Shown in pieces: positions 1 through 64,000 of a DNA stretch of 64,000 nt (the stretch's first letter is position 1; each line of letters starts with the position of its first letter). Both the position numbers and the translations under genes were made by a program. The DNA lies in assembly GCF_001562115.1 (NCBI RefSeq), contig NZ_CP013926.1, forward strand, positions 3,658,001-3,722,000, read 5' to 3'. Under the pieces are notes generated by a model that was not told the origin of the DNA, made no database searches, and worked only from the letters and a program-made list of their open reading frames with translations. Origin of the DNA: Alteromonas stellipolaris (lineage in GTDB: Bacteria > Pseudomonadota > Gammaproteobacteria > Enterobacterales > Alteromonadaceae).

Positions 1-244
1 GGATAGCTGCAATACTTAACAAGGTGTTGGGGGATTGAATGTTATCGGTAATGTTGGCCGTTACTGCAATGGCGGGTACGGCATAAATAGCACCTTGTGC
101 CATATTTTTAATGCTACGTAGGGTAAAATACGCAATAGCTATGGGTGACAGTCTGCGCCACTCTTCGCCGGTGTCAACCTTAACCGCTTGGGCGCCCTCG
201 CTGCTTTTGGAAGGCTTCACCGTGTCTACTTCGGGGGAAGCCAC
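1..244 (-). CDS. bPH2 (YdbT-like) membrane protein, N-terminal part only
   Basis: This is the first 81 codons of a gene that runs off the left edge of the window. A GTG at 244-242 overlaps the TAG stop of the upstream gene by one base, which indicates translational coupling. The readable protein starts MASPEVDTVKPSKSSEG and continues through a soluble lead to a probable first membrane segment near residues 55-70. Small bPH2 proteins of the YdbS type are commonly followed by a larger YdbT partner with repeated bPH2 domains, so a YdbT identity is inferred from position. No PH domain is visible in the part present. Confidence 0.55.
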   Translation of the reverse strand, partial: MASPEVDTVKPSKSSEGAQAVKVDTGEEWRRLSPIAIAYFTLRSIKNMAQGAIYAVPAIAVTANITDNIQSPNTLLSIAAI

Positions 245-822
245 TATTTTGCACTCACATCTTTATGATCGAGAATAAACTGCCTTAATCGTTCTGCTAC
301 TTCTACCTCTATACCTGGAATTTCAAATGTGTGGGTAGCACCACCAGCTGAAAATACCTGTAAAGAAGCTAGCCCGGCTAAACGAGCAATAGGCCCACGC
401 TTTAATTCAACGTGTTGAACACGCAATATAGGCTGGCAAGACAACGACCTAAATACCAAGCCTGATTGCAAGCTTAAGTCTTGTTCTCGTAAGGCATATT
501 TGATGAGCGGATCGGCAAAAAAGTGATAGGTCGTCCATAAACATCCCAGCACACAAATTCCCATCACAATTAACGGGTAAGCAATCACTAAGGGGTCTGG
601 TAACACAAAGAACGACTGATACCGTAGCGCGCTAGCAACCATGATCAATACAAACGCACTGCAAAAAGCCAATGAGATGTTAATAACGCGGTAACGCGGA
701 GAAATAGCTTCTAAGTTTAGTTGGTAAAGTTGCGGTATGTCTGATGCAGACGTGTTTTCATTAGTTGTTATAGCGTTTAGCTGAGCATTACTAAACGTTT
801 CGTTTTCGGTTCCTAATGTCAT
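244..822 (-). CDS. bPH2 domain membrane protein (YdbS-like)
   Basis: A 192-residue protein. A polar N-terminus of about 45 residues precedes two hydrophobic segments at roughly 47-67 and 78-100, followed by a compact bacterial PH-like domain at about 103-183 containing RVQHVELKRGPIAR, typical of the bPH2 (DUF304) family. It is probably an inner-membrane protein with the PH domain in the cytoplasm. YdbS/YdbT pairs have been linked to envelope stress and bacteriocin resistance in some bacteria, but the molecular role is unsettled. It overlaps the next gene by one base and is separated from arcB by a terminator, so these two genes form their own unit. Confidence 0.7.
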   Translation of the reverse strand: MTLGTENETFSNAQLNAITTNENTSASDIPQLYQLNLEAISPRYRVINISLAFCSAFVLIMVASALRYQSFFVLPDPLVIAYPLIVMGICVLGCLWTTYHFFADPLIKYALREQDLSLQSGLVFRSLSCQPILRVQHVELKRGPIARLAGLASLQVFSAGGATHTFEIPGIEVEVAERLRQFILDHKDVSAK

Positions 823-863
823 TATGTCTACCCCTTGTAAACTCGCGAAATCGACTTCTAAAT

Positions 864-893
864 AAAAACGGGGCTTAACCAGCCCCGTTTTTT
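864..893 (-). terminator. Rho-independent terminator after arcB
   Basis: A perfect 12-bp stem (864-875 with 81-92 of the same line, i.e. 881-892) closes a 5-nt loop. On the minus strand the stem is GC-rich and ends in a run of five T. It lies between the arcB stop and the bPH2 gene start, so it should separate those units. Confidence 0.75.
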
Positions 894-903
894 GTTAAAC
901 GAT

Positions 904-3261
904 TTAATCGTCTACCCGCTGCTGATTAAGCCACTCCTGCAGTGCTTTCATGTCGTGCTGTACAGCCATTTGCAACTCTTCAACCCAATCGTGGACGTTC
1001 TGCCACCAGGTAGGGTGATCCCCTTGTTGAATTTGATTGGCAATACGTTGCACACGTGCAAGCCCTACAGAGCCTGCAGCCCCTTTAATCTTATGCGCTT
1101 GAGAGCACACTTCAGATTTTTCATCTGCACTTAGGCTTAACTGCAGAATTTCCATGTATTCAGGCATTTTTTCCTGAAACACTTTAACGCTTGCCCGCAC
1201 CATATCATCGCCTATTGTATCCACTAACATCTGGAGCAAGTCCATATCTAAAATGTTACTTAATATTTTACTCGGCTCTGGTGGGCGCTCTACCTGCCCT
1301 TCAATTTCCAACGGCGCAGGTGGCGCATGGAATAACTCGTTAAACACCTCAATCACGCGAGACTTCTTAATGGGCTTGGCGATAATATCGTCCATGCCGT
1401 TCTGCAAATACTCTTCCCGCTTTTTAATCACGTTCGCAGTAAGTGCCACAATAGGCGTTTGCATCACTAAGTCTTCTTCATGCAGCGTACTGGCCACGTC
1501 GAAGCCGGTCATATCTGGTAATTGAATGTCTAACAGTATCAGGTCGTATTGGGTAGCTCGGGCTTTATCAATGGCTTCTTGCCCTGTCATGGCCACATCT
1601 ACCTTTTGTCCCATTTTTTCTAGCAAGGCTTTGGCAACCATCACGTTAAGCTCAATATCTTCTACCAACAGAATATTCAAATCGGTAACTTGAAGCTGCG
1701 CCACTTGCATAGGCTTTTTCGATATCTCTACCGGTAGCTCTATTTCAAAGCGCGTACCTTTACCTACCACACTGGTAACTTTGATATTACCCTTCATCAA
1801 ATCGACCATTTGCTTACAAATAGCCAATCCAATGCCAGTACCCGTAGCAGACTGGTGGTCAGGGTGATCAACCTGATAGTACATGGCGAAGATCTTTTCT
1901 ATCTCTTCTTCAGGTATGCCTACCCCAGTATCTTCAATCACAAAGGTGACGAACGCTAAGTCATTTTCAGGTTTGGTGGCTTCAATCGATAAGCTTACGT
2001 GACCTTTTTGGGTAAACTTCACTGCGTTAAACAGGATATTCCACAAAATCTGGCGCAAGCGCGTACCGTCTACTTCAACCAACCTTGGTAGAGGCTCTTT
2101 AATCGTGGTTTTAAGCTCTAACTGTTTATCACCGGCTAACAGTCGAATAATACTGCTTAGCTCTTCGGTAAAATCTCGAAGCGATACGGTCTTCAAGCTC
2201 AGTTCAACTTTGTCTCTATCTAGCTTATCAAGGTCGATAATATCGTTGAAGATATTGCCAAGGGTGATAGCACTGGCATAAATAGTACTTACCCAGCTAA
2301 ATTGCTCTTCGCTTAACTCGGTATCGCGAAGCATTCTACTTAAGCCAACAATACCGTTTAGCGGCGTACGTAGCTCGTGGCTAATCGTGGCGATAAAGCG
2401 CGTTTTATCGGTACTGGCTTTCGCTGCTGCATTTTCTGCTTGTTTACGTTCAGTCATGTCTCGACCAAATGATAGCAAGCCTAAACGATTGCCTTCTTTA
2501 TCGAAGAAAGGTACTCGCTTCATTTCGAAGTAGCGACGGCGGCCATCGGCAAAGCGCAGCCATAACTCTTCGGTGATACTGGCGTTAGTTTCCAGCACTT
2601 CGTGGTCGCTGGCGACTATTTGACGGGCTAGGTCTTCTTCATAAACATCAGTTGGCGTTAAACCAAGCAGTTCTTGCTCGGTCTTACCTGTCATGAGCTC
2701 TGCTATACGATTGCAGCCAGCAAAACGCCCTTCTTCATTTCGGTAGTAAATAAGATCTGGCGAGGCATCGATAATCGAGCGAAGTAAGGTAGACAAGCGG
2801 CGGGCTTGTGCTTCTTGTTCAGATTTATCCTGAATTTCACGCTCTAAGTCTTTAAATAAGGCTTCACGCTCTTCTTGCGCTAATTTACGCTGCTCAATTT
2901 CGTGATTTAATTGGCGAATATTAGTTTGCAACTCGCGGTTAAGAAAAACATCTTCTTCTCGCAAGCGCTCTAATTGGCTTACCACTTCTTTAAGATTGGT
3001 ACGTGAGTTTTCTAACTGCTTTATTAGTTCGCTAAAAAAGTACAGCACCCAAGGTGCCGAAAGCATGGTTAGAATAACCGCGCTGATAAAGTCATCAGGT
3101 TGTACCGCACTGCCCATGCTTACACGAATTACGTAAGAGCCGCCAAGCGTAAATACCAGCGAAAATACCACGAACAGAATACTTAACTTAAGCGTACCAA
3201 AGCGCTGCACAAATTGTGCAAAGCGAATAGCCCAAGAGTCATTTGGAGAATCTGAATGCAT
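904..3261 (-). CDS. arcB: Aerobic respiration control hybrid sensor kinase ArcB
   Basis: A 785-residue tripartite histidine kinase close in length to E. coli ArcB (778). It has two N-terminal membrane segments (about 24-46 and 57-77), a coiled-coil linker (about 80-155), a PAS domain (about 155-275), and a kinase core with H295 in SHELRTPLNG. ATP-binding motifs include DTGVGIP and GTGIGLA. A receiver domain follows with D578 in LLDIQLPDMTG, then an HPt domain with H723 in AHKIKGAAGS. In the family the phosphate passes His-Asp-His to ArcA; arcA is not in this window. The PAS cysteine equivalent to E. coli C180 is present (C183 in AGCNRIAEL), but the position of C241 is a tyrosine (Y244 in RRRYFEMKRVP), so the two-cysteine quinone switch cannot be formed as in E. 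coli. It is transcribed away from gltB. Confidence 0.95.
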   Translation of the reverse strand: MHSDSPNDSWAIRFAQFVQRFGTLKLSILFVVFSLVFTLGGSYVIRVSMGSAVQPDDFISAVILTMLSAPWVLYFFSELIKQLENSRTNLKEVVSQLERLREEDVFLNRELQTNIRQLNHEIEQRKLAQEEREALFKDLEREIQDKSEQEAQARRLSTLLRSIIDASPDLIYYRNEEGRFAGCNRIAELMTGKTEQELLGLTPTDVYEEDLARQIVASDHEVLETNASITEELWLRFADGRRRYFEMKRVPFFDKEGNRLGLLSFGRDMTERKQAENAAAKASTDKTRFIATISHELRTPLNGIVGLSRMLRDTELSEEQFSWVSTIYASAITLGNIFNDIIDLDKLDRDKVELSLKTVSLRDFTEELSSIIRLLAGDKQLELKTTIKEPLPRLVEVDGTRLRQILWNILFNAVKFTQKGHVSLSIEATKPENDLAFVTFVIEDTGVGIPEEEIEKIFAMYYQVDHPDHQSATGTGIGLAICKQMVDLMKGNIKVTSVVGKGTRFEIELPVEISKKPMQVAQLQVTDLNILLVEDIELNVMVAKALLEKMGQKVDVAMTGQEAIDKARATQYDLILLDIQLPDMTGFDVASTLHEEDLVMQTPIVALTANVIKKREEYLQNGMDDIIAKPIKKSRVIEVFNELFHAPPAPLEIEGQVERPPEPSKILSNILDMDLLQMLVDTIGDDMVRASVKVFQEKMPEYMEILQLSLSADEKSEVCSQAHKIKGAAGSVGLARVQRIANQIQQGDHPTWWQNVHDWVEELQMAVQHDMKALQEWLNQQRVDD

Positions 3262-3911
3262 GAACGACTTATTTTTAGGATTATTTTCGACATATCCTAT
3301 CAGGGTTTATGCATTACGGAAATGCTCACTGAGTTCGCAAATATTGAAGAGTGGCTGCGCGTTTGGGTGAATTGACTTACTACGGTGCATTATTTGTACA
3401 ATACTGAATGATTCTGGTATCGTGTAAGAAAGGATTTACAACTACATAAAAATACAGCAAACAAGCCCTTGACTAGATATTAAACGCCTCAACATGAATT
3501 TTTATTCACTTTTGGCGATTTAAAGACACTTGCTATACTTTCATTGCCTACCAATAAGACGATATATTGGGTTATAACATTTTTGTTACAAAGATGAATT
3601 TATAAGTTTAACACCATGAAAATAGTGAATATTTTAAACTATATGCTAAATCTTTGTTATACCCCCTACTTTAGCGTTTGATTTTACATATCAATATAGG
3701 TATTTTGTACGCCCCGCAAAGCAATAATGCATAAAAATGCGGAACACGACTGGAATCCTCTAATAATAAATAACGACAAGAAAAGGCGCATAGAGCGGTA
3801 ATAGTGCCAGCTCGACAAAAGACGTCTGAACAATGTTGTGATACGCAATACCTAGGCGCATCTACACGCAACGCACACCTTGCCCCAGTCAAAGGTTGAA
3901 GGAGTTAAGAG
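3262..3911. other. Divergent arcB/gltB intergenic region
   Basis: About 650 bases without a convincing gene. The right half is AT-rich. It must carry the arcB promoter (leftward) and the gltB promoter and long leader (rightward). A 73-codon open frame at 3671-3892 on the minus strand has cysteine-rich, low-quality composition and no recognisable domain, so I do not call it. Confidence 0.6.
3512..3539 (+). promoter_or_regulatory. Candidate sigma-70 promoter for gltBD
   Basis: TTGGCG at 3512-3517 is followed after 16 bp by TATACT at 3534-3539, with the extended -10 dinucleotide TG at 3531-3532. If used, it would give a leader of about 365 nt before gltB. This is a match by eye in AT-rich DNA and is not proven. 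Confidence 0.35.
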
Positions 3912-9808
<5,897 letters not shown>

Positions 9809-9861
9809 TATCGACATGTGAAACAGCACGTTAACCGTGCCTCGTTGCACGTAATCTATTT

Positions 9862-9887
9862 AAAAGCTCGCTTAGGCGAGCTTTTTT
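9862..9887 (+). terminator. Rho-independent terminator after gltD
   Basis: A 10-bp stem (9862-9871 with 9876-9885) closes a TTAG loop, and the T tract continues to 9887. It ends the gltBD unit. Confidence 0.85.
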
Positions 9888-10007
9888 GTGGCCAGCATAT
9901 CTAAACCTTCAAAGAAATCCGCCTAGGGTACTTTCACCTACTACAACATCGCCTACAACATACTTTGTAACAACCTACCACAAGCTTTCTACAAGCACAA
10001 ATGTATA

Positions 10008-10039
10008 GTATATTTAACATCAAGTTATATTTAATATAC
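10008..10039. repeat. AT-rich imperfect inverted repeat upstream of the membrane protein/XRE pair
   Basis: GTATATT at 10008-10014 is mirrored by AATATAC at 10033-10039, in a very AT-rich stretch just before the 10085 start. It could be an operator for the XRE protein encoded at 10552-10776, since such small regulators often control their own promoter. The base composition makes chance symmetry possible. Confidence 0.3.
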
Positions 10040-10084
10040 ACAAAGTAAAACTTAATCACCATTAATAGGGCGCGGAGAAAAATA

Positions 10085-10552
10085 ATGATTTCGTTCAGAG
10101 AGAAAAGTTTGTGGGTGTCTTTGCTAGTATCTGCGGTGATCGCCTCTATCTTTGGAGATAGCGTATACACACTTATGTTTTTGCAACCAAATACTAGCCT
10201 AGATGACACCACCGCCCTCATCATGCGAATTACTATTGCCTTCATAATCTTAGAGGTAGCTTTACACATCGCGTTAGCAATGAACCAGCAAGAAGATGCT
10301 AACATCCCTGAAGATGAGCGAGAGCGTTATCATCGACTTACCGCAAACAATGCGGGCTACTGGGTGCTATCAGCTGGTATTGTTAGTTGTGTGATACAGC
10401 AGATGATCAATAACCATATCGATTTTGACGTGCAAAATAGCTATAGCAATTATGCTCTTGCACCTATTGAGCTAAAATTAGTCCTTATTTTTTGGCTCTC
10501 GGAAGTAACCCGATTTGGTACTGAGATTTACTACTTCCGGAAAGAAAGTTAA
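10085..10552 (+). CDS. Four-helix membrane protein paired with an XRE regulator
   Basis: A 155-residue protein with hydrophobic segments at about 8-34, 44-66, 93-112 and 125-145, so probably four transmembrane helices, and a charged loop (QQEDANIPEDERERYHRL) between helices 2 and 3. I do not recognise a named family with confidence. The start is supported by a GGAG stretch about 10 bases upstream. Its TAA stop overlaps the ATG of the following XRE gene (TAATG). Small membrane proteins coupled to a short Cro/CI-type regulator are a recurring arrangement, but their function is largely unknown. Confidence 0.65.
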   Translation: MISFREKSLWVSLLVSAVIASIFGDSVYTLMFLQPNTSLDDTTALIMRITIAFIILEVALHIALAMNQQEDANIPEDERERYHRLTANNAGYWVLSAGIVSCVIQQMINNHIDFDVQNSYSNYALAPIELKLVLIFWLSEVTRFGTEIYYFRKES

Positions 10553-10776
10553 TGACGGCTAAATACACAATTACCAACAATATAAGAACCTTACGCTTTC
10601 TTGTCGATGAAATGACTCAGCAAGAGCTCGCGTCAAAGGTGGGCGTTACGCGACAAACTATCATGGCAATTGAAAAAGGAAAATACTCCCCTTCCCTTGA
10701 AGTCGCCTTCAAAATTGCCTTGGTATTTAATAAGCCCTTTAATGAGGTATTTCAGTATTCGAAAGAGGGGGAGTGA
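10552..10776 (+). CDS. Short XRE/Cro-CI family transcriptional regulator
   Basis: A 74-residue protein that is almost only a helix-turn-helix domain: TQQELASKVGVTRQTIMAIE fits the HTH_3 pattern and is followed by KGKYSPSLEVAFKIALVF. There is no effector domain. The start codon overlaps the stop of the four-helix membrane protein, so the pair is translationally coupled. Probably it represses its own operon; other targets cannot be inferred. A bidirectional terminator lies about 65 bases downstream. Confidence 0.8.
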   Translation: MTAKYTITNNIRTLRFLVDEMTQQELASKVGVTRQTIMAIEKGKYSPSLEVAFKIALVFNKPFNEVFQYSKEGE

Positions 10777-10840
10777 TGCCATTAATACGCTAAAGCTAAT
10801 ACCTTAGAGACGTGCGTTTTAAGATATTTTTCTGACATTC

Positions 10841-10875
10841 AAAAGCGCCATTATCTTCTCAATAATGGCGCTTTT
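10841..10875. terminator. Bidirectional terminator between XRE gene and pectin locus
   Basis: A perfect 14-bp stem (10841-10854 with 10862-10875) closes a 7-nt loop. Four A on one side and four T on the other let it serve both the rightward XRE unit and the leftward pectin-locus unit. Confidence 0.8.
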
Positions 10876-10897
10876 CAACTCATCATCAGTTTGCGTA

Positions 10898-12613
10898 TTA
10901 GTGTTTACCTGGAATAGCAGACATATCTTGGATAATCTTACCTACGCCAGAGTGATTAATAACACGCTGCTTCACGACATCTGCGTTTTCAAGCACATAA
11001 TCGTAAGGTACTTCAAAACTTGATGTAGGAGTTGCATCTGGCCCAGCGACAACATCCCCTTCTTCAGGCTCAGACCACGTGACTCCCTCACCGAATACGT
11101 TACCCGATGTGTTCCAATACCCAATAACATCGGAGTAAAAAGATACTATTGGGTTTTTGGTATTCTCGAACACGTTGTTCTCAATTTGTAACTCAGCACC
11201 AATTCTCGAATTGATGGCGGTAGAGGATATTTGGTTATAGTAGTTATTATACAAATGCCCGTGGCCATAGCGAAATAATGGCAATCGAGATTCAATATTC
11301 TCAAAGCGATTGTGATGGAAGGTAATTAAGCGCTCAGTGCTTGCACTGCTAGTATCGCTTTCGGTATGACCGTGCAACGATGCCTTCCAGTGATCATGCA
11401 GATAATTGTATGAAATAGTAATATTTTTTGCGCCCCGTTTACTATCAACTAACCCATCGTAAAAATCTTTATCTACCGCTAAGGTGCTATATAACTCGTT
11501 ATGGTCGATCCAAATATTGCTTGTGCTTGAACCGTCGTTATCACCTTCAATAGAGATAGCATCTTTACCTTCTGTAAGTACATGGTGGATACGTAAGTTG
11601 CGAATTATCACATTATTGGCACGTTTAATTAAAATACCAATTCCATCAAATTCACCTCTGTTGGCCACACCAATAATCGACACATCATTCATATCACGTA
11701 TTTCAATGGCAGACCCCGTGCCTCCTGAGTTGGCATCAGTAATAGTGCCATCAACATAAATCGTTATCGGTGTATTCGCTGCACTTGCATTATCCAGTGC
11801 AGTCTTTAAATCCAAACCGTTATCCACAGTAACGACCGTTCCACCCGCTCCACCAGTTAAATCGAAACTATACTGTGCGAAGCCGCTTGCCGTAAAGGTA
11901 GGTGCCGGCGCAATCTCTGGTACATTGGGTGCTTGCGGTTCCCAGCCTTCACCATTGTTAAAATGAGAAAAAATATCACTTCGATTGGTAAGCGCAGCAA
12001 CCTCACTCTCAGATAAAATGTACACGAACTCTCTAGCTGAAAGATCTAGTGGGTTACCGTTGATGTCCATACTGCCATACTCGCGCCAGCCTGCCGTCGA
12101 TGTTGCTGGACTAGGATTGGTAGCGGGTTGGTTTCGAACGCCTTCACCCGCCCAGCCCCTAGTCGCTATGTGAGTATCAAATCGATTATTAATAAGGGTG
12201 ATATTATCGAAGTAATCCGCACTTCCACCACTGCGTGCAATATAGGTTGAGTTATCAAGTACACCGTTACCGATAGGACCTGGTCCATGGGTAAATTGAT
12301 TGTTCAGGAAAATAAAACCTTTATTGGTAATCTCAGGAACTCTCGCCTGCAGAATGTACCCACCTGCGGTGTCTTCCTCTGGATCTCCATTTTTAGAATC
12401 ACCAATTGTTCGAATTTCACTCTCTTCAAACAACGCAGTATCAACATAGCCCCAGATGAAATCTACATTGCCTGCCACTAACGATTGGTAGAACCAACTA
12501 AAGCCTTTAAGCAAGAGCGTATCTTGTTCACTGACAAAGTTCATACGCACCGCGGTTAATCTTCCGGCATCGCTATTAAAATAATAGTGTTTCTGCTTGG
12601 TTTGAATAGGCAT
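10898..12613 (-). CDS. C-terminal part of frameshifted pectin methylesterase / PL1 pectate lyase
   Basis: This 571-codon frame has no signal peptide and starts in the middle of a pectin methylesterase (CE8) domain. It reads NSDAGRL, then SEQDT (D31, acid/base) and NVDFIWG (D51, nucleophile), with ATRGWAGEG later. Residues about 245-540 form a PL1 pectate lyase: WIDHN, FYDGLVDSK and ITFHHNRFEN with SRLPLFR are the usual calcium-binding and catalytic regions. The first catalytic motifs of the esterase are at the end of the overlapping upstream frame (12576-17033), so the two frames are parts of one ancestral gene of about 2,045 codons. The ATG at 12613 is unlikely to be a natural start; whether this part is translated at all is open. 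The PL1 domain itself appears complete. Confidence 0.8.
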   Translation of the reverse strand: MPIQTKQKHYYFNSDAGRLTAVRMNFVSEQDTLLLKGFSWFYQSLVAGNVDFIWGYVDTALFEESEIRTIGDSKNGDPEEDTAGGYILQARVPEITNKGFIFLNNQFTHGPGPIGNGVLDNSTYIARSGGSADYFDNITLINNRFDTHIATRGWAGEGVRNQPATNPSPATSTAGWREYGSMDINGNPLDLSAREFVYILSESEVAALTNRSDIFSHFNNGEGWEPQAPNVPEIAPAPTFTASGFAQYSFDLTGGAGGTVVTVDNGLDLKTALDNASAANTPITIYVDGTITDANSGGTGSAIEIRDMNDVSIIGVANRGEFDGIGILIKRANNVIIRNLRIHHVLTEGKDAISIEGDNDGSSTSNIWIDHNELYSTLAVDKDFYDGLVDSKRGAKNITISYNYLHDHWKASLHGHTESDTSSASTERLITFHHNRFENIESRLPLFRYGHGHLYNNYYNQISSTAINSRIGAELQIENNVFENTKNPIVSFYSDVIGYWNTSGNVFGEGVTWSEPEEGDVVAGPDATPTSSFEVPYDYVLENADVVKQRVINHSGVGKIIQDMSAIPGKH

Positions 12614-15600
12614 TACTTCGAATATGTGAATTTTTCAGAGTAAAGTTATTAAAGGTTAAGTCATCTACGCCCTCTATAAGAAACACACTTCTGCCGCCTG
12701 AAGGAGTCCCTGTTGAGGGCGCTTCGCTTTTGCCACTCCCGCTGTTAAAGCTTTCAAAGTTGTCGTAATAAACAAGGGTATTGTCACGGCTCTCTCCTTG
12801 CAAAGTAACCTTATTGTTACCCCGTAAGAACAGCATTTCTTGATATTCACCGTCTCTAATCGTGACGTTCGACGGTGTTTCAACAGGGACATTTTGCATA
12901 ATGTGATTAAGCGCGCCCTGCACCGTGCGAAAATCGGCCTCAGCGTCGTCATCAACGACAATCGAATTGCCTGAAGGAGCGGCCTCTCGAGTACTAAAGG
13001 CCCAATCCGCATCTTTCCCAAGGCCTACAAACGTTTCTCCATTCAGAGTACCGCTGGTTAAGACGTTATCCCCAATAGATACATAGTAAGAATGACCGTA
13101 ATCGAGTGCATTTGTATGCGGCTTAACTACAAGTGAATTCCCCTTAACGTAAACTGGACGATAATTAACTTTGCGTTGTCTTTCCTGGCCTTTGAAACCA
13201 ATGTAGTCGGTATCACCAGCTACATTCACCACATCGACAAGCGTATCGTCAGAAGCGTTGTAAATGCGAATTTCACCGCTACTCCCTAACGTGGGCGTAT
13301 CGTCAAACGTTAAGGTGAGTAGCGTATCGACATAAGCATTTTGATTGCCAGAACTGGGGATCGTATCCGCAGACAAATCACCATAAGCGGCCGTCGGCAT
13401 AATAAATCCTTCCTCGACAGTAACAGCAATGTGCTTTACTAACGTGGGGTCAGAACCCGATGTGATTGTGACTATCGCATTTCCTTCAGCCGTAGGCGTA
13501 AGTGTCACCTGCGGGCCATCTTGAGCAATCGTTAATACATTGGCATCACTGGTTGTTACGGTAAATGTATCTTCGGTAATACCATCATCTTGCACTGCGG
13601 TGACATAGATAAACAACGGATCGCTACTGGTGGTGGTTTCCCAATTAGGCTCTTTATAATCAAGCGTAAGCTGAACCGGCTTTACCAACGGGTTTCCAAC
13701 CTTGAGGTCATCTAATTCAAAAGATCTGTTGTTGGTAAAAATTCCTATTAAACCCGCTGCGTTATAGGTTGAATCCACAGTACTCCCCATGTTTTCACCA
13801 TCAAGGTAAACCGTTAGGTTTTCACCATCCATGTCAAAACGTACTCGATACCACGTGCCATCAGTTTCCTCTTTTTCACCTAGCAAGATAGGTGATTTTT
13901 TCTGTACAGGACGGGCAATGCTCCCATCAGTACTAATCGCCACTTCAACTTGCGTGCTACTCGATGAATTTTGTATATTAAGTCCACCAGCGTACCAGTT
14001 GCCAGCACTAACATAACGCCCCATTAAGAAAAGTTGTTTGTTACGAGTAGTACTATTTTGACGCGGACGAATACGGGCTTCGACATAATAATTGCCGCTT
14101 TCAGGCAACCCACTTAGTGCCGTTTCTTTAACTAACAAAATTTCCCCGCCTTCGCCACCAGCGGTATAACGAAGAACGTTGTTGCCATCATCATCAAGAA
14201 TATCGAATACGCCTTGAGGTCCGTTAGTGCCTGCATCGTCTGCAATCAGGGTAAAGTTATCCAATGAACCTTCTGCAAAATCGTCACAAAAATAAAGTTC
14301 AGGCTCGCTATCACAATTGAACTGACTATTGTTAGGCGCATCACCAACGTAGGCGATGACCACGTTATCAATCACTACTTTACCGCCACTTTCAGTTCGC
14401 ATTTGAAGAAACGACGTGGGCGTTGCAACCAATCCTTCTATCGTCAACTTTTGGCCTGGTATGAGGGAGGTAATGAGTTCGCTGTAGAACTTAGAATCAC
14501 TGCCATGTATCGACTTACCACTACTACTGGTATTGTTATCGACATAGATTTGGAAGTTGTTATTAGCTTCGGCATCTTCTATAGCAATCACATCCATGCT
14601 AATCGTGTATTCACGGCTTAAATCAAGCACGCCAGTCGTGGTGGTATCTTCAGCTGTGGTATCGATTTCAGGAGTGGTATTGCCCAACGTGAATCGAGCG
14701 CTGTCCATAGATAATTCGCCGTCAGTGATGGTAATACCTGAACCACCACCGGTAACACTATAAAAAGGCGTAGTAGCATCGGTCGCTTTATACTCTGCAC
14801 TAAAGAAAGTATCGATATCGGTTTCAAACGTTTCATCTAACAATACATTCGCTTCGATATACTCAATATGAATATTGTCGATTACGACAACTGAGCCACT
14901 TTCGGTTCTAAATTGTAGGTATGAATTTGGTGTCGCTACCTGCCCCTCTACGGTCATGGTAGTCCCTGCTACTAAATCAACCACCGGCTCATTAAAGAAA
15001 CGTGAATCTCCCCCTAAGTGTGAATTAGCGCTACCTGACGTATTATTATCTACGTAAATTTGGAAGTGATTATCGCCTTCGGTATCTTCCGCTGAGATAA
15101 CATCGAATACCACCGTGTATGGCCGACTTAAATCGAGTGCGCCGGTAGAAGATGTATCGTCAGACGAGCTTATTACATCCGGCTCAGTGTTTCCTAACGT
15201 GAAACGACCACCATCCAGTTCAATACCGGTTGCAACCTGAGTTACAGAGCCGCCGGTAATACTAAGCATAGGAACTTGTTCACCCTCCCCATTTTCTATT
15301 GCAGCAAAATTAGTTGAAAATATATCTTCACTCTCTTCGGCAAAGCTGAGCGACAGGGGTAGCGATACACTTGGAATAATAACGGGTTCTTCAGGCTCGG
15401 TAGGATCCGGTTCTGACGGCGGAGGCGGTTCAACCGCATCTGCTATCGTCTCAATTTTTAAATTATCAATGGTAATCGTTGCACTTGAGTCTGTGCGTAA
15501 TTGGAAGAAGCTATTAGTGATACTGCTGTCGAGTATTTTGGCATCTGGAGCCGTGGGATCACCACCGCCAATATCGTCGCCAGGCTCGTAGGTATAAGTG

Positions 15601-17033
15601 AAACGTTCACCCGCCACTATAGCGCCATCCGCTAAACCTTCACTCACAAATTTAGAGGCAGCACCATGTACAGAGTTATCTTGTCCTGTCGTGTTGTTGT
15701 CGACATAAAGCGAGAATGACCCACCACTATTATGAGAAATAACATCGAAGCTAATGGTAAAACCTTCACTCAGGTTGTAAATACCCGAGCCTACGGTATT
15801 AGATGAAGATGTGTTTGCACCAGGGTTTTGAGCGGCGTTTCCAATGCTAAACCGATCGCCTTCCAAGGTAAGCTGTCCTGTAGTAGCATCAACTAATGGG
15901 CTACCACCGGTAACGTAATAAAGCGCACCAGCATCAGGCTCGTCACTTAGACGTTTATATGAAGATGAAAAAAATGTATCTGTATCGGTATCAAAATTCT
16001 CTTCTAGTGCGGCTTGAATAGCGTTCGCGGCCTCCTCTAACTTCATCAATTGTGCGTCAGACTGTGCTTGAGTAAAAGCGAACAAATACGCTGCGGGATC
16101 GTCTTTAGCCAGACAACTTTCAACTTGTAGTGCTAACGCGTTAGTCGTGGCTTCTTCGCCCGATACCACACAAAGGCTGTATACATCGTTTACCGTATTG
16201 TAAGCCCGAGAAATAAGGTGCTCAGTCTGATCGTCATAATTTAACGTAATGACTTTTCTGCCAAATGAAAACGTGTAACTGCCAGTAACGTTAGTTTCGC
16301 CGTGAACCCGTACAAAACCACCTGCTAAATTTGTTTCATCGCTTGGTGTAAAGGTATAAGTGGCTTGAGAAACCGTACGCCCTTTAATGTTTGGGGCGTA
16401 TATTTCCCCAGTAAATTTTGTCACATCAAAGGTATTTGGAAACAATGTACCAAGATCAGTTTCAAGATAATTGACGAAGTGAGTTACGGCAGTTGCTTTA
16501 TCAACAAGGGTACTACTCGCCCCGCCAGCCGAGCCTAGCCAAATTTCTACGTCGGCGGCAAAATCAGCATCTGATTGATTAAAGAAATCACCAAGTGACT
16601 GCCCGTCATCAAGGGTGGCCACTGCCACATTAGCCGCGCTATCGCTAACCGATATACCGTTGCTAGCATCGCCATCAATATCTAACGATTGAAGCAAACG
16701 AATGGTATTCACTACCGATTGATTAAATGGGTTGTCGGTAGCGAATAAATCGAGAGGTGATATAACACTAGATGCTGGCGCATCAGGAAATATGAGGTCA
16801 CCTATATGAAAGCTTAGTTGCTCACCTCTAAAATAAGAAAACTCTCCACTGGCATTGGTTACGCCATCGGGGACCGATGCAGATGTATAACCCAACCCCG
16901 ACACCGGACTGTCTACAAACACCCCTGTTAATGCGGGATCTGGGGGAAGGGTGACATTAGTGTTGCTTTTTTCGCCGCAGGCGCTAATGAGAATAACACC
17001 GCCCACAAGGGCTGCTATTTTTGTGAGTTTCAT
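12576..17033 (-). CDS. N-terminal part of frameshifted pectin methylesterase lipoprotein
   Basis: The ATG at 17033 follows GGAG by 10 bases and is preferred to a TTG nine bases upstream, which sits too close to that ribosome site. The protein is a lipoprotein (lipobox ISAC, C19). Next come a calx-like module (about 30-330), three tandem repeats of about 170 residues (14340-16010), a laminin-G/concanavalin-like domain (CDDFAEGSLDNF), a BIG-type and an SbsA/Big_5-like domain, then the start of a CE8 pectin methylesterase. The esterase motifs DGEYQE and NQAETL are present, then the frame stops. The rest of the esterase and a pectate lyase are in the next frame at 10898-12613. It lies about 100 bases behind the TonB receptor, probably cotranscribed. 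As read, the esterase would be inactive because the catalytic aspartates are lost. Confidence 0.8.
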   Translation of the reverse strand: MKLTKIAALVGGVILISACGEKSNTNVTLPPDPALTGVFVDSPVSGLGYTSASVPDGVTNASGEFSYFRGEQLSFHIGDLIFPDAPASSVISPLDLFATDNPFNQSVVNTIRLLQSLDIDGDASNGISVSDSAANVAVATLDDGQSLGDFFNQSDADFAADVEIWLGSAGGASSTLVDKATAVTHFVNYLETDLGTLFPNTFDVTKFTGEIYAPNIKGRTVSQATYTFTPSDETNLAGGFVRVHGETNVTGSYTFSFGRKVITLNYDDQTEHLISRAYNTVNDVYSLCVVSGEEATTNALALQVESCLAKDDPAAYLFAFTQAQSDAQLMKLEEAANAIQAALEENFDTDTDTFFSSSYKRLSDEPDAGALYYVTGGSPLVDATTGQLTLEGDRFSIGNAAQNPGANTSSSNTVGSGIYNLSEGFTISFDVISHNSGGSFSLYVDNNTTGQDNSVHGAASKFVSEGLADGAIVAGERFTYTYEPGDDIGGGDPTAPDAKILDSSITNSFFQLRTDSSATITIDNLKIETIADAVEPPPPSEPDPTEPEEPVIIPSVSLPLSLSFAEESEDIFSTNFAAIENGEGEQVPMLSITGGSVTQVATGIELDGGRFTLGNTEPDVISSSDDTSSTGALDLSRPYTVVFDVISAEDTEGDNHFQIYVDNNTSGSANSHLGGDSRFFNEPVVDLVAGTTMTVEGQVATPNSYLQFRTESGSVVVIDNIHIEYIEANVLLDETFETDIDTFFSAEYKATDATTPFYSVTGGGSGITITDGELSMDSARFTLGNTTPEIDTTAEDTTTTGVLDLSREYTISMDVIAIEDAEANNNFQIYVDNNTSSSGKSIHGSDSKFYSELITSLIPGQKLTIEGLVATPTSFLQMRTESGGKVVIDNVVIAYVGDAPNNSQFNCDSEPELYFCDDFAEGSLDNFTLIADDAGTNGPQGVFDILDDDGNNVLRYTAGGEGGEILLVKETALSGLPESGNYYVEARIRPRQNSTTRNKQLFLMGRYVSAGNWYAGGLNIQNSSSSTQVEVAISTDGSIARPVQKKSPILLGEKEETDGTWYRVRFDMDGENLTVYLDGENMGSTVDSTYNAAGLIGIFTNNRSFELDDLKVGNPLVKPVQLTLDYKEPNWETTTSSDPLFIYVTAVQDDGITEDTFTVTTSDANVLTIAQDGPQVTLTPTAEGNAIVTITSGSDPTLVKHIAVTVEEGFIMPTAAYGDLSADTIPSSGNQNAYVDTLLTLTFDDTPTLGSSGEIRIYNASDDTLVDVVNVAGDTDYIGFKGQERQRKVNYRPVYVKGNSLVVKPHTNALDYGHSYYVSIGDNVLTSGTLNGETFVGLGKDADWAFSTREAAPSGNSIVVDDDAEADFRTVQGALNHIMQNVPVETPSNVTIRDGEYQEMLFLRGNNKVTLQGESRDNTLVYYDNFESFNSGSGKSEAPSTGTPSGGRSVFLIEGVDDLTFNNFTLKNSHIRSNAYSNQAETLLF
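14340..16010 (-). repeat. Three tandem ~170-residue protein repeats in the pectinase lipoprotein
   Basis: Three consecutive coding units, at about 15440-16010, 14850-15360 and 14340-14845, share the pattern F-D-T-F-F at the start, R-F-(T/S)-(L/I)-G-N, IYVDNN or LYVDNN, a loop with G-x-x-S-K/R-F, (Q/L)-M/F-R-T-(E/D)-S, and (V/T)-I-D-N at the end. They look like copies of one jelly-roll, probably carbohydrate-binding or adhesive module. Units 2 and 3 are more alike than either is to unit 1. Confidence 0.7.
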
Positions 17034-17131
17034 AGTACTCAATCTCCATTTTCTACTGGGCGCACTACGTCTTAAATTGTCCGCTCCAGCGATATAGGGT
17101 GGATAAAGCCGGGTTACCCCAGCACAAACAA

Positions 17132-20068
17132 TTAGTAGAACTTAATATTTACGCCAAGCTGATAGCTGCGGCCATACTCTTCCTTTTGAAACAGCACATT
17201 ACCGCCACTTAAGGCATTGCCTTCGAAATAGCGCAAGTCGGCTTCATCGGTAAGGTTAATTGCATCGAAATAGACTTGGGCATAATCAGTGATGTCGTAC
17301 TGAAGTTTGAAGTCGAGACTTTTCACATCGTCTTGATATTGGTCACCCCATACCTTACAAGCTTTTGGATCGTTCAAATTAGCAGTGCCTGGACAGGAGC
17401 CAATTTGCTCAAGAACTTCTGAGCGCATATTGCCAATCAATCGAGCCGAAAAGGTTTTACTTTCCCACCCTACAACAAGATTAAATGTTGTATCAGCCTG
17501 ATCCGGTAAGGCCACAGTTCCCTGACGAATACTGCTATCTAAAGTGGCTTCGCTATCTAGCAAAGTCGCGTTGCTTTGCAAGAAAAAACCATTTTCAAAG
17601 TATTGATTGTAGCTAAGCTCTATCCCAAATACGGTGGCTTTGTCCCCATTAACGGTAATGTTGATTTCGTTGAGGTATAAGTCTTGTGGAATGACAAACT
17701 CGGTCACCTGATTAACCGGTAACGTAAGGGGAAGTTCATCAAGCGACATGCCTATACCGTTAACATCAACAATAAAATTATCGATGTCTTTGTAAAACAC
17801 AGCCGCTTCCATGAATAGGTTTTCGCTAGGATACCATCCAATTGATGCATCGTAGTTAATCGAGGTCATTGCCAATAAATTAGGATTGCCAACATCTAAT
17901 GCGTTGTCAGAGCCCAATACAAACTGGCTAAGCTGTTGTAACGAAGCGCCACCTTGGCTATCGTCACAGTCATCAGAGCCCGGAGGGCACAGCTCAATAT
18001 CACTATCAAAAATGGCATATGCGCGTGCTTGTTTAAATGATGGACGCGTAAAGCTGGTCCATACCGCTCCCCGAACTAACAAGGTTTCAGAGGGCTCCCA
18101 TTTCACATGTGCGCTTGGGAAAAACTCACTGTATTTGATGGTTGCATCAGGAAGAGGAATAGCAATATCTAACGTACCCGCTCCTGCCCCATTGAACTCA
18201 AAGTCATCGTTTTCAAGTGACATATAACCCGCAGATGAAAATTCTGTTTGTGCCCAACGAACGCCCGTTGTTAACGTAGCGTCAGCTCCAAGTGGAAGTT
18301 CCGCCATTGCGTAGACTGCTTGTGTATCTTCAACAATGCTGTAGTCGCCTTTAGTACTTTCTATTGATACTTCACCGTTGGTCGCGGGCACCACCGTTTG
18401 CCGTGTAGCATTAACGATTTCATCAACAACACTACGACTTTCGAAGGGCAGTTGAAAGGCGCTGTTGTCAGGAATACTACTTTCATAATCGGCCAAAGTG
18501 GAATTAACAGCCGCAATGCAAACCTCGTCGCTACAATCACTCGCAGAAGGATCGAAACTCCACCGGTCTTTATTACGCACATGGTCTCGTTCGGTAACTT
18601 CGGCACCTATCTTAATGAAGTCTAACCAGTCGTTAAAAACATCGGCGCGTAAATTCAAACTGAAGGTTTTAATCTCATCAACACGGTCGCCTCCTTCGAG
18701 AAACAAATTATCGAATTGATAATTGGAAAGGTCAGAGCCATCTCCACTTCCCGACGTGCCAAATATGCTGTTATTGGGGTCATAAGAAAGACCAGCGATA
18801 CCTGCTGCTTCATCTGGACTAAGCGTTTTTGCGCGTATGTTATCTCTAGATGCTTGGCCATATACAATCAGGTCGCGCTCGCGAAATTGAACCCGCCTAT
18901 CACCGTTTGAGTCTTCGTCAGAACGAGACTGGGCATACTCATAATCGAACACAAATCTATCGGCAATTCTATTTTCTCCCCCGATACTGAAGGTCGCCGT
19001 TTTGTTCTCACTTTCTTGAATAAAATGCTGATGAAAAACATCGATATCACTGAGAATAAATTCTTTTGTTTGGCTGTTTACGTAAACAATTTCCCCATTA
19101 CCTACCGAACCGGCATCTTGAAAGTCGTAGAATTCCCTTAAGGCTAAATCGTCGTCTTCGAATTGCGTGTACGTTCCTTTAACATAGTAGTACGCATCTG
19201 CAGAAGGCTTGTATTCAATATTAAGCGCTGCAGCTTGTCGGGTTCTCCCCGCTATTTCTCGGCGAACTTCAAGCTGAGCCGGAGCGAGAATTTCGTCTCC
19301 CGCAGCAATTTCTTCCTCGGTTTTACCTAAATCAGCCGTGTAAAACTTCATTTCGTTACTACTATGATGACGGGTTTCGTCTATTTGCGTTTTTCGGTCT
19401 TCATGTGAAAGCGCAAATCCTATGCCAAGGGTGTTCTCAAGAAAAAATTGAGTCCCGTCAATGCTAAATTTAGGTGAATGGGCTTCACGAGCATCTGAAT
19501 ATGCATCTTGAATGCGCATTTTGAGGGTGTTCTTTCCTCGATCAAACGCCGATATTGCTTTTACGTTAACGGTGCCGCCAATCGAATTTAAATTCTGATC
19601 TGGGGTCAGCGTTTTCAGTACCTCAATGGTTCCTAATAAATCAGCGGGCAGCGCATCTAGGCCTACTTTGCGCTCTTCGCCTGCGCCTGACATCTGTGAA
19701 CCGTTCATGTTGATAGATACAAAACCAGGCCCAAGGCCTCGAACCGTTACGTACTTCCCTTCACCTTCAGAACGCTGCAGCGTAACACCAGGCAACCGTC
19801 TAAGAGACTCAGCAACGTTTTGATCAACAAAATTTCCTAAATCGTCGGTTGAAATAACAGAACTAAACCCGCTTTTCATCCGCTCTAAATCACGAGCTTT
19901 CAAATCGGCTTGTTTAACCCCTTTTACTTCAACTACTTCTATATCATCAGGGGTGTCACTAGCTTGGGTTTGTTCAGTTTGATCTTCTATCGACTCATTG
20001 GTTTGTGCCATGCCTGAAAAGGCTGTGGAAACCGTTAGCGCAAGCGCTGTCCATTTAAACACTTTCAT
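17132..20068 (-). CDS. TonB-dependent outer-membrane receptor, likely for pectin oligomers
   Basis: A 978-residue outer-membrane receptor with a signal peptide ending near FSGMAQT. It has a plug domain (about 55-170) of the type DQNVAESLRRLPGVTLQRSE and VRGLGPGFVSINMNG, followed by a beta-barrel ending in GVNIKFY. This plug style fits the large Xanthomonas/Caulobacter-type receptors for carbohydrates. AGGAG lies 9 bases before the ATG. The substrate is inferred only from neighbours: pectate lyases on both sides and a pectin methylesterase behind it. A 14-bp palindrome (20122-20135) and a -10-like GATAAT lie in its upstream region, so it probably responds to the same regulator as the lyases. 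Confidence 0.88.
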   Translation of the reverse strand: MKVFKWTALALTVSTAFSGMAQTNESIEDQTEQTQASDTPDDIEVVEVKGVKQADLKARDLERMKSGFSSVISTDDLGNFVDQNVAESLRRLPGVTLQRSEGEGKYVTVRGLGPGFVSINMNGSQMSGAGEERKVGLDALPADLLGTIEVLKTLTPDQNLNSIGGTVNVKAISAFDRGKNTLKMRIQDAYSDAREAHSPKFSIDGTQFFLENTLGIGFALSHEDRKTQIDETRHHSSNEMKFYTADLGKTEEEIAAGDEILAPAQLEVRREIAGRTRQAAALNIEYKPSADAYYYVKGTYTQFEDDDLALREFYDFQDAGSVGNGEIVYVNSQTKEFILSDIDVFHQHFIQESENKTATFSIGGENRIADRFVFDYEYAQSRSDEDSNGDRRVQFRERDLIVYGQASRDNIRAKTLSPDEAAGIAGLSYDPNNSIFGTSGSGDGSDLSNYQFDNLFLEGGDRVDEIKTFSLNLRADVFNDWLDFIKIGAEVTERDHVRNKDRWSFDPSASDCSDEVCIAAVNSTLADYESSIPDNSAFQLPFESRSVVDEIVNATRQTVVPATNGEVSIESTKGDYSIVEDTQAVYAMAELPLGADATLTTGVRWAQTEFSSAGYMSLENDDFEFNGAGAGTLDIAIPLPDATIKYSEFFPSAHVKWEPSETLLVRGAVWTSFTRPSFKQARAYAIFDSDIELCPPGSDDCDDSQGGASLQQLSQFVLGSDNALDVGNPNLLAMTSINYDASIGWYPSENLFMEAAVFYKDIDNFIVDVNGIGMSLDELPLTLPVNQVTEFVIPQDLYLNEINITVNGDKATVFGIELSYNQYFENGFFLQSNATLLDSEATLDSSIRQGTVALPDQADTTFNLVVGWESKTFSARLIGNMRSEVLEQIGSCPGTANLNDPKACKVWGDQYQDDVKSLDFKLQYDITDYAQVYFDAINLTDEADLRYFEGNALSGGNVLFQKEEYGRSYQLGVNIKFY

Positions 20069-20121
20069 GTTTTGAACTCCTAAATTCCAAAATCAACACA
20101 GCGCTGTAGGTGCCTTTGCCG

Positions 20122-20135
20122 TGCCACCGGTGGCA
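20122..20135. promoter_or_regulatory. Palindromic operator TGCCACCGGTGGCA, copy 1 (TonB receptor)
   Basis: A perfect 14-bp palindrome, 54 bases before the receptor start. Reading leftward, a -10-like GATAAT ends one base into the palindrome, so a bound protein would cover the transcription start. Centred on CG with ACCGGT core, it is of the type often bound by LacI-family repressors. Confidence 0.75.
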
Positions 20136-20206
20136 TTATCACTCAAAAGGAAAAGATTTCACATTAAAATTAACCACTTCTTAACAAAATATTAAAATAT
20201 GAATCA

Positions 20207-21550
20207 TTAATGCTGATTTGGAGTAATTCCAGCAAGTATTTGCCACTTTTCGTCACTAACAGGTTGCTGAATTTTAATGTTGGAAGGTATTTTCAGGTTA
20301 AAGTATTCGTTGTAGTCTTCCCATGCCATTACATCTAACTCATTATCTATAATTCCCTTTTCATACATATACGTATTAGTTGTTAGCTGGGCAAGAATCC
20401 GAGTATCGACAGGGTCTAATTGCATACCGTACCGAGTTTGATTTGCGCCTATATTCCTGTTAATGATCAATGTATTCCAGCTCGCTTCTGCACTTACAAT
20501 AGGGTCATTCAGCGCATCAATCGCCTTTGTATTAAGCGGCTTATCCACTAAGACGTTGTCTAATATAAGCTGTGCGGATGGGGTATTTAACTTAAGATTC
20601 TTTACAACAACACCTAACCGGTTATTAGATGTCATCTGTGGATGAGAACGCATTACGTTGTCGGCAATAAAAACCGACGTTGCGGGATTATCAAGCGCCC
20701 ATATTTGATAGAACCACACTTTCTGTGTAGCTGGTCCTGGCACGTATACATTACCTACAAGGTTGGCTTTCCCATTTTCCCCTCCATAGGTTGAGTTGCT
20801 CTGCCAATTGGCAATTATGTTGTTTCTGATGTCGACAAATTCATTTTTCTGAGCATAAAGAGGCTTAAGCCGCCACCCATTAATTCTAGGATTTCGGCTG
20901 GTGTGGTTTGCAAGTAAATTCTGTATAAAACTTGCATTGCTTCCCCCCCATATCCCGCCATACCCATGGTTACCCTTGTGGTGCCCCGCATTATTCAGGC
21001 TCTCAGATAGAATGCTGTTTTGAAGTGTGAACCGTTCGTTGTTGTAGAAAGATCCTACTTCGTCGCTAGACCAGCTAAGAGAACAATGGTCTATTATGAC
21101 ATCTTTTGTGTTGCGTACCGTGAGGGCATCGCCCTCTTCGCTTGAGCGGCCAGGCCGAAAGCGCAAGTGCCGAAAAATAACCTGATTAGCCTCTATGCTG
21201 GTAGAAGCTCCTGAAATAACGATGCCTCTAGGGGAAGTATGCCCTGCGATAGTCACGTTTCCATGTTTTATTTCAAGCTCTTTCTCCAAGTGAATAATGC
21301 CTGAAACGCTAAACACGATGAGCCGAGGATAAGCCTGTCTTACTGCCCACCTAAGCGTACCTTTTTGAGGGGATTTAGCATTATCATTTAATGACGAAAC
21401 TACTAGGACTCTTCCACGGTTTCCGCCTTCTGTATACTTTCCAAATCCTCTTGCCCCATCAAACGCTAACGGCGTGGCTTCACACCTAAATAAACCGCAA
21501 TAGAAAAATACACACGATAGTATTACGCATCCAGATACTAAATATTTCAC
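20207..21550 (-). CDS. Secreted PL1-family pectate lyase
   Basis: A 447-residue protein with an N-terminal signal peptide (about 1-26) and a right-handed beta-helix lyase domain. The family start AFDGARGFGKYTEGG and the sequences GTLRWAVRQAYPRLIVF, IFRHLRFRPG and IIDHCSLSWSSDEV are characteristic of the PL1 branch in which D-H-C-S-S-W replaces the classical motif. It should cleave pectate by beta-elimination in the periplasm or outside the cell. The GTG start overlaps the iclR stop (GTGA), so it is translated with the regulator. An adjacent downstream unit starts the TonB receptor with its own operator. Confidence 0.82.
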   Translation of the reverse strand: MKYLVSGCVILSCVFFYCGLFRCEATPLAFDGARGFGKYTEGGNRGRVLVVSSLNDNAKSPQKGTLRWAVRQAYPRLIVFSVSGIIHLEKELEIKHGNVTIAGHTSPRGIVISGASTSIEANQVIFRHLRFRPGRSSEEGDALTVRNTKDVIIDHCSLSWSSDEVGSFYNNERFTLQNSILSESLNNAGHHKGNHGYGGIWGGSNASFIQNLLANHTSRNPRINGWRLKPLYAQKNEFVDIRNNIIANWQSNSTYGGENGKANLVGNVYVPGPATQKVWFYQIWALDNPATSVFIADNVMRSHPQMTSNNRLGVVVKNLKLNTPSAQLILDNVLVDKPLNTKAIDALNDPIVSAEASWNTLIINRNIGANQTRYGMQLDPVDTRILAQLTTNTYMYEKGIIDNELDVMAWEDYNEYFNLKIPSNIKIQQPVSDEKWQILAGITPNQH

Positions 21551-22290
21551 ACTGATTCCTCTTCATCAGCAAGACTAAAGGTTAGGGGTATTCGAGCGAT
21601 GGACTTTAGTTTTTCACCCCATGATTGTAATGTCTTGTAATCGAACTCTTTGCCTTCAAGTTCTACCGCCAACATGGCAACAAACTCTCCTTCTTTTGCA
21701 AATACAGGAACCGAAAGTAACGTTGCATTCCGTCTAGTGTAATAGCTCATGGCAAACCCACGAGTACATACTTCAGTCCGGTATTTCGTGGCTAGATTTT
21801 TATCGAAAAACGCTATTTTTTCAGAATCTTTAAGGCGTGTATAACGATTATGATATGTGAGCATAATATGACCTGGTGCAGAGTTAAAAAGTGGAAGTTT
21901 GCTTCCTGGACGAATGCTTGATATACGGCTTGGGCGCGCATCCAATACATCAATAACAAATGCACAATAATCGCCTGGCACACATATAATGGCACTGCAG
22001 TCTGAAGAAGCTAACAAAGAAGCAAGCGACGGTGCGATAAGCCTTTGAAGATGGCGGGCGCGAGAATTAGCCGCAGAAATTTCGTAAACTCTACTACCGT
22101 AAAAGTAGCGAGTTCCTCGTTTTTCAATTACCCGTTCACTCGACAACGTTCTTAGTAATCTAAATACAGATGTACGCGGTAGGTGAAGTGTCTCTTCAAT
22201 TTGAGTAGCCGTTAATCCAGTTTTAGATTTAGCAATGAATTGACACAATTGAATTGCTTGAAAAACACTGGGAATAATATATCGCTCCAT
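21547..22290 (-). CDS. IclR-family transcriptional regulator of the pectin locus
   Basis: A 247-residue regulator. The N-terminal winged helix (about 8-65) includes GLTATQIEETLHLPRTSVFR, and an effector domain (about 75-240) contains LPLFNSAPGHIML and VCTRGFAMSYYTRRNATLLS, as in IclR proteins. Enterobacterial pectin loci are controlled by the IclR protein KdgR, so a KdgR-like role is plausible. The local palindrome is not a typical IclR target, so this protein and the palindrome-binding protein may be different. It is the first gene of a two-gene unit with the PL1 lyase and carries one operator copy upstream. Confidence 0.8.
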   Translation of the reverse strand: MERYIIPSVFQAIQLCQFIAKSKTGLTATQIEETLHLPRTSVFRLLRTLSSERVIEKRGTRYFYGSRVYEISAANSRARHLQRLIAPSLASLLASSDCSAIICVPGDYCAFVIDVLDARPSRISSIRPGSKLPLFNSAPGHIMLTYHNRYTRLKDSEKIAFFDKNLATKYRTEVCTRGFAMSYYTRRNATLLSVPVFAKEGEFVAMLAVELEGKEFDYKTLQSWGEKLKSIARIPLTFSLADEEESV

Positions 22291-22346
22291 TCCTAACCTG
22301 CTCCAAATTTGAACAATCAGGCGATATTAACATGAATTTAATAAAA

Positions 22347-22360
22347 TGCTACCGGTGGCA
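22347..22360. promoter_or_regulatory. Palindromic operator copy 2 (iclR-PL1 unit), one mismatch
   Basis: TGCTACCGGTGGCA differs by one base from the perfect palindrome at the other two sites. It is 57 bases before the iclR start, and a TTATAT stretch abuts it as in the TonB receptor promoter. Confidence 0.65.
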
Positions 22361-22363
22361 TAT

Positions 22364-22391
22364 AAAAGCGCCCACACCACAAGTTGGGCGC
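22364..22391 (-). terminator. Terminator after the PL1-CBM13 gene
   Basis: On the minus strand GCGCCCA and TGGGCGC (22385-22391 and 22368-22374) form a 7-bp stem with a 10-nt loop, followed by TTTTA. It separates this gene from the iclR promoter by only a few bases. Confidence 0.6.
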
Positions 22392-22399
22392 GTATTTAT

Positions 22400-24436
22400 T
22401 TACTGTCTAGTCAATTCAAACATTTGATTGTCTGCTTGAGCAATACAAGTCCACTGAATTATATTGGCACCATTACCCCCGCCCTGCCCAGCTATATCAA
22501 GGCATAGCTCGCTGTTTCTTGCTACAATTCGCCACTTACCCGAACCGGCAGATTGAAAGCGGAACAGTTGATTATTGCCTCCACTATATTGCCACAATTG
22601 AACGTTCTCCCCTGCAGATGTCGAGTTATTTGATATCTCTAAACTCTGCTGCAATGCGTTTAATGGTGAGATACGGTGCCAAATTCCATCCACTTGCGAA
22701 ATGGTAAATTTTTGACAATCATTGTCTAACCATTCCCATTGGCGAATATTTGAACCATTTGTAGTTCCGCAGTTGGCTACATCAAAACTTCGTCCGCTAT
22801 GTACAGGGGTAATTCTATAGATTCCGTTCACCGTGCCATTGACAACATTTGAACCTCCATCACTACTGCCCCCTCCATTACTATCTAGCCCAAAATAAAT
22901 TTCGAATTCAGCTATTTGAGGCGTCGATGATGATGAATCAATGACAAAGTTAAGTTTGCCTAAGCTTACATCTGAAAACGTTATGGGATCAGGAATAGTG
23001 TTACCTGATGTAATGATTGAACCAGTGTCGTTATTAACCAATCTCCAAGACGTAACGCGCCCTTCAGCACCACTTCTTTCTACAATTCGAACTGCGTTAA
23101 TGGTTGTGTCCAACCCTTTGATACTAACGCGACCGGTTGAACCGTTAGGTGACCAATAGGTGCTGGTATCCCCATCTTTAACGTTGCCATAACTGGTACC
23201 ACTTGCTTTTGAACTACCATCAGCATCGGCCGAGAGAGAGAGGTTAACGCCGGAAGGCGTATCGCCGTTATCACCGCCGCCGTTATCACCGCCGCCGTTA
23301 TCACCGCCGCCGTTGTCACCACCGCCGTTGTCACCACCGCCGTTGTCACCACCGCCAGTAGTTCCACAACTACCGTCAGATACTTGCAAATTTTTATTCG
23401 CGCCAGCTGTTTGTTGCAAGATGTTGCGGACGCATGAGGCATTATCGAGAGTATAAGAATACGGGATGCCAACACTAGTGGTAGAAACCACGTTCGGACC
23501 GGCTGGCTGATAGTCATCGTCAGATGAACTCCATGTTACGCCGCTTCCAAAAATGTTCCCGGCTACCTGCCAATCGCCATCAGTCGTGGTATAAAACGTT
23601 CCCAACACATCTTTAGCATCTTCAAAATAGTTATTCTCAACTTTAACCTCAGCCCCTGCTCTTGAATTGATACCCGACGATTCAATACCGTCGTAATGAT
23701 TGTTGTAAATATGCGCAGTGGCCCCTCGCACTAGAGGTACTCGCGAGTTTAAATTCTCAAAAATATTATGGTGATAGGTTAATGGCCCATTATTGACTTG
23801 GGATTCGCTTGAACCTACTAATCCCCCACGACCAGAGTTGAGCAAATGACTGTACGAAAGCGTGATATATTTTGAATTGTCCTTTACATCAAATAACCCG
23901 TCGTAACCCTCGCTTTCGCCGCCACTTGCTTCTAATGTTACGTGATCTACCCACACGTTTCGCACATCGGTTTCAATACCGATGGCATCGCCACCGTTAG
24001 ATGTTGGTGAACCCGATTTTTTCACATTTCGAACGTGAACATTTCGTATAATAATGTTGGTAGAATTCCGTATGTGTATTCCAAGTTCATCAAACAAGGC
24101 ACCTTGACCTACCCCTATAAGGGTTACGTTACTAATGTCTTTTAATTCAATTTTATCCTCTGCGGTATTGCAACTACTTCCCGACACTTTTTCAGTATTA
24201 CCGTGATTTATAGTGCCTTCTACTTCGATGATAATCGGTGTTTCACTGGTGTTCCGATTACAGAGTGCCTCATGTATCTGTTTGCCCGTTGTTACGCGTA
24301 CCACATCACCTCCTGCGCCACCGGTCGCACCCCCGTTTTGGGTATGAAAGCCCGAGCCATAAGCACCTGACATTGAGCACACAAGCAATACAGCAATCGA
24401 GGCTCTACCTTTCTTCAAATTAGTTATAACATTCAT
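22400..24436 (-). CDS. Pectate lyase PL1 with discoidin-like and ricin-type (CBM13) domains
   Basis: The ATG at 24436 is preferred over one 48 bases upstream because it is preceded by AGGGA at proper spacing and gives a clean signal peptide (MNVITNLKKGRASIAVL to SGAYG). The 678-residue product has a PL1 lyase domain (about 45-350) with VWVDHVTLE, GYDGLFDVKD, LTYHHNIFEN and SRVPLVR. A (GGGDN)x6 linker follows, then a discoidin-type domain (about 405-520) and a ricin-type beta-trefoil (about 540-675) with QW motifs in RQWEW and IIQWTC. The binding domains should hold it on pectin-containing material. It has its own operator copy at 24587-24600. Confidence 0.88.
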   Translation of the reverse strand: MNVITNLKKGRASIAVLLVCSMSGAYGSGFHTQNGGATGGAGGDVVRVTTGKQIHEALCNRNTSETPIIIEVEGTINHGNTEKVSGSSCNTAEDKIELKDISNVTLIGVGQGALFDELGIHIRNSTNIIIRNVHVRNVKKSGSPTSNGGDAIGIETDVRNVWVDHVTLEASGGESEGYDGLFDVKDNSKYITLSYSHLLNSGRGGLVGSSESQVNNGPLTYHHNIFENLNSRVPLVRGATAHIYNNHYDGIESSGINSRAGAEVKVENNYFEDAKDVLGTFYTTTDGDWQVAGNIFGSGVTWSSSDDDYQPAGPNVVSTTSVGIPYSYTLDNASCVRNILQQTAGANKNLQVSDGSCGTTGGGDNGGGDNGGGDNGGGDNGGGDNGGGDNGDTPSGVNLSLSADADGSSKASGTSYGNVKDGDTSTYWSPNGSTGRVSIKGLDTTINAVRIVERSGAEGRVTSWRLVNNDTGSIITSGNTIPDPITFSDVSLGKLNFVIDSSSSTPQIAEFEIYFGLDSNGGGSSDGGSNVVNGTVNGIYRITPVHSGRSFDVANCGTTNGSNIRQWEWLDNDCQKFTISQVDGIWHRISPLNALQQSLEISNNSTSAGENVQLWQYSGGNNQLFRFQSAGSGKWRIVARNSELCLDIAGQGGGNGANIIQWTCIAQADNQMFELTRQ
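23264..23357 (-). repeat. 15-bp tandem repeat coding for the (GGGDN)n linker
   Basis: About six copies of a 15-bp unit read GGGDN in the lyase linker. The first copies (forward left) use gttatc and the later ones gttgtc, showing two sub-blocks. Such runs change length easily by slippage without breaking the frame. Confidence 0.8.
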
Positions 24437-24586
24437 CTTTAATCCCTGAATTTTATTAAAAAAATAAAAATAAACTTTTACCAAAAACTAAGAAAACATT
24501 ACCTTCAATTACTTCAAAAAAGATATTAAAGCTAAACTAAAGCAAAAGTTCACAAGCTATTTTAAATAAGTAAACCAACCACCAAA

Positions 24587-24600
24587 TGCCACCGGTGGCA
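24587..24600. promoter_or_regulatory. Palindromic operator TGCCACCGGTGGCA, copy 3 (PL1-CBM13 lyase)
   Basis: Identical to the perfect palindrome upstream of the TonB receptor. It lies 151 bases before the lyase start; reading leftward a TACATT hexamer abuts it. Three copies in front of three divergent or successive pectin units argue for one shared regulator. Confidence 0.75.
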
Positions 24601-24849
24601 AATGTAGAGTAGTTTAATTTGAAAAAAATGTTAAATAAATATTAAAAATAATCGAGATCATTATTACTATCTTTTATCCCAAGGCTAATGGGCCATACTT
24701 TCAAGTAGATACTAGGGGGCATGATGATGATATTGGAATGCGTTATATAAAGAAGTACAAATAATAGGTTGAATACATAGCGCAAAAGATAAAAGTGGCC
24801 GCAATATACCCATCATGTAATGAACATACCTTGTGCAACTATTTGTCTA

Positions 24850-24878
24850 TTGCTCTTATATAGTTAGCCCACTATTAT
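24850..24878 (+). promoter_or_regulatory. Candidate sigma-70 promoter for the 24913 gene
   Basis: TTGCTC at 24850-24855 and TATTAT at 24873-24878 are separated by 17 bp, with the gene start 35 bases further on. Match by eye. Confidence 0.4.
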
Positions 24879-24912
24879 CGATACAAAGAGTGATTACGGG
24901 TTAACAAGAATA

Positions 24913-25308
24913 ATGACAAGCGGTTTACGTAAAAGCATCAATATAGTTTTACTTGGCGGGCTAGCAATGGCCAGCCAAGCTTTAGCCGATACTGTGACCA
25001 CCAACAGTTCATTAGATGCACCTGTTGTTCAGACTTGCCCTGCTTCCTTTTTTGACGTCTCGCTGATGACCAATGCCCGTCAGTGTCAGCAATTCGACGA
25101 TAGCTTGCCTGCTAGCTTAGTTTATTTTACTAAGCACACACCTAAAGATGTTATTGCCTACTATCAAAATGCCTATCCGCAATTTGTAAAAAAATCGCCG
25201 GTTAACCACCGCACCATGCTTGCAGCAATAGATGACTCGGTTCGTATTGTGGTGTCACCGGATAATATGGGCACGCAAGTTGATGTACTTATCATTAGTA
25301 AGCCGTAA
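24913..25308 (+). CDS. Small exported protein of unknown function
   Basis: A 131-residue protein with a signal peptide (about 1-25, ending SQALA). The mature part has two cysteines (C42 and C58 by count) that could form a disulfide in the periplasm, and a C-terminal segment RIVVSPDNMGTQVDVLIISKP. I recognise no domain. It stands alone, divergent from the pectin locus, and shows no sign of belonging to it. Confidence 0.65.
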   Translation: MTSGLRKSINIVLLGGLAMASQALADTVTTNSSLDAPVVQTCPASFFDVSLMTNARQCQQFDDSLPASLVYFTKHTPKDVIAYYQNAYPQFVKKSPVNHRTMLAAIDDSVRIVVSPDNMGTQVDVLIISKP

Positions 25309-25397
25309 CCTCCCCTAAGTTTTATTTCCGCCTAGCTCCTCTCCTCGTTCAATGTGGCACTGCCTTTGCAATTTCAGTAAAGAACCACAGTGGTGTC

Positions 25398-25422
25398 AAA
25401 AAAAGCGTCATTTTTATGACGC
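25398..25422 (-). terminator. Leftward-facing terminator-like hairpin between two rightward genes
   Basis: GCGTCAT (25405-25411) pairs with ATGACGC (25416-25422) over a TTTT loop. The seven A at 25398-25404 become a seven-T tail only on the minus strand, so it could stop leftward transcription although no leftward gene is upstream. Confidence 0.5.
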
Positions 25423-25448
25423 GCATTACACGTTGATATGCGAGGAAT

Positions 25449-26039
25449 ATGATGGAACTGGCAATTATTTTAATGATGTTACTTATTGTGGTGGCATTAG
25501 GCGCCATAAAATTATCAGATGGTGGCGTAGCGTTTCCTTTTCGCCGAAAGCCACAGCTTTTCACTCCTGTAGAGCACTCATTTTTAAACCTTATTGAACA
25601 AGCAATGGGGCGAGAGTTTCGTATCATTTGCCGTGTGCGCTTGAGCGACATAGTGTCAGTAAGGCAATCGGCCAACAAGAAAACGGCCAGCCAAGCTATT
25701 TCTAGAGCCTCTTCGCGCCAACTCGATTTTATTCTGGTCGATAAACAGGACATGAGCCCAATATTAGCTATCGACCTTGTGCATAACCAAGGGAAGGAAG
25801 GTTACAAAACCCAGCGCGATTGGTTTGTATCTGGCGCATTAGATGCGGCGGGTGTTCCTCATGCGCGCATTAAGGTTAAGTCGGGTTATACCGTCGACGA
25901 CATTCGTGAATGCCTTGAAAACAAGCTTATTCCTTATAGAAGAATTCAACAAAAAATGTCACAGCTTCCTACGCACAACCCTGAACCGACTAAGCGCCCT
26001 ACTCGCCCAGTAAGGTCTAGCCGCGCGGCAGCTGCGTAA
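25449..26039 (+). CDS. DUF2726 protein with N-terminal membrane anchor
   Basis: A 196-residue protein. One hydrophobic segment (about 3-20) is followed by a DUF2726 domain (about 38-165) with LTPVEHSFLNLIEQ-like start (FTPVEHSFLNLIEQAMG), RQLDFILVDKQDMSPILAID and AGVPHARIKVKSGY. DUF2726 has a fold distantly like restriction-type nucleases, but no activity can be claimed. The C-terminus is basic (RPTRPVRSSRAAAA). GAGGA lies before the first of two adjacent ATG codons. A terminator follows, so it is a single-gene unit. Confidence 0.75.
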   Translation: MMELAIILMMLLIVVALGAIKLSDGGVAFPFRRKPQLFTPVEHSFLNLIEQAMGREFRIICRVRLSDIVSVRQSANKKTASQAISRASSRQLDFILVDKQDMSPILAIDLVHNQGKEGYKTQRDWFVSGALDAAGVPHARIKVKSGYTVDDIRECLENKLIPYRRIQQKMSQLPTHNPEPTKRPTRPVRSSRAAAA

Positions 26040-26058
26040 AATATTACTATTTCCCCCT

Positions 26059-26110
26059 AGCCTTTGTTGCGCTCCATTATTGCTGTAATAGCAGGTGACA
26101 AAGGCTTTTT
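26059..26110 (+). terminator. Terminator after the DUF2726 gene
   Basis: AGCCTTTGT (26059-26067) pairs with ACAAAGGCT (26098-26106) around an inner small hairpin, followed by a T tract to 26110. Confidence 0.6.
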
Positions 26111-26231
26111 CCTGTCAGTTTTCCTCATTTCCTTATACAATTCATTACCATATCTATAGCAATTTTTGCTTTCCCCCATATTTGACTAAATCGTTAATGA
26201 CGTGAAAGAGACTGACATGAAAGAGACTGGC

Positions 26232-26930
26232 ATGAAAAAAATTGGCATTCTAGGCGCAATGGACGAAGAAGTTGCGTTACTTAAAGCTTCACTTTCAAAC
26301 CTAAAAGAAACCACATGGAAACACTTAACCTTTTATGAAGGCACCCTTAATAATGTTGAGGTTGTGTTGGTAAAATGCGGCATAGGAAAAGTTGCAGCGG
26401 CACTTGCCACTACGGTACTTATTGAACAATACGCGCCAGATGCTGTAGTAAACACAGGTTCAGCTGGCGGCTTTGATAAAAGCTTAAACATTGGTGACTT
26501 GGTGATTGCCACACACGTTATCCATCACGACGTGGATTTAACCCATTTCGGTTACAAGCTTGGCCAATGTGCTGGCATGCCTGAAGACTACCGTTGTGAC
26601 AATACGCTAATTGAAGCTGCCAAAACGGCGACGGGCGAGTTAGAAAACATCCAATCTACCAGTGGCCTTATTTGTACTGGCGATTCGTTTATCGGTACCG
26701 ATGAAGCTGTAGAAGCGTTACGTGAAAGTTTCCCTGATATGAAAGCGGTTGAAATGGAAGGTGCTGCGATAGCCCAAACCTGTCACATGCTTGATGTTCC
26801 GTTTCTTGTCATACGTTCGCTGTCGGATATCGCAGGCAAGACATCAACGGTCAGTTTTAAAGAATATTTAGATACTGCTGCAAAACATTCAGCGCAACTT
26901 GTTATGGCTATGATTAAAGCGTTGGCGTAA
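26232..26930 (+). CDS. mtnN: 5'-methylthioadenosine/S-adenosylhomocysteine nucleosidase
   Basis: The enzyme cleaves adenine from methylthioadenosine and S-adenosylhomocysteine and supplies the methionine salvage and autoinducer-2 routes. The chosen ATG gives MKKIGILGAMDEEV, aligning with the family N-terminus and its conserved glutamate. VVNTGSAGGF, AVEMEGAAIAQ and RSLSDIAG are the substrate- and catalysis-related motifs, with the catalytic Asp in LSDIAG. Two further in-frame starts lie upstream (GTG 26202, ATG 26217) in a nearly exact 15-bp duplication; they would add 10 or 5 residues. The cbiB-like gene starts 6 bases after the stop, so these are one operon. Confidence 0.93.
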   Translation: MKKIGILGAMDEEVALLKASLSNLKETTWKHLTFYEGTLNNVEVVLVKCGIGKVAAALATTVLIEQYAPDAVVNTGSAGGFDKSLNIGDLVIATHVIHHDVDLTHFGYKLGQCAGMPEDYRCDNTLIEAAKTATGELENIQSTSGLICTGDSFIGTDEAVEALRESFPDMKAVEMEGAAIAQTCHMLDVPFLVIRSLSDIAGKTSTVSFKEYLDTAAKHSAQLVMAMIKALA

Positions 26931-26936
26931 CAGTTA

Positions 26937-27905
26937 ATGGAAGCATTGCTGACCCAATCAGCATATCAGTCGGTGCTGGTATTATGGTTGGCAGTTGTTT
27001 TAGATGCCGTTTGGCGGTGGCCGCTTAGCAGCCACCCGCTTACCCTTATGCGTTATCTGGTTAGGCAGATGGGGTTTAAAGTTCTTCCCTCTCTAAGCTA
27101 CTCCCGTTCTCAACATTATATCTCCGGTTCATTGGCGGCCATTGTTTTATTGGCGCCCTTAATCGTTTGCCTTGCCATACTCATATACATGGCCCAATAC
27201 CCTGCTTTTTTCGAAGCCGTGATCATGGTCGCCTTGCTCGATTTTGCCTATCAGCGCCATCAATTCAGTAAGATTTTAAAAACGGTAGGTAAAAATAAAA
27301 AAGTCCTTACCAGAGAAACGGTAGACACCATAGTCGCCCGTGAATGCACCCAATTAACCGATGTAGGTATTGCGAAAGCGGCTATTGAATCGCTATGGCT
27401 TAAGTTTTTATATCTATATTGCGGCGTTATTTTTTACTTTATGTTGGCTGGCCCGATTGGAGCGCTCACCTACCGTCTGTTATTGCTCACCTCATGGCAA
27501 TGGCACTATCGAAATCCTAAAATGGTGCATTTTGCAAAACCGGTGAGAAAGCTTGTTTCTTTGTTAGTAGTTCCCCCTGCACTACTCGGGTGTGTCGCAG
27601 TGCTACTTTTCACTCATCCTGTAAAAGGTATTCGAGCGGTAAAACGAAGTAAAGCACGAGATAAAACCTCCCTGTTGCTCGCGCTATTTGGTGGAATACA
27701 AAACATTCAATTAGGCGGCCCTGCATTTTATCATGGTCGGAAGTACCGCTACCCTCGCGTGGGTGGTGCCGAGCAAGTAAAGTATTCAGATATGATACGC
27801 AGCAAACGCACTATAGTCGGTGCCATGGCTGTAGTTACCGCCATCGCGAGTGTCTTTTTGTTATTAGTCGCAGTACAAACACAAACCCTAAGCGAGGTCT
27901 TCTAA
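26937..27905 (+). CDS. cbiB: CobD/CbiB-family cobalamin biosynthesis membrane protein
   Basis: A 322-residue membrane protein with about five hydrophobic segments. Family traits include VLDAVWRWP near the start and LAGPIGALTYRLL in the middle. In the family the enzyme attaches aminopropanol to adenosylcobyric acid. It lies between mtnN and btuF, separated by 6 bases upstream and 1 base downstream, so all three are cotranscribed. The protein is divergent from the typical CbiB, and other late cobalamin genes are not in the window. It may serve salvage of incomplete corrinoids imported with the help of BtuF. Confidence 0.75.
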   Translation: MEALLTQSAYQSVLVLWLAVVLDAVWRWPLSSHPLTLMRYLVRQMGFKVLPSLSYSRSQHYISGSLAAIVLLAPLIVCLAILIYMAQYPAFFEAVIMVALLDFAYQRHQFSKILKTVGKNKKVLTRETVDTIVARECTQLTDVGIAKAAIESLWLKFLYLYCGVIFYFMLAGPIGALTYRLLLLTSWQWHYRNPKMVHFAKPVRKLVSLLVVPPALLGCVAVLLFTHPVKGIRAVKRSKARDKTSLLLALFGGIQNIQLGGPAFYHGRKYRYPRVGGAEQVKYSDMIRSKRTIVGAMAVVTAIASVFLLLVAVQTQTLSEVF

Positions 27906-27906
27906 C

Positions 27907-28743
27907 GTGAAAAGCGTATTTCACAAGCTGCGCACGCAAGTTGCGTTAATAACTACTACATTACTACTCGTACTAGCCCCTCATTGTGCTTCAGCTAATG
28001 AGTCAGCTCCGCGTATTATTACGCTTGCACCTCATTTAACCGAGTGGGTTTATAGCCTTGGTTTAGAAGCGCACTTAATTGGCGTTAGCGACTACAGTAA
28101 CTTTCCTAAAGAAGCACAGCTATTACCTAAAGTAGCCGACTATCAAGGTGCAGATTTAACACAAATAATGGCGCTACAACCTACCCTTATATTAGCGTGG
28201 GAAGGGGGTAATAAGCCGCAAGATTTACACCGCTTAGAAAGCTTAGGTTATAAAGTGTTTCGAGCCAAAATCACCGAAGTTGAAGACATTGCCAGTGAGT
28301 TGAAGCGTTTAGGTAAAGTAACTAACACAGAAGAAAAAGCCAATGCGCTCACCAATGCGTTTTTACGCCATCTGGCGGCACTGAGAAACGAGTACGCCAC
28401 GCCATCAAAGCACAAGGTGTTCTACTACTCTTGGACATCGCCACTAATGACCATAGGTGACAATGCGTGGCCGAATAAGCTGCTTAACGTATGTGGTGCG
28501 CAAACCTTATTTGGTGATAGCCCCGTCGATTACCCGCAAGTGTCGGTACAAGAAGTGTTATCTAGACAGCCTTTTGCATTGGTAGCCGCAAGCAAACAGC
28601 CAGCGTCCGATCTTGAGCAATTTTGGCATCCCCACCGCCGCTTTATGTCAGCCCCCTTGATTGTCGTCAATCCAGACATTACCAGCAGGTTCTCACTGCG
28701 GTTAATTAATGAACTAAAAACACTGTGTAAGGGTATTAACTAG
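27907..28743 (+). CDS. btuF: Periplasmic cobalamin-binding protein BtuF
   Basis: A 278-residue class III substrate-binding protein that delivers vitamin B12 to the BtuCD importer. It has a GTG start, a signal peptide ending near CASANE, the family start RIITLAPHLTEWVYSLG, the central LPKVADYQGADLTQIMALQPTLILAW and the C-terminal lobe. The GTG start comes one base after the cbiB stop, so it is in the same operon. btuC and btuD are not seen here. Confidence 0.88.
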   Translation: MKSVFHKLRTQVALITTTLLLVLAPHCASANESAPRIITLAPHLTEWVYSLGLEAHLIGVSDYSNFPKEAQLLPKVADYQGADLTQIMALQPTLILAWEGGNKPQDLHRLESLGYKVFRAKITEVEDIASELKRLGKVTNTEEKANALTNAFLRHLAALRNEYATPSKHKVFYYSWTSPLMTIGDNAWPNKLLNVCGAQTLFGDSPVDYPQVSVQEVLSRQPFALVAASKQPASDLEQFWHPHRRFMSAPLIVVNPDITSRFSLRLINELKTLCKGIN

Positions 28744-28756
28744 CTCTGCCACAAGG

Positions 28757-28762
28757 TATAAT
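28757..28762 (+). promoter_or_regulatory. -10 hexamer TATAAT before the rhodanese gene
   Basis: A perfect TATAAT stands 29 bases before the rhodanese start, just after btuF. The -35 region is weak, so the call rests on the -10 alone. Confidence 0.35.
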
Positions 28763-28790
28763 ATTGCTTCGTTTTATCTAAAGGTTTTTC

Positions 28791-29195
28791 ATGCGAATCG
28801 TTTTAGTCACGTTTCTCTGCGTTGTTGCAATCACGTTATTTGTTTCGTTGCAATGCACAGCGAAAGCAACCTCTCAAGGATCGGTTGCGGCTTCCCCGTA
28901 CCTCATTGAGCGGGTGAAAAACAATGACTGGATGCTTATAGACGTGCGTTCTCCAAGCGACTTTGCCGATGGACACATTCCTGGTGCTATCAATATGCCT
29001 CAAGAAAACATTAACGACTATCTTACCGAGCTAGAGGGCCATAAAGACAAGCCTATTATTATTTATTGCCAATCTGGCACTCAGGCTAAACTTGCTATGA
29101 AGTTTTTAAAAGACTTAGATTTTTCTGAAGTCATGCATTTAGAAGGCGACATGCTGGGCTGGAATGCTTCTCAAATGCCAATTGACAGAATGTAG
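28791..29195 (+). CDS. Exported rhodanese-domain protein
   Basis: A 134-residue protein with a hydrophobic N-terminus (about 3-22, signal peptide or anchor) and one rhodanese domain (about 33-132). LIDVRSPSDFADGHIPGAINMP and the active loop YCQSGTQAK with C93 are clear. Rhodaneses transfer sulfane sulfur; the exported type acts in the periplasm. A short gap and a possible promoter separate it from btuF, so it may be an own unit. Confidence 0.85.
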   Translation: MRIVLVTFLCVVAITLFVSLQCTAKATSQGSVAASPYLIERVKNNDWMLIDVRSPSDFADGHIPGAINMPQENINDYLTELEGHKDKPIIIYCQSGTQAKLAMKFLKDLDFSEVMHLEGDMLGWNASQMPIDRM

Positions 29196-29351
29196 TTTTC
29201 TGTAAAAAACTTCTGTAATTAAAGCCTTTTCAACTGCATTTCGTTTCTAACACCAACTAAACACTCACCTACACTACTATTCACTATCAGACGACAACAT
29301 CCCTACACTTTTGATACACTGACACGCATTCACTAAGGTGACAGACAATTC

Positions 29352-29756
29352 ATGAAAATAGATCTCGCAACACCCGCCATGCTCTTTCCAGCAATCTCAT
29401 TGCTGTTGCTGGCCTATACCAACCGTTTTTTAACCCTTGCTACGCTTATTCGTAACTTTTCAAAAGAAGAGCGTGACGACAATACCCTAGCCCAAATCAA
29501 GAACTTGAGACTGCGTATTCAGCTTATTAAGCGGATGCAAATTGCCGGGGTTGGCAGTTTCTTTTTGTGTGTCGTCTCTATGCTTGCGATTTACCTTACT
29601 TATCAGCAAGTGGGTAATTGGATATTCGCATTAAGCCTAGTCTCCCTTCTGTATTCACTTTGGATGTCGGTAAAAGAAATACTCATTTCTGTAGAAGCAT
29701 TAGATTTTCACCTTGATGGTATGAAAGAGCAACATGACAGCAGCAAACTTAAATAG
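29352..29756 (+). CDS. DUF2721 membrane protein
   Basis: A 134-residue protein with three hydrophobic segments (about 9-30, 64-85, 90-108). TPAMLFPAISLLLLAYTNRF is the DUF2721 start and SVEALDFHLDGM the usual end. The function is unknown. The gene overlaps the following acetyltransferase gene by 23 bases in another frame, so the two are translated together. Confidence 0.8.
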   Translation: MKIDLATPAMLFPAISLLLLAYTNRFLTLATLIRNFSKEERDDNTLAQIKNLRLRIQLIKRMQIAGVGSFFLCVVSMLAIYLTYQQVGNWIFALSLVSLLYSLWMSVKEILISVEALDFHLDGMKEQHDSSKLK

Positions 29757-30315
29757 CGTTAAATACCTACCTTTAGCGCCCGAACATTTTGATGATGTTA
29801 TACGCTTAGGTAATGAGGTTCAGGGTGAAAATTACCTGATGCCTGACACATTAAAGGCCATGTACGATAAAAGCTGGCACAACAATATCAATGCTAGCTT
29901 GGTAAGCTATTGTGGTAACGACATTGTTGGTTTTCGAATTACCTACGCTCATTCGCAGTGGCAATGTGATAAATGGTGCAGCCCAGAACTTTGGCCGGTG
30001 GCACCGGAAAAAGTATGCTATTTCAAATGCAATACGGTATCGCCTGCTATGCAAGGAGTGGGCATTGGAAGTACCTTATTGGCAAAGTCGGTAAGCGCGG
30101 CCAAAGCGCAAGGCGCTGAAGCAGGCCTTGCTCATATTTGGCTTTCAAGCCCAGGTAATAGTGCGTTTAAATACTTTAGCAAAAACGGGGGTGAACTTAT
30201 TAAAAAGCACCCAAACAAATGGCGCTATGAGTCAATCCACGAAGGTTACGACTGCCCTGTGTGCCCTGAAACCTGCGAATGTGAAGGCGCAGAAATGTTA
30301 CTCCGGTTTTCCTAA
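29734..30315 (+). CDS. GNAT acetyltransferase with cysteine clusters
   Basis: A 193-residue GNAT-fold protein; the acetyl-CoA loop is at about 107-116 (QGVGIGSTLL). Unusual for the family, it carries eight cysteines in pairs: C78 and C82 (CDKWC), C95 and C99 (CYFKC), and C174, C177, C181, C183 (CPVCPETCEC). This pattern could hold one or two zinc ions or clusters. Substrate unknown. The start lies within the end of the DUF2721 gene. A bidirectional terminator follows, facing tyrS. Confidence 0.75.
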   Translation: MTAANLNSVKYLPLAPEHFDDVIRLGNEVQGENYLMPDTLKAMYDKSWHNNINASLVSYCGNDIVGFRITYAHSQWQCDKWCSPELWPVAPEKVCYFKCNTVSPAMQGVGIGSTLLAKSVSAAKAQGAEAGLAHIWLSSPGNSAFKYFSKNGGELIKKHPNKWRYESIHEGYDCPVCPETCECEGAEMLLRFS

Positions 30316-30330
30316 AAATCTACTGAAATT

Positions 30331-30358
30331 AAAAAGCCCCGATAAATCGGGGCTTTTT
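30331..30358. terminator. Bidirectional terminator between GNAT gene and tyrS
   Basis: A 13-bp arm (30331-30343) and its complement (30346-30358) form the stem AAAAAGCCCCGAT with T5 on both strands. It serves the convergent genes on both sides. Confidence 0.85.
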
Positions 30359-30407
30359 GGTATTTGCGTTAACACCTAAATACTAAGGCCTAAGCGCTAA
30401 TACCAAA

Positions 30408-31607
30408 CTAGGCTAACGTAATTCTCGCAAATTTACGTTTACCCACTTGATAAACGTTTTCGCCAGCTTCGGTCAGTACAAGACGAGTATCTTCTACTTT
30501 ATCGCCGTTAATTTTCACAGCACCTTGCTTAATCATACGCATTGCGTCAGACGTTGAACCTACTAGCTTGGTTTCTTTTAATAAGTTACCAATAGCAATA
30601 CCTTCTTCGCCAAGTGCAATTTCGAACTCTGGCATTTCATCAGGAATAGCATTTTTCTGGAAACGCTGAATGAAATCTTGATGTGCGCCTTCCGCTGCCG
30701 CATCGTCGTGGAAACGAGCGATAATTTCTTTCGCTAGCAATATCTTAATATCACGTGGGTTTTCACCGTTTTCAACGCGCTGCTTAAGTTCAGCTATCTC
30801 TTCAAGCGGACGAAAGCTTACCAGGTCATAATAACGCCACATCAAGTCATCTGAAATCGACATTACTTTACCAAACATATCGTTTGGCGCATCAGTAATA
30901 CCAATATAGTTATTTAATGACTTAGACATTTTTTGAACGCCATCTAGGCCTTCAAGTAATGGCACCATCACAATAGACTGTGGCTTGATACCTTGCTCTT
31001 TTTGAAGCTCGCGGCCCATTAGCAAATTAAAGCGTTGATCGGTACCGCCTAACTCAACATCAGATTTAAGCGCTACTGAATCCCAACCTTGCACAAGTGG
31101 ATACAAAAATTCGTGTATCGCGATAGGTTGGCCATTGTTGTAACGCTTTTTAAAATCATCACGCTCTAGCATACGTGCAACAGTTTGGCTGGCAGCGAGT
31201 TTAATCATGCCAGCAGCGCCTAACTGATCCATCCACTCTGAGTTGAAGCGAATTTGAGTCAGTTCAGGATCAAGAATTTTGAACACTTGTTCTTGATACG
31301 TTTGCGCGTTTTCTAATACCTGTTCTTTATTTAAGGGCTTGCGTGTCACATTTTTCCCTGTAGGATCGCCAATCAGGCCAGTAAAATCCCCAATAAGAAA
31401 AACAACGGTATGGCCTAACTGCTGAAAGGTACGCAGTTTATTGATCAAAACAGTGTGACCAAGATGAAGATCAGGCGCAGTAGGATCAAAACCCGCTTTA
31501 ATGGTTAGGGTTTTGCCGGATTTTAATTTCTCAATTAAATCCTCTTCGGGGAGAATTTCATCCGTTCCCCGTTTAATTTCAGCTAGCGCTGTTTGCCAGT
31601 CTTTCAT
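30408..31607 (-). CDS. tyrS: Tyrosyl-tRNA synthetase
   Basis: A 399-residue class I synthetase that charges tRNA-Tyr. The HIGH motif is HLGH at 48-51, the KMSKS motif stands at 226-230, and an S4 RNA-binding domain closes the protein (about 335-399). The length and the sequence [13 protein letters not shown] point to the shorter proteobacterial form (as in Pseudomonas and Haemophilus), not the E. coli K-12 type. It is divergent from mepM, as in several gammaproteobacteria where tyrS, mepM, anmK and erpA are neighbours. Confidence 0.96.
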
Positions 31608-31722
31608 CGGTTATTTCACACTCTTGATGTTGTAGAATCTATTTTGAGCGGCATTTTACGCGGACATTGGAACCATTAAAAGGTTTCTGCGTCAAAAAGC
31701 GGATGACTTGTCGTCACGTTCG

Positions 31723-31977
31723 TTATTGAACGCAATGGTTGAGGTGTGTTTATTGCCTTGCTATTACTTTAGTGAAGAGCGATAACTCGCATGTGTCTGT
31801 GGGGAAGAAGCTGTAACAAACCCTCCATCGCATGGATGCGATGGCGGAGCGCCCATGGATGGGTTTACAGCGTGTTTGTGGAAGCTTCTTCCCCGCGGGC
31901 GCAAAAGCGAGTTATCGCTCTCGACCTGCTCAGTCCAACTCAATAAGCAGGAGTTGGACTGCCATTGCGTTCAATAA
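31723..31977. repeat. Nested inverted-repeat element in the tyrS-mepM gap
   Basis: About 255 bases with several nested arms. Outermost: TTATTGAACGCAATGG at 31723-31738 and its exact complement at 31962-31977. Next: GAGCGATAACTCGC at 31777-31790 and complement at 31907-31920 (14 of 14). Then GGGGAAGAAGCT at 31801-31812 and complement at 31883-31894. Inside: CTGTAA-AAACCC/GGGTTTACAG and a small hairpin CCATCGCA/TGCGATGG. A separate hairpin AGTCCAACTC/GAGTTGGACT lies at 31932-31960. This looks like a dispersed intergenic element rather than a gene; its copy number elsewhere cannot be seen here. Confidence 0.7.
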
Positions 31978-32073
31978 TTAACTTTTGCGCTAAAAAACAA
32001 TGAGAAAAGTTGCATTTTTGAGCAACTTATGTGACAAGTACATTGCACATAAAATTCTCAAGTAGGTAGTATT

Positions 32074-33399
32074 ATGAGAATCAAACTAGACGCCCTAAAG
32101 GCGCTAAACATATTTAAACAATTGCCAAAGCAACACCGAACAGGATTAGCTATTGCTAGTATGTTCTTAGGTGGGCTTATTCTTTTGCCGTCAGACACGG
32201 TAGAAGCGAGTCGTCATCAAGATGCTTTGGTACTTGATACCGGTATTCGTTACCCTCTCGATTTGAACATTATGCCGTCAACCGACGTCTTTTCAATCGA
32301 AGAAGAGTCGAACTGGCAAACCTATAAAGTTCGCAGCGGCGATACCCTAGCAAAGCTATTTAAGCGTGCGGGTTTTACCTCTCGTGACGTTTACAATGTT
32401 ACTCAAGCTGGTGACCTTGCTAAAACACTGGTTACCTTGTTACCTGGTGATGAGCTTTCGTTCAAAATTAATAACGACGGTACGTTTGGTGAGCTTAAAT
32501 ATAAGCTTTCTTCTACCGAAACTTTATTCATTCGCCCCGACCCCACCAGTGAAGATAATAGCTTAACAGCCGATCTTGAAAAGCGTGACGTTGATATTCG
32601 CTATAATTTTGCACAAGGTGAAATTCATTCAAGCTTTTGGAATGCTGGGGCAACGGCCGGATTAACCAGCAATCAAATTATGAACCTTGCGGGTATTTTT
32701 GGCTGGGATATCGATTTTGCGACAGAAATTCGTTCAGGCGATACCTTTAACGTGGTGTTTGAAGAACAATACATCGATGGTGAGTTTGTGGGCTATGGCG
32801 ACATAGTCGCCGCAGAGTTTACCAACCAAGGTGAAGACTTTAGCGCTATCTTGCATGAAGACGGCACTTACTACACGCCTGAGGGCAGAAGCATGCGTAA
32901 GAGCTTCTTACGTGCACCTATTAACTTTAGGTACGTGAGCTCTAACTTCTCCAAAGCACGTTTTCACCCTGTGCAAAAACGCTGGAAAGCACACCGTGGT
33001 ACCGATTATGTTGCTGCCGTTGGTACGCCAGTTATGGCGGCGGGCGATGGTAAAGTCATTAAGTCAGCGTACGACAAGTACAATGGTCACCATGTATTTG
33101 TGCAACACGGTGAAAAATATACCACTAAGTATCTGCACTTTAAAAAACGTGCAGTGAAAGTAGGCGACACGGTAAAACAGGGTCAAACTATTGGTTATTT
33201 AGGTAGCACAGGCTTGGCGTCTGGCCCGCATGTTCACTATGAATTCTTGGTAGACGGCGTACACCGTAACCCTCGTACTGTTTCGCTGCCAAAAGCATTA
33301 CCTATTGCCGCTGAAGAGCGTGAAGCATTCATGGACATTGCCCATGTACGTCAACAGCAGCTTAATAACAACAAACGCATAATGCTTGCAATGAAATAG
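32074..33399 (+). CDS. mepM: Peptidoglycan DD-endopeptidase, M23 family (MepM-like)
   Basis: A 441-residue envelope enzyme that cleaves peptide crosslinks so the wall can grow. A membrane anchor is seen at about 24-42, then a LysM-like/OapA-type domain (about 84-130), and an M23 domain (about 290-400) with zinc ligands H307, D311 (HRGTDY) and H386-V-H388. It is transcribed away from tyrS across an inverted-repeat element, and anmK follows after 7 bases, joining wall growth and wall recycling in one unit. Confidence 0.88.
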   Translation: MRIKLDALKALNIFKQLPKQHRTGLAIASMFLGGLILLPSDTVEASRHQDALVLDTGIRYPLDLNIMPSTDVFSIEEESNWQTYKVRSGDTLAKLFKRAGFTSRDVYNVTQAGDLAKTLVTLLPGDELSFKINNDGTFGELKYKLSSTETLFIRPDPTSEDNSLTADLEKRDVDIRYNFAQGEIHSSFWNAGATAGLTSNQIMNLAGIFGWDIDFATEIRSGDTFNVVFEEQYIDGEFVGYGDIVAAEFTNQGEDFSAILHEDGTYYTPEGRSMRKSFLRAPINFRYVSSNFSKARFHPVQKRWKAHRGTDYVAAVGTPVMAAGDGKVIKSAYDKYNGHHVFVQHGEKYTTKYLHFKKRAVKVGDTVKQGQTIGYLGSTGLASGPHVHYEFLVDGVHRNPRTVSLPKALPIAAEEREAFMDIAHVRQQQLNNNKRIMLAMK

Positions 33400-33406
33400 C
33401 CTTCTT

Positions 33407-34561
33407 ATGGCAAAGTATATTGGCCTTATGTCAGGAACTAGCATGGACGGCGTTGACGCCGTCCTTTGCGATATCACTGCCAATAAGTGCCAAACCTTAC
33501 ATGCGGTATCTATTTCTTATCCAGCTAATCTACTTTCTTTACTTCATTCACTTTGCACACCTACTCCTAACGAGCTCAATGCTATGGCAACAGCCGATAG
33601 GTTGGTGGCAGAAAGCTTTGCACATGCCGTAAGCGTGTTGCTATTAGAAACTCAGCTTTCATCAAGCGATATCACCGCAGTTGGCTCTCATGGACAAACC
33701 ATTAGGCACTTCCCGCAGGGAGTTGAGCTTCACAACGACGTTGAGCAAAAAGGTTTTACGTGTCAGATTGGCGACCCAAATACACTTGCCGTACTCACAA
33801 ATATTGATGTTGTTGCTGACTTTAGGCGCAAAGATATTGCCCTAGGCGGCCAAGGTGCGCCCTTAGTTCCAGCCTACCATAATGCTATCTTCGCGCACGA
33901 TACCCAGCCAAGAGTGTTGGTTAACATTGGCGGTATTGCGAACATTTCAGTTTTAGCAGCAAAACAAAATACTATTGCTCCTCTTGGCTATGATACTGGC
34001 CCAGGCAATACCCTAATGGATGCGTGGGTTAAGCTGCATTTGAATAAGCCCTATGATGACAAGGGGCTATGGGCTAATACCGGTGTAGTAAGTGATGACT
34101 TATTAACAACGTTACTTTCCGATAGCTATTTTCATCAAACCGCGCCGAAGAGCACTGGCAGAGAATATTTCAATATAGCATGGTTAACGTCTTATCTTGA
34201 TACGCTCGCCAATTCACAAGCCTGCACACTTCCCCCTCAAGATGTGCAAGCGACGCTACTAGCGCTAACAGCAACAAGCATTGCCGATGAGATTAACAAG
34301 CAAAAAATGCCTATAGGTGCACAAGTCATCGTTTGTGGGGGCGGTGCCTTTAACCCTGTGCTGATGCAACGCATAGCCAACTTATTGCCAAGTTATCAAG
34401 TGAGCGACAGCCACAGTATCAATATTCACCCCCAACACGTTGAAGGGGCTGCATTCGCGTGGCTAGCTTTTGCACACAACAATAATATTCCAGGCAACGT
34501 ACCTGCTGTTACCGGCGCTTCGCGAGAGGCTGTATTGGGTATTTTTTGCCCTGCAAACTAA
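33407..34561 (+). CDS. anmK: Anhydro-N-acetylmuramic acid kinase
   Basis: A 384-residue kinase that phosphorylates and opens anhydro-MurNAc during peptidoglycan recycling. GLMSGTSMDGVDAVLC at the start, HGQTIRHFPQ, QIGDPNTLA, PLGYDTGPGNTLMDAW and CGGGAFNPVLM are the family motifs for nucleotide and sugar binding. It starts 7 bases after mepM. The next gene on the right is convergent, only 15 bases away, and no clear terminator hairpin lies between. Confidence 0.95.
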   Translation: MAKYIGLMSGTSMDGVDAVLCDITANKCQTLHAVSISYPANLLSLLHSLCTPTPNELNAMATADRLVAESFAHAVSVLLLETQLSSSDITAVGSHGQTIRHFPQGVELHNDVEQKGFTCQIGDPNTLAVLTNIDVVADFRRKDIALGGQGAPLVPAYHNAIFAHDTQPRVLVNIGGIANISVLAAKQNTIAPLGYDTGPGNTLMDAWVKLHLNKPYDDKGLWANTGVVSDDLLTTLLSDSYFHQTAPKSTGREYFNIAWLTSYLDTLANSQACTLPPQDVQATLLALTATSIADEINKQKMPIGAQVIVCGGGAFNPVLMQRIANLLPSYQVSDSHSINIHPQHVEGAAFAWLAFAHNNNIPGNVPAVTGASREAVLGIFCPAN

Positions 34562-34576
34562 ATGTAAGTGGGAATT

Positions 34577-36652
34577 TCAGTTGTTATAATAACCAGCGCG
34601 CCTCATTACGGCTTCAGATTGGTGTTGCGCTGTTTTTAATGCCTCTTGAATAGTAACTTGCTGCTTCACTGCTAAATTTATCTGAACTCCCACAAGGTAA
34701 CCGAGCGCCGTAAATTCTGGGATTGGAACAAACTGGCTTCCAGTCGTGGGGACATTAATATTATCAAGCTCAGTTGCTAGCAGTGCGTTGTATTCATAGC
34801 TAGCATAAGGAATAGCGTTTATATAGCTGTCACTGTAGGTTGAATGACGAGTGCCAGCTGGCGCTGCGTAATAACCATACTTACCTTTAACCGAAGTAAT
34901 AAACGCTTTAGAAGTTAACCAATAAGCTAATTGCTGTGCTATTTCTTTATTGTGAGCTAAATGAGGTATCGCGAAATTCCACGACCAAAACCATTGTGCC
35001 CCTTTTGGTGTTGTTCCTATTGGCGCATAAGTCACCCCGACATTCTCCGAAACTTTCGAAGAAGAAGGATCTAAGATGTAGCCACCTAATGATGATGCAT
35101 CAACAAAGAATGCTAATTTTCCGTCAGCAAAGAGTTGCTGGTTATCTTTCCACCCTAAATCGTATTCACCTGGGGGACCGTTGTTTACCGCGATTGAAAC
35201 ATAGTCCTTGATTGCTCGCTCCCACGACCTAGAAGTAAGCAGCGGCTTCATATCTTCATCAAACCAGCTTCCACCGTACGTATTTACCATGGTGCCAATT
35301 AATGCCATATTTTGCCCCCAACCTACTTTTGTGCGCAGCCCTACACCATACAGTTGCGATTTGGGATCTTGAATTTCCATAGCAATGGCGCTTAGGTTTC
35401 TATAAGTCATCTGCTTGGGCAAACTAATATCAGCGTTCTGCAACAGATCTTTTCGGTAGAAGGTTAGCGTTGTTTCTCCTACAAACGGTAAACCATAGAC
35501 CTCACCTTCGTATGTATTTGAATGCTTTGCGATGGGTATAATATCTTTCATATCGTAGTTCGAGGGCGGCTCGGGAAAAGGTAACAACCAACCATTTCTG
35601 GCCCAAATAGGCACCTCGAAATTACCTAGCATTACTAAGTCAAACTGTGTTTCGTTAACTGCAAAATCTCCCTGTATGTGCTTTCTGAGTATACTCTCCT
35701 CCATGACACGCCACTGAATATCTTGCTCTGGGAAAGTCGTACCGCTGTCATTCAAGTATCTAATAGCGGTTTCAATACCATTAATATTAGGCGCACCAAC
35801 TATTAATTTTCTCTCTGTAACGACATTTTCCGGCTCGATGAAAATACCGTATCGCTTTAATATTGTATCGATGCTTCCATCAGCTTCTAGAGAAGCCAAT
35901 GCTTGATTGAAACGCGCAATAATTTGGGGGGCGTCGGGCAAGTTTTTCGATATCCCTAAGAAATGGGGATTGCTTTTTCTAAGCGATTTAATGAATTTAA
36001 ATTTCTGTGATAAGTGGGGACGATGATTAGTTATTGTTTGTTTTGCGCTGTATTCATCTATATAAATAAAGTCAACTCGCCCCCTATCTAACATATCTAA
36101 CAATGTCGGTAATGATTTGGCTAAGAGTACATCGATATTTTCAGCCTCACGAAGACTCAACGGCAACTGTGCACCGCGTAAAACCCCAAGACGGGAAAGG
36201 CCTAAGTTGTTGAATTGTGATATCGAATCGCCTAATTCGGTGTTTAATAAGCTATGAATGTTTCGACTGTTATGGACAAGATAGTTGATGCTCCCACCAC
36301 GGATAGCATCGGAATATATCATCCCCTCAACACGTACTGTGCTATCGCGAAGTGGAAAAACACCTTCAACTTTTCCGCCGTCGGCGAGATATATCGCTCT
36401 AGCATGTGGAAAGAATTCAATTTTGGGGATGTAGCCCATTTTTTCAAATGTAAGGTGAATGACCTCGTTTACGTACCCTTGTTTAGGGTTGTGCGCGCTA
36501 CTGAATGGACTCGCTTCTGAGGTGGCTAAAGTAATTGTGTTTCGTTGCTCGGCGTAAACGCCAAGTGAAAACGTATAGCTTCCAAGTAGAACCAAAAATA
36601 CCGAAAAATGGCTGATGATATTTGAGTTAATAGAGCCAGACCAATTATTCAT
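34577..36652 (-). CDS. Protein with two fused solute-binding domains
   Basis: A 691-residue exported protein (signal peptide about 1-35, ending GVYAEQ). Residues about 38-280 resemble amino-acid-type binding proteins (SBP family 3): ITLATSEASPFSS, GYVNEVIHLTFEKMGY, DGSIDTILKRYG. Residues about 290-650 resemble sugar-type binding proteins (SBP family 1): VYGLPFVGETTLTFYRKDLL, LFADGKLAFFVD, AQWFWSWNFAIP. Families 3 and 1 are normally separate proteins. No ABC permease or ATPase lies nearby, so a capture or sensing role is possible. An FucP-like sugar permease and an OprB-like porin are the next genes. Confidence 0.75.
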   Translation of the reverse strand: MNNWSGSINSNIISHFSVFLVLLGSYTFSLGVYAEQRNTITLATSEASPFSSAHNPKQGYVNEVIHLTFEKMGYIPKIEFFPHARAIYLADGGKVEGVFPLRDSTVRVEGMIYSDAIRGGSINYLVHNSRNIHSLLNTELGDSISQFNNLGLSRLGVLRGAQLPLSLREAENIDVLLAKSLPTLLDMLDRGRVDFIYIDEYSAKQTITNHRPHLSQKFKFIKSLRKSNPHFLGISKNLPDAPQIIARFNQALASLEADGSIDTILKRYGIFIEPENVVTERKLIVGAPNINGIETAIRYLNDSGTTFPEQDIQWRVMEESILRKHIQGDFAVNETQFDLVMLGNFEVPIWARNGWLLPFPEPPSNYDMKDIIPIAKHSNTYEGEVYGLPFVGETTLTFYRKDLLQNADISLPKQMTYRNLSAIAMEIQDPKSQLYGVGLRTKVGWGQNMALIGTMVNTYGGSWFDEDMKPLLTSRSWERAIKDYVSIAVNNGPPGEYDLGWKDNQQLFADGKLAFFVDASSLGGYILDPSSSKVSENVGVTYAPIGTTPKGAQWFWSWNFAIPHLAHNKEIAQQLAYWLTSKAFITSVKGKYGYYAAPAGTRHSTYSDSYINAIPYASYEYNALLATELDNINVPTTGSQFVPIPEFTALGYLVGVQINLAVKQQVTIQEALKTAQHQSEAVMRRAGYYNN

Positions 36653-36870
36653 AATCCCAATAGTAGTTGAAAACCATTAAGTTAGTATTGGCATGAACGA
36701 CAGAAATTACCAGTTAATCTAGTTTTCTGCGCTACTCGAATTTTATGTAATTGGCTTTTTGATATTGAGGCTGCAATCTTATCTACTAGTATTTTTAGTC
36801 CACCCAACGTTACCTGCAACTATTAGATCCTTGCTTCTTGTGCCAATCTACTTCGCCGTTCATCTCACAT

Positions 36871-36902
36871 AAAAAAATGCCAGCAAAGGCTGGCATTTTT
36901 TT
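36871..36902 (-). terminator. Terminator after the FucP-like permease gene
   Basis: GCCAGC (36879-36884) pairs with GCTGGC (36889-36894), extended by A/T arms on both sides (seven A at left, seven T at right). It lies 36 bases after the permease stop. Confidence 0.8.
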
Positions 36903-36937
36903 AAATCATGATGAGCATCACTACAGTAAAGTAAGTA

Positions 36938-38269
36938 TTACTTCGCCATGCTTGTCTTCAAATTGTTGGTCTTCAAATCGTCAATGGATACTTTCTGAGG
37001 ACTTTTAACTGCTTTAATGTCAAACAGTCCATAGCAAGCCACAAATATAAAGCATATAGCAGGAACAATATAAGAAACGACAATACCTGCTGAATCGATA
37101 ATTGCAGCTTGGAAGAGTGGCATAATTGCACCACCTAAAATAGCCATTACTAAGCCCGCCGCGCCAAGTTTAGTATCTTTCCCTAGCCCTTCTAATGCGA
37201 TGCCGTAGATAGTAGGAAACATTAGCGATAGACATGCAGATATTGAAATTAGTGCCACCACACCAACGATATTTGGCGATTGTGTCATAACAATACACAA
37301 ACCTACTGCCACCAGTGACATCACCATAAGCAGTCGTGCTGGGTAGAGATACTGCATTACCCACGTCATCACAAATCGTGAAATAAGAAACACTATCATG
37401 CTGTATTGAAGTACATCGCCACCTTGCACCTCGTTACCCCCAATCGCTTTCATGACGTATTGGATAGTAAAAGTCCACACACAGGTTTGCGCGCCTACAT
37501 TGAAAAACTGCGCCATTACACCAAAGCGATAATGCTTATTCGCCACTAGGCGCTTCAATGATGCTGCGATATCGATATCGTCAGCTTTAGACTCAGTGGC
37601 TTCATCCACAGGGGTTTTAATCAAAGCTACGGCAACCCAAACCACTAGAAGTACACACGCCATAGCGACATAGGGGATCATCACTGCATCCAGTTCAGCA
37701 CCTATAACAGATTTTAGCTCAGTCATAGACATAGCACTTCGCTCTTCAGCTGACGCCTGATTCAGATTAGGTAGTATGAGCGTAGCGGCTAAGAATACGC
37801 CAAAGTTTGTCCCTACAGGGTTGAATGCCTGTGCTAGGTTCAATCTTCTGGTGGCGCTTTGCTCGTTGCCCATCGCCATGACATAAGGATTAGCGGACGT
37901 TTCCAAAATAGACAACCCACCGGCCATCACAAACAAGGCCATCAGGAAAAAGCCATATGTCATTGTCTGACTTGCTGGGTAAAATAGAAAGGCACCGGCT
38001 GCAGCACATCCTAGCCCTACTAGCACACCCGTTTTATAAGAGTATCGTTTATTAATAAAGGCTGCGGGTATCGCTAAACAGAAATAAGCACCGTAGTAAG
38101 CGAACTGAACTAAGGCCGATTGTAGTGACGACATAGTAAATATCTTACTAAAGACTTTCACTAGTGGATCTGTCATGTTGGCGGCAACACCCCATGCAGC
38201 AAAACACACCGTCAATAGAATAAACGGCAATAGCATATCTCTGGAAACTATAGGCGTTTTAGTTTGCAT
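36938..38269 (-). CDS. FucP-like MFS sugar permease
   Basis: A 443-residue major facilitator with about 12 hydrophobic segments. The ATG at 38269 gives MQTKTPIVSRDMLLPF, a usual start for the L-fucose:proton symporter group; an upstream in-frame ATG would add a cysteine-rich 20-residue piece and is not preferred. LETSANPYVMAMG and RRLNLAQAFNPVGTNFGVF are hallmark sequences of this group. The sugar is not predictable. It is divergent from the OprB-like porin across about 490 bases, which suggests a joint uptake path. Confidence 0.85.
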   Translation of the reverse strand: MQTKTPIVSRDMLLPFILLTVCFAAWGVAANMTDPLVKVFSKIFTMSSLQSALVQFAYYGAYFCLAIPAAFINKRYSYKTGVLVGLGCAAAGAFLFYPASQTMTYGFFLMALFVMAGGLSILETSANPYVMAMGNEQSATRRLNLAQAFNPVGTNFGVFLAATLILPNLNQASAEERSAMSMTELKSVIGAELDAVMIPYVAMACVLLVVWVAVALIKTPVDEATESKADDIDIAASLKRLVANKHYRFGVMAQFFNVGAQTCVWTFTIQYVMKAIGGNEVQGGDVLQYSMIVFLISRFVMTWVMQYLYPARLLMVMSLVAVGLCIVMTQSPNIVGVVALISISACLSLMFPTIYGIALEGLGKDTKLGAAGLVMAILGGAIMPLFQAAIIDSAGIVVSYIVPAICFIFVACYGLFDIKAVKSPQKVSIDDLKTNNLKTSMAK

Positions 38270-38758
38270 CACCCCAACCTCATCTTGTAAACAATTTGTT
38301 GAGCAATTTAAACAACAAAAAATGTCCATGTCAATAAATCAACAAGACTTATTTAATAACGAACCAGACTACAAAAGTCACAACAAATTCACATCAATGC
38401 GATCACTTCAATTATCCATATCATTCCAAATCTTATTAATTCTTTATAATAAACAAGGTTTAAACTGCATTAAAACCTGCAAAAGATACTACAAAAGTCT
38501 ATAAAAATTGTATGTCCGCACTAACAAAACATCATACTGCCTCACTTCAACCATTAACACCTTTGTAAAATAAAAATAAATAAACATGATTGATTTATTC
38601 CTTTAACTGCATTAAATTGCGTTTCCCATACGAAACTGTTAACACGATGTAACTTGAGCTCACTTTGTTCTAGGCGTTGGAAACAAATAGAAACATCGTG
38701 ATGAGCACAAAGATAAGTGCAAGTTATAAGCACGTTCAATCAACTCTAAGGGTAAGAT
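38270..38758. other. Divergent permease/porin intergenic region
   Basis: About 490 AT-rich bases with no convincing gene. It should hold both promoters. An 8-bp inverted repeat (CACGATGT at 38643-38650 and ACATCGTG at 38693-38700) lies on the porin side and might bind a regulator, but the distance of 42 bases and the short arms make this weak. The 14-bp pectin-locus palindrome is absent here. Confidence 0.5.
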
Positions 38759-40078
38759 ATGAAGCATACTTTTCATTGGTTAAAGCAAAAAACTTTGGCT
38801 TTAAAGCCACTTACACTTACTTCCTGCTATTTATTAGTCAGTTTTTCTTATCCTGCATTTTCTGCTCAAGATACATCGGAATACATAGAATGGCTGGCTA
38901 GCTACACGGGAGAAGCCGCTGCTAATGTTGATGGGGGTAAGCGTGAAGGGAGTGCTTATGCTGGTCAATTATTTTTGGGCGCAGAAATAGACTTAGAAAA
39001 ATTTGCAGGTTGGGAAAATACTAAAGTCCATGTGGCATTTACTAATCGTCACGGACAAAACCTAGCGGCTACACATATTGGAAGCAGTACGTCTGTTCAA
39101 GAAATCTATGGCGGCCAAAACTCCCGTTTAGCCAGGCTTACCGTAGAGAAAAGCTTTTTTGACGACCAGCTACAAGTAGAGGTTGGCAGAACCGTGGCAA
39201 ACATCAGCTTTCTTGGTTCAGAGCTATGTCAGTACTTTCAAACGAATTCTGCCTGCGGTAACCCCACCTTTGTATTTAAAACCAGTAACTTTACATGGTG
39301 GCCTGTTTCAAGTTGGGGAGGTCACGCGAAGTACTGGCTTTCGCCTGAAATCTACTTTCATACTGGAGTGTATGAAGAGAACACTCCTCACCAAGATTTG
39401 AGTGATCATGGCTTTGATTGGTCAACGGATGAATCTACTGGCGTAGTCGTACCTGTGACATTGGGCTATCAAACTACATGGGAAAATGACGCCTACCCAA
39501 AACGCTATGAAATTGGCGGTTGGTATGATGGCGCGGACTATACCGATCCAGCTAAAGATGAGAATGGTAATTTTGCTGCTGTCACCGGTAATGACTATGC
39601 AACACAAAATGGGCGCTCTGGTATTTTCGCCCGATTCGAGCAAACCATTTTACGTCCAAATTTAAATTCTAAACGCAGTGTTACTATTTTTGGTGCCGTG
39701 TTAGCGGGCACATCTGGTGAGCTCATAGAAGATGAATATATTAAAGCAGGCTTTGTTAAACGCGGTACCTTCACAGGAAGAGATGAAGACACTATAGGCT
39801 TTGTCGTCACTCAACAGTTTTACAATAAAGATGCCATTGAAGACCAACGTATATTGCGCGAAGCAAAAGGTGGTTTAGGTCGCCCTGAAAGCAGTCAAAC
39901 AATGATGGAGTTAAGTTATGGCATTCATATTAATGACAACATACGGGTTCAACCTAACGTGCATTATATAATCAATCCTGACCAGTTTAGCGAGCGTGAC
40001 CGCCTTCAATCGTTAGATGATGTATGGGTGGTGGGCGTACGATTTGACGTGAACCTTGCAGGGTTACTACTGCGCTAG
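38759..40078 (+). CDS. OprB-like carbohydrate-selective porin
   Basis: A 439-residue outer-membrane protein with signal peptide (about 1-36, ending PAFSA). The mature part is rich in beta-barrel alternation; EVGRTVANISFLGSELCQYFQTNSACGNP and SSWGGHAKYWLSPEIYFHTGVYE fit the OprB family of sugar porins. The end, NLAGLLLR, is unlike the aromatic C-terminus usual in porins. It is divergent from the FucP-like permease and probably brings the same sugar across the outer membrane. Confidence 0.8.
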   Translation: MKHTFHWLKQKTLALKPLTLTSCYLLVSFSYPAFSAQDTSEYIEWLASYTGEAAANVDGGKREGSAYAGQLFLGAEIDLEKFAGWENTKVHVAFTNRHGQNLAATHIGSSTSVQEIYGGQNSRLARLTVEKSFFDDQLQVEVGRTVANISFLGSELCQYFQTNSACGNPTFVFKTSNFTWWPVSSWGGHAKYWLSPEIYFHTGVYEENTPHQDLSDHGFDWSTDESTGVVVPVTLGYQTTWENDAYPKRYEIGGWYDGADYTDPAKDENGNFAAVTGNDYATQNGRSGIFARFEQTILRPNLNSKRSVTIFGAVLAGTSGELIEDEYIKAGFVKRGTFTGRDEDTIGFVVTQQFYNKDAIEDQRILREAKGGLGRPESSQTMMELSYGIHINDNIRVQPNVHYIINPDQFSERDRLQSLDDVWVVGVRFDVNLAGLLLR

Positions 40079-40345
40079 TTAAAGCCCCCCCTCTCATTTC
40101 CACCGCATGGGTCGTCATTTTGATGGCCTTTTTTCTTTTTAGTTTTAGCACTTTTTCATTAGTTAACGCCTCTTTCGGATTACGCTATTAACATCTGCAT
40201 TACTAACTTCGCAGGGTACCCCTCGCCTTCCTCGCACTCATTTTGCTATTTGTTAGTGCCAATCGGCATATCCTTTCATCTTGAATCAATCCAAGTCGCG
40301 TCCATTTCTGTAATCACTAACACACAGTTTTAAAAGGAACGACAA

Positions 40346-41467
40346 ATGTCAGAGTTATCTCTGTTTAAGCCTCTAGAGTGGGCAGACAATACGCTTCAAA
40401 ACCGCATGGTATTAGCACCAATGACACGTGGCCGTGCAGGTAGTGACCGCATACCTAACAAAATCATGGGCGACCAATACGTACAGCGCGCCGATGCGGG
40501 CCTTATTATTACCGAAGCGACAGCTATATCAGAAGAAGGTATTGGCTGGGTAGACACCCCCGGCATCTATACGGATGAAATGGTAGAAGGATGGCGCTCT
40601 ATTAACGAAAGAGTGCATGAAGCTGGCGGCAAGATTATCCTTCAATTATGGCATACAGGCCGTGCCTCTCACAGTGACTTTCATGACGGCGACCTCCCTT
40701 TCTCTGCTTCCGCTATTGCCATTGAGGGTGATGAAATTCACACACCAAAAGGTAAGAAACCTTACGAAGTGCCACGAGCAATGACACAAGATGACATTCG
40801 TAGGACGGTTGCTGATTTCAAACATGCAGCGGTTAATGCTAAAGCTGCAGGCTTTGATGGTATAGAAGTTCATGCAGCTAATGGTTACCTGCTGAATCAG
40901 TTTTTAGACAGTCGCAGCAATCAACGTAGTGATGAATATGGCGGCAGCGTAGATAATCGATATCGCTTCCTTAGTGAAGTGATGGACGCTGTACTAGAGA
41001 TTTGGCCTGCAGAGCAAGTCGGTGTGCGTTTATCGCCTAACGGCGTATTTAATGACATGGGTGCAGATGATTTTCGCGATACATTCACTTATGTCGCCCA
41101 AGCACTTAATAAGCTTAACCTTGGCTATTTACATGTGATGGATGGCCTAGCGTTTGGTTTCCATGAACGCGGTGAGCCGATGACACTTGCTGAGTTTCGT
41201 GCATTGTTCGACGGCATGTTAATAGGTAACTGTGGTTACACCCAAGAAGAGGCAGAGAAACGTATTAGCGACGGTGATGCCGACATGATTGCTTTCGGGC
41301 GACCTTGGATCACTAACCCAGATTTACCGACACGGTTTAAAAACAACTACCCGCTGGCGGCGTTTGATGACCCATCTACATGGTACGGTGGCGGTGAAGA
41401 AGGTTATACTGACTACAATACTTACCGCGAAGAAAGCGGCAAAGCAGCCATGGAGTCTTTAACCTAA
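40346..41467 (+). CDS. Old Yellow Enzyme-family alkene reductase (NemA-like)
   Basis: A 373-residue FMN oxidoreductase that reduces activated C=C bonds with NAD(P)H. The flavin- and substrate-binding motif HAANGYLLNQF (HxxNxYL) is followed by LDSRSNQRSDEYGGS, and the start LFKPLEWADNTLQNRMVLAPMTR is typical of this family. AAGGAA stands before the start. A single-gene unit closed by a bidirectional terminator at 41551-41581. Confidence 0.9.
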   Translation: MSELSLFKPLEWADNTLQNRMVLAPMTRGRAGSDRIPNKIMGDQYVQRADAGLIITEATAISEEGIGWVDTPGIYTDEMVEGWRSINERVHEAGGKIILQLWHTGRASHSDFHDGDLPFSASAIAIEGDEIHTPKGKKPYEVPRAMTQDDIRRTVADFKHAAVNAKAAGFDGIEVHAANGYLLNQFLDSRSNQRSDEYGGSVDNRYRFLSEVMDAVLEIWPAEQVGVRLSPNGVFNDMGADDFRDTFTYVAQALNKLNLGYLHVMDGLAFGFHERGEPMTLAEFRALFDGMLIGNCGYTQEEAEKRISDGDADMIAFGRPWITNPDLPTRFKNNYPLAAFDDPSTWYGGGEEGYTDYNTYREESGKAAMESLT

Positions 41468-41550
41468 ATAATAGAGTTAACCTAAATAAGGGTAACCTAA
41501 TTTATAAGGTTAACCTCACTACTGGTGCAAATATCTTGTAATCAGTTAAT

Positions 41551-41581
41551 AAAAAGCAGTCATTTCATGACTGCTTTTTTT
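41551..41581. terminator. Bidirectional terminator between the OYE and AHSA1 genes
   Basis: A 13-bp stem (41551-41563 with 41567-41579) over a TTC loop, with T runs on both strands, between convergent genes. Confidence 0.85.
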
Positions 41582-41617
41582 ATATCTTTAGTAATACTGT
41601 TCGCTAGTAATAGCGCA

Positions 41618-42064
41618 CTAGTTAAACGCCACTTGTTTATCGGCTAATACTGCAAGCTTTTCTAGGCAAGACATCCATGCATATTGATGCTGGTCGCATT
41701 CTTCTTGGTTATTGAAACCACTATGAATTAACGTTAACGCCACTTCTCCTTCGCGCGTTTCTTCAAATAAAATTTCCACTGAGCTCATGACGGTTTCTTC
41801 TACGCCATCTTCCCACGCCCAAGAAAACACAAGCTTCTCGTTAGCTAAAATAGTCACGTATTCGCCAGTTAGTGCGATTTCTACCCCGTTGGGTTCAAGC
41901 AATTTTATGCGATACCTTCCGCCTTCTTTAAAGCTACTCATTATTTGCGATACCTTACAATTACCCGGCGCAAACCATTCAGATAAGTATTCAGGTTCGT
42001 GGAATGCTGCAAACAAAAAAGAGATGGGCGCATGAAGGGATACATTCAGGGTAAATTGAAACAT
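41618..42064 (-). CDS. SRPBCC/AHSA1-type ligand-binding protein
   Basis: A 148-residue protein of the START/Bet v 1-like superfamily, AHSA1 branch. It shows HAPISFLFAAFHEPEYLSEWFAPG at the start, GGRYRIKLLEPNG and GEYVTILANEKLVFSWAW in the middle, and TLIHSGFNNQEECDQHQYAW at the end. These proteins bind hydrophobic ligands or help other proteins; a specific ligand is not known. It is convergent with the OYE gene. Confidence 0.8.
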   Translation of the reverse strand: MFQFTLNVSLHAPISFLFAAFHEPEYLSEWFAPGNCKVSQIMSSFKEGGRYRIKLLEPNGVEIALTGEYVTILANEKLVFSWAWEDGVEETVMSSVEILFEETREGEVALTLIHSGFNNQEECDQHQYAWMSCLEKLAVLADKQVAFN

Positions 42065-42303
42065 GTTACGTCGCCTGTAAAAAAACCTAGAGCCTTGGTA
42101 AGTTTAGGCCCTAGAAGAAAAGGATTCTAGGTTGTTATCGGCTATGTTCGACATTTTCTTTAGTTCGAGCGGTAGCGTTGCCTTATGTGAATGATTATCT
42201 TAGGGTATCCTCACTAGCAGTATCTATTCTGCGTTAACTATTTAAGCTATGTATTCGTGTGCTAATTGTAAAAGCCACCAATAAAGATTCTTAAGGCTCA
42301 CTT

Positions 42304-43266
42304 ATGTCAACTCAATCGCCTACACTCAACGTCTCTATTCTCAGTGAAGATGCCAATGCACTAGCAGAGGAAATAGCAAATGCATGGCCCACGCCTAATA
42401 CTTTGCATATCTGCCAAGCCGTTACGACTTCTGAACAAATTAACCCTGACGAGGTTGAGGTATTACTTGCCGCTCCTAATTTGGCGGCTAAAGTTATCGA
42501 CCAATGCTCGGGCTTGAAATGGTGTCAATCCACGTGGGCTGGCAATGCACCGCTGCTTAATTTGGACAAAAGCGATTATATACTCACTGGCGTAAAAGGT
42601 GTGTTTGGAAAACTAATGCGCGAATATGTGTTTGCCTACCTTTTGCAATACGCTCGCAATATTCCAGCGTTCGCGCATAACCAAAATCACCAACCCCCAA
42701 TTTGGGAAGAAAGTCCTCGCGCGCCTCTTACGGGTAAAACCCTTGGCATTTTAGGTGCAGGTTCAATAGCCCAAGCACTTATTCCCGTGGCCAAAAGCTT
42801 TGAAATGAAAGTAATTGGCTTAACGAGAAGCGGTCAAGCGATAGAGGGATTCGATAACGTCTATGCAGCAACTGACTTGCTCAAGTTTACTCAGAAAGTC
42901 GATCATGTAGTAAACCTGATGCCAGATACCCCCGCGACTACAGGGGTATTAGACCAAGCTTTCTTTGAAGCACTAAAGCCACACAGTGTGTTTATCAACG
43001 CAGGGCGTGGAAGTGCGATTGTCGATGATGCGCTTCTAAACGCATTAGATAGCGGGCAACTGCGAGCCGCCGTTCTTGATGTATTCACCCAAGAGCCCCT
43101 GCCAGAGCAGCACCCGTTCTGGAGCCACCCCAAGGTGGTGATTACTGCACATACTGCGGCAGTATCATCACCTGAGGATGTAGCTGGCGTGTTTGTTACA
43201 AACGCAACACGCTATATGGCCAACGAACCGCTTCTATATCAATTTGATTTTAACAAAGGCTACTGA
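42304..43266 (+). CDS. D-2-hydroxyacid dehydrogenase (glyoxylate/hydroxypyruvate reductase type)
   Basis: A 320-residue NAD(P)-dependent enzyme. The dinucleotide motif is GILGAGSIAQ; the catalytic arginine lies in NAGRGSAIVDD, the glutamate in FTQEPLPEQHPFW and the histidine in VVITAHTAAVSSPED. The type is close to GhrA-like reductases. The stop overlaps the stop of the GST gene on the opposite strand by 7 bases (43260-43266). Confidence 0.88.
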   Translation: MSTQSPTLNVSILSEDANALAEEIANAWPTPNTLHICQAVTTSEQINPDEVEVLLAAPNLAAKVIDQCSGLKWCQSTWAGNAPLLNLDKSDYILTGVKGVFGKLMREYVFAYLLQYARNIPAFAHNQNHQPPIWEESPRAPLTGKTLGILGAGSIAQALIPVAKSFEMKVIGLTRSGQAIEGFDNVYAATDLLKFTQKVDHVVNLMPDTPATTGVLDQAFFEALKPHSVFINAGRGSAIVDDALLNALDSGQLRAAVLDVFTQEPLPEQHPFWSHPKVVITAHTAAVSSPEDVAGVFVTNATRYMANEPLLYQFDFNKGY

Positions 43267-43832
43267 CGGGGATCGGTAGCGGTTAACTCTATACGGTCGC
43301 GGTGTTTTTCATGGAATTCCAGTAACAAAGGATAGTCTTTAAAACTGTGCAATTCTCTGAATAGCACCCAATCTACCATTGAGTACAAACATATTTCAGG
43401 ATACGTCCAGCCACTAAAACCACCCGCTTCGAGCTGCTTAGACAGTGATGAAAAAACCGATTCGATACGTTCTTTTTGCAAACGAATGATGAGCTTATCT
43501 TGATTGATATCGATATCAGAGCGCTTAAGTAGCATCAATTGCACGAATGAATCGTTAGCTGCGTCTATCAGAGTAAGCAGGTTTTCTTCCTCCCATGACA
43601 GAGAGTCATGGTCGAGTTTGCTCGCCAAATAGCTATAAATAACTCTAGAATCAAAAATGAGTTGCCCATCGTCTTCTAGGCAAGGCACTTTCAAGGTGGG
43701 GTTTCGTGATGCGAGTAGCGCTCTGTCTTCCCCAGAGAATATTTGTAAATCGAGGAATTCATGGGGCGTGTTGGAAAGTACTACGCGAATTCGACGTACA
43801 AATGGAGATGTTACCGAACCATACAGTTTCAT
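43260..43832 (-). CDS. Glutathione S-transferase family protein
   Basis: A 190-residue GST. The N-terminal thioredoxin fold has MKLYGSVTSPFVRRIRVVL, NPTLKVPCLEDDGQLIFDSRVI with the cis-proline and the D-S pair for glutathione. The all-helical C-terminal part (about 80-190) is short. The residue that usually activates glutathione (Ser or Cys near the N-terminus) would be in TSPFVRR. The gene end overlaps the convergent dehydrogenase by 7 bases. Confidence 0.85.
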   Translation of the reverse strand: MKLYGSVTSPFVRRIRVVLSNTPHEFLDLQIFSGEDRALLASRNPTLKVPCLEDDGQLIFDSRVIYSYLASKLDHDSLSWEEENLLTLIDAANDSFVQLMLLKRSDIDINQDKLIIRLQKERIESVFSSLSKQLEAGGFSGWTYPEICLYSMVDWVLFRELHSFKDYPLLLEFHEKHRDRIELTATDPRQ

Positions 43833-43956
43833 AGCTTCAACCTGAGTGAATTTATTTACACACTTAGTTTAGCCATAAAATTAACGAGGAGAAAAGCACT
43901 ATACTGTAAAGGCGAGACAAGCATACACCAAGATGCGGTGTACGCCCGATAATCAT

Positions 43957-44301
43957 TTACACGCTGAAACTAGCGCCGCATCCACAGGTAGTGGTTGCAT
44001 TTGGATTTTGTACTAAAAAGCGTGACCCTTCTAAACCTTCAACATAATCAACAACGCCGCCCACTAAATATTGCAAGCTCATAGGGTCTACCACTAAGGT
44101 AACGTCATCTTTATCAATTGTCATATCGCCGTCGTTCACCTTCTCATCAAAAGTGAAACCATACTGAAAGCCTGAGCAACCGCCTCCAGTAACATAAACC
44201 CGCAGTTTTAACGCAGGATTTTCTTCTTCCGTGATGAGCGCTTTTACTTTTGTCGCCGCTGCATCAGAGAACTCAATTGGCAACGCCATTTCTACAGACA
44301 T
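43957..44301 (-). CDS. erpA: Iron-sulfur cluster insertion protein ErpA
   Basis: A 114-residue A-type carrier that hands 4Fe-4S clusters to target proteins. The chosen ATG has AGGTGA in front and gives exactly the length of E. coli ErpA; an upstream in-frame ATG would add 11 residues. Cluster-binding cysteines are C42 ([11 protein letters not shown]), C106 and C108 ([10 protein letters not shown]). In Pseudomonas erpA lies next to anmK, mepM and tyrS; here about 9 kb of accessory genes come between. Confidence 0.95.
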
Positions 44302-44511
44302 ACTCACCTCTTCATTAACCATGTGCACCTGCACGCATTAGCGTACACGCATCGATAACCCAATTATCTAATACTTGAGTAACGCTATCAACTATTGGGG
44401 TGAAACTAACTGAAACAATAGCTAGTGCCTTTCATTTAGCATGAAAATAAGTGGCGACATGGACACTCATGGCCTTAAGGCATACTCTAAAAAGAAACCG
44501 ACGGGACTAAC

Positions 44512-45345
44512 ATGACTTATTCAGTATCTTCTATTTCCCCTCAAAATCGTAAGCTTAGGCTGCCAGAAGGAGCACAAGCACCCGCTATTGATGAACATGA
44601 ACACTACAAACAGGCATTGAAGAGCTGGCAAAAAAAGTTACTCCATGCTCAACAGGCTTACTACCACCAAGGCCGACGCGCAATTATTGTATTTGAAGGA
44701 TGGGATGCCTCAGGAAAAGGCGGCGCGATTAGAAGGGTGACCGAAAAACTCGATCCTCGCGGTTTTCGAGTTCACCCCTTTGCCAAACCTACACCAGAAG
44801 AGCAAGGTCGCCATTACCTTTACCGGTTTCAAACTCGGCTCCCCACACCTGGCAGGCTTGCCATTTTCGATCGCTCTTACTACGGTCGAGTCATGGTCGA
44901 ACGCATTGAAGGCTTCACACCACAACCTGCATGGGAAAGAGCCTTTCAGGAGATTAACGAGTTCGAGCGACTATTAATTGACGACGGCGTGACAATTATA
45001 AAACTCTTTATGCATATTTCAGCAGCCGAGCAATTAGAGCGCTTTGAAGAACGCTTAAGTAACCCTTACAAACGCTGGAAGCTTACCGAAGAAGATATAC
45101 GAAATCGTGGCCGACGGGATGACTACATTACTGCCATAGAAGAGATGTTTGATAAAACCGATACTCAAATGGCGCCGTGGCATGTGATACAGGCTGAGCA
45201 TAAATGGTTTGCTCGTATTAGCGTGTTAAAAACCATTGTTGAGGCGCTGAGTGAAGGCGTGACAGTAGAACCACCGCCAATCGACCCTACCGTGGTGCAT
45301 TTAGCGAAGCAGCAACTTGGTATAACGTTAGACCAAAGCAAATAA
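44512..45345 (+). CDS. ppk2: Polyphosphate kinase 2
   Basis: A 277-residue single-domain PPK2 that moves phosphate between polyphosphate and nucleotides. The P-loop is GWDASGKGG (63-71, K69), the Walker B-like motif is FDRSYYGRVMVERIEGF (D120, R121), and the lid region has RRDDYITAIEEMFDKTDT. Whether AMP, ADP or GDP is preferred cannot be told by eye. It faces minE tail to tail. Confidence 0.88.
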   Translation: MTYSVSSISPQNRKLRLPEGAQAPAIDEHEHYKQALKSWQKKLLHAQQAYYHQGRRAIIVFEGWDASGKGGAIRRVTEKLDPRGFRVHPFAKPTPEEQGRHYLYRFQTRLPTPGRLAIFDRSYYGRVMVERIEGFTPQPAWERAFQEINEFERLLIDDGVTIIKLFMHISAAEQLERFEERLSNPYKRWKLTEEDIRNRGRRDDYITAIEEMFDKTDTQMAPWHVIQAEHKWFARISVLKTIVEALSEGVTVEPPPIDPTVVHLAKQQLGITLDQSK

Positions 45346-45433
45346 ACGACAGCAGTTTACCCATGTCTTGTTACCAAAACATGGGTAGCATTATTTATGG
45401 CAAGTCGTTGGCTCTGGGAAGCTTAGATGAGCT

Positions 45434-45691
45434 CTAGTTTTCAGGCAAGGTAACGTTTAGTTCTAGCACGCTACAATCGTCACTGCTTTCCAACTGTACC
45501 GATACTTGGTCATCTGCAATGCTCACATACTTGCGTATCACCTGAATGATTTCTTGCTGCATCATTGGCAGATAATCAGGCTCAGTACGTTTGCGTCTTT
45601 CATGCGCAACAATAATTTGTAACCGCTCTTTGGCCACGGCCGCAGTGCGCGGCTTTTCCTTTTTCTTGAGTAGGTAATCGAAAATACTCAT
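45434..45691 (-). CDS. minE: Cell division topological specificity factor MinE
   Basis: An 85-residue protein that stimulates MinD ATPase and drives Min oscillation so that FtsZ assembles at midcell. [20 protein letters not shown] is the membrane-binding start; [13 protein letters not shown] is the MinD-contact region. Its start overlaps the minD stop by one base (TAATG). It is the last gene of minCDE. Confidence 0.95.
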
Positions 45692-46500
45692 TACTTGCCT
45701 CCTAGCAGGCGTTTAAAGAACCCTTTCTTCTCTGCTTCTAGAAATCTATGTTCAATGGTTTCACCTAACAAACGGCGAACGGCGTCTGAATATGCCTGAC
45801 CTGCGTTAGCTTCTAAATCTAGAATAACTGGCTGACCTTGGTTAGACGCCTTAAGTACCGCTTCTGATTCAGGAATAACACCCAATAATGGTATGGCTAA
45901 GATTTCTTCAACGTCAGCAACGCTCAGCATTTCTGCACTTTCTACTCGCTGAGGGTTGTAGCGGGTAAGCAATAAATGCTCTTTTACCGGCTTTCCTTGT
46001 TCAGCGCGCAAAGACTTACTTTGCAAAATACCTAAAATACGATCTGAATCACGTACCGAAGATACTTCTGGGTTAGTAACCACGATAGCTTCATCGGCAA
46101 AATACAATGCCATTTGGGCGCCTTGTTCTATACCCGCTGGCGAATCACAAATAATAAAGTCGAAATCTTCTTTCAACTCGTTAAGTACGGCTTGAACACC
46201 ATCGATGGTAAGCGCGTCTTTATCACGGGTTTGCGATGCTGGCAGAATAAACAAGTTGTCGGTACGCTTATCTTTAATAAGCGCTTGTTTCAGTGTAGCT
46301 TCTTTATTTATCACGTTAACGAAGTCGTAAACCACTCGGCGTTCACAGCCCATGATCAAATCAAGGTTACGCAAACCCACATCAAAGTCGATCACGACGG
46401 TTTTATGACCCGCTAAGGCTAAACCTGTACTGATAGCCGCACTTGAGGTGGTTTTACCAACCCCACCTTTACCCGATGTTACTACGATAATCTTTGCCAT
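45691..46500 (-). CDS. minD: Septum site-determining ATPase MinD
   Basis: A 269-residue ParA-type ATPase that recruits MinC to the membrane. The deviant Walker A is GKGGVGKTT (10-18), followed by [16 protein letters not shown] and the Walker B-like region [14 protein letters not shown]. The amphipathic membrane helix is the C-terminal [12 protein letters not shown]. Middle gene of minCDE; minE is coupled by overlap. Confidence 0.97.
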
Positions 46501-46529
46501 TTTTAATTCCTTGTAGAATACGTTAACAC

Positions 46530-47285
46530 TTAGGCGATAGGCTCAATGCGTAACGTGTCCTCTTCTAAATAGATTTGTGCGGGCTGTTTCCAGCATGATG
46601 CTTTTACGGTTTCATGCATAATGAATTGCCCAGCGATTGAAATAAGTTCTGCATCTAACGACTGACAAAAAACGCGGGCATGCACGTTGCCTTTTACGCC
46701 CGCCAGAGCTCGGCCTCTAAGTGTGCCGTAAACGTGAATATTTCCATCTGCAAGTACTTCTGCCCCTTCACTTACTGCCGCGGTAATGACCAAATCACCA
46801 CCTTCAGCATATACTTGCTGCCCTGAGCGTACCGGGCGGCTAATAACCTTTACTGGTTTAGTGGCAGGTGCTGGTGTTGGCACTGGTGAAGAAACTGGAG
46901 TGGATGCTGCAGGCTCATTCGCGGCCTGCTCTTTTAACGTGGTGCTTTCAGGTTTTGTGGTTTTCAACGAGCTTTCTGTAAATTTACTTTGGCTAACATC
47001 CGCTAAGCCCAAGTCGTTGATGATACTTCTCAGAGGCCCTACTTCACCGCGTACAGCCATAGGTTGAAGTTTAAAGCGTCGACACAATGCAACGAGCAAC
47101 TCGAACTCGGTTGCATTCAGTGATTTGACTAAATGCAAAATTAGCGATGAACGAGTGAAAAACTGGGGTGCACTATTTACCTTTTCAGCAAGCTGAGATT
47201 CAAAGGTATCTGGATCAAAATCGATCACTTCTAACACGATGCTGGTTAGTGTGGTGCCCTTCATGCGAAAGCATGTATCTGTCAT
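46530..47285 (-). CDS. minC: Septum site-determining inhibitor MinC
   Basis: A 251-residue FtsZ polymerisation inhibitor. The N-terminal domain (about 1-105) is followed by a linker rich in Pro, Ala and Thr (about 110-150: ASTPVSSPVPTPAPATKPVK) and the C-terminal beta-helix (about 150-250) with DGNIHVYGTLRGRALAG, which binds MinD. First gene of the minCDE operon. The start here gives MTDTCFRMKG; an internal ATG (M8) is a less likely alternative. Confidence 0.95.
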   Translation of the reverse strand: MTDTCFRMKGTTLTSIVLEVIDFDPDTFESQLAEKVNSAPQFFTRSSLILHLVKSLNATEFELLVALCRRFKLQPMAVRGEVGPLRSIINDLGLADVSQSKFTESSLKTTKPESTTLKEQAANEPAASTPVSSPVPTPAPATKPVKVISRPVRSGQQVYAEGGDLVITAAVSEGAEVLADGNIHVYGTLRGRALAGVKGNVHARVFCQSLDAELISIAGQFIMHETVKASCWKQPAQIYLEEDTLRIEPIA

Positions 47286-47582
47286 TAATTATTCCTGAGT
47301 AATTTTTATTGCTCAACTGCCCAACCATGAGGGCTTAAAGCGAGTATGCACTCTATCAAATTCCGCTTCATCGGCAATAGGCAAGCGCTTAACAAGCGCA
47401 CAACTGCTCACAAAACAATCACAATCTAGCATTCCTTTGCACTAGGCATCTAGTATCGACCAAAAATAACATTCGAAACCCATAAAAAAAGCGTGGAGCG
47501 CCACGCTTTGTAAATCAACATTTTGTCCATAGAGCGTTTCAACCGGCGTATCAAAGCCAGTTTCAACACCCTATTAACAGCC
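47286..47582. other. minC-fumC intergenic region
   Basis: About 297 bases. The minC promoter must be in the left part; the right part holds the fumC terminator. No other structure or gene was recognised. Confidence 0.5.
47484..47509 (-). terminator. Terminator after fumC
   Basis: AAAGCGTGG (47488-47496) pairs with CCACGCTTT (47501-47509). On the minus strand the stem is followed by a seven-T run (complement of 47484-47490). Confidence 0.75.
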
Positions 47583-48974
47583 TTAACGCTGAATTTCAGT
47601 CAGTTTTTTAGGATCTAACAACGATTCCAATTCAGACCTTGGCAAGTCAGTCATCGCTTCAGCAACATCGATAACAGGCATTTTATCTTTGTAAGCTTTT
47701 TTCGCTATTTCTGCGGCTTTCGCATATCCAATGATAGGGTTAAGCGCAGTCACTAAAATAGGATTTTTCGCCAATGCTTTCTCAAGGTTTTCTTGGTTGA
47801 CTGTAAATCCTTCAATGGCCTGTTCGCCCAACAGCACACAGCTATTCGACATTAGCTTAATACTCGACAGCAAATTATCGGCAATCATAGGTAGCATAAC
47901 GTTAAGCTCGAAATTACCCGACTGCCCCCCTATTGTTATGGCTGCATCGTTCCCTATCACCTGCGCCGAAGCCATTGCCACCGCTTCGGGTATTACTGGG
48001 TTCACTTTGCCCGGCATAATAGATGACCCTGGTTGTAATGCGGGTAGCGATACTTCACCTAAACCGGCAAGTGGCCCTGAATTCATCCAGCGTAAGTCAT
48101 TTGAAACTTTCATTAAGGTAACCGCGAGAGATTTTATTGCGCCAGATAAGGTTACCGCAGTGTCTTGCGAACTAATTAATGCAAAGCAATTCTCAGCAGG
48201 GGTAAATGCGATGCCAGTAAGCTCAGATAGCTTACTAGCAAAGGTTTCAGCAAAGTCAGGATGTGCATTTACACCTGTGCCCACTGCTGTTCCACCTTGC
48301 GCTAACGTTTGAATGGCGGGTTGAAGCATTTTTACTGTTTCTAACTGCTGGCTAAGCTGCGCAGACCATGCCCGTAAACTTTGATCCATCCTAACCGGCA
48401 TAGCATCCATTAAATGTGTACGGCCCGTTTTGCAATAGTCAGACACTGAATTCGCTTTGGTATCTATAATATCAATTAGCCTAGTAATAGCAGGGATAAG
48501 CGACTCTGACACTTCAATGGCGGCACTTGCATGAATAGTTGTGGGAATAACATCGTTTGAGCTTTGCCCGTTGTTCACATGATCGTTAGGGTGAACCACT
48601 CCCCCTTCACGTTTACCCTGTCGTTGATTCGCCAAGTTAGCGATAACCTCATTGGCATTCATATTTGTGCTAGTCCCCGAGCCTGTTTGAAATATATCTA
48701 CAGGGAAATGCTGCTGTAACTCAGGGTCACTCAGTAATGTGTCACAGGCTTGTTCGATAGCGTCGGCAATGTCAGCATCAAGTGTATCGAGTTTTCTATT
48801 CGCAATTGCAGCGGCTTTTTTAATTGTCACTAGGGTGCGAATGAAAGTAAGCGGCATTCGCTCACCACTTACTGGAAAGTTATTGATTGCGCGTTGTGTT
48901 TGGGCGCCATATAACGCATCGCTAGGGACTTCTAACTCCCCCATGCTGTCACTTTCTGTTCGGGTATTTGTCAT
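47583..48974 (-). CDS. fumC: Class II fumarate hydratase
   Basis: A 463-residue iron-independent fumarase that interconverts fumarate and malate in the TCA cycle. The superfamily signature GSSIMPGKVNP is present, with TGSGTSTNMNANEVIAN and GRTHLMDAMPVRM in the active-site region. A strong Fur-box-like sequence lies in the upstream region shared with a divergent metal transporter. FumC is known in E. coli to replace iron-dependent fumarases under iron limitation or oxidative stress, which fits Fur control. Confidence 0.95.
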   Translation of the reverse strand: MTNTRTESDSMGELEVPSDALYGAQTQRAINNFPVSGERMPLTFIRTLVTIKKAAAIANRKLDTLDADIADAIEQACDTLLSDPELQQHFPVDIFQTGSGTSTNMNANEVIANLANQRQGKREGGVVHPNDHVNNGQSSNDVIPTTIHASAAIEVSESLIPAITRLIDIIDTKANSVSDYCKTGRTHLMDAMPVRMDQSLRAWSAQLSQQLETVKMLQPAIQTLAQGGTAVGTGVNAHPDFAETFASKLSELTGIAFTPAENCFALISSQDTAVTLSGAIKSLAVTLMKVSNDLRWMNSGPLAGLGEVSLPALQPGSSIMPGKVNPVIPEAVAMASAQVIGNDAAITIGGQSGNFELNVMLPMIADNLLSSIKLMSNSCVLLGEQAIEGFTVNQENLEKALAKNPILVTALNPIIGYAKAAEIAKKAYKDKMPVIDVAEAMTDLPRSELESLLDPKKLTEIQR

Positions 48975-49181
48975 AACTATCCCCTTAATCTGAAGAAATC
49001 AATCTTACTACTACTCTTGCCTACTTCGCCCTGCACGGTTTGGATCCTTATTTTACCTTTCAACAACAGTGCTTCTATCAATGTAATCATCAAAGTCCAC
49101 ATGGATGCATTTATAGAAGCGCTGCCCAATACATGTAATTTATAAGCGCTGAAGATGAAGATTGACAGATTACTATTGAAT

Positions 49182-49200
49182 GATAATAATTACCATTATC
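49182..49200. promoter_or_regulatory. Fur-box-like operator between fumC and a metal exporter gene
   Basis: GATAATAATTACCATTATC matches the 19-bp Fur consensus GATAATGATAATCATTATC at 16 of 19 positions, inside the symmetrical frame TGATAAT-N7-ATTATCA (49181-49201). It lies about 208 bases before the fumC start and 81 or more before the divergent gene. A related regulator with a similar site (Mur) is also possible. Confidence 0.75.
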
Positions 49201-49280
49201 ATTATTGGCGTTTGCAGCATGATCTGATCACGCGAGAATTCGTAGGAATTAGTACAGGTCGCTAACGAAAAACGTTGTAA

Positions 49281-50576
49281 GTGTCCTCGGTAAAACTTGT
49301 ATTTTTTACCATATCGGGTGGGTTAACCACATATTGCTATCATTTGGAATCGAGAGTGTCTTCCCTAACCTCAACTGAAAAAGTCAGTAAATTCAGCATT
49401 AGGCAAAAAACACTAATGTTAAACAAGCGCCTCTTCTTACCGGCGTTTGTTGTTGTGCTCCTTGTTTACTCATTCACTCAGGAAGCGACCATCGCGGTTC
49501 TGTCTGATGCCTATTTCCAAGTAGCGGCATTTGTTTACGCATCACTCTCTATTTACTACATTGCCACGTTAAAAGTATCCGCTGAAGCCATCGGCGACTT
49601 TATGCGCAAGCATCCATTTTATGAAGTAGGCTTAGCCTCTTTCCTTGGTGCCCTTCCCGGCTGCGGGGGCGCGATCATAGTCGTCACGCAATACACGCGA
49701 GGTGTCACAAGCTTCGGTGCGGTAGTTGCTGTACTAACAAGTACCATGGGTGACGCCGCGTTCTTATTATTGGCACAAGCGCCGCTTGACGGTTTAACGG
49801 TCATGGGTGTTGGAATGGTGGTGGGTACCCTAACCGGCGTTATTGTGAACCGTTTCCACAATTACCAACCACCGTCCTCGACCAATGCTCTTGCTAGTAC
49901 AGGTGGCAACGAAGGACATAATACCGACGACAGTGAGCAAGCACAAAGTACGGCTTCTTCTTCTATTGATAAACTTTCAACATACTTTTGGCTGATTGTA
50001 GCGTTACCGTCACTTGCCATCGCACTGGCCTTGTCGTTTCAATCGCCAGTTCATGAATATTTAGGTATTACGGAACCAACGTTGCAACTTATGGGTGCTG
50101 TATTGTGCTTATCGGCAATTACACTGTGGTCGTTAAATGGTGGCAGTGACGGTTACGCCTCGCTTACCAAAGAAGATGCTATTACGCCTCCACCACGCTG
50201 GCAGAGTAAAGCCGCGTTAGACACCCAATTTGTATTAGCTTGGGTTGTCGTCGCTTTTTTATTGTTTGAATTATCGATACTGTGGTTTGGACTAGATATA
50301 GGTGCCACGCTGACATCGATGGGCGCAAGCGTTGTAGGCTTAGCAATTTTAGTTGGCTTTTTACCTGGGTGTGGCCCACAAATTTTAATTACCAGTCTGT
50401 ATTTGAATGGTGCAGTGCCATTTTCAGCTCAGCTTGGTAATGCTATTAGTAACGACGGTGATGCATTGTTTCCAGCCATTGCCCTATCGCCAAAAGCGGC
50501 CATTCTAGCCACTGTTTATTCCGCTTTTCCTGCTATAGCAGTAGGTTACGGGTATTATTTTCTATTTGAGAGATAG
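49281..50576 (+). CDS. Putative manganese/heavy-metal exporter (ArsP_2-like, two LPGCG repeats)
   Basis: A membrane protein with about ten hydrophobic segments. Its two halves carry similar motifs, FLGALPGCGGAIIVVTQY and VGFLPGCGPQILITSLYL, each followed later by a T-S-x-x-G-D-A or N-D-G-D-A sequence, so it looks like an internal duplication. The family is described as a putative 10-helix heavy-metal exporter and has been linked to manganese. The GTG at 49281 gives 431 residues; an internal ATG at 49416 (MLNKRLFLPAFVV) is another possible start and neither has a strong ribosome site. A hydrophilic Ser/Thr-rich loop at about 195-235 joins the halves. It is divergent from fumC across the Fur-like box. 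Confidence 0.65.
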   Translation: MSSVKLVFFTISGGLTTYCYHLESRVSSLTSTEKVSKFSIRQKTLMLNKRLFLPAFVVVLLVYSFTQEATIAVLSDAYFQVAAFVYASLSIYYIATLKVSAEAIGDFMRKHPFYEVGLASFLGALPGCGGAIIVVTQYTRGVTSFGAVVAVLTSTMGDAAFLLLAQAPLDGLTVMGVGMVVGTLTGVIVNRFHNYQPPSSTNALASTGGNEGHNTDDSEQAQSTASSSIDKLSTYFWLIVALPSLAIALALSFQSPVHEYLGITEPTLQLMGAVLCLSAITLWSLNGGSDGYASLTKEDAITPPPRWQSKAALDTQFVLAWVVVAFLLFELSILWFGLDIGATLTSMGASVVGLAILVGFLPGCGPQILITSLYLNGAVPFSAQLGNAISNDGDALFPAIALSPKAAILATVYSAFPAIAVGYGYYFLFER

Positions 50577-50640
50577 CGATGCAAGTAACGCTAACCACTG
50601 CATAACACTGTCGGTTTACATTTAACGTATCGACGAGGTG

Positions 50641-51366
50641 CTACTGAGTATCTTCTAACATACTGCCACTATTCAATGCGTCTTCCCACTTAACCGTTTT
50701 AGCTAAGTCTCCGCGCTTTGCATTATATTGGTATACAGTAGTTTCTAGGGTAATTGATGTAGGCTGAAATCCATCGGGTAGCGTAAAGCTTGTATTAATG
50801 GCTTGAAAATATTTAAACCTGTACTCAATTTCTTGCTGAATAAACTCTGGCTCACCAATAGTAACCGTGTACTCCTTCCCTTCCCGCTCACCTACTAAGG
50901 TGACAGCAAGTTTGCCCTTAACTAACGCTTTGTTTTGTCGCTGCTGAAGCACGACAAAACGCATTTGAAATTGATTAGGCTCTGGCAGTGAGACAACCTC
51001 TACACCTTCAATGACAAAACCATCTTGGGTGGTTTCAGGTGCCATAATTCGCTGATAAAAAGCTAATTGCTGTTGAAGCTCAGCCTGCTCGACTTGAACG
51101 TTATTGAGTTGCTCAGTAATCGATTTTTTTTCAAGTTCTGTTAACTGTAATGCGACTTCCAGTTGATTAACCTGAGTCACATATTGATTATTTTCACTGA
51201 CTAATATCGCAATGGTTTTATCTTGAGCGGCTACCTTCACGCTATCGCCCTCATCCACTATTCGCGCTAACTTGTAGCCAAACGCTATCATCACCAGTAA
51301 CAAAGCAGCGACAAGCAATGACCACTTATAATCGCCTAGGAGTTGTTTCAATTTATCAGTTGTCAT
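50641..51366 (-). CDS. Membrane-anchored coiled-coil protein, DUF6776-like
   Basis: A 241-residue protein with one membrane segment (about 14-32), a coiled coil (about 45-108) rich in Gln, Glu and Leu, and a C-terminal beta-rich domain (about 115-230) with NQFQMRFVVLQQRQNKALVKG and YRFKYFQAI. The pattern fits the DUF6776 family in marine gammaproteobacteria. The function is unknown. It is divergent from the CLC gene. Confidence 0.65.
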   Translation of the reverse strand: MTTDKLKQLLGDYKWSLLVAALLLVMIAFGYKLARIVDEGDSVKVAAQDKTIAILVSENNQYVTQVNQLEVALQLTELEKKSITEQLNNVQVEQAELQQQLAFYQRIMAPETTQDGFVIEGVEVVSLPEPNQFQMRFVVLQQRQNKALVKGKLAVTLVGEREGKEYTVTIGEPEFIQQEIEYRFKYFQAINTSFTLPDGFQPTSITLETTVYQYNAKRGDLAKTVKWEDALNSGSMLEDTQ

Positions 51367-51482
51367 GAATAGTTTTGGTTCTTAATTTACTTGAGCCAGA
51401 CACATTAAAATTCTTAACATTATGAATTTCAAGTGTTTGTGGTAAGCTGCTTATATCTACGATTTCTCTACTGTATCACAAC

Positions 51483-53159
51483 ATGCGTTTGCAGGCTTTA
51501 CGACAAGAAGTGGCTCACCCGAGGACGTCTATACAACTTTGCCTCTTGGGTATTGTGGGCGGCGTAAGTGCTGCATCGCTGATCATCATGTTTCGTCTTT
51601 GCGTTGAATGGCTTCAAGCGTCAGGTTTTGGCGCACTGCGGGAGTGGTTCAATGATGAATGGCCGGTTTGGTTTCTCATGCCCTTACTTAGCGTGCTGTG
51701 TATTTTGCTTATTGCCTATATCACTGGTTTTAAGCACTATCGAATGGGTATTCCCTTTGTTATCCATCGAGTAAAATATTACTACGGCCATATTCCCTTT
51801 CGCACCACTATTAATCAGTTTTTCGGCGGTATGCTGGCCTTAGCCGGCGGCTTCGTGGTAGGTCGAGAAGGCCCTTGCGTTCATTTAGGTGCATCGGCCA
51901 GCAGCTTCTTAGGTCAATGGCTACGACTTCCCTATAACAGCATTCGTATTTTAGCGGGATGTGGTATTGCTGCGGGTATATCCGCCTCATTTAACACCCC
52001 GTTTGCGGCAGTTATCTTCGTTATGGAAGTGGTGCTGAGAGAATATAAAATTCATATATTTGTGCCCGTAATGCTTGCCGCCGCCTGTGGCTCGGTGCTA
52101 ACCCGTATCGTATTTGGGCAAGTAAATGAACTGTCGTTTTTGTCTTTTACTGCGTTCAGTCAATGGATGTACCTATACCTCGTTTTATTAGGCGTATTAC
52201 TCGGTATGCTCGCTACATTATTTAATAATCAACTTATGCGGGTAATGACCTGGTTTAGACCTGTCCCTATGGTGTGGCGTCTCATGCTGGCGGCGCTAAT
52301 AACGGGAACCGTGGGTATGTTGTTGCCCGAGGCACTAGGGGCCAACTTTGTTGATGTTGAAACGCTGTTTGCCAGTAACCCAGAAACCCTTTTACTGTGT
52401 GCTATTTTAGTGAGCAAGGTCGTGCTGGCTGTATTTGCTATTGGGCTGGGTATTCCCGGCGGCATTATTGGGCCTGTCATGGTTATCGGCATGCTTGCTG
52501 GCGCTGTACTATTGGTGCCCTTGTCATATTTTATTGACGTGCCTGAATTTACTAACAGCTTTGCCTTATTAGGCATTGCTGGCATGCTTACCGCCGTGCT
52601 TCATGCGCCGTTAGCGGCCTTATCTGCGGTAATGGAGTTATCTTACAGCCCTGAAATTATCCTGCCCGCTATGCTAGTCATCGTGCCTGCTTATGTGACA
52701 TCAACACAGTTTTTCGGCAACCGGTCTATTTTTATTCGCCAATTAGACTATCAAAACTTACCCTATGCTATCTCTTCCATTCGCGAAGCCCTTGAAAAAA
52801 CCGGTGTACTAGCTGCATTAAGCAAAGACTATAAGCTTTTTCATGATGCGCCAGATAAAGCGCTAGAAGACTATTTATCGAAAAATCCGACAAAAATTGT
52901 AATTCAGCAGTCAAAATTTGAAATAGATGTACAGTATCGTCTGGTCCAATATAATGTGAGCTTAGAACATGATGCTAATGCACTCAGTTATCACGAGATG
53001 GAAGGCTTAAATGCCCAAAGCACTCTGCATGAAGTGTATGAACATCTTAAAAATACGCGTTCTGGCGCAGTCTATATTTACGATCAGGAACACAACGACA
53101 TCATTGGCGTTATTACCTGGAATATTTTGCAAAGCTTTTTACAAAAGGCACAGTATTAA
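51483..53159 (+). CDS. CLC-family anion channel/transporter with non-canonical key residues
   Basis: A 558-residue CLC membrane protein with about 12 or more hydrophobic segments (up to about residue 430), then a cytoplasmic C-terminus with a CBS-like part (EVYEHLKNTRSGAVYIYDQEHNDIIGVI). The gating glutamate is present: E129 in GREGP. GLGIPGGIIGP matches the third filter segment. Two residues deviate from E. coli ClcA: the S107 position is M88 (YRMGIP), and the E203 position is V183 (FVMEVV where ClcA has FIIEEM). hemJ follows after 2 bases, so they are cotranscribed. The transported ion and the coupling mode are uncertain. Confidence 0.85.
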   Translation: MRLQALRQEVAHPRTSIQLCLLGIVGGVSAASLIIMFRLCVEWLQASGFGALREWFNDEWPVWFLMPLLSVLCILLIAYITGFKHYRMGIPFVIHRVKYYYGHIPFRTTINQFFGGMLALAGGFVVGREGPCVHLGASASSFLGQWLRLPYNSIRILAGCGIAAGISASFNTPFAAVIFVMEVVLREYKIHIFVPVMLAAACGSVLTRIVFGQVNELSFLSFTAFSQWMYLYLVLLGVLLGMLATLFNNQLMRVMTWFRPVPMVWRLMLAALITGTVGMLLPEALGANFVDVETLFASNPETLLLCAILVSKVVLAVFAIGLGIPGGIIGPVMVIGMLAGAVLLVPLSYFIDVPEFTNSFALLGIAGMLTAVLHAPLAALSAVMELSYSPEIILPAMLVIVPAYVTSTQFFGNRSIFIRQLDYQNLPYAISSIREALEKTGVLAALSKDYKLFHDAPDKALEDYLSKNPTKIVIQQSKFEIDVQYRLVQYNVSLEHDANALSYHEMEGLNAQSTLHEVYEHLKNTRSGAVYIYDQEHNDIIGVITWNILQSFLQKAQY

Positions 53160-53161
53160 CA

Positions 53162-53590
53162 ATGTACATTTTATGGTTTAAAGCACTTCACATTTTCTTC
53201 ATGCTTGCGTGGATGGCAGGTATTTTCTATCTTCCTCGGCTTTTTGTTTACCACGCTGAAGCCACATCGCAAGACGTGAAAGATCAGTTTAAAGTGATGG
53301 AGAGAAGGCTATGGTTTTTTGTCACCCCTTTCGCTTTTTTAACCTTAGCGTTTGGCGTCGCACTTATTGTAAGTTACGGCAGTACGTGGTTTAAAATGTC
53401 AGGTTGGCTGCACATTAAATTCATGCTTTTGCTTGCGCTTTATAGCTATCACTTCTATTTGTTTAAGCTAGTAAAACAATTCTCCCGTGATGAAAACCGT
53501 CACAGTGCCAAATTTTACCGCATTATTAATGAAGCTCCGGTACTGCTTATATTGGCTATTGTTTGTTTAGCAGTAGTAAAACCGCTATAA
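53162..53590 (+). CDS. hemJ: Protoporphyrinogen IX oxidase HemJ
   Basis: A 142-residue membrane enzyme of heme synthesis with four hydrophobic segments. The start LWFKALHIFFMLAWMAGIFY with its conserved histidine, LPRLFVYHAEA, and WLHIKFMLLLALYSYHFYL in the middle are characteristic of HemJ (UPF0093). It begins 2 bases after the CLC gene. Confidence 0.9.
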   Translation: MYILWFKALHIFFMLAWMAGIFYLPRLFVYHAEATSQDVKDQFKVMERRLWFFVTPFAFLTLAFGVALIVSYGSTWFKMSGWLHIKFMLLLALYSYHFYLFKLVKQFSRDENRHSAKFYRIINEAPVLLILAIVCLAVVKPL

Positions 53591-53658
53591 ATTGAACAGG
53601 CCGTATTACCACGGACTGATGTTATGGAATAACCGTTAAATAATCTAAAGGAAACTAC

Positions 53659-53856
53659 ATGGATGATAGTAACCAGCATTTAAAAGACTTGTTGTCGCAA
53701 ACTGATTTGGCGTTTAAAGCGCTGATGCGCCAACCTGGCTCTAGTGAGCTGAGTAACGCTTACGACAGCGCTAAGGCTGAGTTAGACGCCTATATGAAGT
53801 CGTTGCGAAATACCCTTTCTCAGCGCAAACACCTGCAACGCCAGAAAGCCCGTTAA
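53659..53856 (+). CDS. Small helical protein of unknown function
   Basis: A 65-residue, charged, mainly helical protein with AAGGAAA before the ATG. The C-terminus is basic (LSQRKHLQRQKAR). No family is recognised. Its stop overlaps the stop of the convergent gene by 4 bases. Coding likelihood rests on the ribosome site and on the good fit into the space between neighbours. Confidence 0.6.
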   Translation: MDDSNQHLKDLLSQTDLAFKALMRQPGSSELSNAYDSAKAELDAYMKSLRNTLSQRKHLQRQKAR

Positions 53857-54530
53857 GAGGTTTTCGTAAAGGTTTCAAATTGGTTAGGTAATGCTGCGCT
53901 CAGCTCTCCAGCCAGAGCAATATAATCTTGGATCATCGCAGGAAGCTGCTTCCACAATAAGGGTAAGTTTTCTTTTAGCTGTTGAGCTTGGCCGGGGTTA
54001 CGATACTGCAACGCCAGTTCAACATTCGCTAGGGTAGTAAATAACTTCAAGCAACGAGACAGCCTTTTCTCTGGGGTATCTGAGGCATTGATATCTTCAC
54101 GCAAGGCCTCTTTTGCACTTAGCTTTTCCCACGCCTGTTGCCAGACGTCTTCAAGTTGCTGGTGCACATAAAGTAACCCTTCAAGCCATTGGGCTACTTC
54201 AGCTGGTATTTCAGGCGCAGTATCAACCTCACCATCTGAATACTCACAGCGCGTGGGCATTAAGGGGCTGTCGTCTGTCATACACTGCAGGTGAGCCCTT
54301 AAGTTATTCATTAGTACATCCGCTAAAGCATCTACATCTTTGTCTACTAGGGCACTTGAAGAGCTTTGAATCAACCATGGCATCCACTGCTCTGGCATAG
54401 GAATTTCTGGTGATGCCGCAACGGCGAATATCATACCGTCGGCTTTGTAAGCGCTAGGTAGTACATGCGTTAATTTGCCCTTTTCAAACACAGGCAAAAG
54501 AATATCGATGGGACGCGCCGTTTCTGACAT
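53853..54530 (-). CDS. UPF0149-like (YecA-type) protein
   Basis: A 225-residue, acidic, helical protein. MPEQWMPWLIQS and VAQWLEGLLYVHQQLEDVWQQAW resemble the two-part helical repeats of UPF0149 proteins (YecA/YgfB). There is no C-terminal SEC-C metal motif. Function unknown. Convergent with the small helical protein gene by 4 bases. Confidence 0.6.
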   Translation of the reverse strand: MSETARPIDILLPVFEKGKLTHVLPSAYKADGMIFAVAASPEIPMPEQWMPWLIQSSSSALVDKDVDALADVLMNNLRAHLQCMTDDSPLMPTRCEYSDGEVDTAPEIPAEVAQWLEGLLYVHQQLEDVWQQAWEKLSAKEALREDINASDTPEKRLSRCLKLFTTLANVELALQYRNPGQAQQLKENLPLLWKQLPAMIQDYIALAGELSAALPNQFETFTKTS

Positions 54531-54748
54531 TAAAATTTCCTACTAGCCGTTGAAATGACCTATTTATAACCTGTACCCTTCGCGCCCGTTTACAATGTTG
54601 GATTAAAAACGTTGGCTAAAAACGTATTTTTTCAATTGTATCGAAAGCACAAGAACACTGTGAGCGAATAGCAATAGCGTTTGTTTGCGTAGTTGCGCAA
54701 TAGCTAACCTATTGTCATGATAGCAAAACTAAACTAAGAGTGACTGCA

Positions 54749-56005
54749 ATGGCAAAAGATAAATCAGGATATATTATCGCGGCAGCCTTCATTGGCCCAG
54801 GTACAGTAACAACGGCAAGTCTAGCAGGCGCTAACTTCGGTTTTCATTTGGTGTGGGCATTATTGTTTTCAATTTTTGCCACCATCGTATTACAAGATAT
54901 GGCTGCTCGCTTAGGGGTGGCAACGGGCAAAGGCTTGGCATCAGCGATGAAAGACATGGTGTCTACACCATGGCTGAAAATGCTTTTTATTGCGTTAATT
55001 GTTAGCGCAATTGGTATTGGGAACGCCGCCTATGAATCAGGCAACCTTACCGGCGCCGCCATTGGTCTGGATGCGTTTTGGGAAATTGGCACAGGCACTT
55101 GGGCATTTATTCTTGGTGCGCTAGCTATCGCACTGCTTTGGACGGGTAGCTATTCGTGGATAGAAAGCGTACTGGTGTACCTCGTGTTTATTATGGCTGG
55201 GGTGTTTTTCGTTACCCTTGTTGTGGCTAAGCCTGATATATCATTAATGTTTAGCCAGTTACTGCAACCCCGTTTAGCCGCCGATTCTATTACTACCATA
55301 CTTGCGTTAATAGGCACCACCATTGTGCCTTACAACTTATTTCTTCATGCAAGCCTTGTGGCGAAGTCTTCCCCAAACACGGACAAAACGACTTCGGAAA
55401 ACCCAAATACGGAAAATCAAAGCACGATTAAAAAGAATTCTGATAAAAGCGATGCGATTAAAGCGTGCAGAAAACAATCGGCAACGGCTATTAGCATGGG
55501 CGGCTTAATTACCCTTGTGGTGATGGCGACGGCCATGATGGCCTTTTTCAATCAAGCCGCCACTATGGACGCCGGAAACATGGGCGAACAGTTAAAGCCA
55601 GTGTTAGGCGACAAAGCCCAGTGGTTCTTTGCACTAGGTTTATTTGCGGCAGGGCTAACCAGTGCCATCACCGCCCCGCTTGCCGCTGCATATGCGGTTT
55701 GTGGAGCACTGGGGCTTTCTGACGACATGAAAAGTAAAGGATTTCGCACGGTATGGCTGGCAATAATTGTGTGCGGAGTTGCCGTTGCTGCATTAGGGTT
55801 TAAACCTTTGCCGGCTATCTTATTTGCTCAGGCTACCAACGGCTTATTGCTGCCTATTATTGCTATCTTTTTGTTGGTAGTCATGAATAAAAGCAAAGCC
55901 CTCGGTGATTTCAAAAATACCCTATGGAGTAACATCGCAGGCGTTTTAGTGGTATCGGTTGTGGTGGGGTTAGGTCTTTATAAACTGACTAGCCTATTCA
56001 TCTAA
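54749..56005 (+). CDS. NRAMP-related transporter with altered metal-binding motifs
   Basis: The ATG at 54749 has AAGAG in front and is preferred to a GTG nine bases upstream. The 418-residue protein has about 11 hydrophobic segments and aligns over its length with NRAMP proteins (for example RLGVATGKGLA). The canonical TM1 motif DPGN is GPGT here (G16, T19), and the TM6 motif (A)T-I-M-P-H is T-T-I-V-P-Y (V193, Y195). These are the residues that coordinate Mn or Fe in MntH. A hydrophilic insert (about 207-236) lies after TM6. The substrate is thus unlikely to be the classical one. Confidence 0.8.
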   Translation: MAKDKSGYIIAAAFIGPGTVTTASLAGANFGFHLVWALLFSIFATIVLQDMAARLGVATGKGLASAMKDMVSTPWLKMLFIALIVSAIGIGNAAYESGNLTGAAIGLDAFWEIGTGTWAFILGALAIALLWTGSYSWIESVLVYLVFIMAGVFFVTLVVAKPDISLMFSQLLQPRLAADSITTILALIGTTIVPYNLFLHASLVAKSSPNTDKTTSENPNTENQSTIKKNSDKSDAIKACRKQSATAISMGGLITLVVMATAMMAFFNQAATMDAGNMGEQLKPVLGDKAQWFFALGLFAAGLTSAITAPLAAAYAVCGALGLSDDMKSKGFRTVWLAIIVCGVAVAALGFKPLPAILFAQATNGLLLPIIAIFLLVVMNKSKALGDFKNTLWSNIAGVLVVSVVVGLGLYKLTSLFI

Positions 56006-56024
56006 TCCGCTAATTTTAGCCACT

Positions 56025-56060
56025 AAAAAGCCCGTTATGCGTTAAGCAAACGGGCTTTTT
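56025..56060. terminator. Bidirectional terminator between the NRAMP and PatB genes
   Basis: AAAAAGCCCGTT (56025-56036) pairs with AACGGGCTTTTT (56049-56060). It stands between convergent genes. Confidence 0.8.
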
Positions 56061-56132
56061 AATATGCTAGTGTTTAATTAATAGTTAGCGCGTAAATAGG
56101 GGCTAGCGTGTAATTAGTTGCTAACTGGCCGG

Positions 56133-57278
56133 CTACTTAGCTAAACGTTGTAGCACATCATTAAGCATCGACTGACTGCAGCCGAAGTTTATTCGGAAGT
56201 GATCAGCTTTATGAAAGTCTGCGCCAGGAGAAGGCCCTACGCCTTTCTCTTCTGCCCATGTTTGCACGTTTTCTACGCCTAAACCACTTGCGTCCACCCA
56301 GGCTAAAAAGGTAGCGTCAGGTTTCAACATTGATAACCCGTCGATACCGTTTATCGTTTCATACACGGCATCACGGTTCGCACGTAAATAGTCAATTTGA
56401 GCACTGTGCCAATCATCACACAACGTAAATGCGGCTTCGGTAGCGGCTAATCCCAGCACGGTAACCCAAGGCATAATGCCCGCGGCTGCGCTGGTAAATT
56501 GCTGCCTAAGTTTAGGATCTGGAATAATCGCAAAAGACGTGCCTAAACCAGCTACGTTAAAGGTTTTGCTAGCTGCCATTAAGGTAACGCTGTTGTCGGC
56601 TAAGTTAGCCTCACGTCCTGCCGGAATATGCTTAACGCCTGGCTCTAAAATTAAGTCACAGTGGATTTCATCTGAACATAAACGCACGTCATTCGCGTTA
56701 CAGATATCAGCAACCCGATCAAGCTCTGCTTTAGTTAACACCGAACCAACTGGGTTCATCGGATTACAAAGAATGAATAGCTTACATTTGGGGTCGGCAG
56801 CATTGGCTTCTAATGCTTCAAAATCCAACGTATAACGCTTTCCTTCTGATACTGGGTCAATCACAGTGCCAATATCGATGCGCTCTAGTTCATTTAATTT
56901 TGGCGCCGCTAGCAATGGGGGGTAGTTAGGCGTTTGAATAAGCACCTTATCGCCAGGTTCACAATACGCTTTACAGGCAACGTTAAACGCTGGTACTACA
57001 CCTGGTGTCCACACAATCCATTCTGATTTTACATCCCAATCATGTTTTTGTTTCAACCAGCGCTGAATTGCGCTTATAGCGCCTTGATGCTGACCAGGTA
57101 ATACATAACCTAAGTTGCCGTGCTCTACTTGTGCTGAAATTGCATCCAAAATAGGCTGTGCGCAACGAAATTCAGTGTCTGCAACCCAAGCAGGAATAAT
57201 GTCCTTACCTTTGTATTTCTGCCACTTAAACGAATAGGTATCTTTACGAGGTGGGGTTTGGTCAAAATTAAACGTCAC
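56133..57278 (-). CDS. PatB/MalY-type PLP-dependent C-S lyase (aminotransferase fold)
   Basis: A 381-residue fold-type I PLP enzyme. The PLP lysine is K238 in AASKTFNVAGLG, the sequences WTPGVVPAFN, CNPMNPVGSV and CSDEIHCDLIL are the PatB/MalY pattern. Members cleave cystathionine or related C-S bonds and MalY also acts as a regulator in E. coli. Which substrate is used is not predictable. A single gene, convergent with the NRAMP gene. Confidence 0.88.
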   Translation of the reverse strand: MTFNFDQTPPRKDTYSFKWQKYKGKDIIPAWVADTEFRCAQPILDAISAQVEHGNLGYVLPGQHQGAISAIQRWLKQKHDWDVKSEWIVWTPGVVPAFNVACKAYCEPGDKVLIQTPNYPPLLAAPKLNELERIDIGTVIDPVSEGKRYTLDFEALEANAADPKCKLFILCNPMNPVGSVLTKAELDRVADICNANDVRLCSDEIHCDLILEPGVKHIPAGREANLADNSVTLMAASKTFNVAGLGTSFAIIPDPKLRQQFTSAAAGIMPWVTVLGLAATEAAFTLCDDWHSAQIDYLRANRDAVYETINGIDGLSMLKPDATFLAWVDASGLGVENVQTWAEEKGVGPSPGADFHKADHFRINFGCSQSMLNDVLQRLAK

Positions 57279-57419
57279 ACTTTCATCCTGTTGCCATTAC
57301 ATTATGAGCACCAGTGTAATAATTCGTAAGCATATAAACTAGCGCTGCTTAGATCATTTAGGACTTTTTTATTTGTTTGCTAACACCATTGCATACTTTT
57401 GCTGACGAGTAGCTCGTTA

Positions 57420-57812
57420 CTAACTAACGCGACTTTTTGTTTTTGCTAGCACTACGGATTTCGCCTTTGCGGCCAAGGCGTCCATTTCTAGGGGTTTCGC
57501 TAAAAATCCAGATACACCTAATTTGCGTGCTTCCATAACGAGTTCTTTATTAGGATCGCCAGTGATAAGTAAAAAAGGAACGGATAAATTCGCCGACCGG
57601 CATGCTTTTAATAAGCTTATGCCATCATACTCTTTCATGACTTGGTCGCTAATAATAAGTTGTAGTGTGTCTGGCGTTTGTTGAAGTAAAAATTCACGAG
57701 CAATTTTACTTCGGCTAAATGGGTAAACCGTAGCCGACAAGCGGGTTTCTAATGCATCGGTAATAAGATCGAGCGTGATAACATCGTCTTCAATAACTGC
57801 TACAGAGAACAC
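57420..57812 (-). CDS. Stand-alone response-regulator receiver protein
   Basis: A 130-residue CheY-like receiver with no output domain. The acidic pocket is E8, D9, D10 (VIEDDV), the phosphoacceptor D56 (LIISDQVM), the switch T in LLITGDPN, and the lysine in LAKPL. It ends with basic residues. No kinase gene is next to it, so the partner is elsewhere. The terminator between it and typA belongs to typA. Confidence 0.85.
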   Translation of the reverse strand: MFSVAVIEDDVITLDLITDALETRLSATVYPFSRSKIAREFLLQQTPDTLQLIISDQVMKEYDGISLLKACRSANLSVPFLLITGDPNKELVMEARKLGVSGFLAKPLEMDALAAKAKSVVLAKTKSRVS

Positions 57813-57935
57813 GGGCTTAGCCTTTTTAGTTTCATTAACTTGATGATAGAGGCCAAACTCGATGTTGCCAACTCATCTTTCGTCGAAATTTCAGCAAAAT
57901 GCTTTAGCAAAAAGCGCCAGCAAAAATACGTTGGC

Positions 57936-57966
57936 AAAAAAAACGCCGGCTTTAGGGCCGGCGTTT
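57936..57966 (-). terminator. Terminator after typA
   Basis: AAACGCCGGC (57941-57950) pairs with GCCGGCGTTT (57957-57966). On the minus strand it is followed by a run of eight T. Confidence 0.85.
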
Positions 57967-58021
57967 CTTGAATCATCTTTACTGCTTTTAATTACCTACA
58001 AGGCTATCAAAGCAAAAGTGA

Positions 58022-59851
58022 TTACTTTTTCTCGCGTGAAGAACGCTTACGTTCGTTTTCAGTAAGAAGTTTCTTACGAATACGAATAGACACAGGCGTT
58101 ACTTCTACTAGTTCGTCTTCATCGATGAACTCAAGCGCTTGCTCAAGAGACATCTTGATAGGCGGAACCAAAGTTTGCGCTTCATCAGTACCAGATGCAC
58201 GAACGTTCGTTAACTGCTTACCTTTAAGGGCGTTAACGGTAAGGTCATTGTCGCGGCTGTGAATACCGATAACCATACCTTCGTAAACTTCTACACCGTG
58301 ACCGATAAACAAACGACCACGCTCTTGAAGGTTAAACAAGGCGTTAGTTAGGGCTTTACCGTTAGCGTTGGCAATAAGAACACCGTTTTTACGCTTACCT
58401 ATAACACCGCCTTTGTACGGACCATAATGATCGAATGTATGGTAAAGCAAACCAGAACCAGACGTCATCGTCATGAATTCAGTTTGGAAACCAATCAAAC
58501 CACGGCTAGGAATAACGAAGTCGATACGTACACGGCCTTTACCATCTGGTGACATGTTGGTCATTTCAGCTTTACGCAGACCAAGTTGTTCCATGATAGA
58601 GCCCTGATGCGCTTCTTCACAGTCTACCGTAAGTGTTTCAAACGGTTCTTGTGTTTCGCCATTCTCTTCTTTAAGAATAACTTCTGGACGTGATACTGCT
58701 AGCTCGTAGCCTTCACGACGCATGTTTTCAATCAAGATACCCAAGTGAAGCTCACCACGACCTGATACGCGGAATTTATCCGGATCTGGCGTTTCTTCAA
58801 CACGTAGTGCAACGTTATGTACTAGTTCGTCGTTCAAACGTTCTAGAATGTTACGTGAAGTAACGTATTTACCTTCTTTACCAGAAAACGGTGAAGTGTT
58901 TACTTGGAAAGTCATGGTTACTGTTGGTTCATCAACAGATAACGGAGTCATTGCTTCTACTTGGTTAACATCACAAATAGTGTCAGAAATTTTAAGCGAA
59001 CCTAAACCTGTGATTGCGATGATATCGCCTGCGCTTGCACCTTCAACTTCGTGACGTGCTAGACCAAGATAACCATATACTAGACCAACTTTACCGTTAC
59101 GCTTTTCGCCTTCAGCAGTAACAACAGTTACTTGTTGGTTTGGCTTAACAGTACCGCGCTTAATACGACCAACACCAATTACACCTACATATGAGTTGTA
59201 ATCAAGTTGAGAAATCTGCATTTGGAATGCACCAGAAGCATCAGCGTCTGGAGGAGATACTTGGTCAACAATAGTTTGGAACAAAGCATTCATGTCATCT
59301 TCAGGTTTGTCGGCATCTAATGAAGCCCAACCGTTCAATGCTGAAGCATAAACTACTTGGAAATCTAACTGGTCGTCAGTTGCACCAAGGTTGTCGAACA
59401 AATCGAATACTTGATCCATAACCCAATCAGGACGTGCACCTGGCTTGTCAATTTTGTTGATAACAACAATTGGCTTCAAGCCTTGAGCAAATGCTTTTTG
59501 TGTTACGAAACGCGTTTGAGGCATAGGGCCTTCTTGCGCATCAACTAGAAGCAACACTGAATCAGCCATTGACATTACACGCTCTACTTCACCACCGAAA
59601 TCGGCGTGTCCTGGAGTATCTACGATGTTGATACGGTAGTCGTTCCAGTTAATAGCAGTGTTTTTCGCTAAGATTGTGATGCCGCGTTCTTTCTCGATGT
59701 CATTCGAGTCCATCACGCGCTCTTCTTGCTCTCCGCGAGTTTCAAGAGTGCCTGACTGTTGTAACAGTTTATCAACCAAAGTTGTTTTACCGTGGTCAAC
59801 GTGAGCAATAATAGCAATGTTACGTAATTTATTAATATCAGTGGTAGTCAT
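58022..59851 (-). CDS. typA: Translational GTPase TypA/BipA
   Basis: A 609-residue ribosome-associated GTPase related to EF-G and needed for growth in cold or stress in several bacteria. The P-loop is [10 protein letters not shown] (16-25), switch region [26 protein letters not shown] is the G3 element and [12 protein letters not shown] the G4 element. It has the usual EF-G-like domains and the specific C-terminal domain with [21 protein letters not shown] long AT-rich gap divides it from divergent glnA. Confidence 0.97.
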
Positions 59852-60099
59852 CTAGGGAGCCTGTGTAAATCATTACATGTTTTTAAGCATGCATAAGATT
59901 TGTTGCAAAAAATGCAGATAGAAAAATTTGCGCGGATTGTACAGAAAAACCACGGTGTTTGCGCACTTTTTTTTATACGGACGCATGTTTTTCATTATTA
60001 TAGTCTCTGATTAACGAATTTATTACTTTTGCGCCCTGTTTTCGGTGGTAAGTGAAGACGAGTTACTCTAGGCTAGCTAAAGCTACCCAAACTTAATTT

Positions 60100-60135
60100 G
60101 CACCAAAATAGAGCGACCAAGCACCATTTGCGTGC
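60100..60135 (+). promoter_or_regulatory. Candidate NtrC-binding sites upstream of glnA
   Basis: GCACCATTTGCGTGC at 60121-60135 has the GCAC-N7-GTGC symmetry of NtrC sites. A second, weaker half-matching site GCACCAAAATAGAGC is at 60100-60114. They lie about 65-100 bases upstream of the sigma-54 element, a usual enhancer distance. Confidence 0.6.
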
Positions 60136-60198
60136 AGCACCATTGATCATTCAGTTATCCTCTTGCTGCTAAGCCAGCAAAATTGGAACCACGATAGA

Positions 60199-60213
60199 TG
60201 GCATGAAAATCGC
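60199..60213 (+). promoter_or_regulatory. Sigma-54 promoter of glnA
   Basis: TGGCATGAAAATCGC has GG and GC exactly 10 bases apart as needed for the -24/-12 element, and TGGCA matches the consensus -24 block. Start of transcription would be near 60225, leaving a leader of about 57 bases before the glnA ATG. Confidence 0.75.
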
Positions 60214-60281
60214 TTTTAGTTTTTCCACTGTTGGGATGAAGCTGATCATTCCGCATTTTTACATTAAACCTGGAGGACACG

Positions 60282-61691
60282 ATGTCAGTAGAAAAGGCAT
60301 TAGAGCTGATTAAAGAAAGTGAAGCGAAATTTGTTGATTTGCGTTTTACTGATACTAAAGGCAAGGAACAACACGTATCGATTCCTGCTGCTACGGTAGA
60401 CGAAGAGACATTTGAAGAAGGTAAAATGTTCGATGGCTCTTCAATTGCTGGCTGGAAAGGCATTAACGAATCAGACATGGTTCTTATGCCAGACCCTACG
60501 AGTGCGGTAATCGACCCATTCGCAGAAGAAACACAAGTTAACATTCGTTGTGACATCTTAGAGCCTTCAACAATGGAAGGTTACGAGCGCGATCCACGCT
60601 CTGTTGCGCGTCGTGCAGAAGAATACCTAAAATCTACCGGCATTGGCGACACTGTTTTCTTCGGTCCAGAGCCAGAATTTTTCTTATTCGACGATGTGAA
60701 ATTCCACACCGATATGGCCGGTTCTTTCTATAAGATTGATGCTGCTGAAGCGAAATGGAACTCAGGCGCTGATTTTGAAGGCGGAAACATGGGTCACCGT
60801 CCTGGTGTTAAAGGCGGTTACTTCCCAGTTCCTCCAGTAGATTCAGCACACGACATTCGTGCTGCAATGTGTTTAGTTATGGAAGAAATGGGCTTAGTTA
60901 TTGAAGCGCATCACCATGAAGTTGCTACAGCTGGTCAAAACGAAATCGCGTGCGAATTCAACACACTAGTAACGAAAGCAGATGAAATCCAAGTATACAA
61001 GTATGTAGTTCACAACGTAGCACACGCTTACGGTCAAACGGCTACGTTCATGCCTAAGCCTCTTGTAGGTGATAACGGTTCTGGTATGCACTGCCACCAA
61101 TCAATCGCAAAAGATGGCGTAAACATCTTTGCAGGTGATAAGTATGCGGGTCTGTCTGAAGAAGCACTTTTCTACATTGGCGGTATTATTAAACACGCTC
61201 GTGCAATTAACGCTTTTGCAAACGCATCAACAAACTCTTACAAGCGTTTGGTTCCAGGGTTTGAAGCACCAGTAATGCTTGCATACTCTGCACGTAACCG
61301 TTCTGCATCTATCCGTATTCCATACGTAACTAGCGATAAAGCGCGTCGTATCGAAGTACGTTTCCCTGACCCAACAGCTAACCCATACCTTGCTTTCTCA
61401 GCAATGCTTATGGCTGGCCTTGACGGTATTAAGAACAAGATCCATCCTGGCGACTCTATGGATAAAGACTTGTACGACCTACCACCAGAAGAAGCAGCAG
61501 AAATTCCAACAGTTGCTAGCTCGCTAGAAATGGCACTAGAAGCATTGGATAACGACCGTGAATTCCTTAAAGCGGGTGGCGTTATGACTGACGACATGAT
61601 TGATGCATACATCGATCTTAAGTCTGAAGAAGTGACTACGCTTGCTATGACAACTCACCCAGTTGAGTTCGATATGTACTACAGCGTTTAA
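60282..61691 (+). CDS. glnA: Glutamine synthetase type I
   Basis: A 469-residue enzyme, same length as in E. coli, that makes glutamine from glutamate, ammonia and [45 protein letters not shown] and [16 protein letters not shown] are the active-site regions. The adenylylation tyrosine is Y398 in [18 protein letters not shown] stands before the ATG. The upstream region has NtrC and sigma-54 elements, and the NtrBC genes lie downstream, after a strong terminator. Confidence 0.98.
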
Positions 61692-61716
61692 TTAACGTTT
61701 AAGTGCGTAAATATAC

Positions 61717-61744
61717 AAAAGCCCGCTTATGCGGGCTTTTTTTT
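61717..61744 (+). terminator. Terminator after glnA
   Basis: AAAAGCCCGC (61717-61726) pairs with GCGGGCTTTT (61731-61740) over TTAT, followed by four more T. Confidence 0.85.
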
Positions 61745-61796
61745 ATGCTAAAGCTTTTCTACTATATAAGTAAGAAAAGATGAGCAGGTCTATCTA

Positions 61797-62366
61797 TTGA
61801 AAATTTATCCTTATATTGCGTTACTTACCGCGATTGCGTTAACCCCTTATGAAAGCCATGGGCAAAGCACATCAAAGGATTCTAATCCATCTAACAGCAC
61901 AAGCGCTCCTGTATACAAAGTAAAGCAGGCCGATGGTACTGTGCTTTATACCGACACCCCTTCACCAGAAAGTGATACCGTTGAGTTTGATACGAAAACA
62001 CAGAATGTAGTGTCCAGCCCCTCAACGCCAAAATCCACACTGGCTCAAACGGCTACTTCGAAGACAAAAACCTATAAAGTTGTTATTGCCTCTCCAGCCC
62101 CTAACGCCACCCTTCGAAACAATGCCGGAAACTTCACCATACGTGCGAACCAACCGACTTCAGTAAAGGCGCCGCGCTATCAATTAATCTTCGATGGCGC
62201 CCTATTGCAGAGCAATACAACAGGCGTATTTACCTTAAATGACATAAATCGGGGCGAACATCAGTATAAGGTTGAGCTGACAGACAATAAGGGCAAGACT
62301 CTTGCATCTTCTGCACTACAAACGCTGTTTCTGCATCAAGCATCAGCGTTAATAAATAGCAACTAA
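61797..62366 (+). CDS. Exported DUF4124-domain protein
   Basis: A 189-residue protein with signal peptide (about 1-22, ending ESHG). VYKVKQADGTVLYTDTPSPES is the DUF4124 motif; a second domain (about 95-175) with YKVVIASPAPNATLRNNAGNF resembles an immunoglobulin-like fold. The start is TTG, chosen because the only ATG nearby (61780) is out of frame and the signal peptide starts right after it. Such genes commonly stand between glnA and glnL in marine gammaproteobacteria, but the role is unknown. Confidence 0.75.
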   Translation: MKIYPYIALLTAIALTPYESHGQSTSKDSNPSNSTSAPVYKVKQADGTVLYTDTPSPESDTVEFDTKTQNVVSSPSTPKSTLAQTATSKTKTYKVVIASPAPNATLRNNAGNFTIRANQPTSVKAPRYQLIFDGALLQSNTTGVFTLNDINRGEHQYKVELTDNKGKTLASSALQTLFLHQASALINSN

Positions 62367-62492
62367 CGTTCGAAAGTAGCGCAAAGCCCGCACCATAGCG
62401 GGGAACAGAAAAAAAGTAACACCAAATCTGTGCCTACGATTTTTGCCGATACGTTACAATGCACCCATATAGTGCAAAGGAGATAAGCTCGG

Positions 62493-63578
62493 ATGCAATC
62501 AACCGAGTTAGACACGCAACAATTTTTGAATAGCCTGAATACTGCGCTTGTGATGGTGGACGATAGATTAAATATCGTTTACGCCAACCACGCGGGAGAA
62601 GCGCTATTCGAAACAGGCAGAAAGCAATTATGCGGCCATCGTTTAGATGACTTTTTCCTGCCTGGAAATATCGACACTACGCGCTTGCGCGCAGCGCTAA
62701 GACATGGGGAGGATTTTACTGAAAACGAAATTCGCCTGTGTTTCAGAGACAACCGCAATGTCATGGTTGATTTAACCGTAACGAACTTGCAGTTAGAAGA
62801 AGGGGCTCGGCTACTATTTGAAGTAAAAAAAATAGATCAGCAAAAAAGAATATCCCGAGAAAATTTACAGAACGCACAACATTATGCAGCGCGAGAACTG
62901 GTTCGTGGTTTAGCCCATGAAATCAAGAACCCGCTGGGTGGCATTCGCGGAGCTGCACAACTACTCGAAAAAGAGTTAAGCGAAGAGCATAAAGAATTTA
63001 CTCAGATGATTATTGAGCAGTCTGATCGACTGAGAAATTTAGTCGACCGCTTACTTGGGCCAAATTCTCTTCCTAGGCTCAATTGGAACAATGTGCATCA
63101 AGCATTGGAGCAAGTGAGAAATTTGATGCGGGTTGACTCAGAAACCCCCATAACCATCATTCGTGATTACGACCCCAGTATTCCGCCACTGATGATTGAC
63201 GCCGATATGATTCAACAAGCCGTGTTAAATATAGTCAGAAATAGCATTCAGGCGCTAACTGAAAGTGAAACGCCTAATCCTCAAATTCGTTTGGTGACAC
63301 GCATTGAACGTCAAATGACAATTCAGGGAAATCGCCATGCGTTAATCGCCAAAATTAAAGTGATAGATAATGGCCCGGGTATCCCTTCAGACATAAAAGA
63401 CACGCTTTTTTACCCTATGGTGAGTAGTAAGCAAAATGGCTCCGGCTTAGGGTTATCGATATCGCAAACATTGATAAACCATCATGGCGGAAAAATAGAT
63501 GTAGAAAGCCACCCTGGGCACACCGAATTTGTAATTTATATTCCGATAGACCGCAAGGAGACAGGCAATGACGAATGA
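62493..63578 (+). CDS. glnL: Nitrogen regulation sensor kinase NtrB
   Basis: A 361-residue cytoplasmic kinase/phosphatase for NtrC, controlled by PII. A PAS domain (about 8-115) is followed by the H-box with H142 in GLAHEIKNPLGGIRG, then an N-box region NIVRNSIQAL, and G-boxes DNGPGIP and GSGLGLSI. AAAGGAGA precedes the ATG. The glnG start overlaps its 3' end by 11 bases, so the pair is coupled. Confidence 0.95.
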   Translation: MQSTELDTQQFLNSLNTALVMVDDRLNIVYANHAGEALFETGRKQLCGHRLDDFFLPGNIDTTRLRAALRHGEDFTENEIRLCFRDNRNVMVDLTVTNLQLEEGARLLFEVKKIDQQKRISRENLQNAQHYAARELVRGLAHEIKNPLGGIRGAAQLLEKELSEEHKEFTQMIIEQSDRLRNLVDRLLGPNSLPRLNWNNVHQALEQVRNLMRVDSETPITIIRDYDPSIPPLMIDADMIQQAVLNIVRNSIQALTESETPNPQIRLVTRIERQMTIQGNRHALIAKIKVIDNGPGIPSDIKDTLFYPMVSSKQNGSGLGLSISQTLINHHGGKIDVESHPGHTEFVIYIPIDRKETGNDE

Positions 63579-64000
63579 GTCAGTATGGATTGTCGATGAC
63601 GATAGTTCTATTCGTTGGGTGCTTCAAAAGGCCTTACAAACAGCAAGCATTGGATGCTTGTGTTTTGAAAACCCGCAAGATTTACTCCTTCAATTACAAA
63701 GCGGTCAAGCGCCAGAAGTGATTATCTCTGATATTAAAATGCCGCAGATGGACGGTATGACACTGCTTAATGAAGTGCATGCAACCCACCCCATGATGCC
63801 TGTAATCATAATGACTGCGCATTCTGATTTAGACAGTGCGGTAAACGCCTATCAAAAAGGGGCATTTGAATATTTACCCAAACCCTTCGATATAGATGAA
63901 GCGGTCACGCTTACTCAACGTGCGCTGGCTCATGCAAGGGAACAGTCAAAAACTCAGCAAGCACCGCAAGATGATCCGGAAACCGAAATTATTGGTGAAG
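63568..64000 (+). CDS. glnG: Nitrogen response regulator NtrC, N-terminal part only
   Basis: The gene runs off the right edge after 144 codons. The receiver domain is complete: acidic pocket at D10-D12 (WIVDDDSSIRW), phosphoacceptor D55 in IISDIKMPQMDGM, T in IMTAHSD, and lysine in YLPKPFD. The linker to the AAA+ domain begins at about 125. The ATG lies inside the end of glnL, with AAGGAG eight bases before. NtrC activates sigma-54 promoters such as the one before glnA. Confidence 0.95.
   Translation, partial: MTNESVWIVDDDSSIRWVLQKALQTASIGCLCFENPQDLLLQLQSGQAPEVIISDIKMPQMDGMTLLNEVHATHPMMPVIIMTAHSDLDSAVNAYQKGAFEYLPKPFDIDEAVTLTQRALAHAREQSKTQQAPQDDPETEIIGE

Follow-up and report, generated by a model that had tools for sequence, protein, structure and literature searches.

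The window, i.e., the whole 64,000-nucleotide stretch of DNA analyzed here, is contained in the 4.65-Mb contig C1 of the genome (G000), and its pectin locus is on the minus strand (Table 1). The best-matching named records come from marine Alteromonas and their kin, namely, A. abrolhosensis, A. marina, A. confluentis, Aliiglaciecola, Paraglaciecola, and Pseudoalteromonas. Two overlapping open reading frames (ORFs), which the ORF list places where the original prediction had put them, adjoin the gene of a TonB-dependent receptor, and other genes of the locus are intact. One of the latter, the pectate-lyase-like protein, is a divergent lyase that falls just under the Pfam cut-off. Elsewhere in the window (34577 to 36652), a single protein combines an amino-acid-type SBP_bac_3 part (below cut-off) with a sugar-type SBP_bac_1 domain.

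Table 1. Features of the pectin locus, with positions in the window
Feature	Position	Strand	Basis or remark
C-terminal ORF	12613-10898	minus	571 codons; rest of CE8 and PL1 pectate lyase
PL1 pectate lyase domain (Pectate_lyase_4)	10934-11899	minus	Pfam, projected from P0001
CE8, second part	12149-12583	minus	Pfam match below cut-off for that piece; motif alignment
Junction	12576-12592	minus	one base longer than in relatives; 0-frame reads UUU UAA U
CE8, first part, up to NQAE	12590-12962	minus	projected from P0001 Pfam match
N-terminal ORF	17042-12576	minus	1488 codons from TTG; ORF list
TonB-dependent receptor, intact ORF	17132-20068	minus	adjoins the broken gene; ORF list and Pfam
Pectate-lyase-like protein, intact ORF	20207-21550	minus	Pfam, 21.5 bits against a cut-off of 24
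IclR-type regulator	21547-22290	minus	
Second PL1 pectate lyase, with ricin-type lectin domain, intact ORF	22400-24484	minus	Pfam

The split gene and its domains

Comparison with the start of P0001, the nearest full-length entry (21 members) in a protein database of 90% identity clusters, indicates that the N-terminal ORF is likely to begin at an ATG at 17033, three codons past its TTG. It opens with a lipoprotein signal and a LISAC lipobox, recognized by eye, and continues through long noncatalytic modules, among them a LamG/3-keto-disaccharide-hydrolase-like module (both Pfam matches below cut-off), into the first half of a CE8 domain, where it ends as ...SNQAETLLF in an out-of-frame tail and TAA. 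The C-terminal ORF overlaps it and reads ...YFNSDAGRL...SEQDT...NVDFIWG; inspection by eye revealed no signal peptide. Aligned to P0001 (2045 amino acids), the N-terminal ORF corresponds to residues 1 to 1486 (93.5% identity) and the C-terminal ORF to residues 1485 to 2042 (95.5%), and because these ranges abut, the two ORFs represent successive portions of a single protein. Alignment to G052, the nearest relative, gives ranges of 1 to 1489 (94.0%) and 1488 to 2045 (94.3%). Between QAE and FN, both included, the window has 25 bases of DNA, compared with 24 (by pattern form) in relatives. This observation of two frames and one extra base is not explained by chance. The database cannot show an intact copy from the same species, because it is clustered at 90% identity and its nearest full-length entry is 93% identical (P0001 against residues 1150 to 1488 of the N-terminal ORF); the protein search with the C-terminal ORF admitted only proteins of ∼314 to 999 residues, so that full-length relatives could not appear.

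As originally proposed, the frameshift lies inside the CE8 domain and between its motifs: the Pectinesterase range in P0001 (residues 1359 to 1629) spans the junction, and the QDT and DFI(F/W)G motifs follow the break. The Pectinesterase profile (PF01095) matches P0001 with 43.9 bits, above the curated cut-off of 27, which assigns it to CE8; the C-terminal ORF alone reaches 19.8 bits, below that cut-off, and the N-terminal ORF alone gave no match at an E value of 0.001. The QDT and DFI(F/W)G aspartates are catalytic in pectin methylesterases. Both lie downstream of the break (QDT at ∼12521 to 12523 and VDFIWG at ∼12461 to 12463), are present in P0001 and the C-terminal ORF, and align with those of a second CE8 protein, which is related to the pectin methylesterase 1qjv by alignment and is encoded by an intact gene elsewhere in the genome (G000:C1:2771790-2772683). 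Motif comparison suggests that the branch of CE8-PL1 fusions may have diverged around the active site, yet with both aspartate motifs kept. The PL1 domain, to which the original prediction had not referred, is wholly downstream of the break and is therefore severed along with the second half of CE8. Its profile (Pectate_lyase_4, PF00544) matches the C-terminal ORF with 120.2 bits, well above the cut-off of 24 that defines PL1 here, and is found in P0001 at residues 1786 to 1956; the best solved relative of P0001 is 7xks (E value, 8.8e-86). The arginine of the GRPW motif is conserved in CE8. A single pairwise alignment (25% identity) places no arginine of P0001 opposite the GRPW of the second CE8 protein.

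The junction in relatives and its surroundings

The predicted one-base excess is borne out by 47 of 49 relative loci, which carry the junction motif in one frame, with 24 bases rather than 25. The motif is missing in the other two, of which L062 begins at a contig edge and L059 was matched in the PL1 part only. The window is also one base longer than its relatives in all 10 correctly oriented rows of a first alignment (18 relative rows, 8 of them from the wrong strand and left out); the 10-row and 49-locus collections overlap in genomes. The DNA of G052 is closely similar on both sides of the junction, which is the sole length change in the aligned stretch. The finding that the original prediction had named as contrary to it, a complete CE8 protein starting or ending at these positions, was absent among the 47 motif-showing loci, and plasmid records yielded two distant matches.

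Among the 18 genomes of the same genus that gave a long match, 16 have an open frame of 2045 to 2109 codons, the exceptions being G050 (1529 codons) and G023 (1676 codons, on a 5.6-kb contig ending near the match). Outside the genus, open frames are more variable (1103 to 2426 among motif-showing loci). An inner stop had been reported for G035; its counterpart L037 has an open frame of 2045, with no break seen either at the junction or before it. In the draft genome of Alteromonas oceani S35 (L045, the counterpart of G050), an in-frame TAG is found at codon 559 of the frame 2972 to 9235, i.e., in the N-terminal modules far upstream of the junction, and other orthologues can therefore also be broken, at other places. 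In Paraglaciecola MAG_65 (L040, ∼4145 to 4259), the N-terminal part aligns to L039 in two frames, amid repeated modules. Neither irregularity is at the junction site of the window. In a further locus of the genome that contains the window (L001, 51 to 1313 and 1168 to 2484), an intact CE8 ORF overlaps the end of an ORF that, judged by eye, resembles a GH28 polygalacturonase.

The isolation of the break was assessed in a frame survey of ORFs of ≥100 codons, in which 660 kb of G052 was set against the 664 kb surrounding the window. G052 contributed 511 ORFs, of which 75 had no match at 65% identity and 436 were matched; only 2 of the 436 looked internally broken in G000, i.e., the present gene, which was the only collinear frameshift, and one partial match with an inner stop (G052:C1:931282-932199). 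Two ORFs were partial, and 12 whose stops were confined to the first 60 or last 20 residues were set aside. The reverse survey matched 439 of 507 G000 ORFs (68 without a match), and one looked broken in G052 (candidate break at G000:C1:3926554-3927000). A smaller earlier survey had returned six and four cases, all of which, except for the present gene, had their stops confined to the first 48 residues and therefore represent over-extended starts rather than breaks. The assembly is thus not indel-rich in this region, as there are almost no other frame breaks in ∼660 kb.

Constraint was compared on the two sides of the break. The dN/dS ratio against G052 is 0.105 for the N-terminal part and 0.083 for the C-terminal part. 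With the A. abrolhosensis gene (L033) as the outgroup, 70 synonymous and 13 nonsynonymous codon changes on the branch leading to the window precede the break, and 39 and 3 follow it; the corresponding counts on the G052 branch are 74 and 14 before the break site and 31 and 1 after it. Neither the branch counts nor dN/dS revealed relaxed constraint past the break, and there is no decay. As judged from these codon changes, the C-terminal part is under strong purifying selection and is as constrained as the rest. Of the features expected of a pseudogene, a frame disrupted relative to orthologues was therefore found, and relaxed constraint after the break was not. The absence of decay implies that the break is very recent, that it is an error, or that the downstream part is still expressed.

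Alternative explanations of the extra base

Four causes had been offered for the break: true inactivation, sequencing error, a phase-variable switch, and recoding. The first two are retained here, and the last two found no support. A single base-calling or assembly error, with an intact gene in the living strain, is a serious contender to which we assign somewhat less than an even chance. It would be consistent with the full constraint and lack of decay in the C-terminal part, with a break shared by none of the 47 motif-showing loci, and with the general finding, in the available part of the GeneTack study (PMC3711429), that singleton frameshifts are often errors. In that account of 1106 prokaryote genomes, similarity-confirmed singleton frameshifts are expected to stem from sequencing error and not from genuine indels, and isolated breaks of this kind are attributed to errors or recent indels, with errors favored. 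The frame survey of G052 and G000 argues in the other direction, with two candidates (including the present gene) among 436 matched ORFs in an assembly that is not indel-rich, as does the location of the site outside a long homopolymer, although both are compatible with one error. The case for a real mutation alone is weakened in turn by the constraint on the C-terminal part, which fits a very young mutation and a sequencing error equally. We lean slightly towards a real mutation, given the clean local assembly and the position of the site outside a long homopolymer.

A further possible cause is translational correction, in which +1 slippage at the shifty stop UUU UAA allows a small fraction of the ribosomes to complete the full-length enzyme. 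In principle, the local sequence permits this: UUU lies within UUUU before the 0-frame stop, so that tRNA-Phe could shift its pairing forward by one base, and the +1 frame at the stop is that of the C-terminal ORF. The constraint on that part, and the corrective frameshifting of indels described in the accessible portion of PMC5009743, also agree with slippage. Nevertheless, such correction is very unlikely. TTT AAY is present at a conserved F-N in 20 of the 47 relative loci; a UAA at this place thus results from long-standing codons as soon as the frame is lost, and it does not have to be a signal that evolved. There is no Shine-Dalgarno-like match in 12576 to 12620, the downstream RNA fold (76 nt) is no better than shuffles (z-score, +0.63), a comparison of the window with Rfam at gathering scores found 0 matches, and the frame changes at the junction in none of the 47 motif-showing loci. 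Neither of the hallmarks of a programmed frameshift, a conserved site (47 of 47 loci in a single frame, 49 examined) and a stimulatory element, was found, and the recoding originally suggested is thus improbable. There is similarly little likelihood that the extra base is real and tolerated through a +1 slip, such that some ∼2045-residue lipoprotein is made and downstream selection persists.

The phase-variable on/off switch, which would operate by strand slippage, has a one-base length change as its sole point in favor and is highly improbable. The longest single-base run in 12561 to 12640 is the five-base AAAAA at 12631 to 12635, ∼45 bases from the junction, where the run is only TTTT; judged on single-base runs, there is no repeat or homopolymer tract at the break, and a second state was seen in 0 of the 47 motif-showing loci. 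Gene fission, giving two genuine overlapping genes, can be discounted almost entirely. An ATG at 12613 does start the C-terminal ORF 38 bases ahead of the end of the N-terminal ORF, but the split would be inside one Pfam domain (P0001 match, projected), the C-terminal product lacks an apparent signal peptide and aligns to P0001 and G052 only from its residue 11 onward, and no Shine-Dalgarno-like sequence was seen by eye before the ATG.

A probable recent indel, its expected consequences, and known parallels

The overall explanation is most likely ordinary, i.e., an isolated indel or a single error. On balance, and only just, we regard it as probable that the break is an isolated, lineage-specific one-base indel in the gene of an exported CE8-PL1 lipoprotein, making this a very young pseudogene; a limited literature search found no report that names the frameshift. 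With a real indel, the extra base would take translation off its normal frame within the CE8 domain, with a stop about four codons on. The exported product would then be an N-terminal stub, predicted to lack the CE8 catalytic aspartates and the PL1 lyase and to have neither esterase nor lyase activity. The C-terminal ORF, having no apparent signal peptide, would probably go untranslated or yield a useless cytoplasmic product. Some pectin breakdown would continue through the remaining intact PL1 and CE8 genes. As far as the available text of PMC6972757 indicates, growth of A. macleodii on pectin is linked to its PL1 copy number, and reduced, rather than lost, pectin use would therefore be expected if the break is real. 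The locus would in that case provide a clean example of a marine strain that loses one large exported pectinase and keeps its other pectin genes. If the extra base is instead erroneous, the two fragments in the record should be replaced with one gene.

The junction can be compared with known systems of three kinds. In the bacterial +1 recoding of prfB, a slippery codon is followed by a stop, and the +1 frame continues. The window shares with this shifty stop the slippery codon, the stop, and the onward +1 frame. It differs in having no conserved site, no Shine-Dalgarno-like stimulator that could be found, no known regulatory logic, and UAA instead of UGA. The singleton frameshifts of GeneTack (PMC3711429), which are classed there as hypothetical pseudogenes or sequencing errors, are likewise similarity-confirmed breaks that are unseen in homologues and lack a recoding motif, with no notable difference from the window. 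Counterparts by domain content are the CE8-PL1 fusions of P0001, G052, A. marina, A. abrolhosensis, A. confluentis, and Pseudoalteromonas lipolytica, which have the same domains in the same order. In each the fusion is a single gene, with a C-terminal part 67 to 95% identical to that of the window, and the junction is read in one continuous frame, whereas the window carries an extra base inside CE8.
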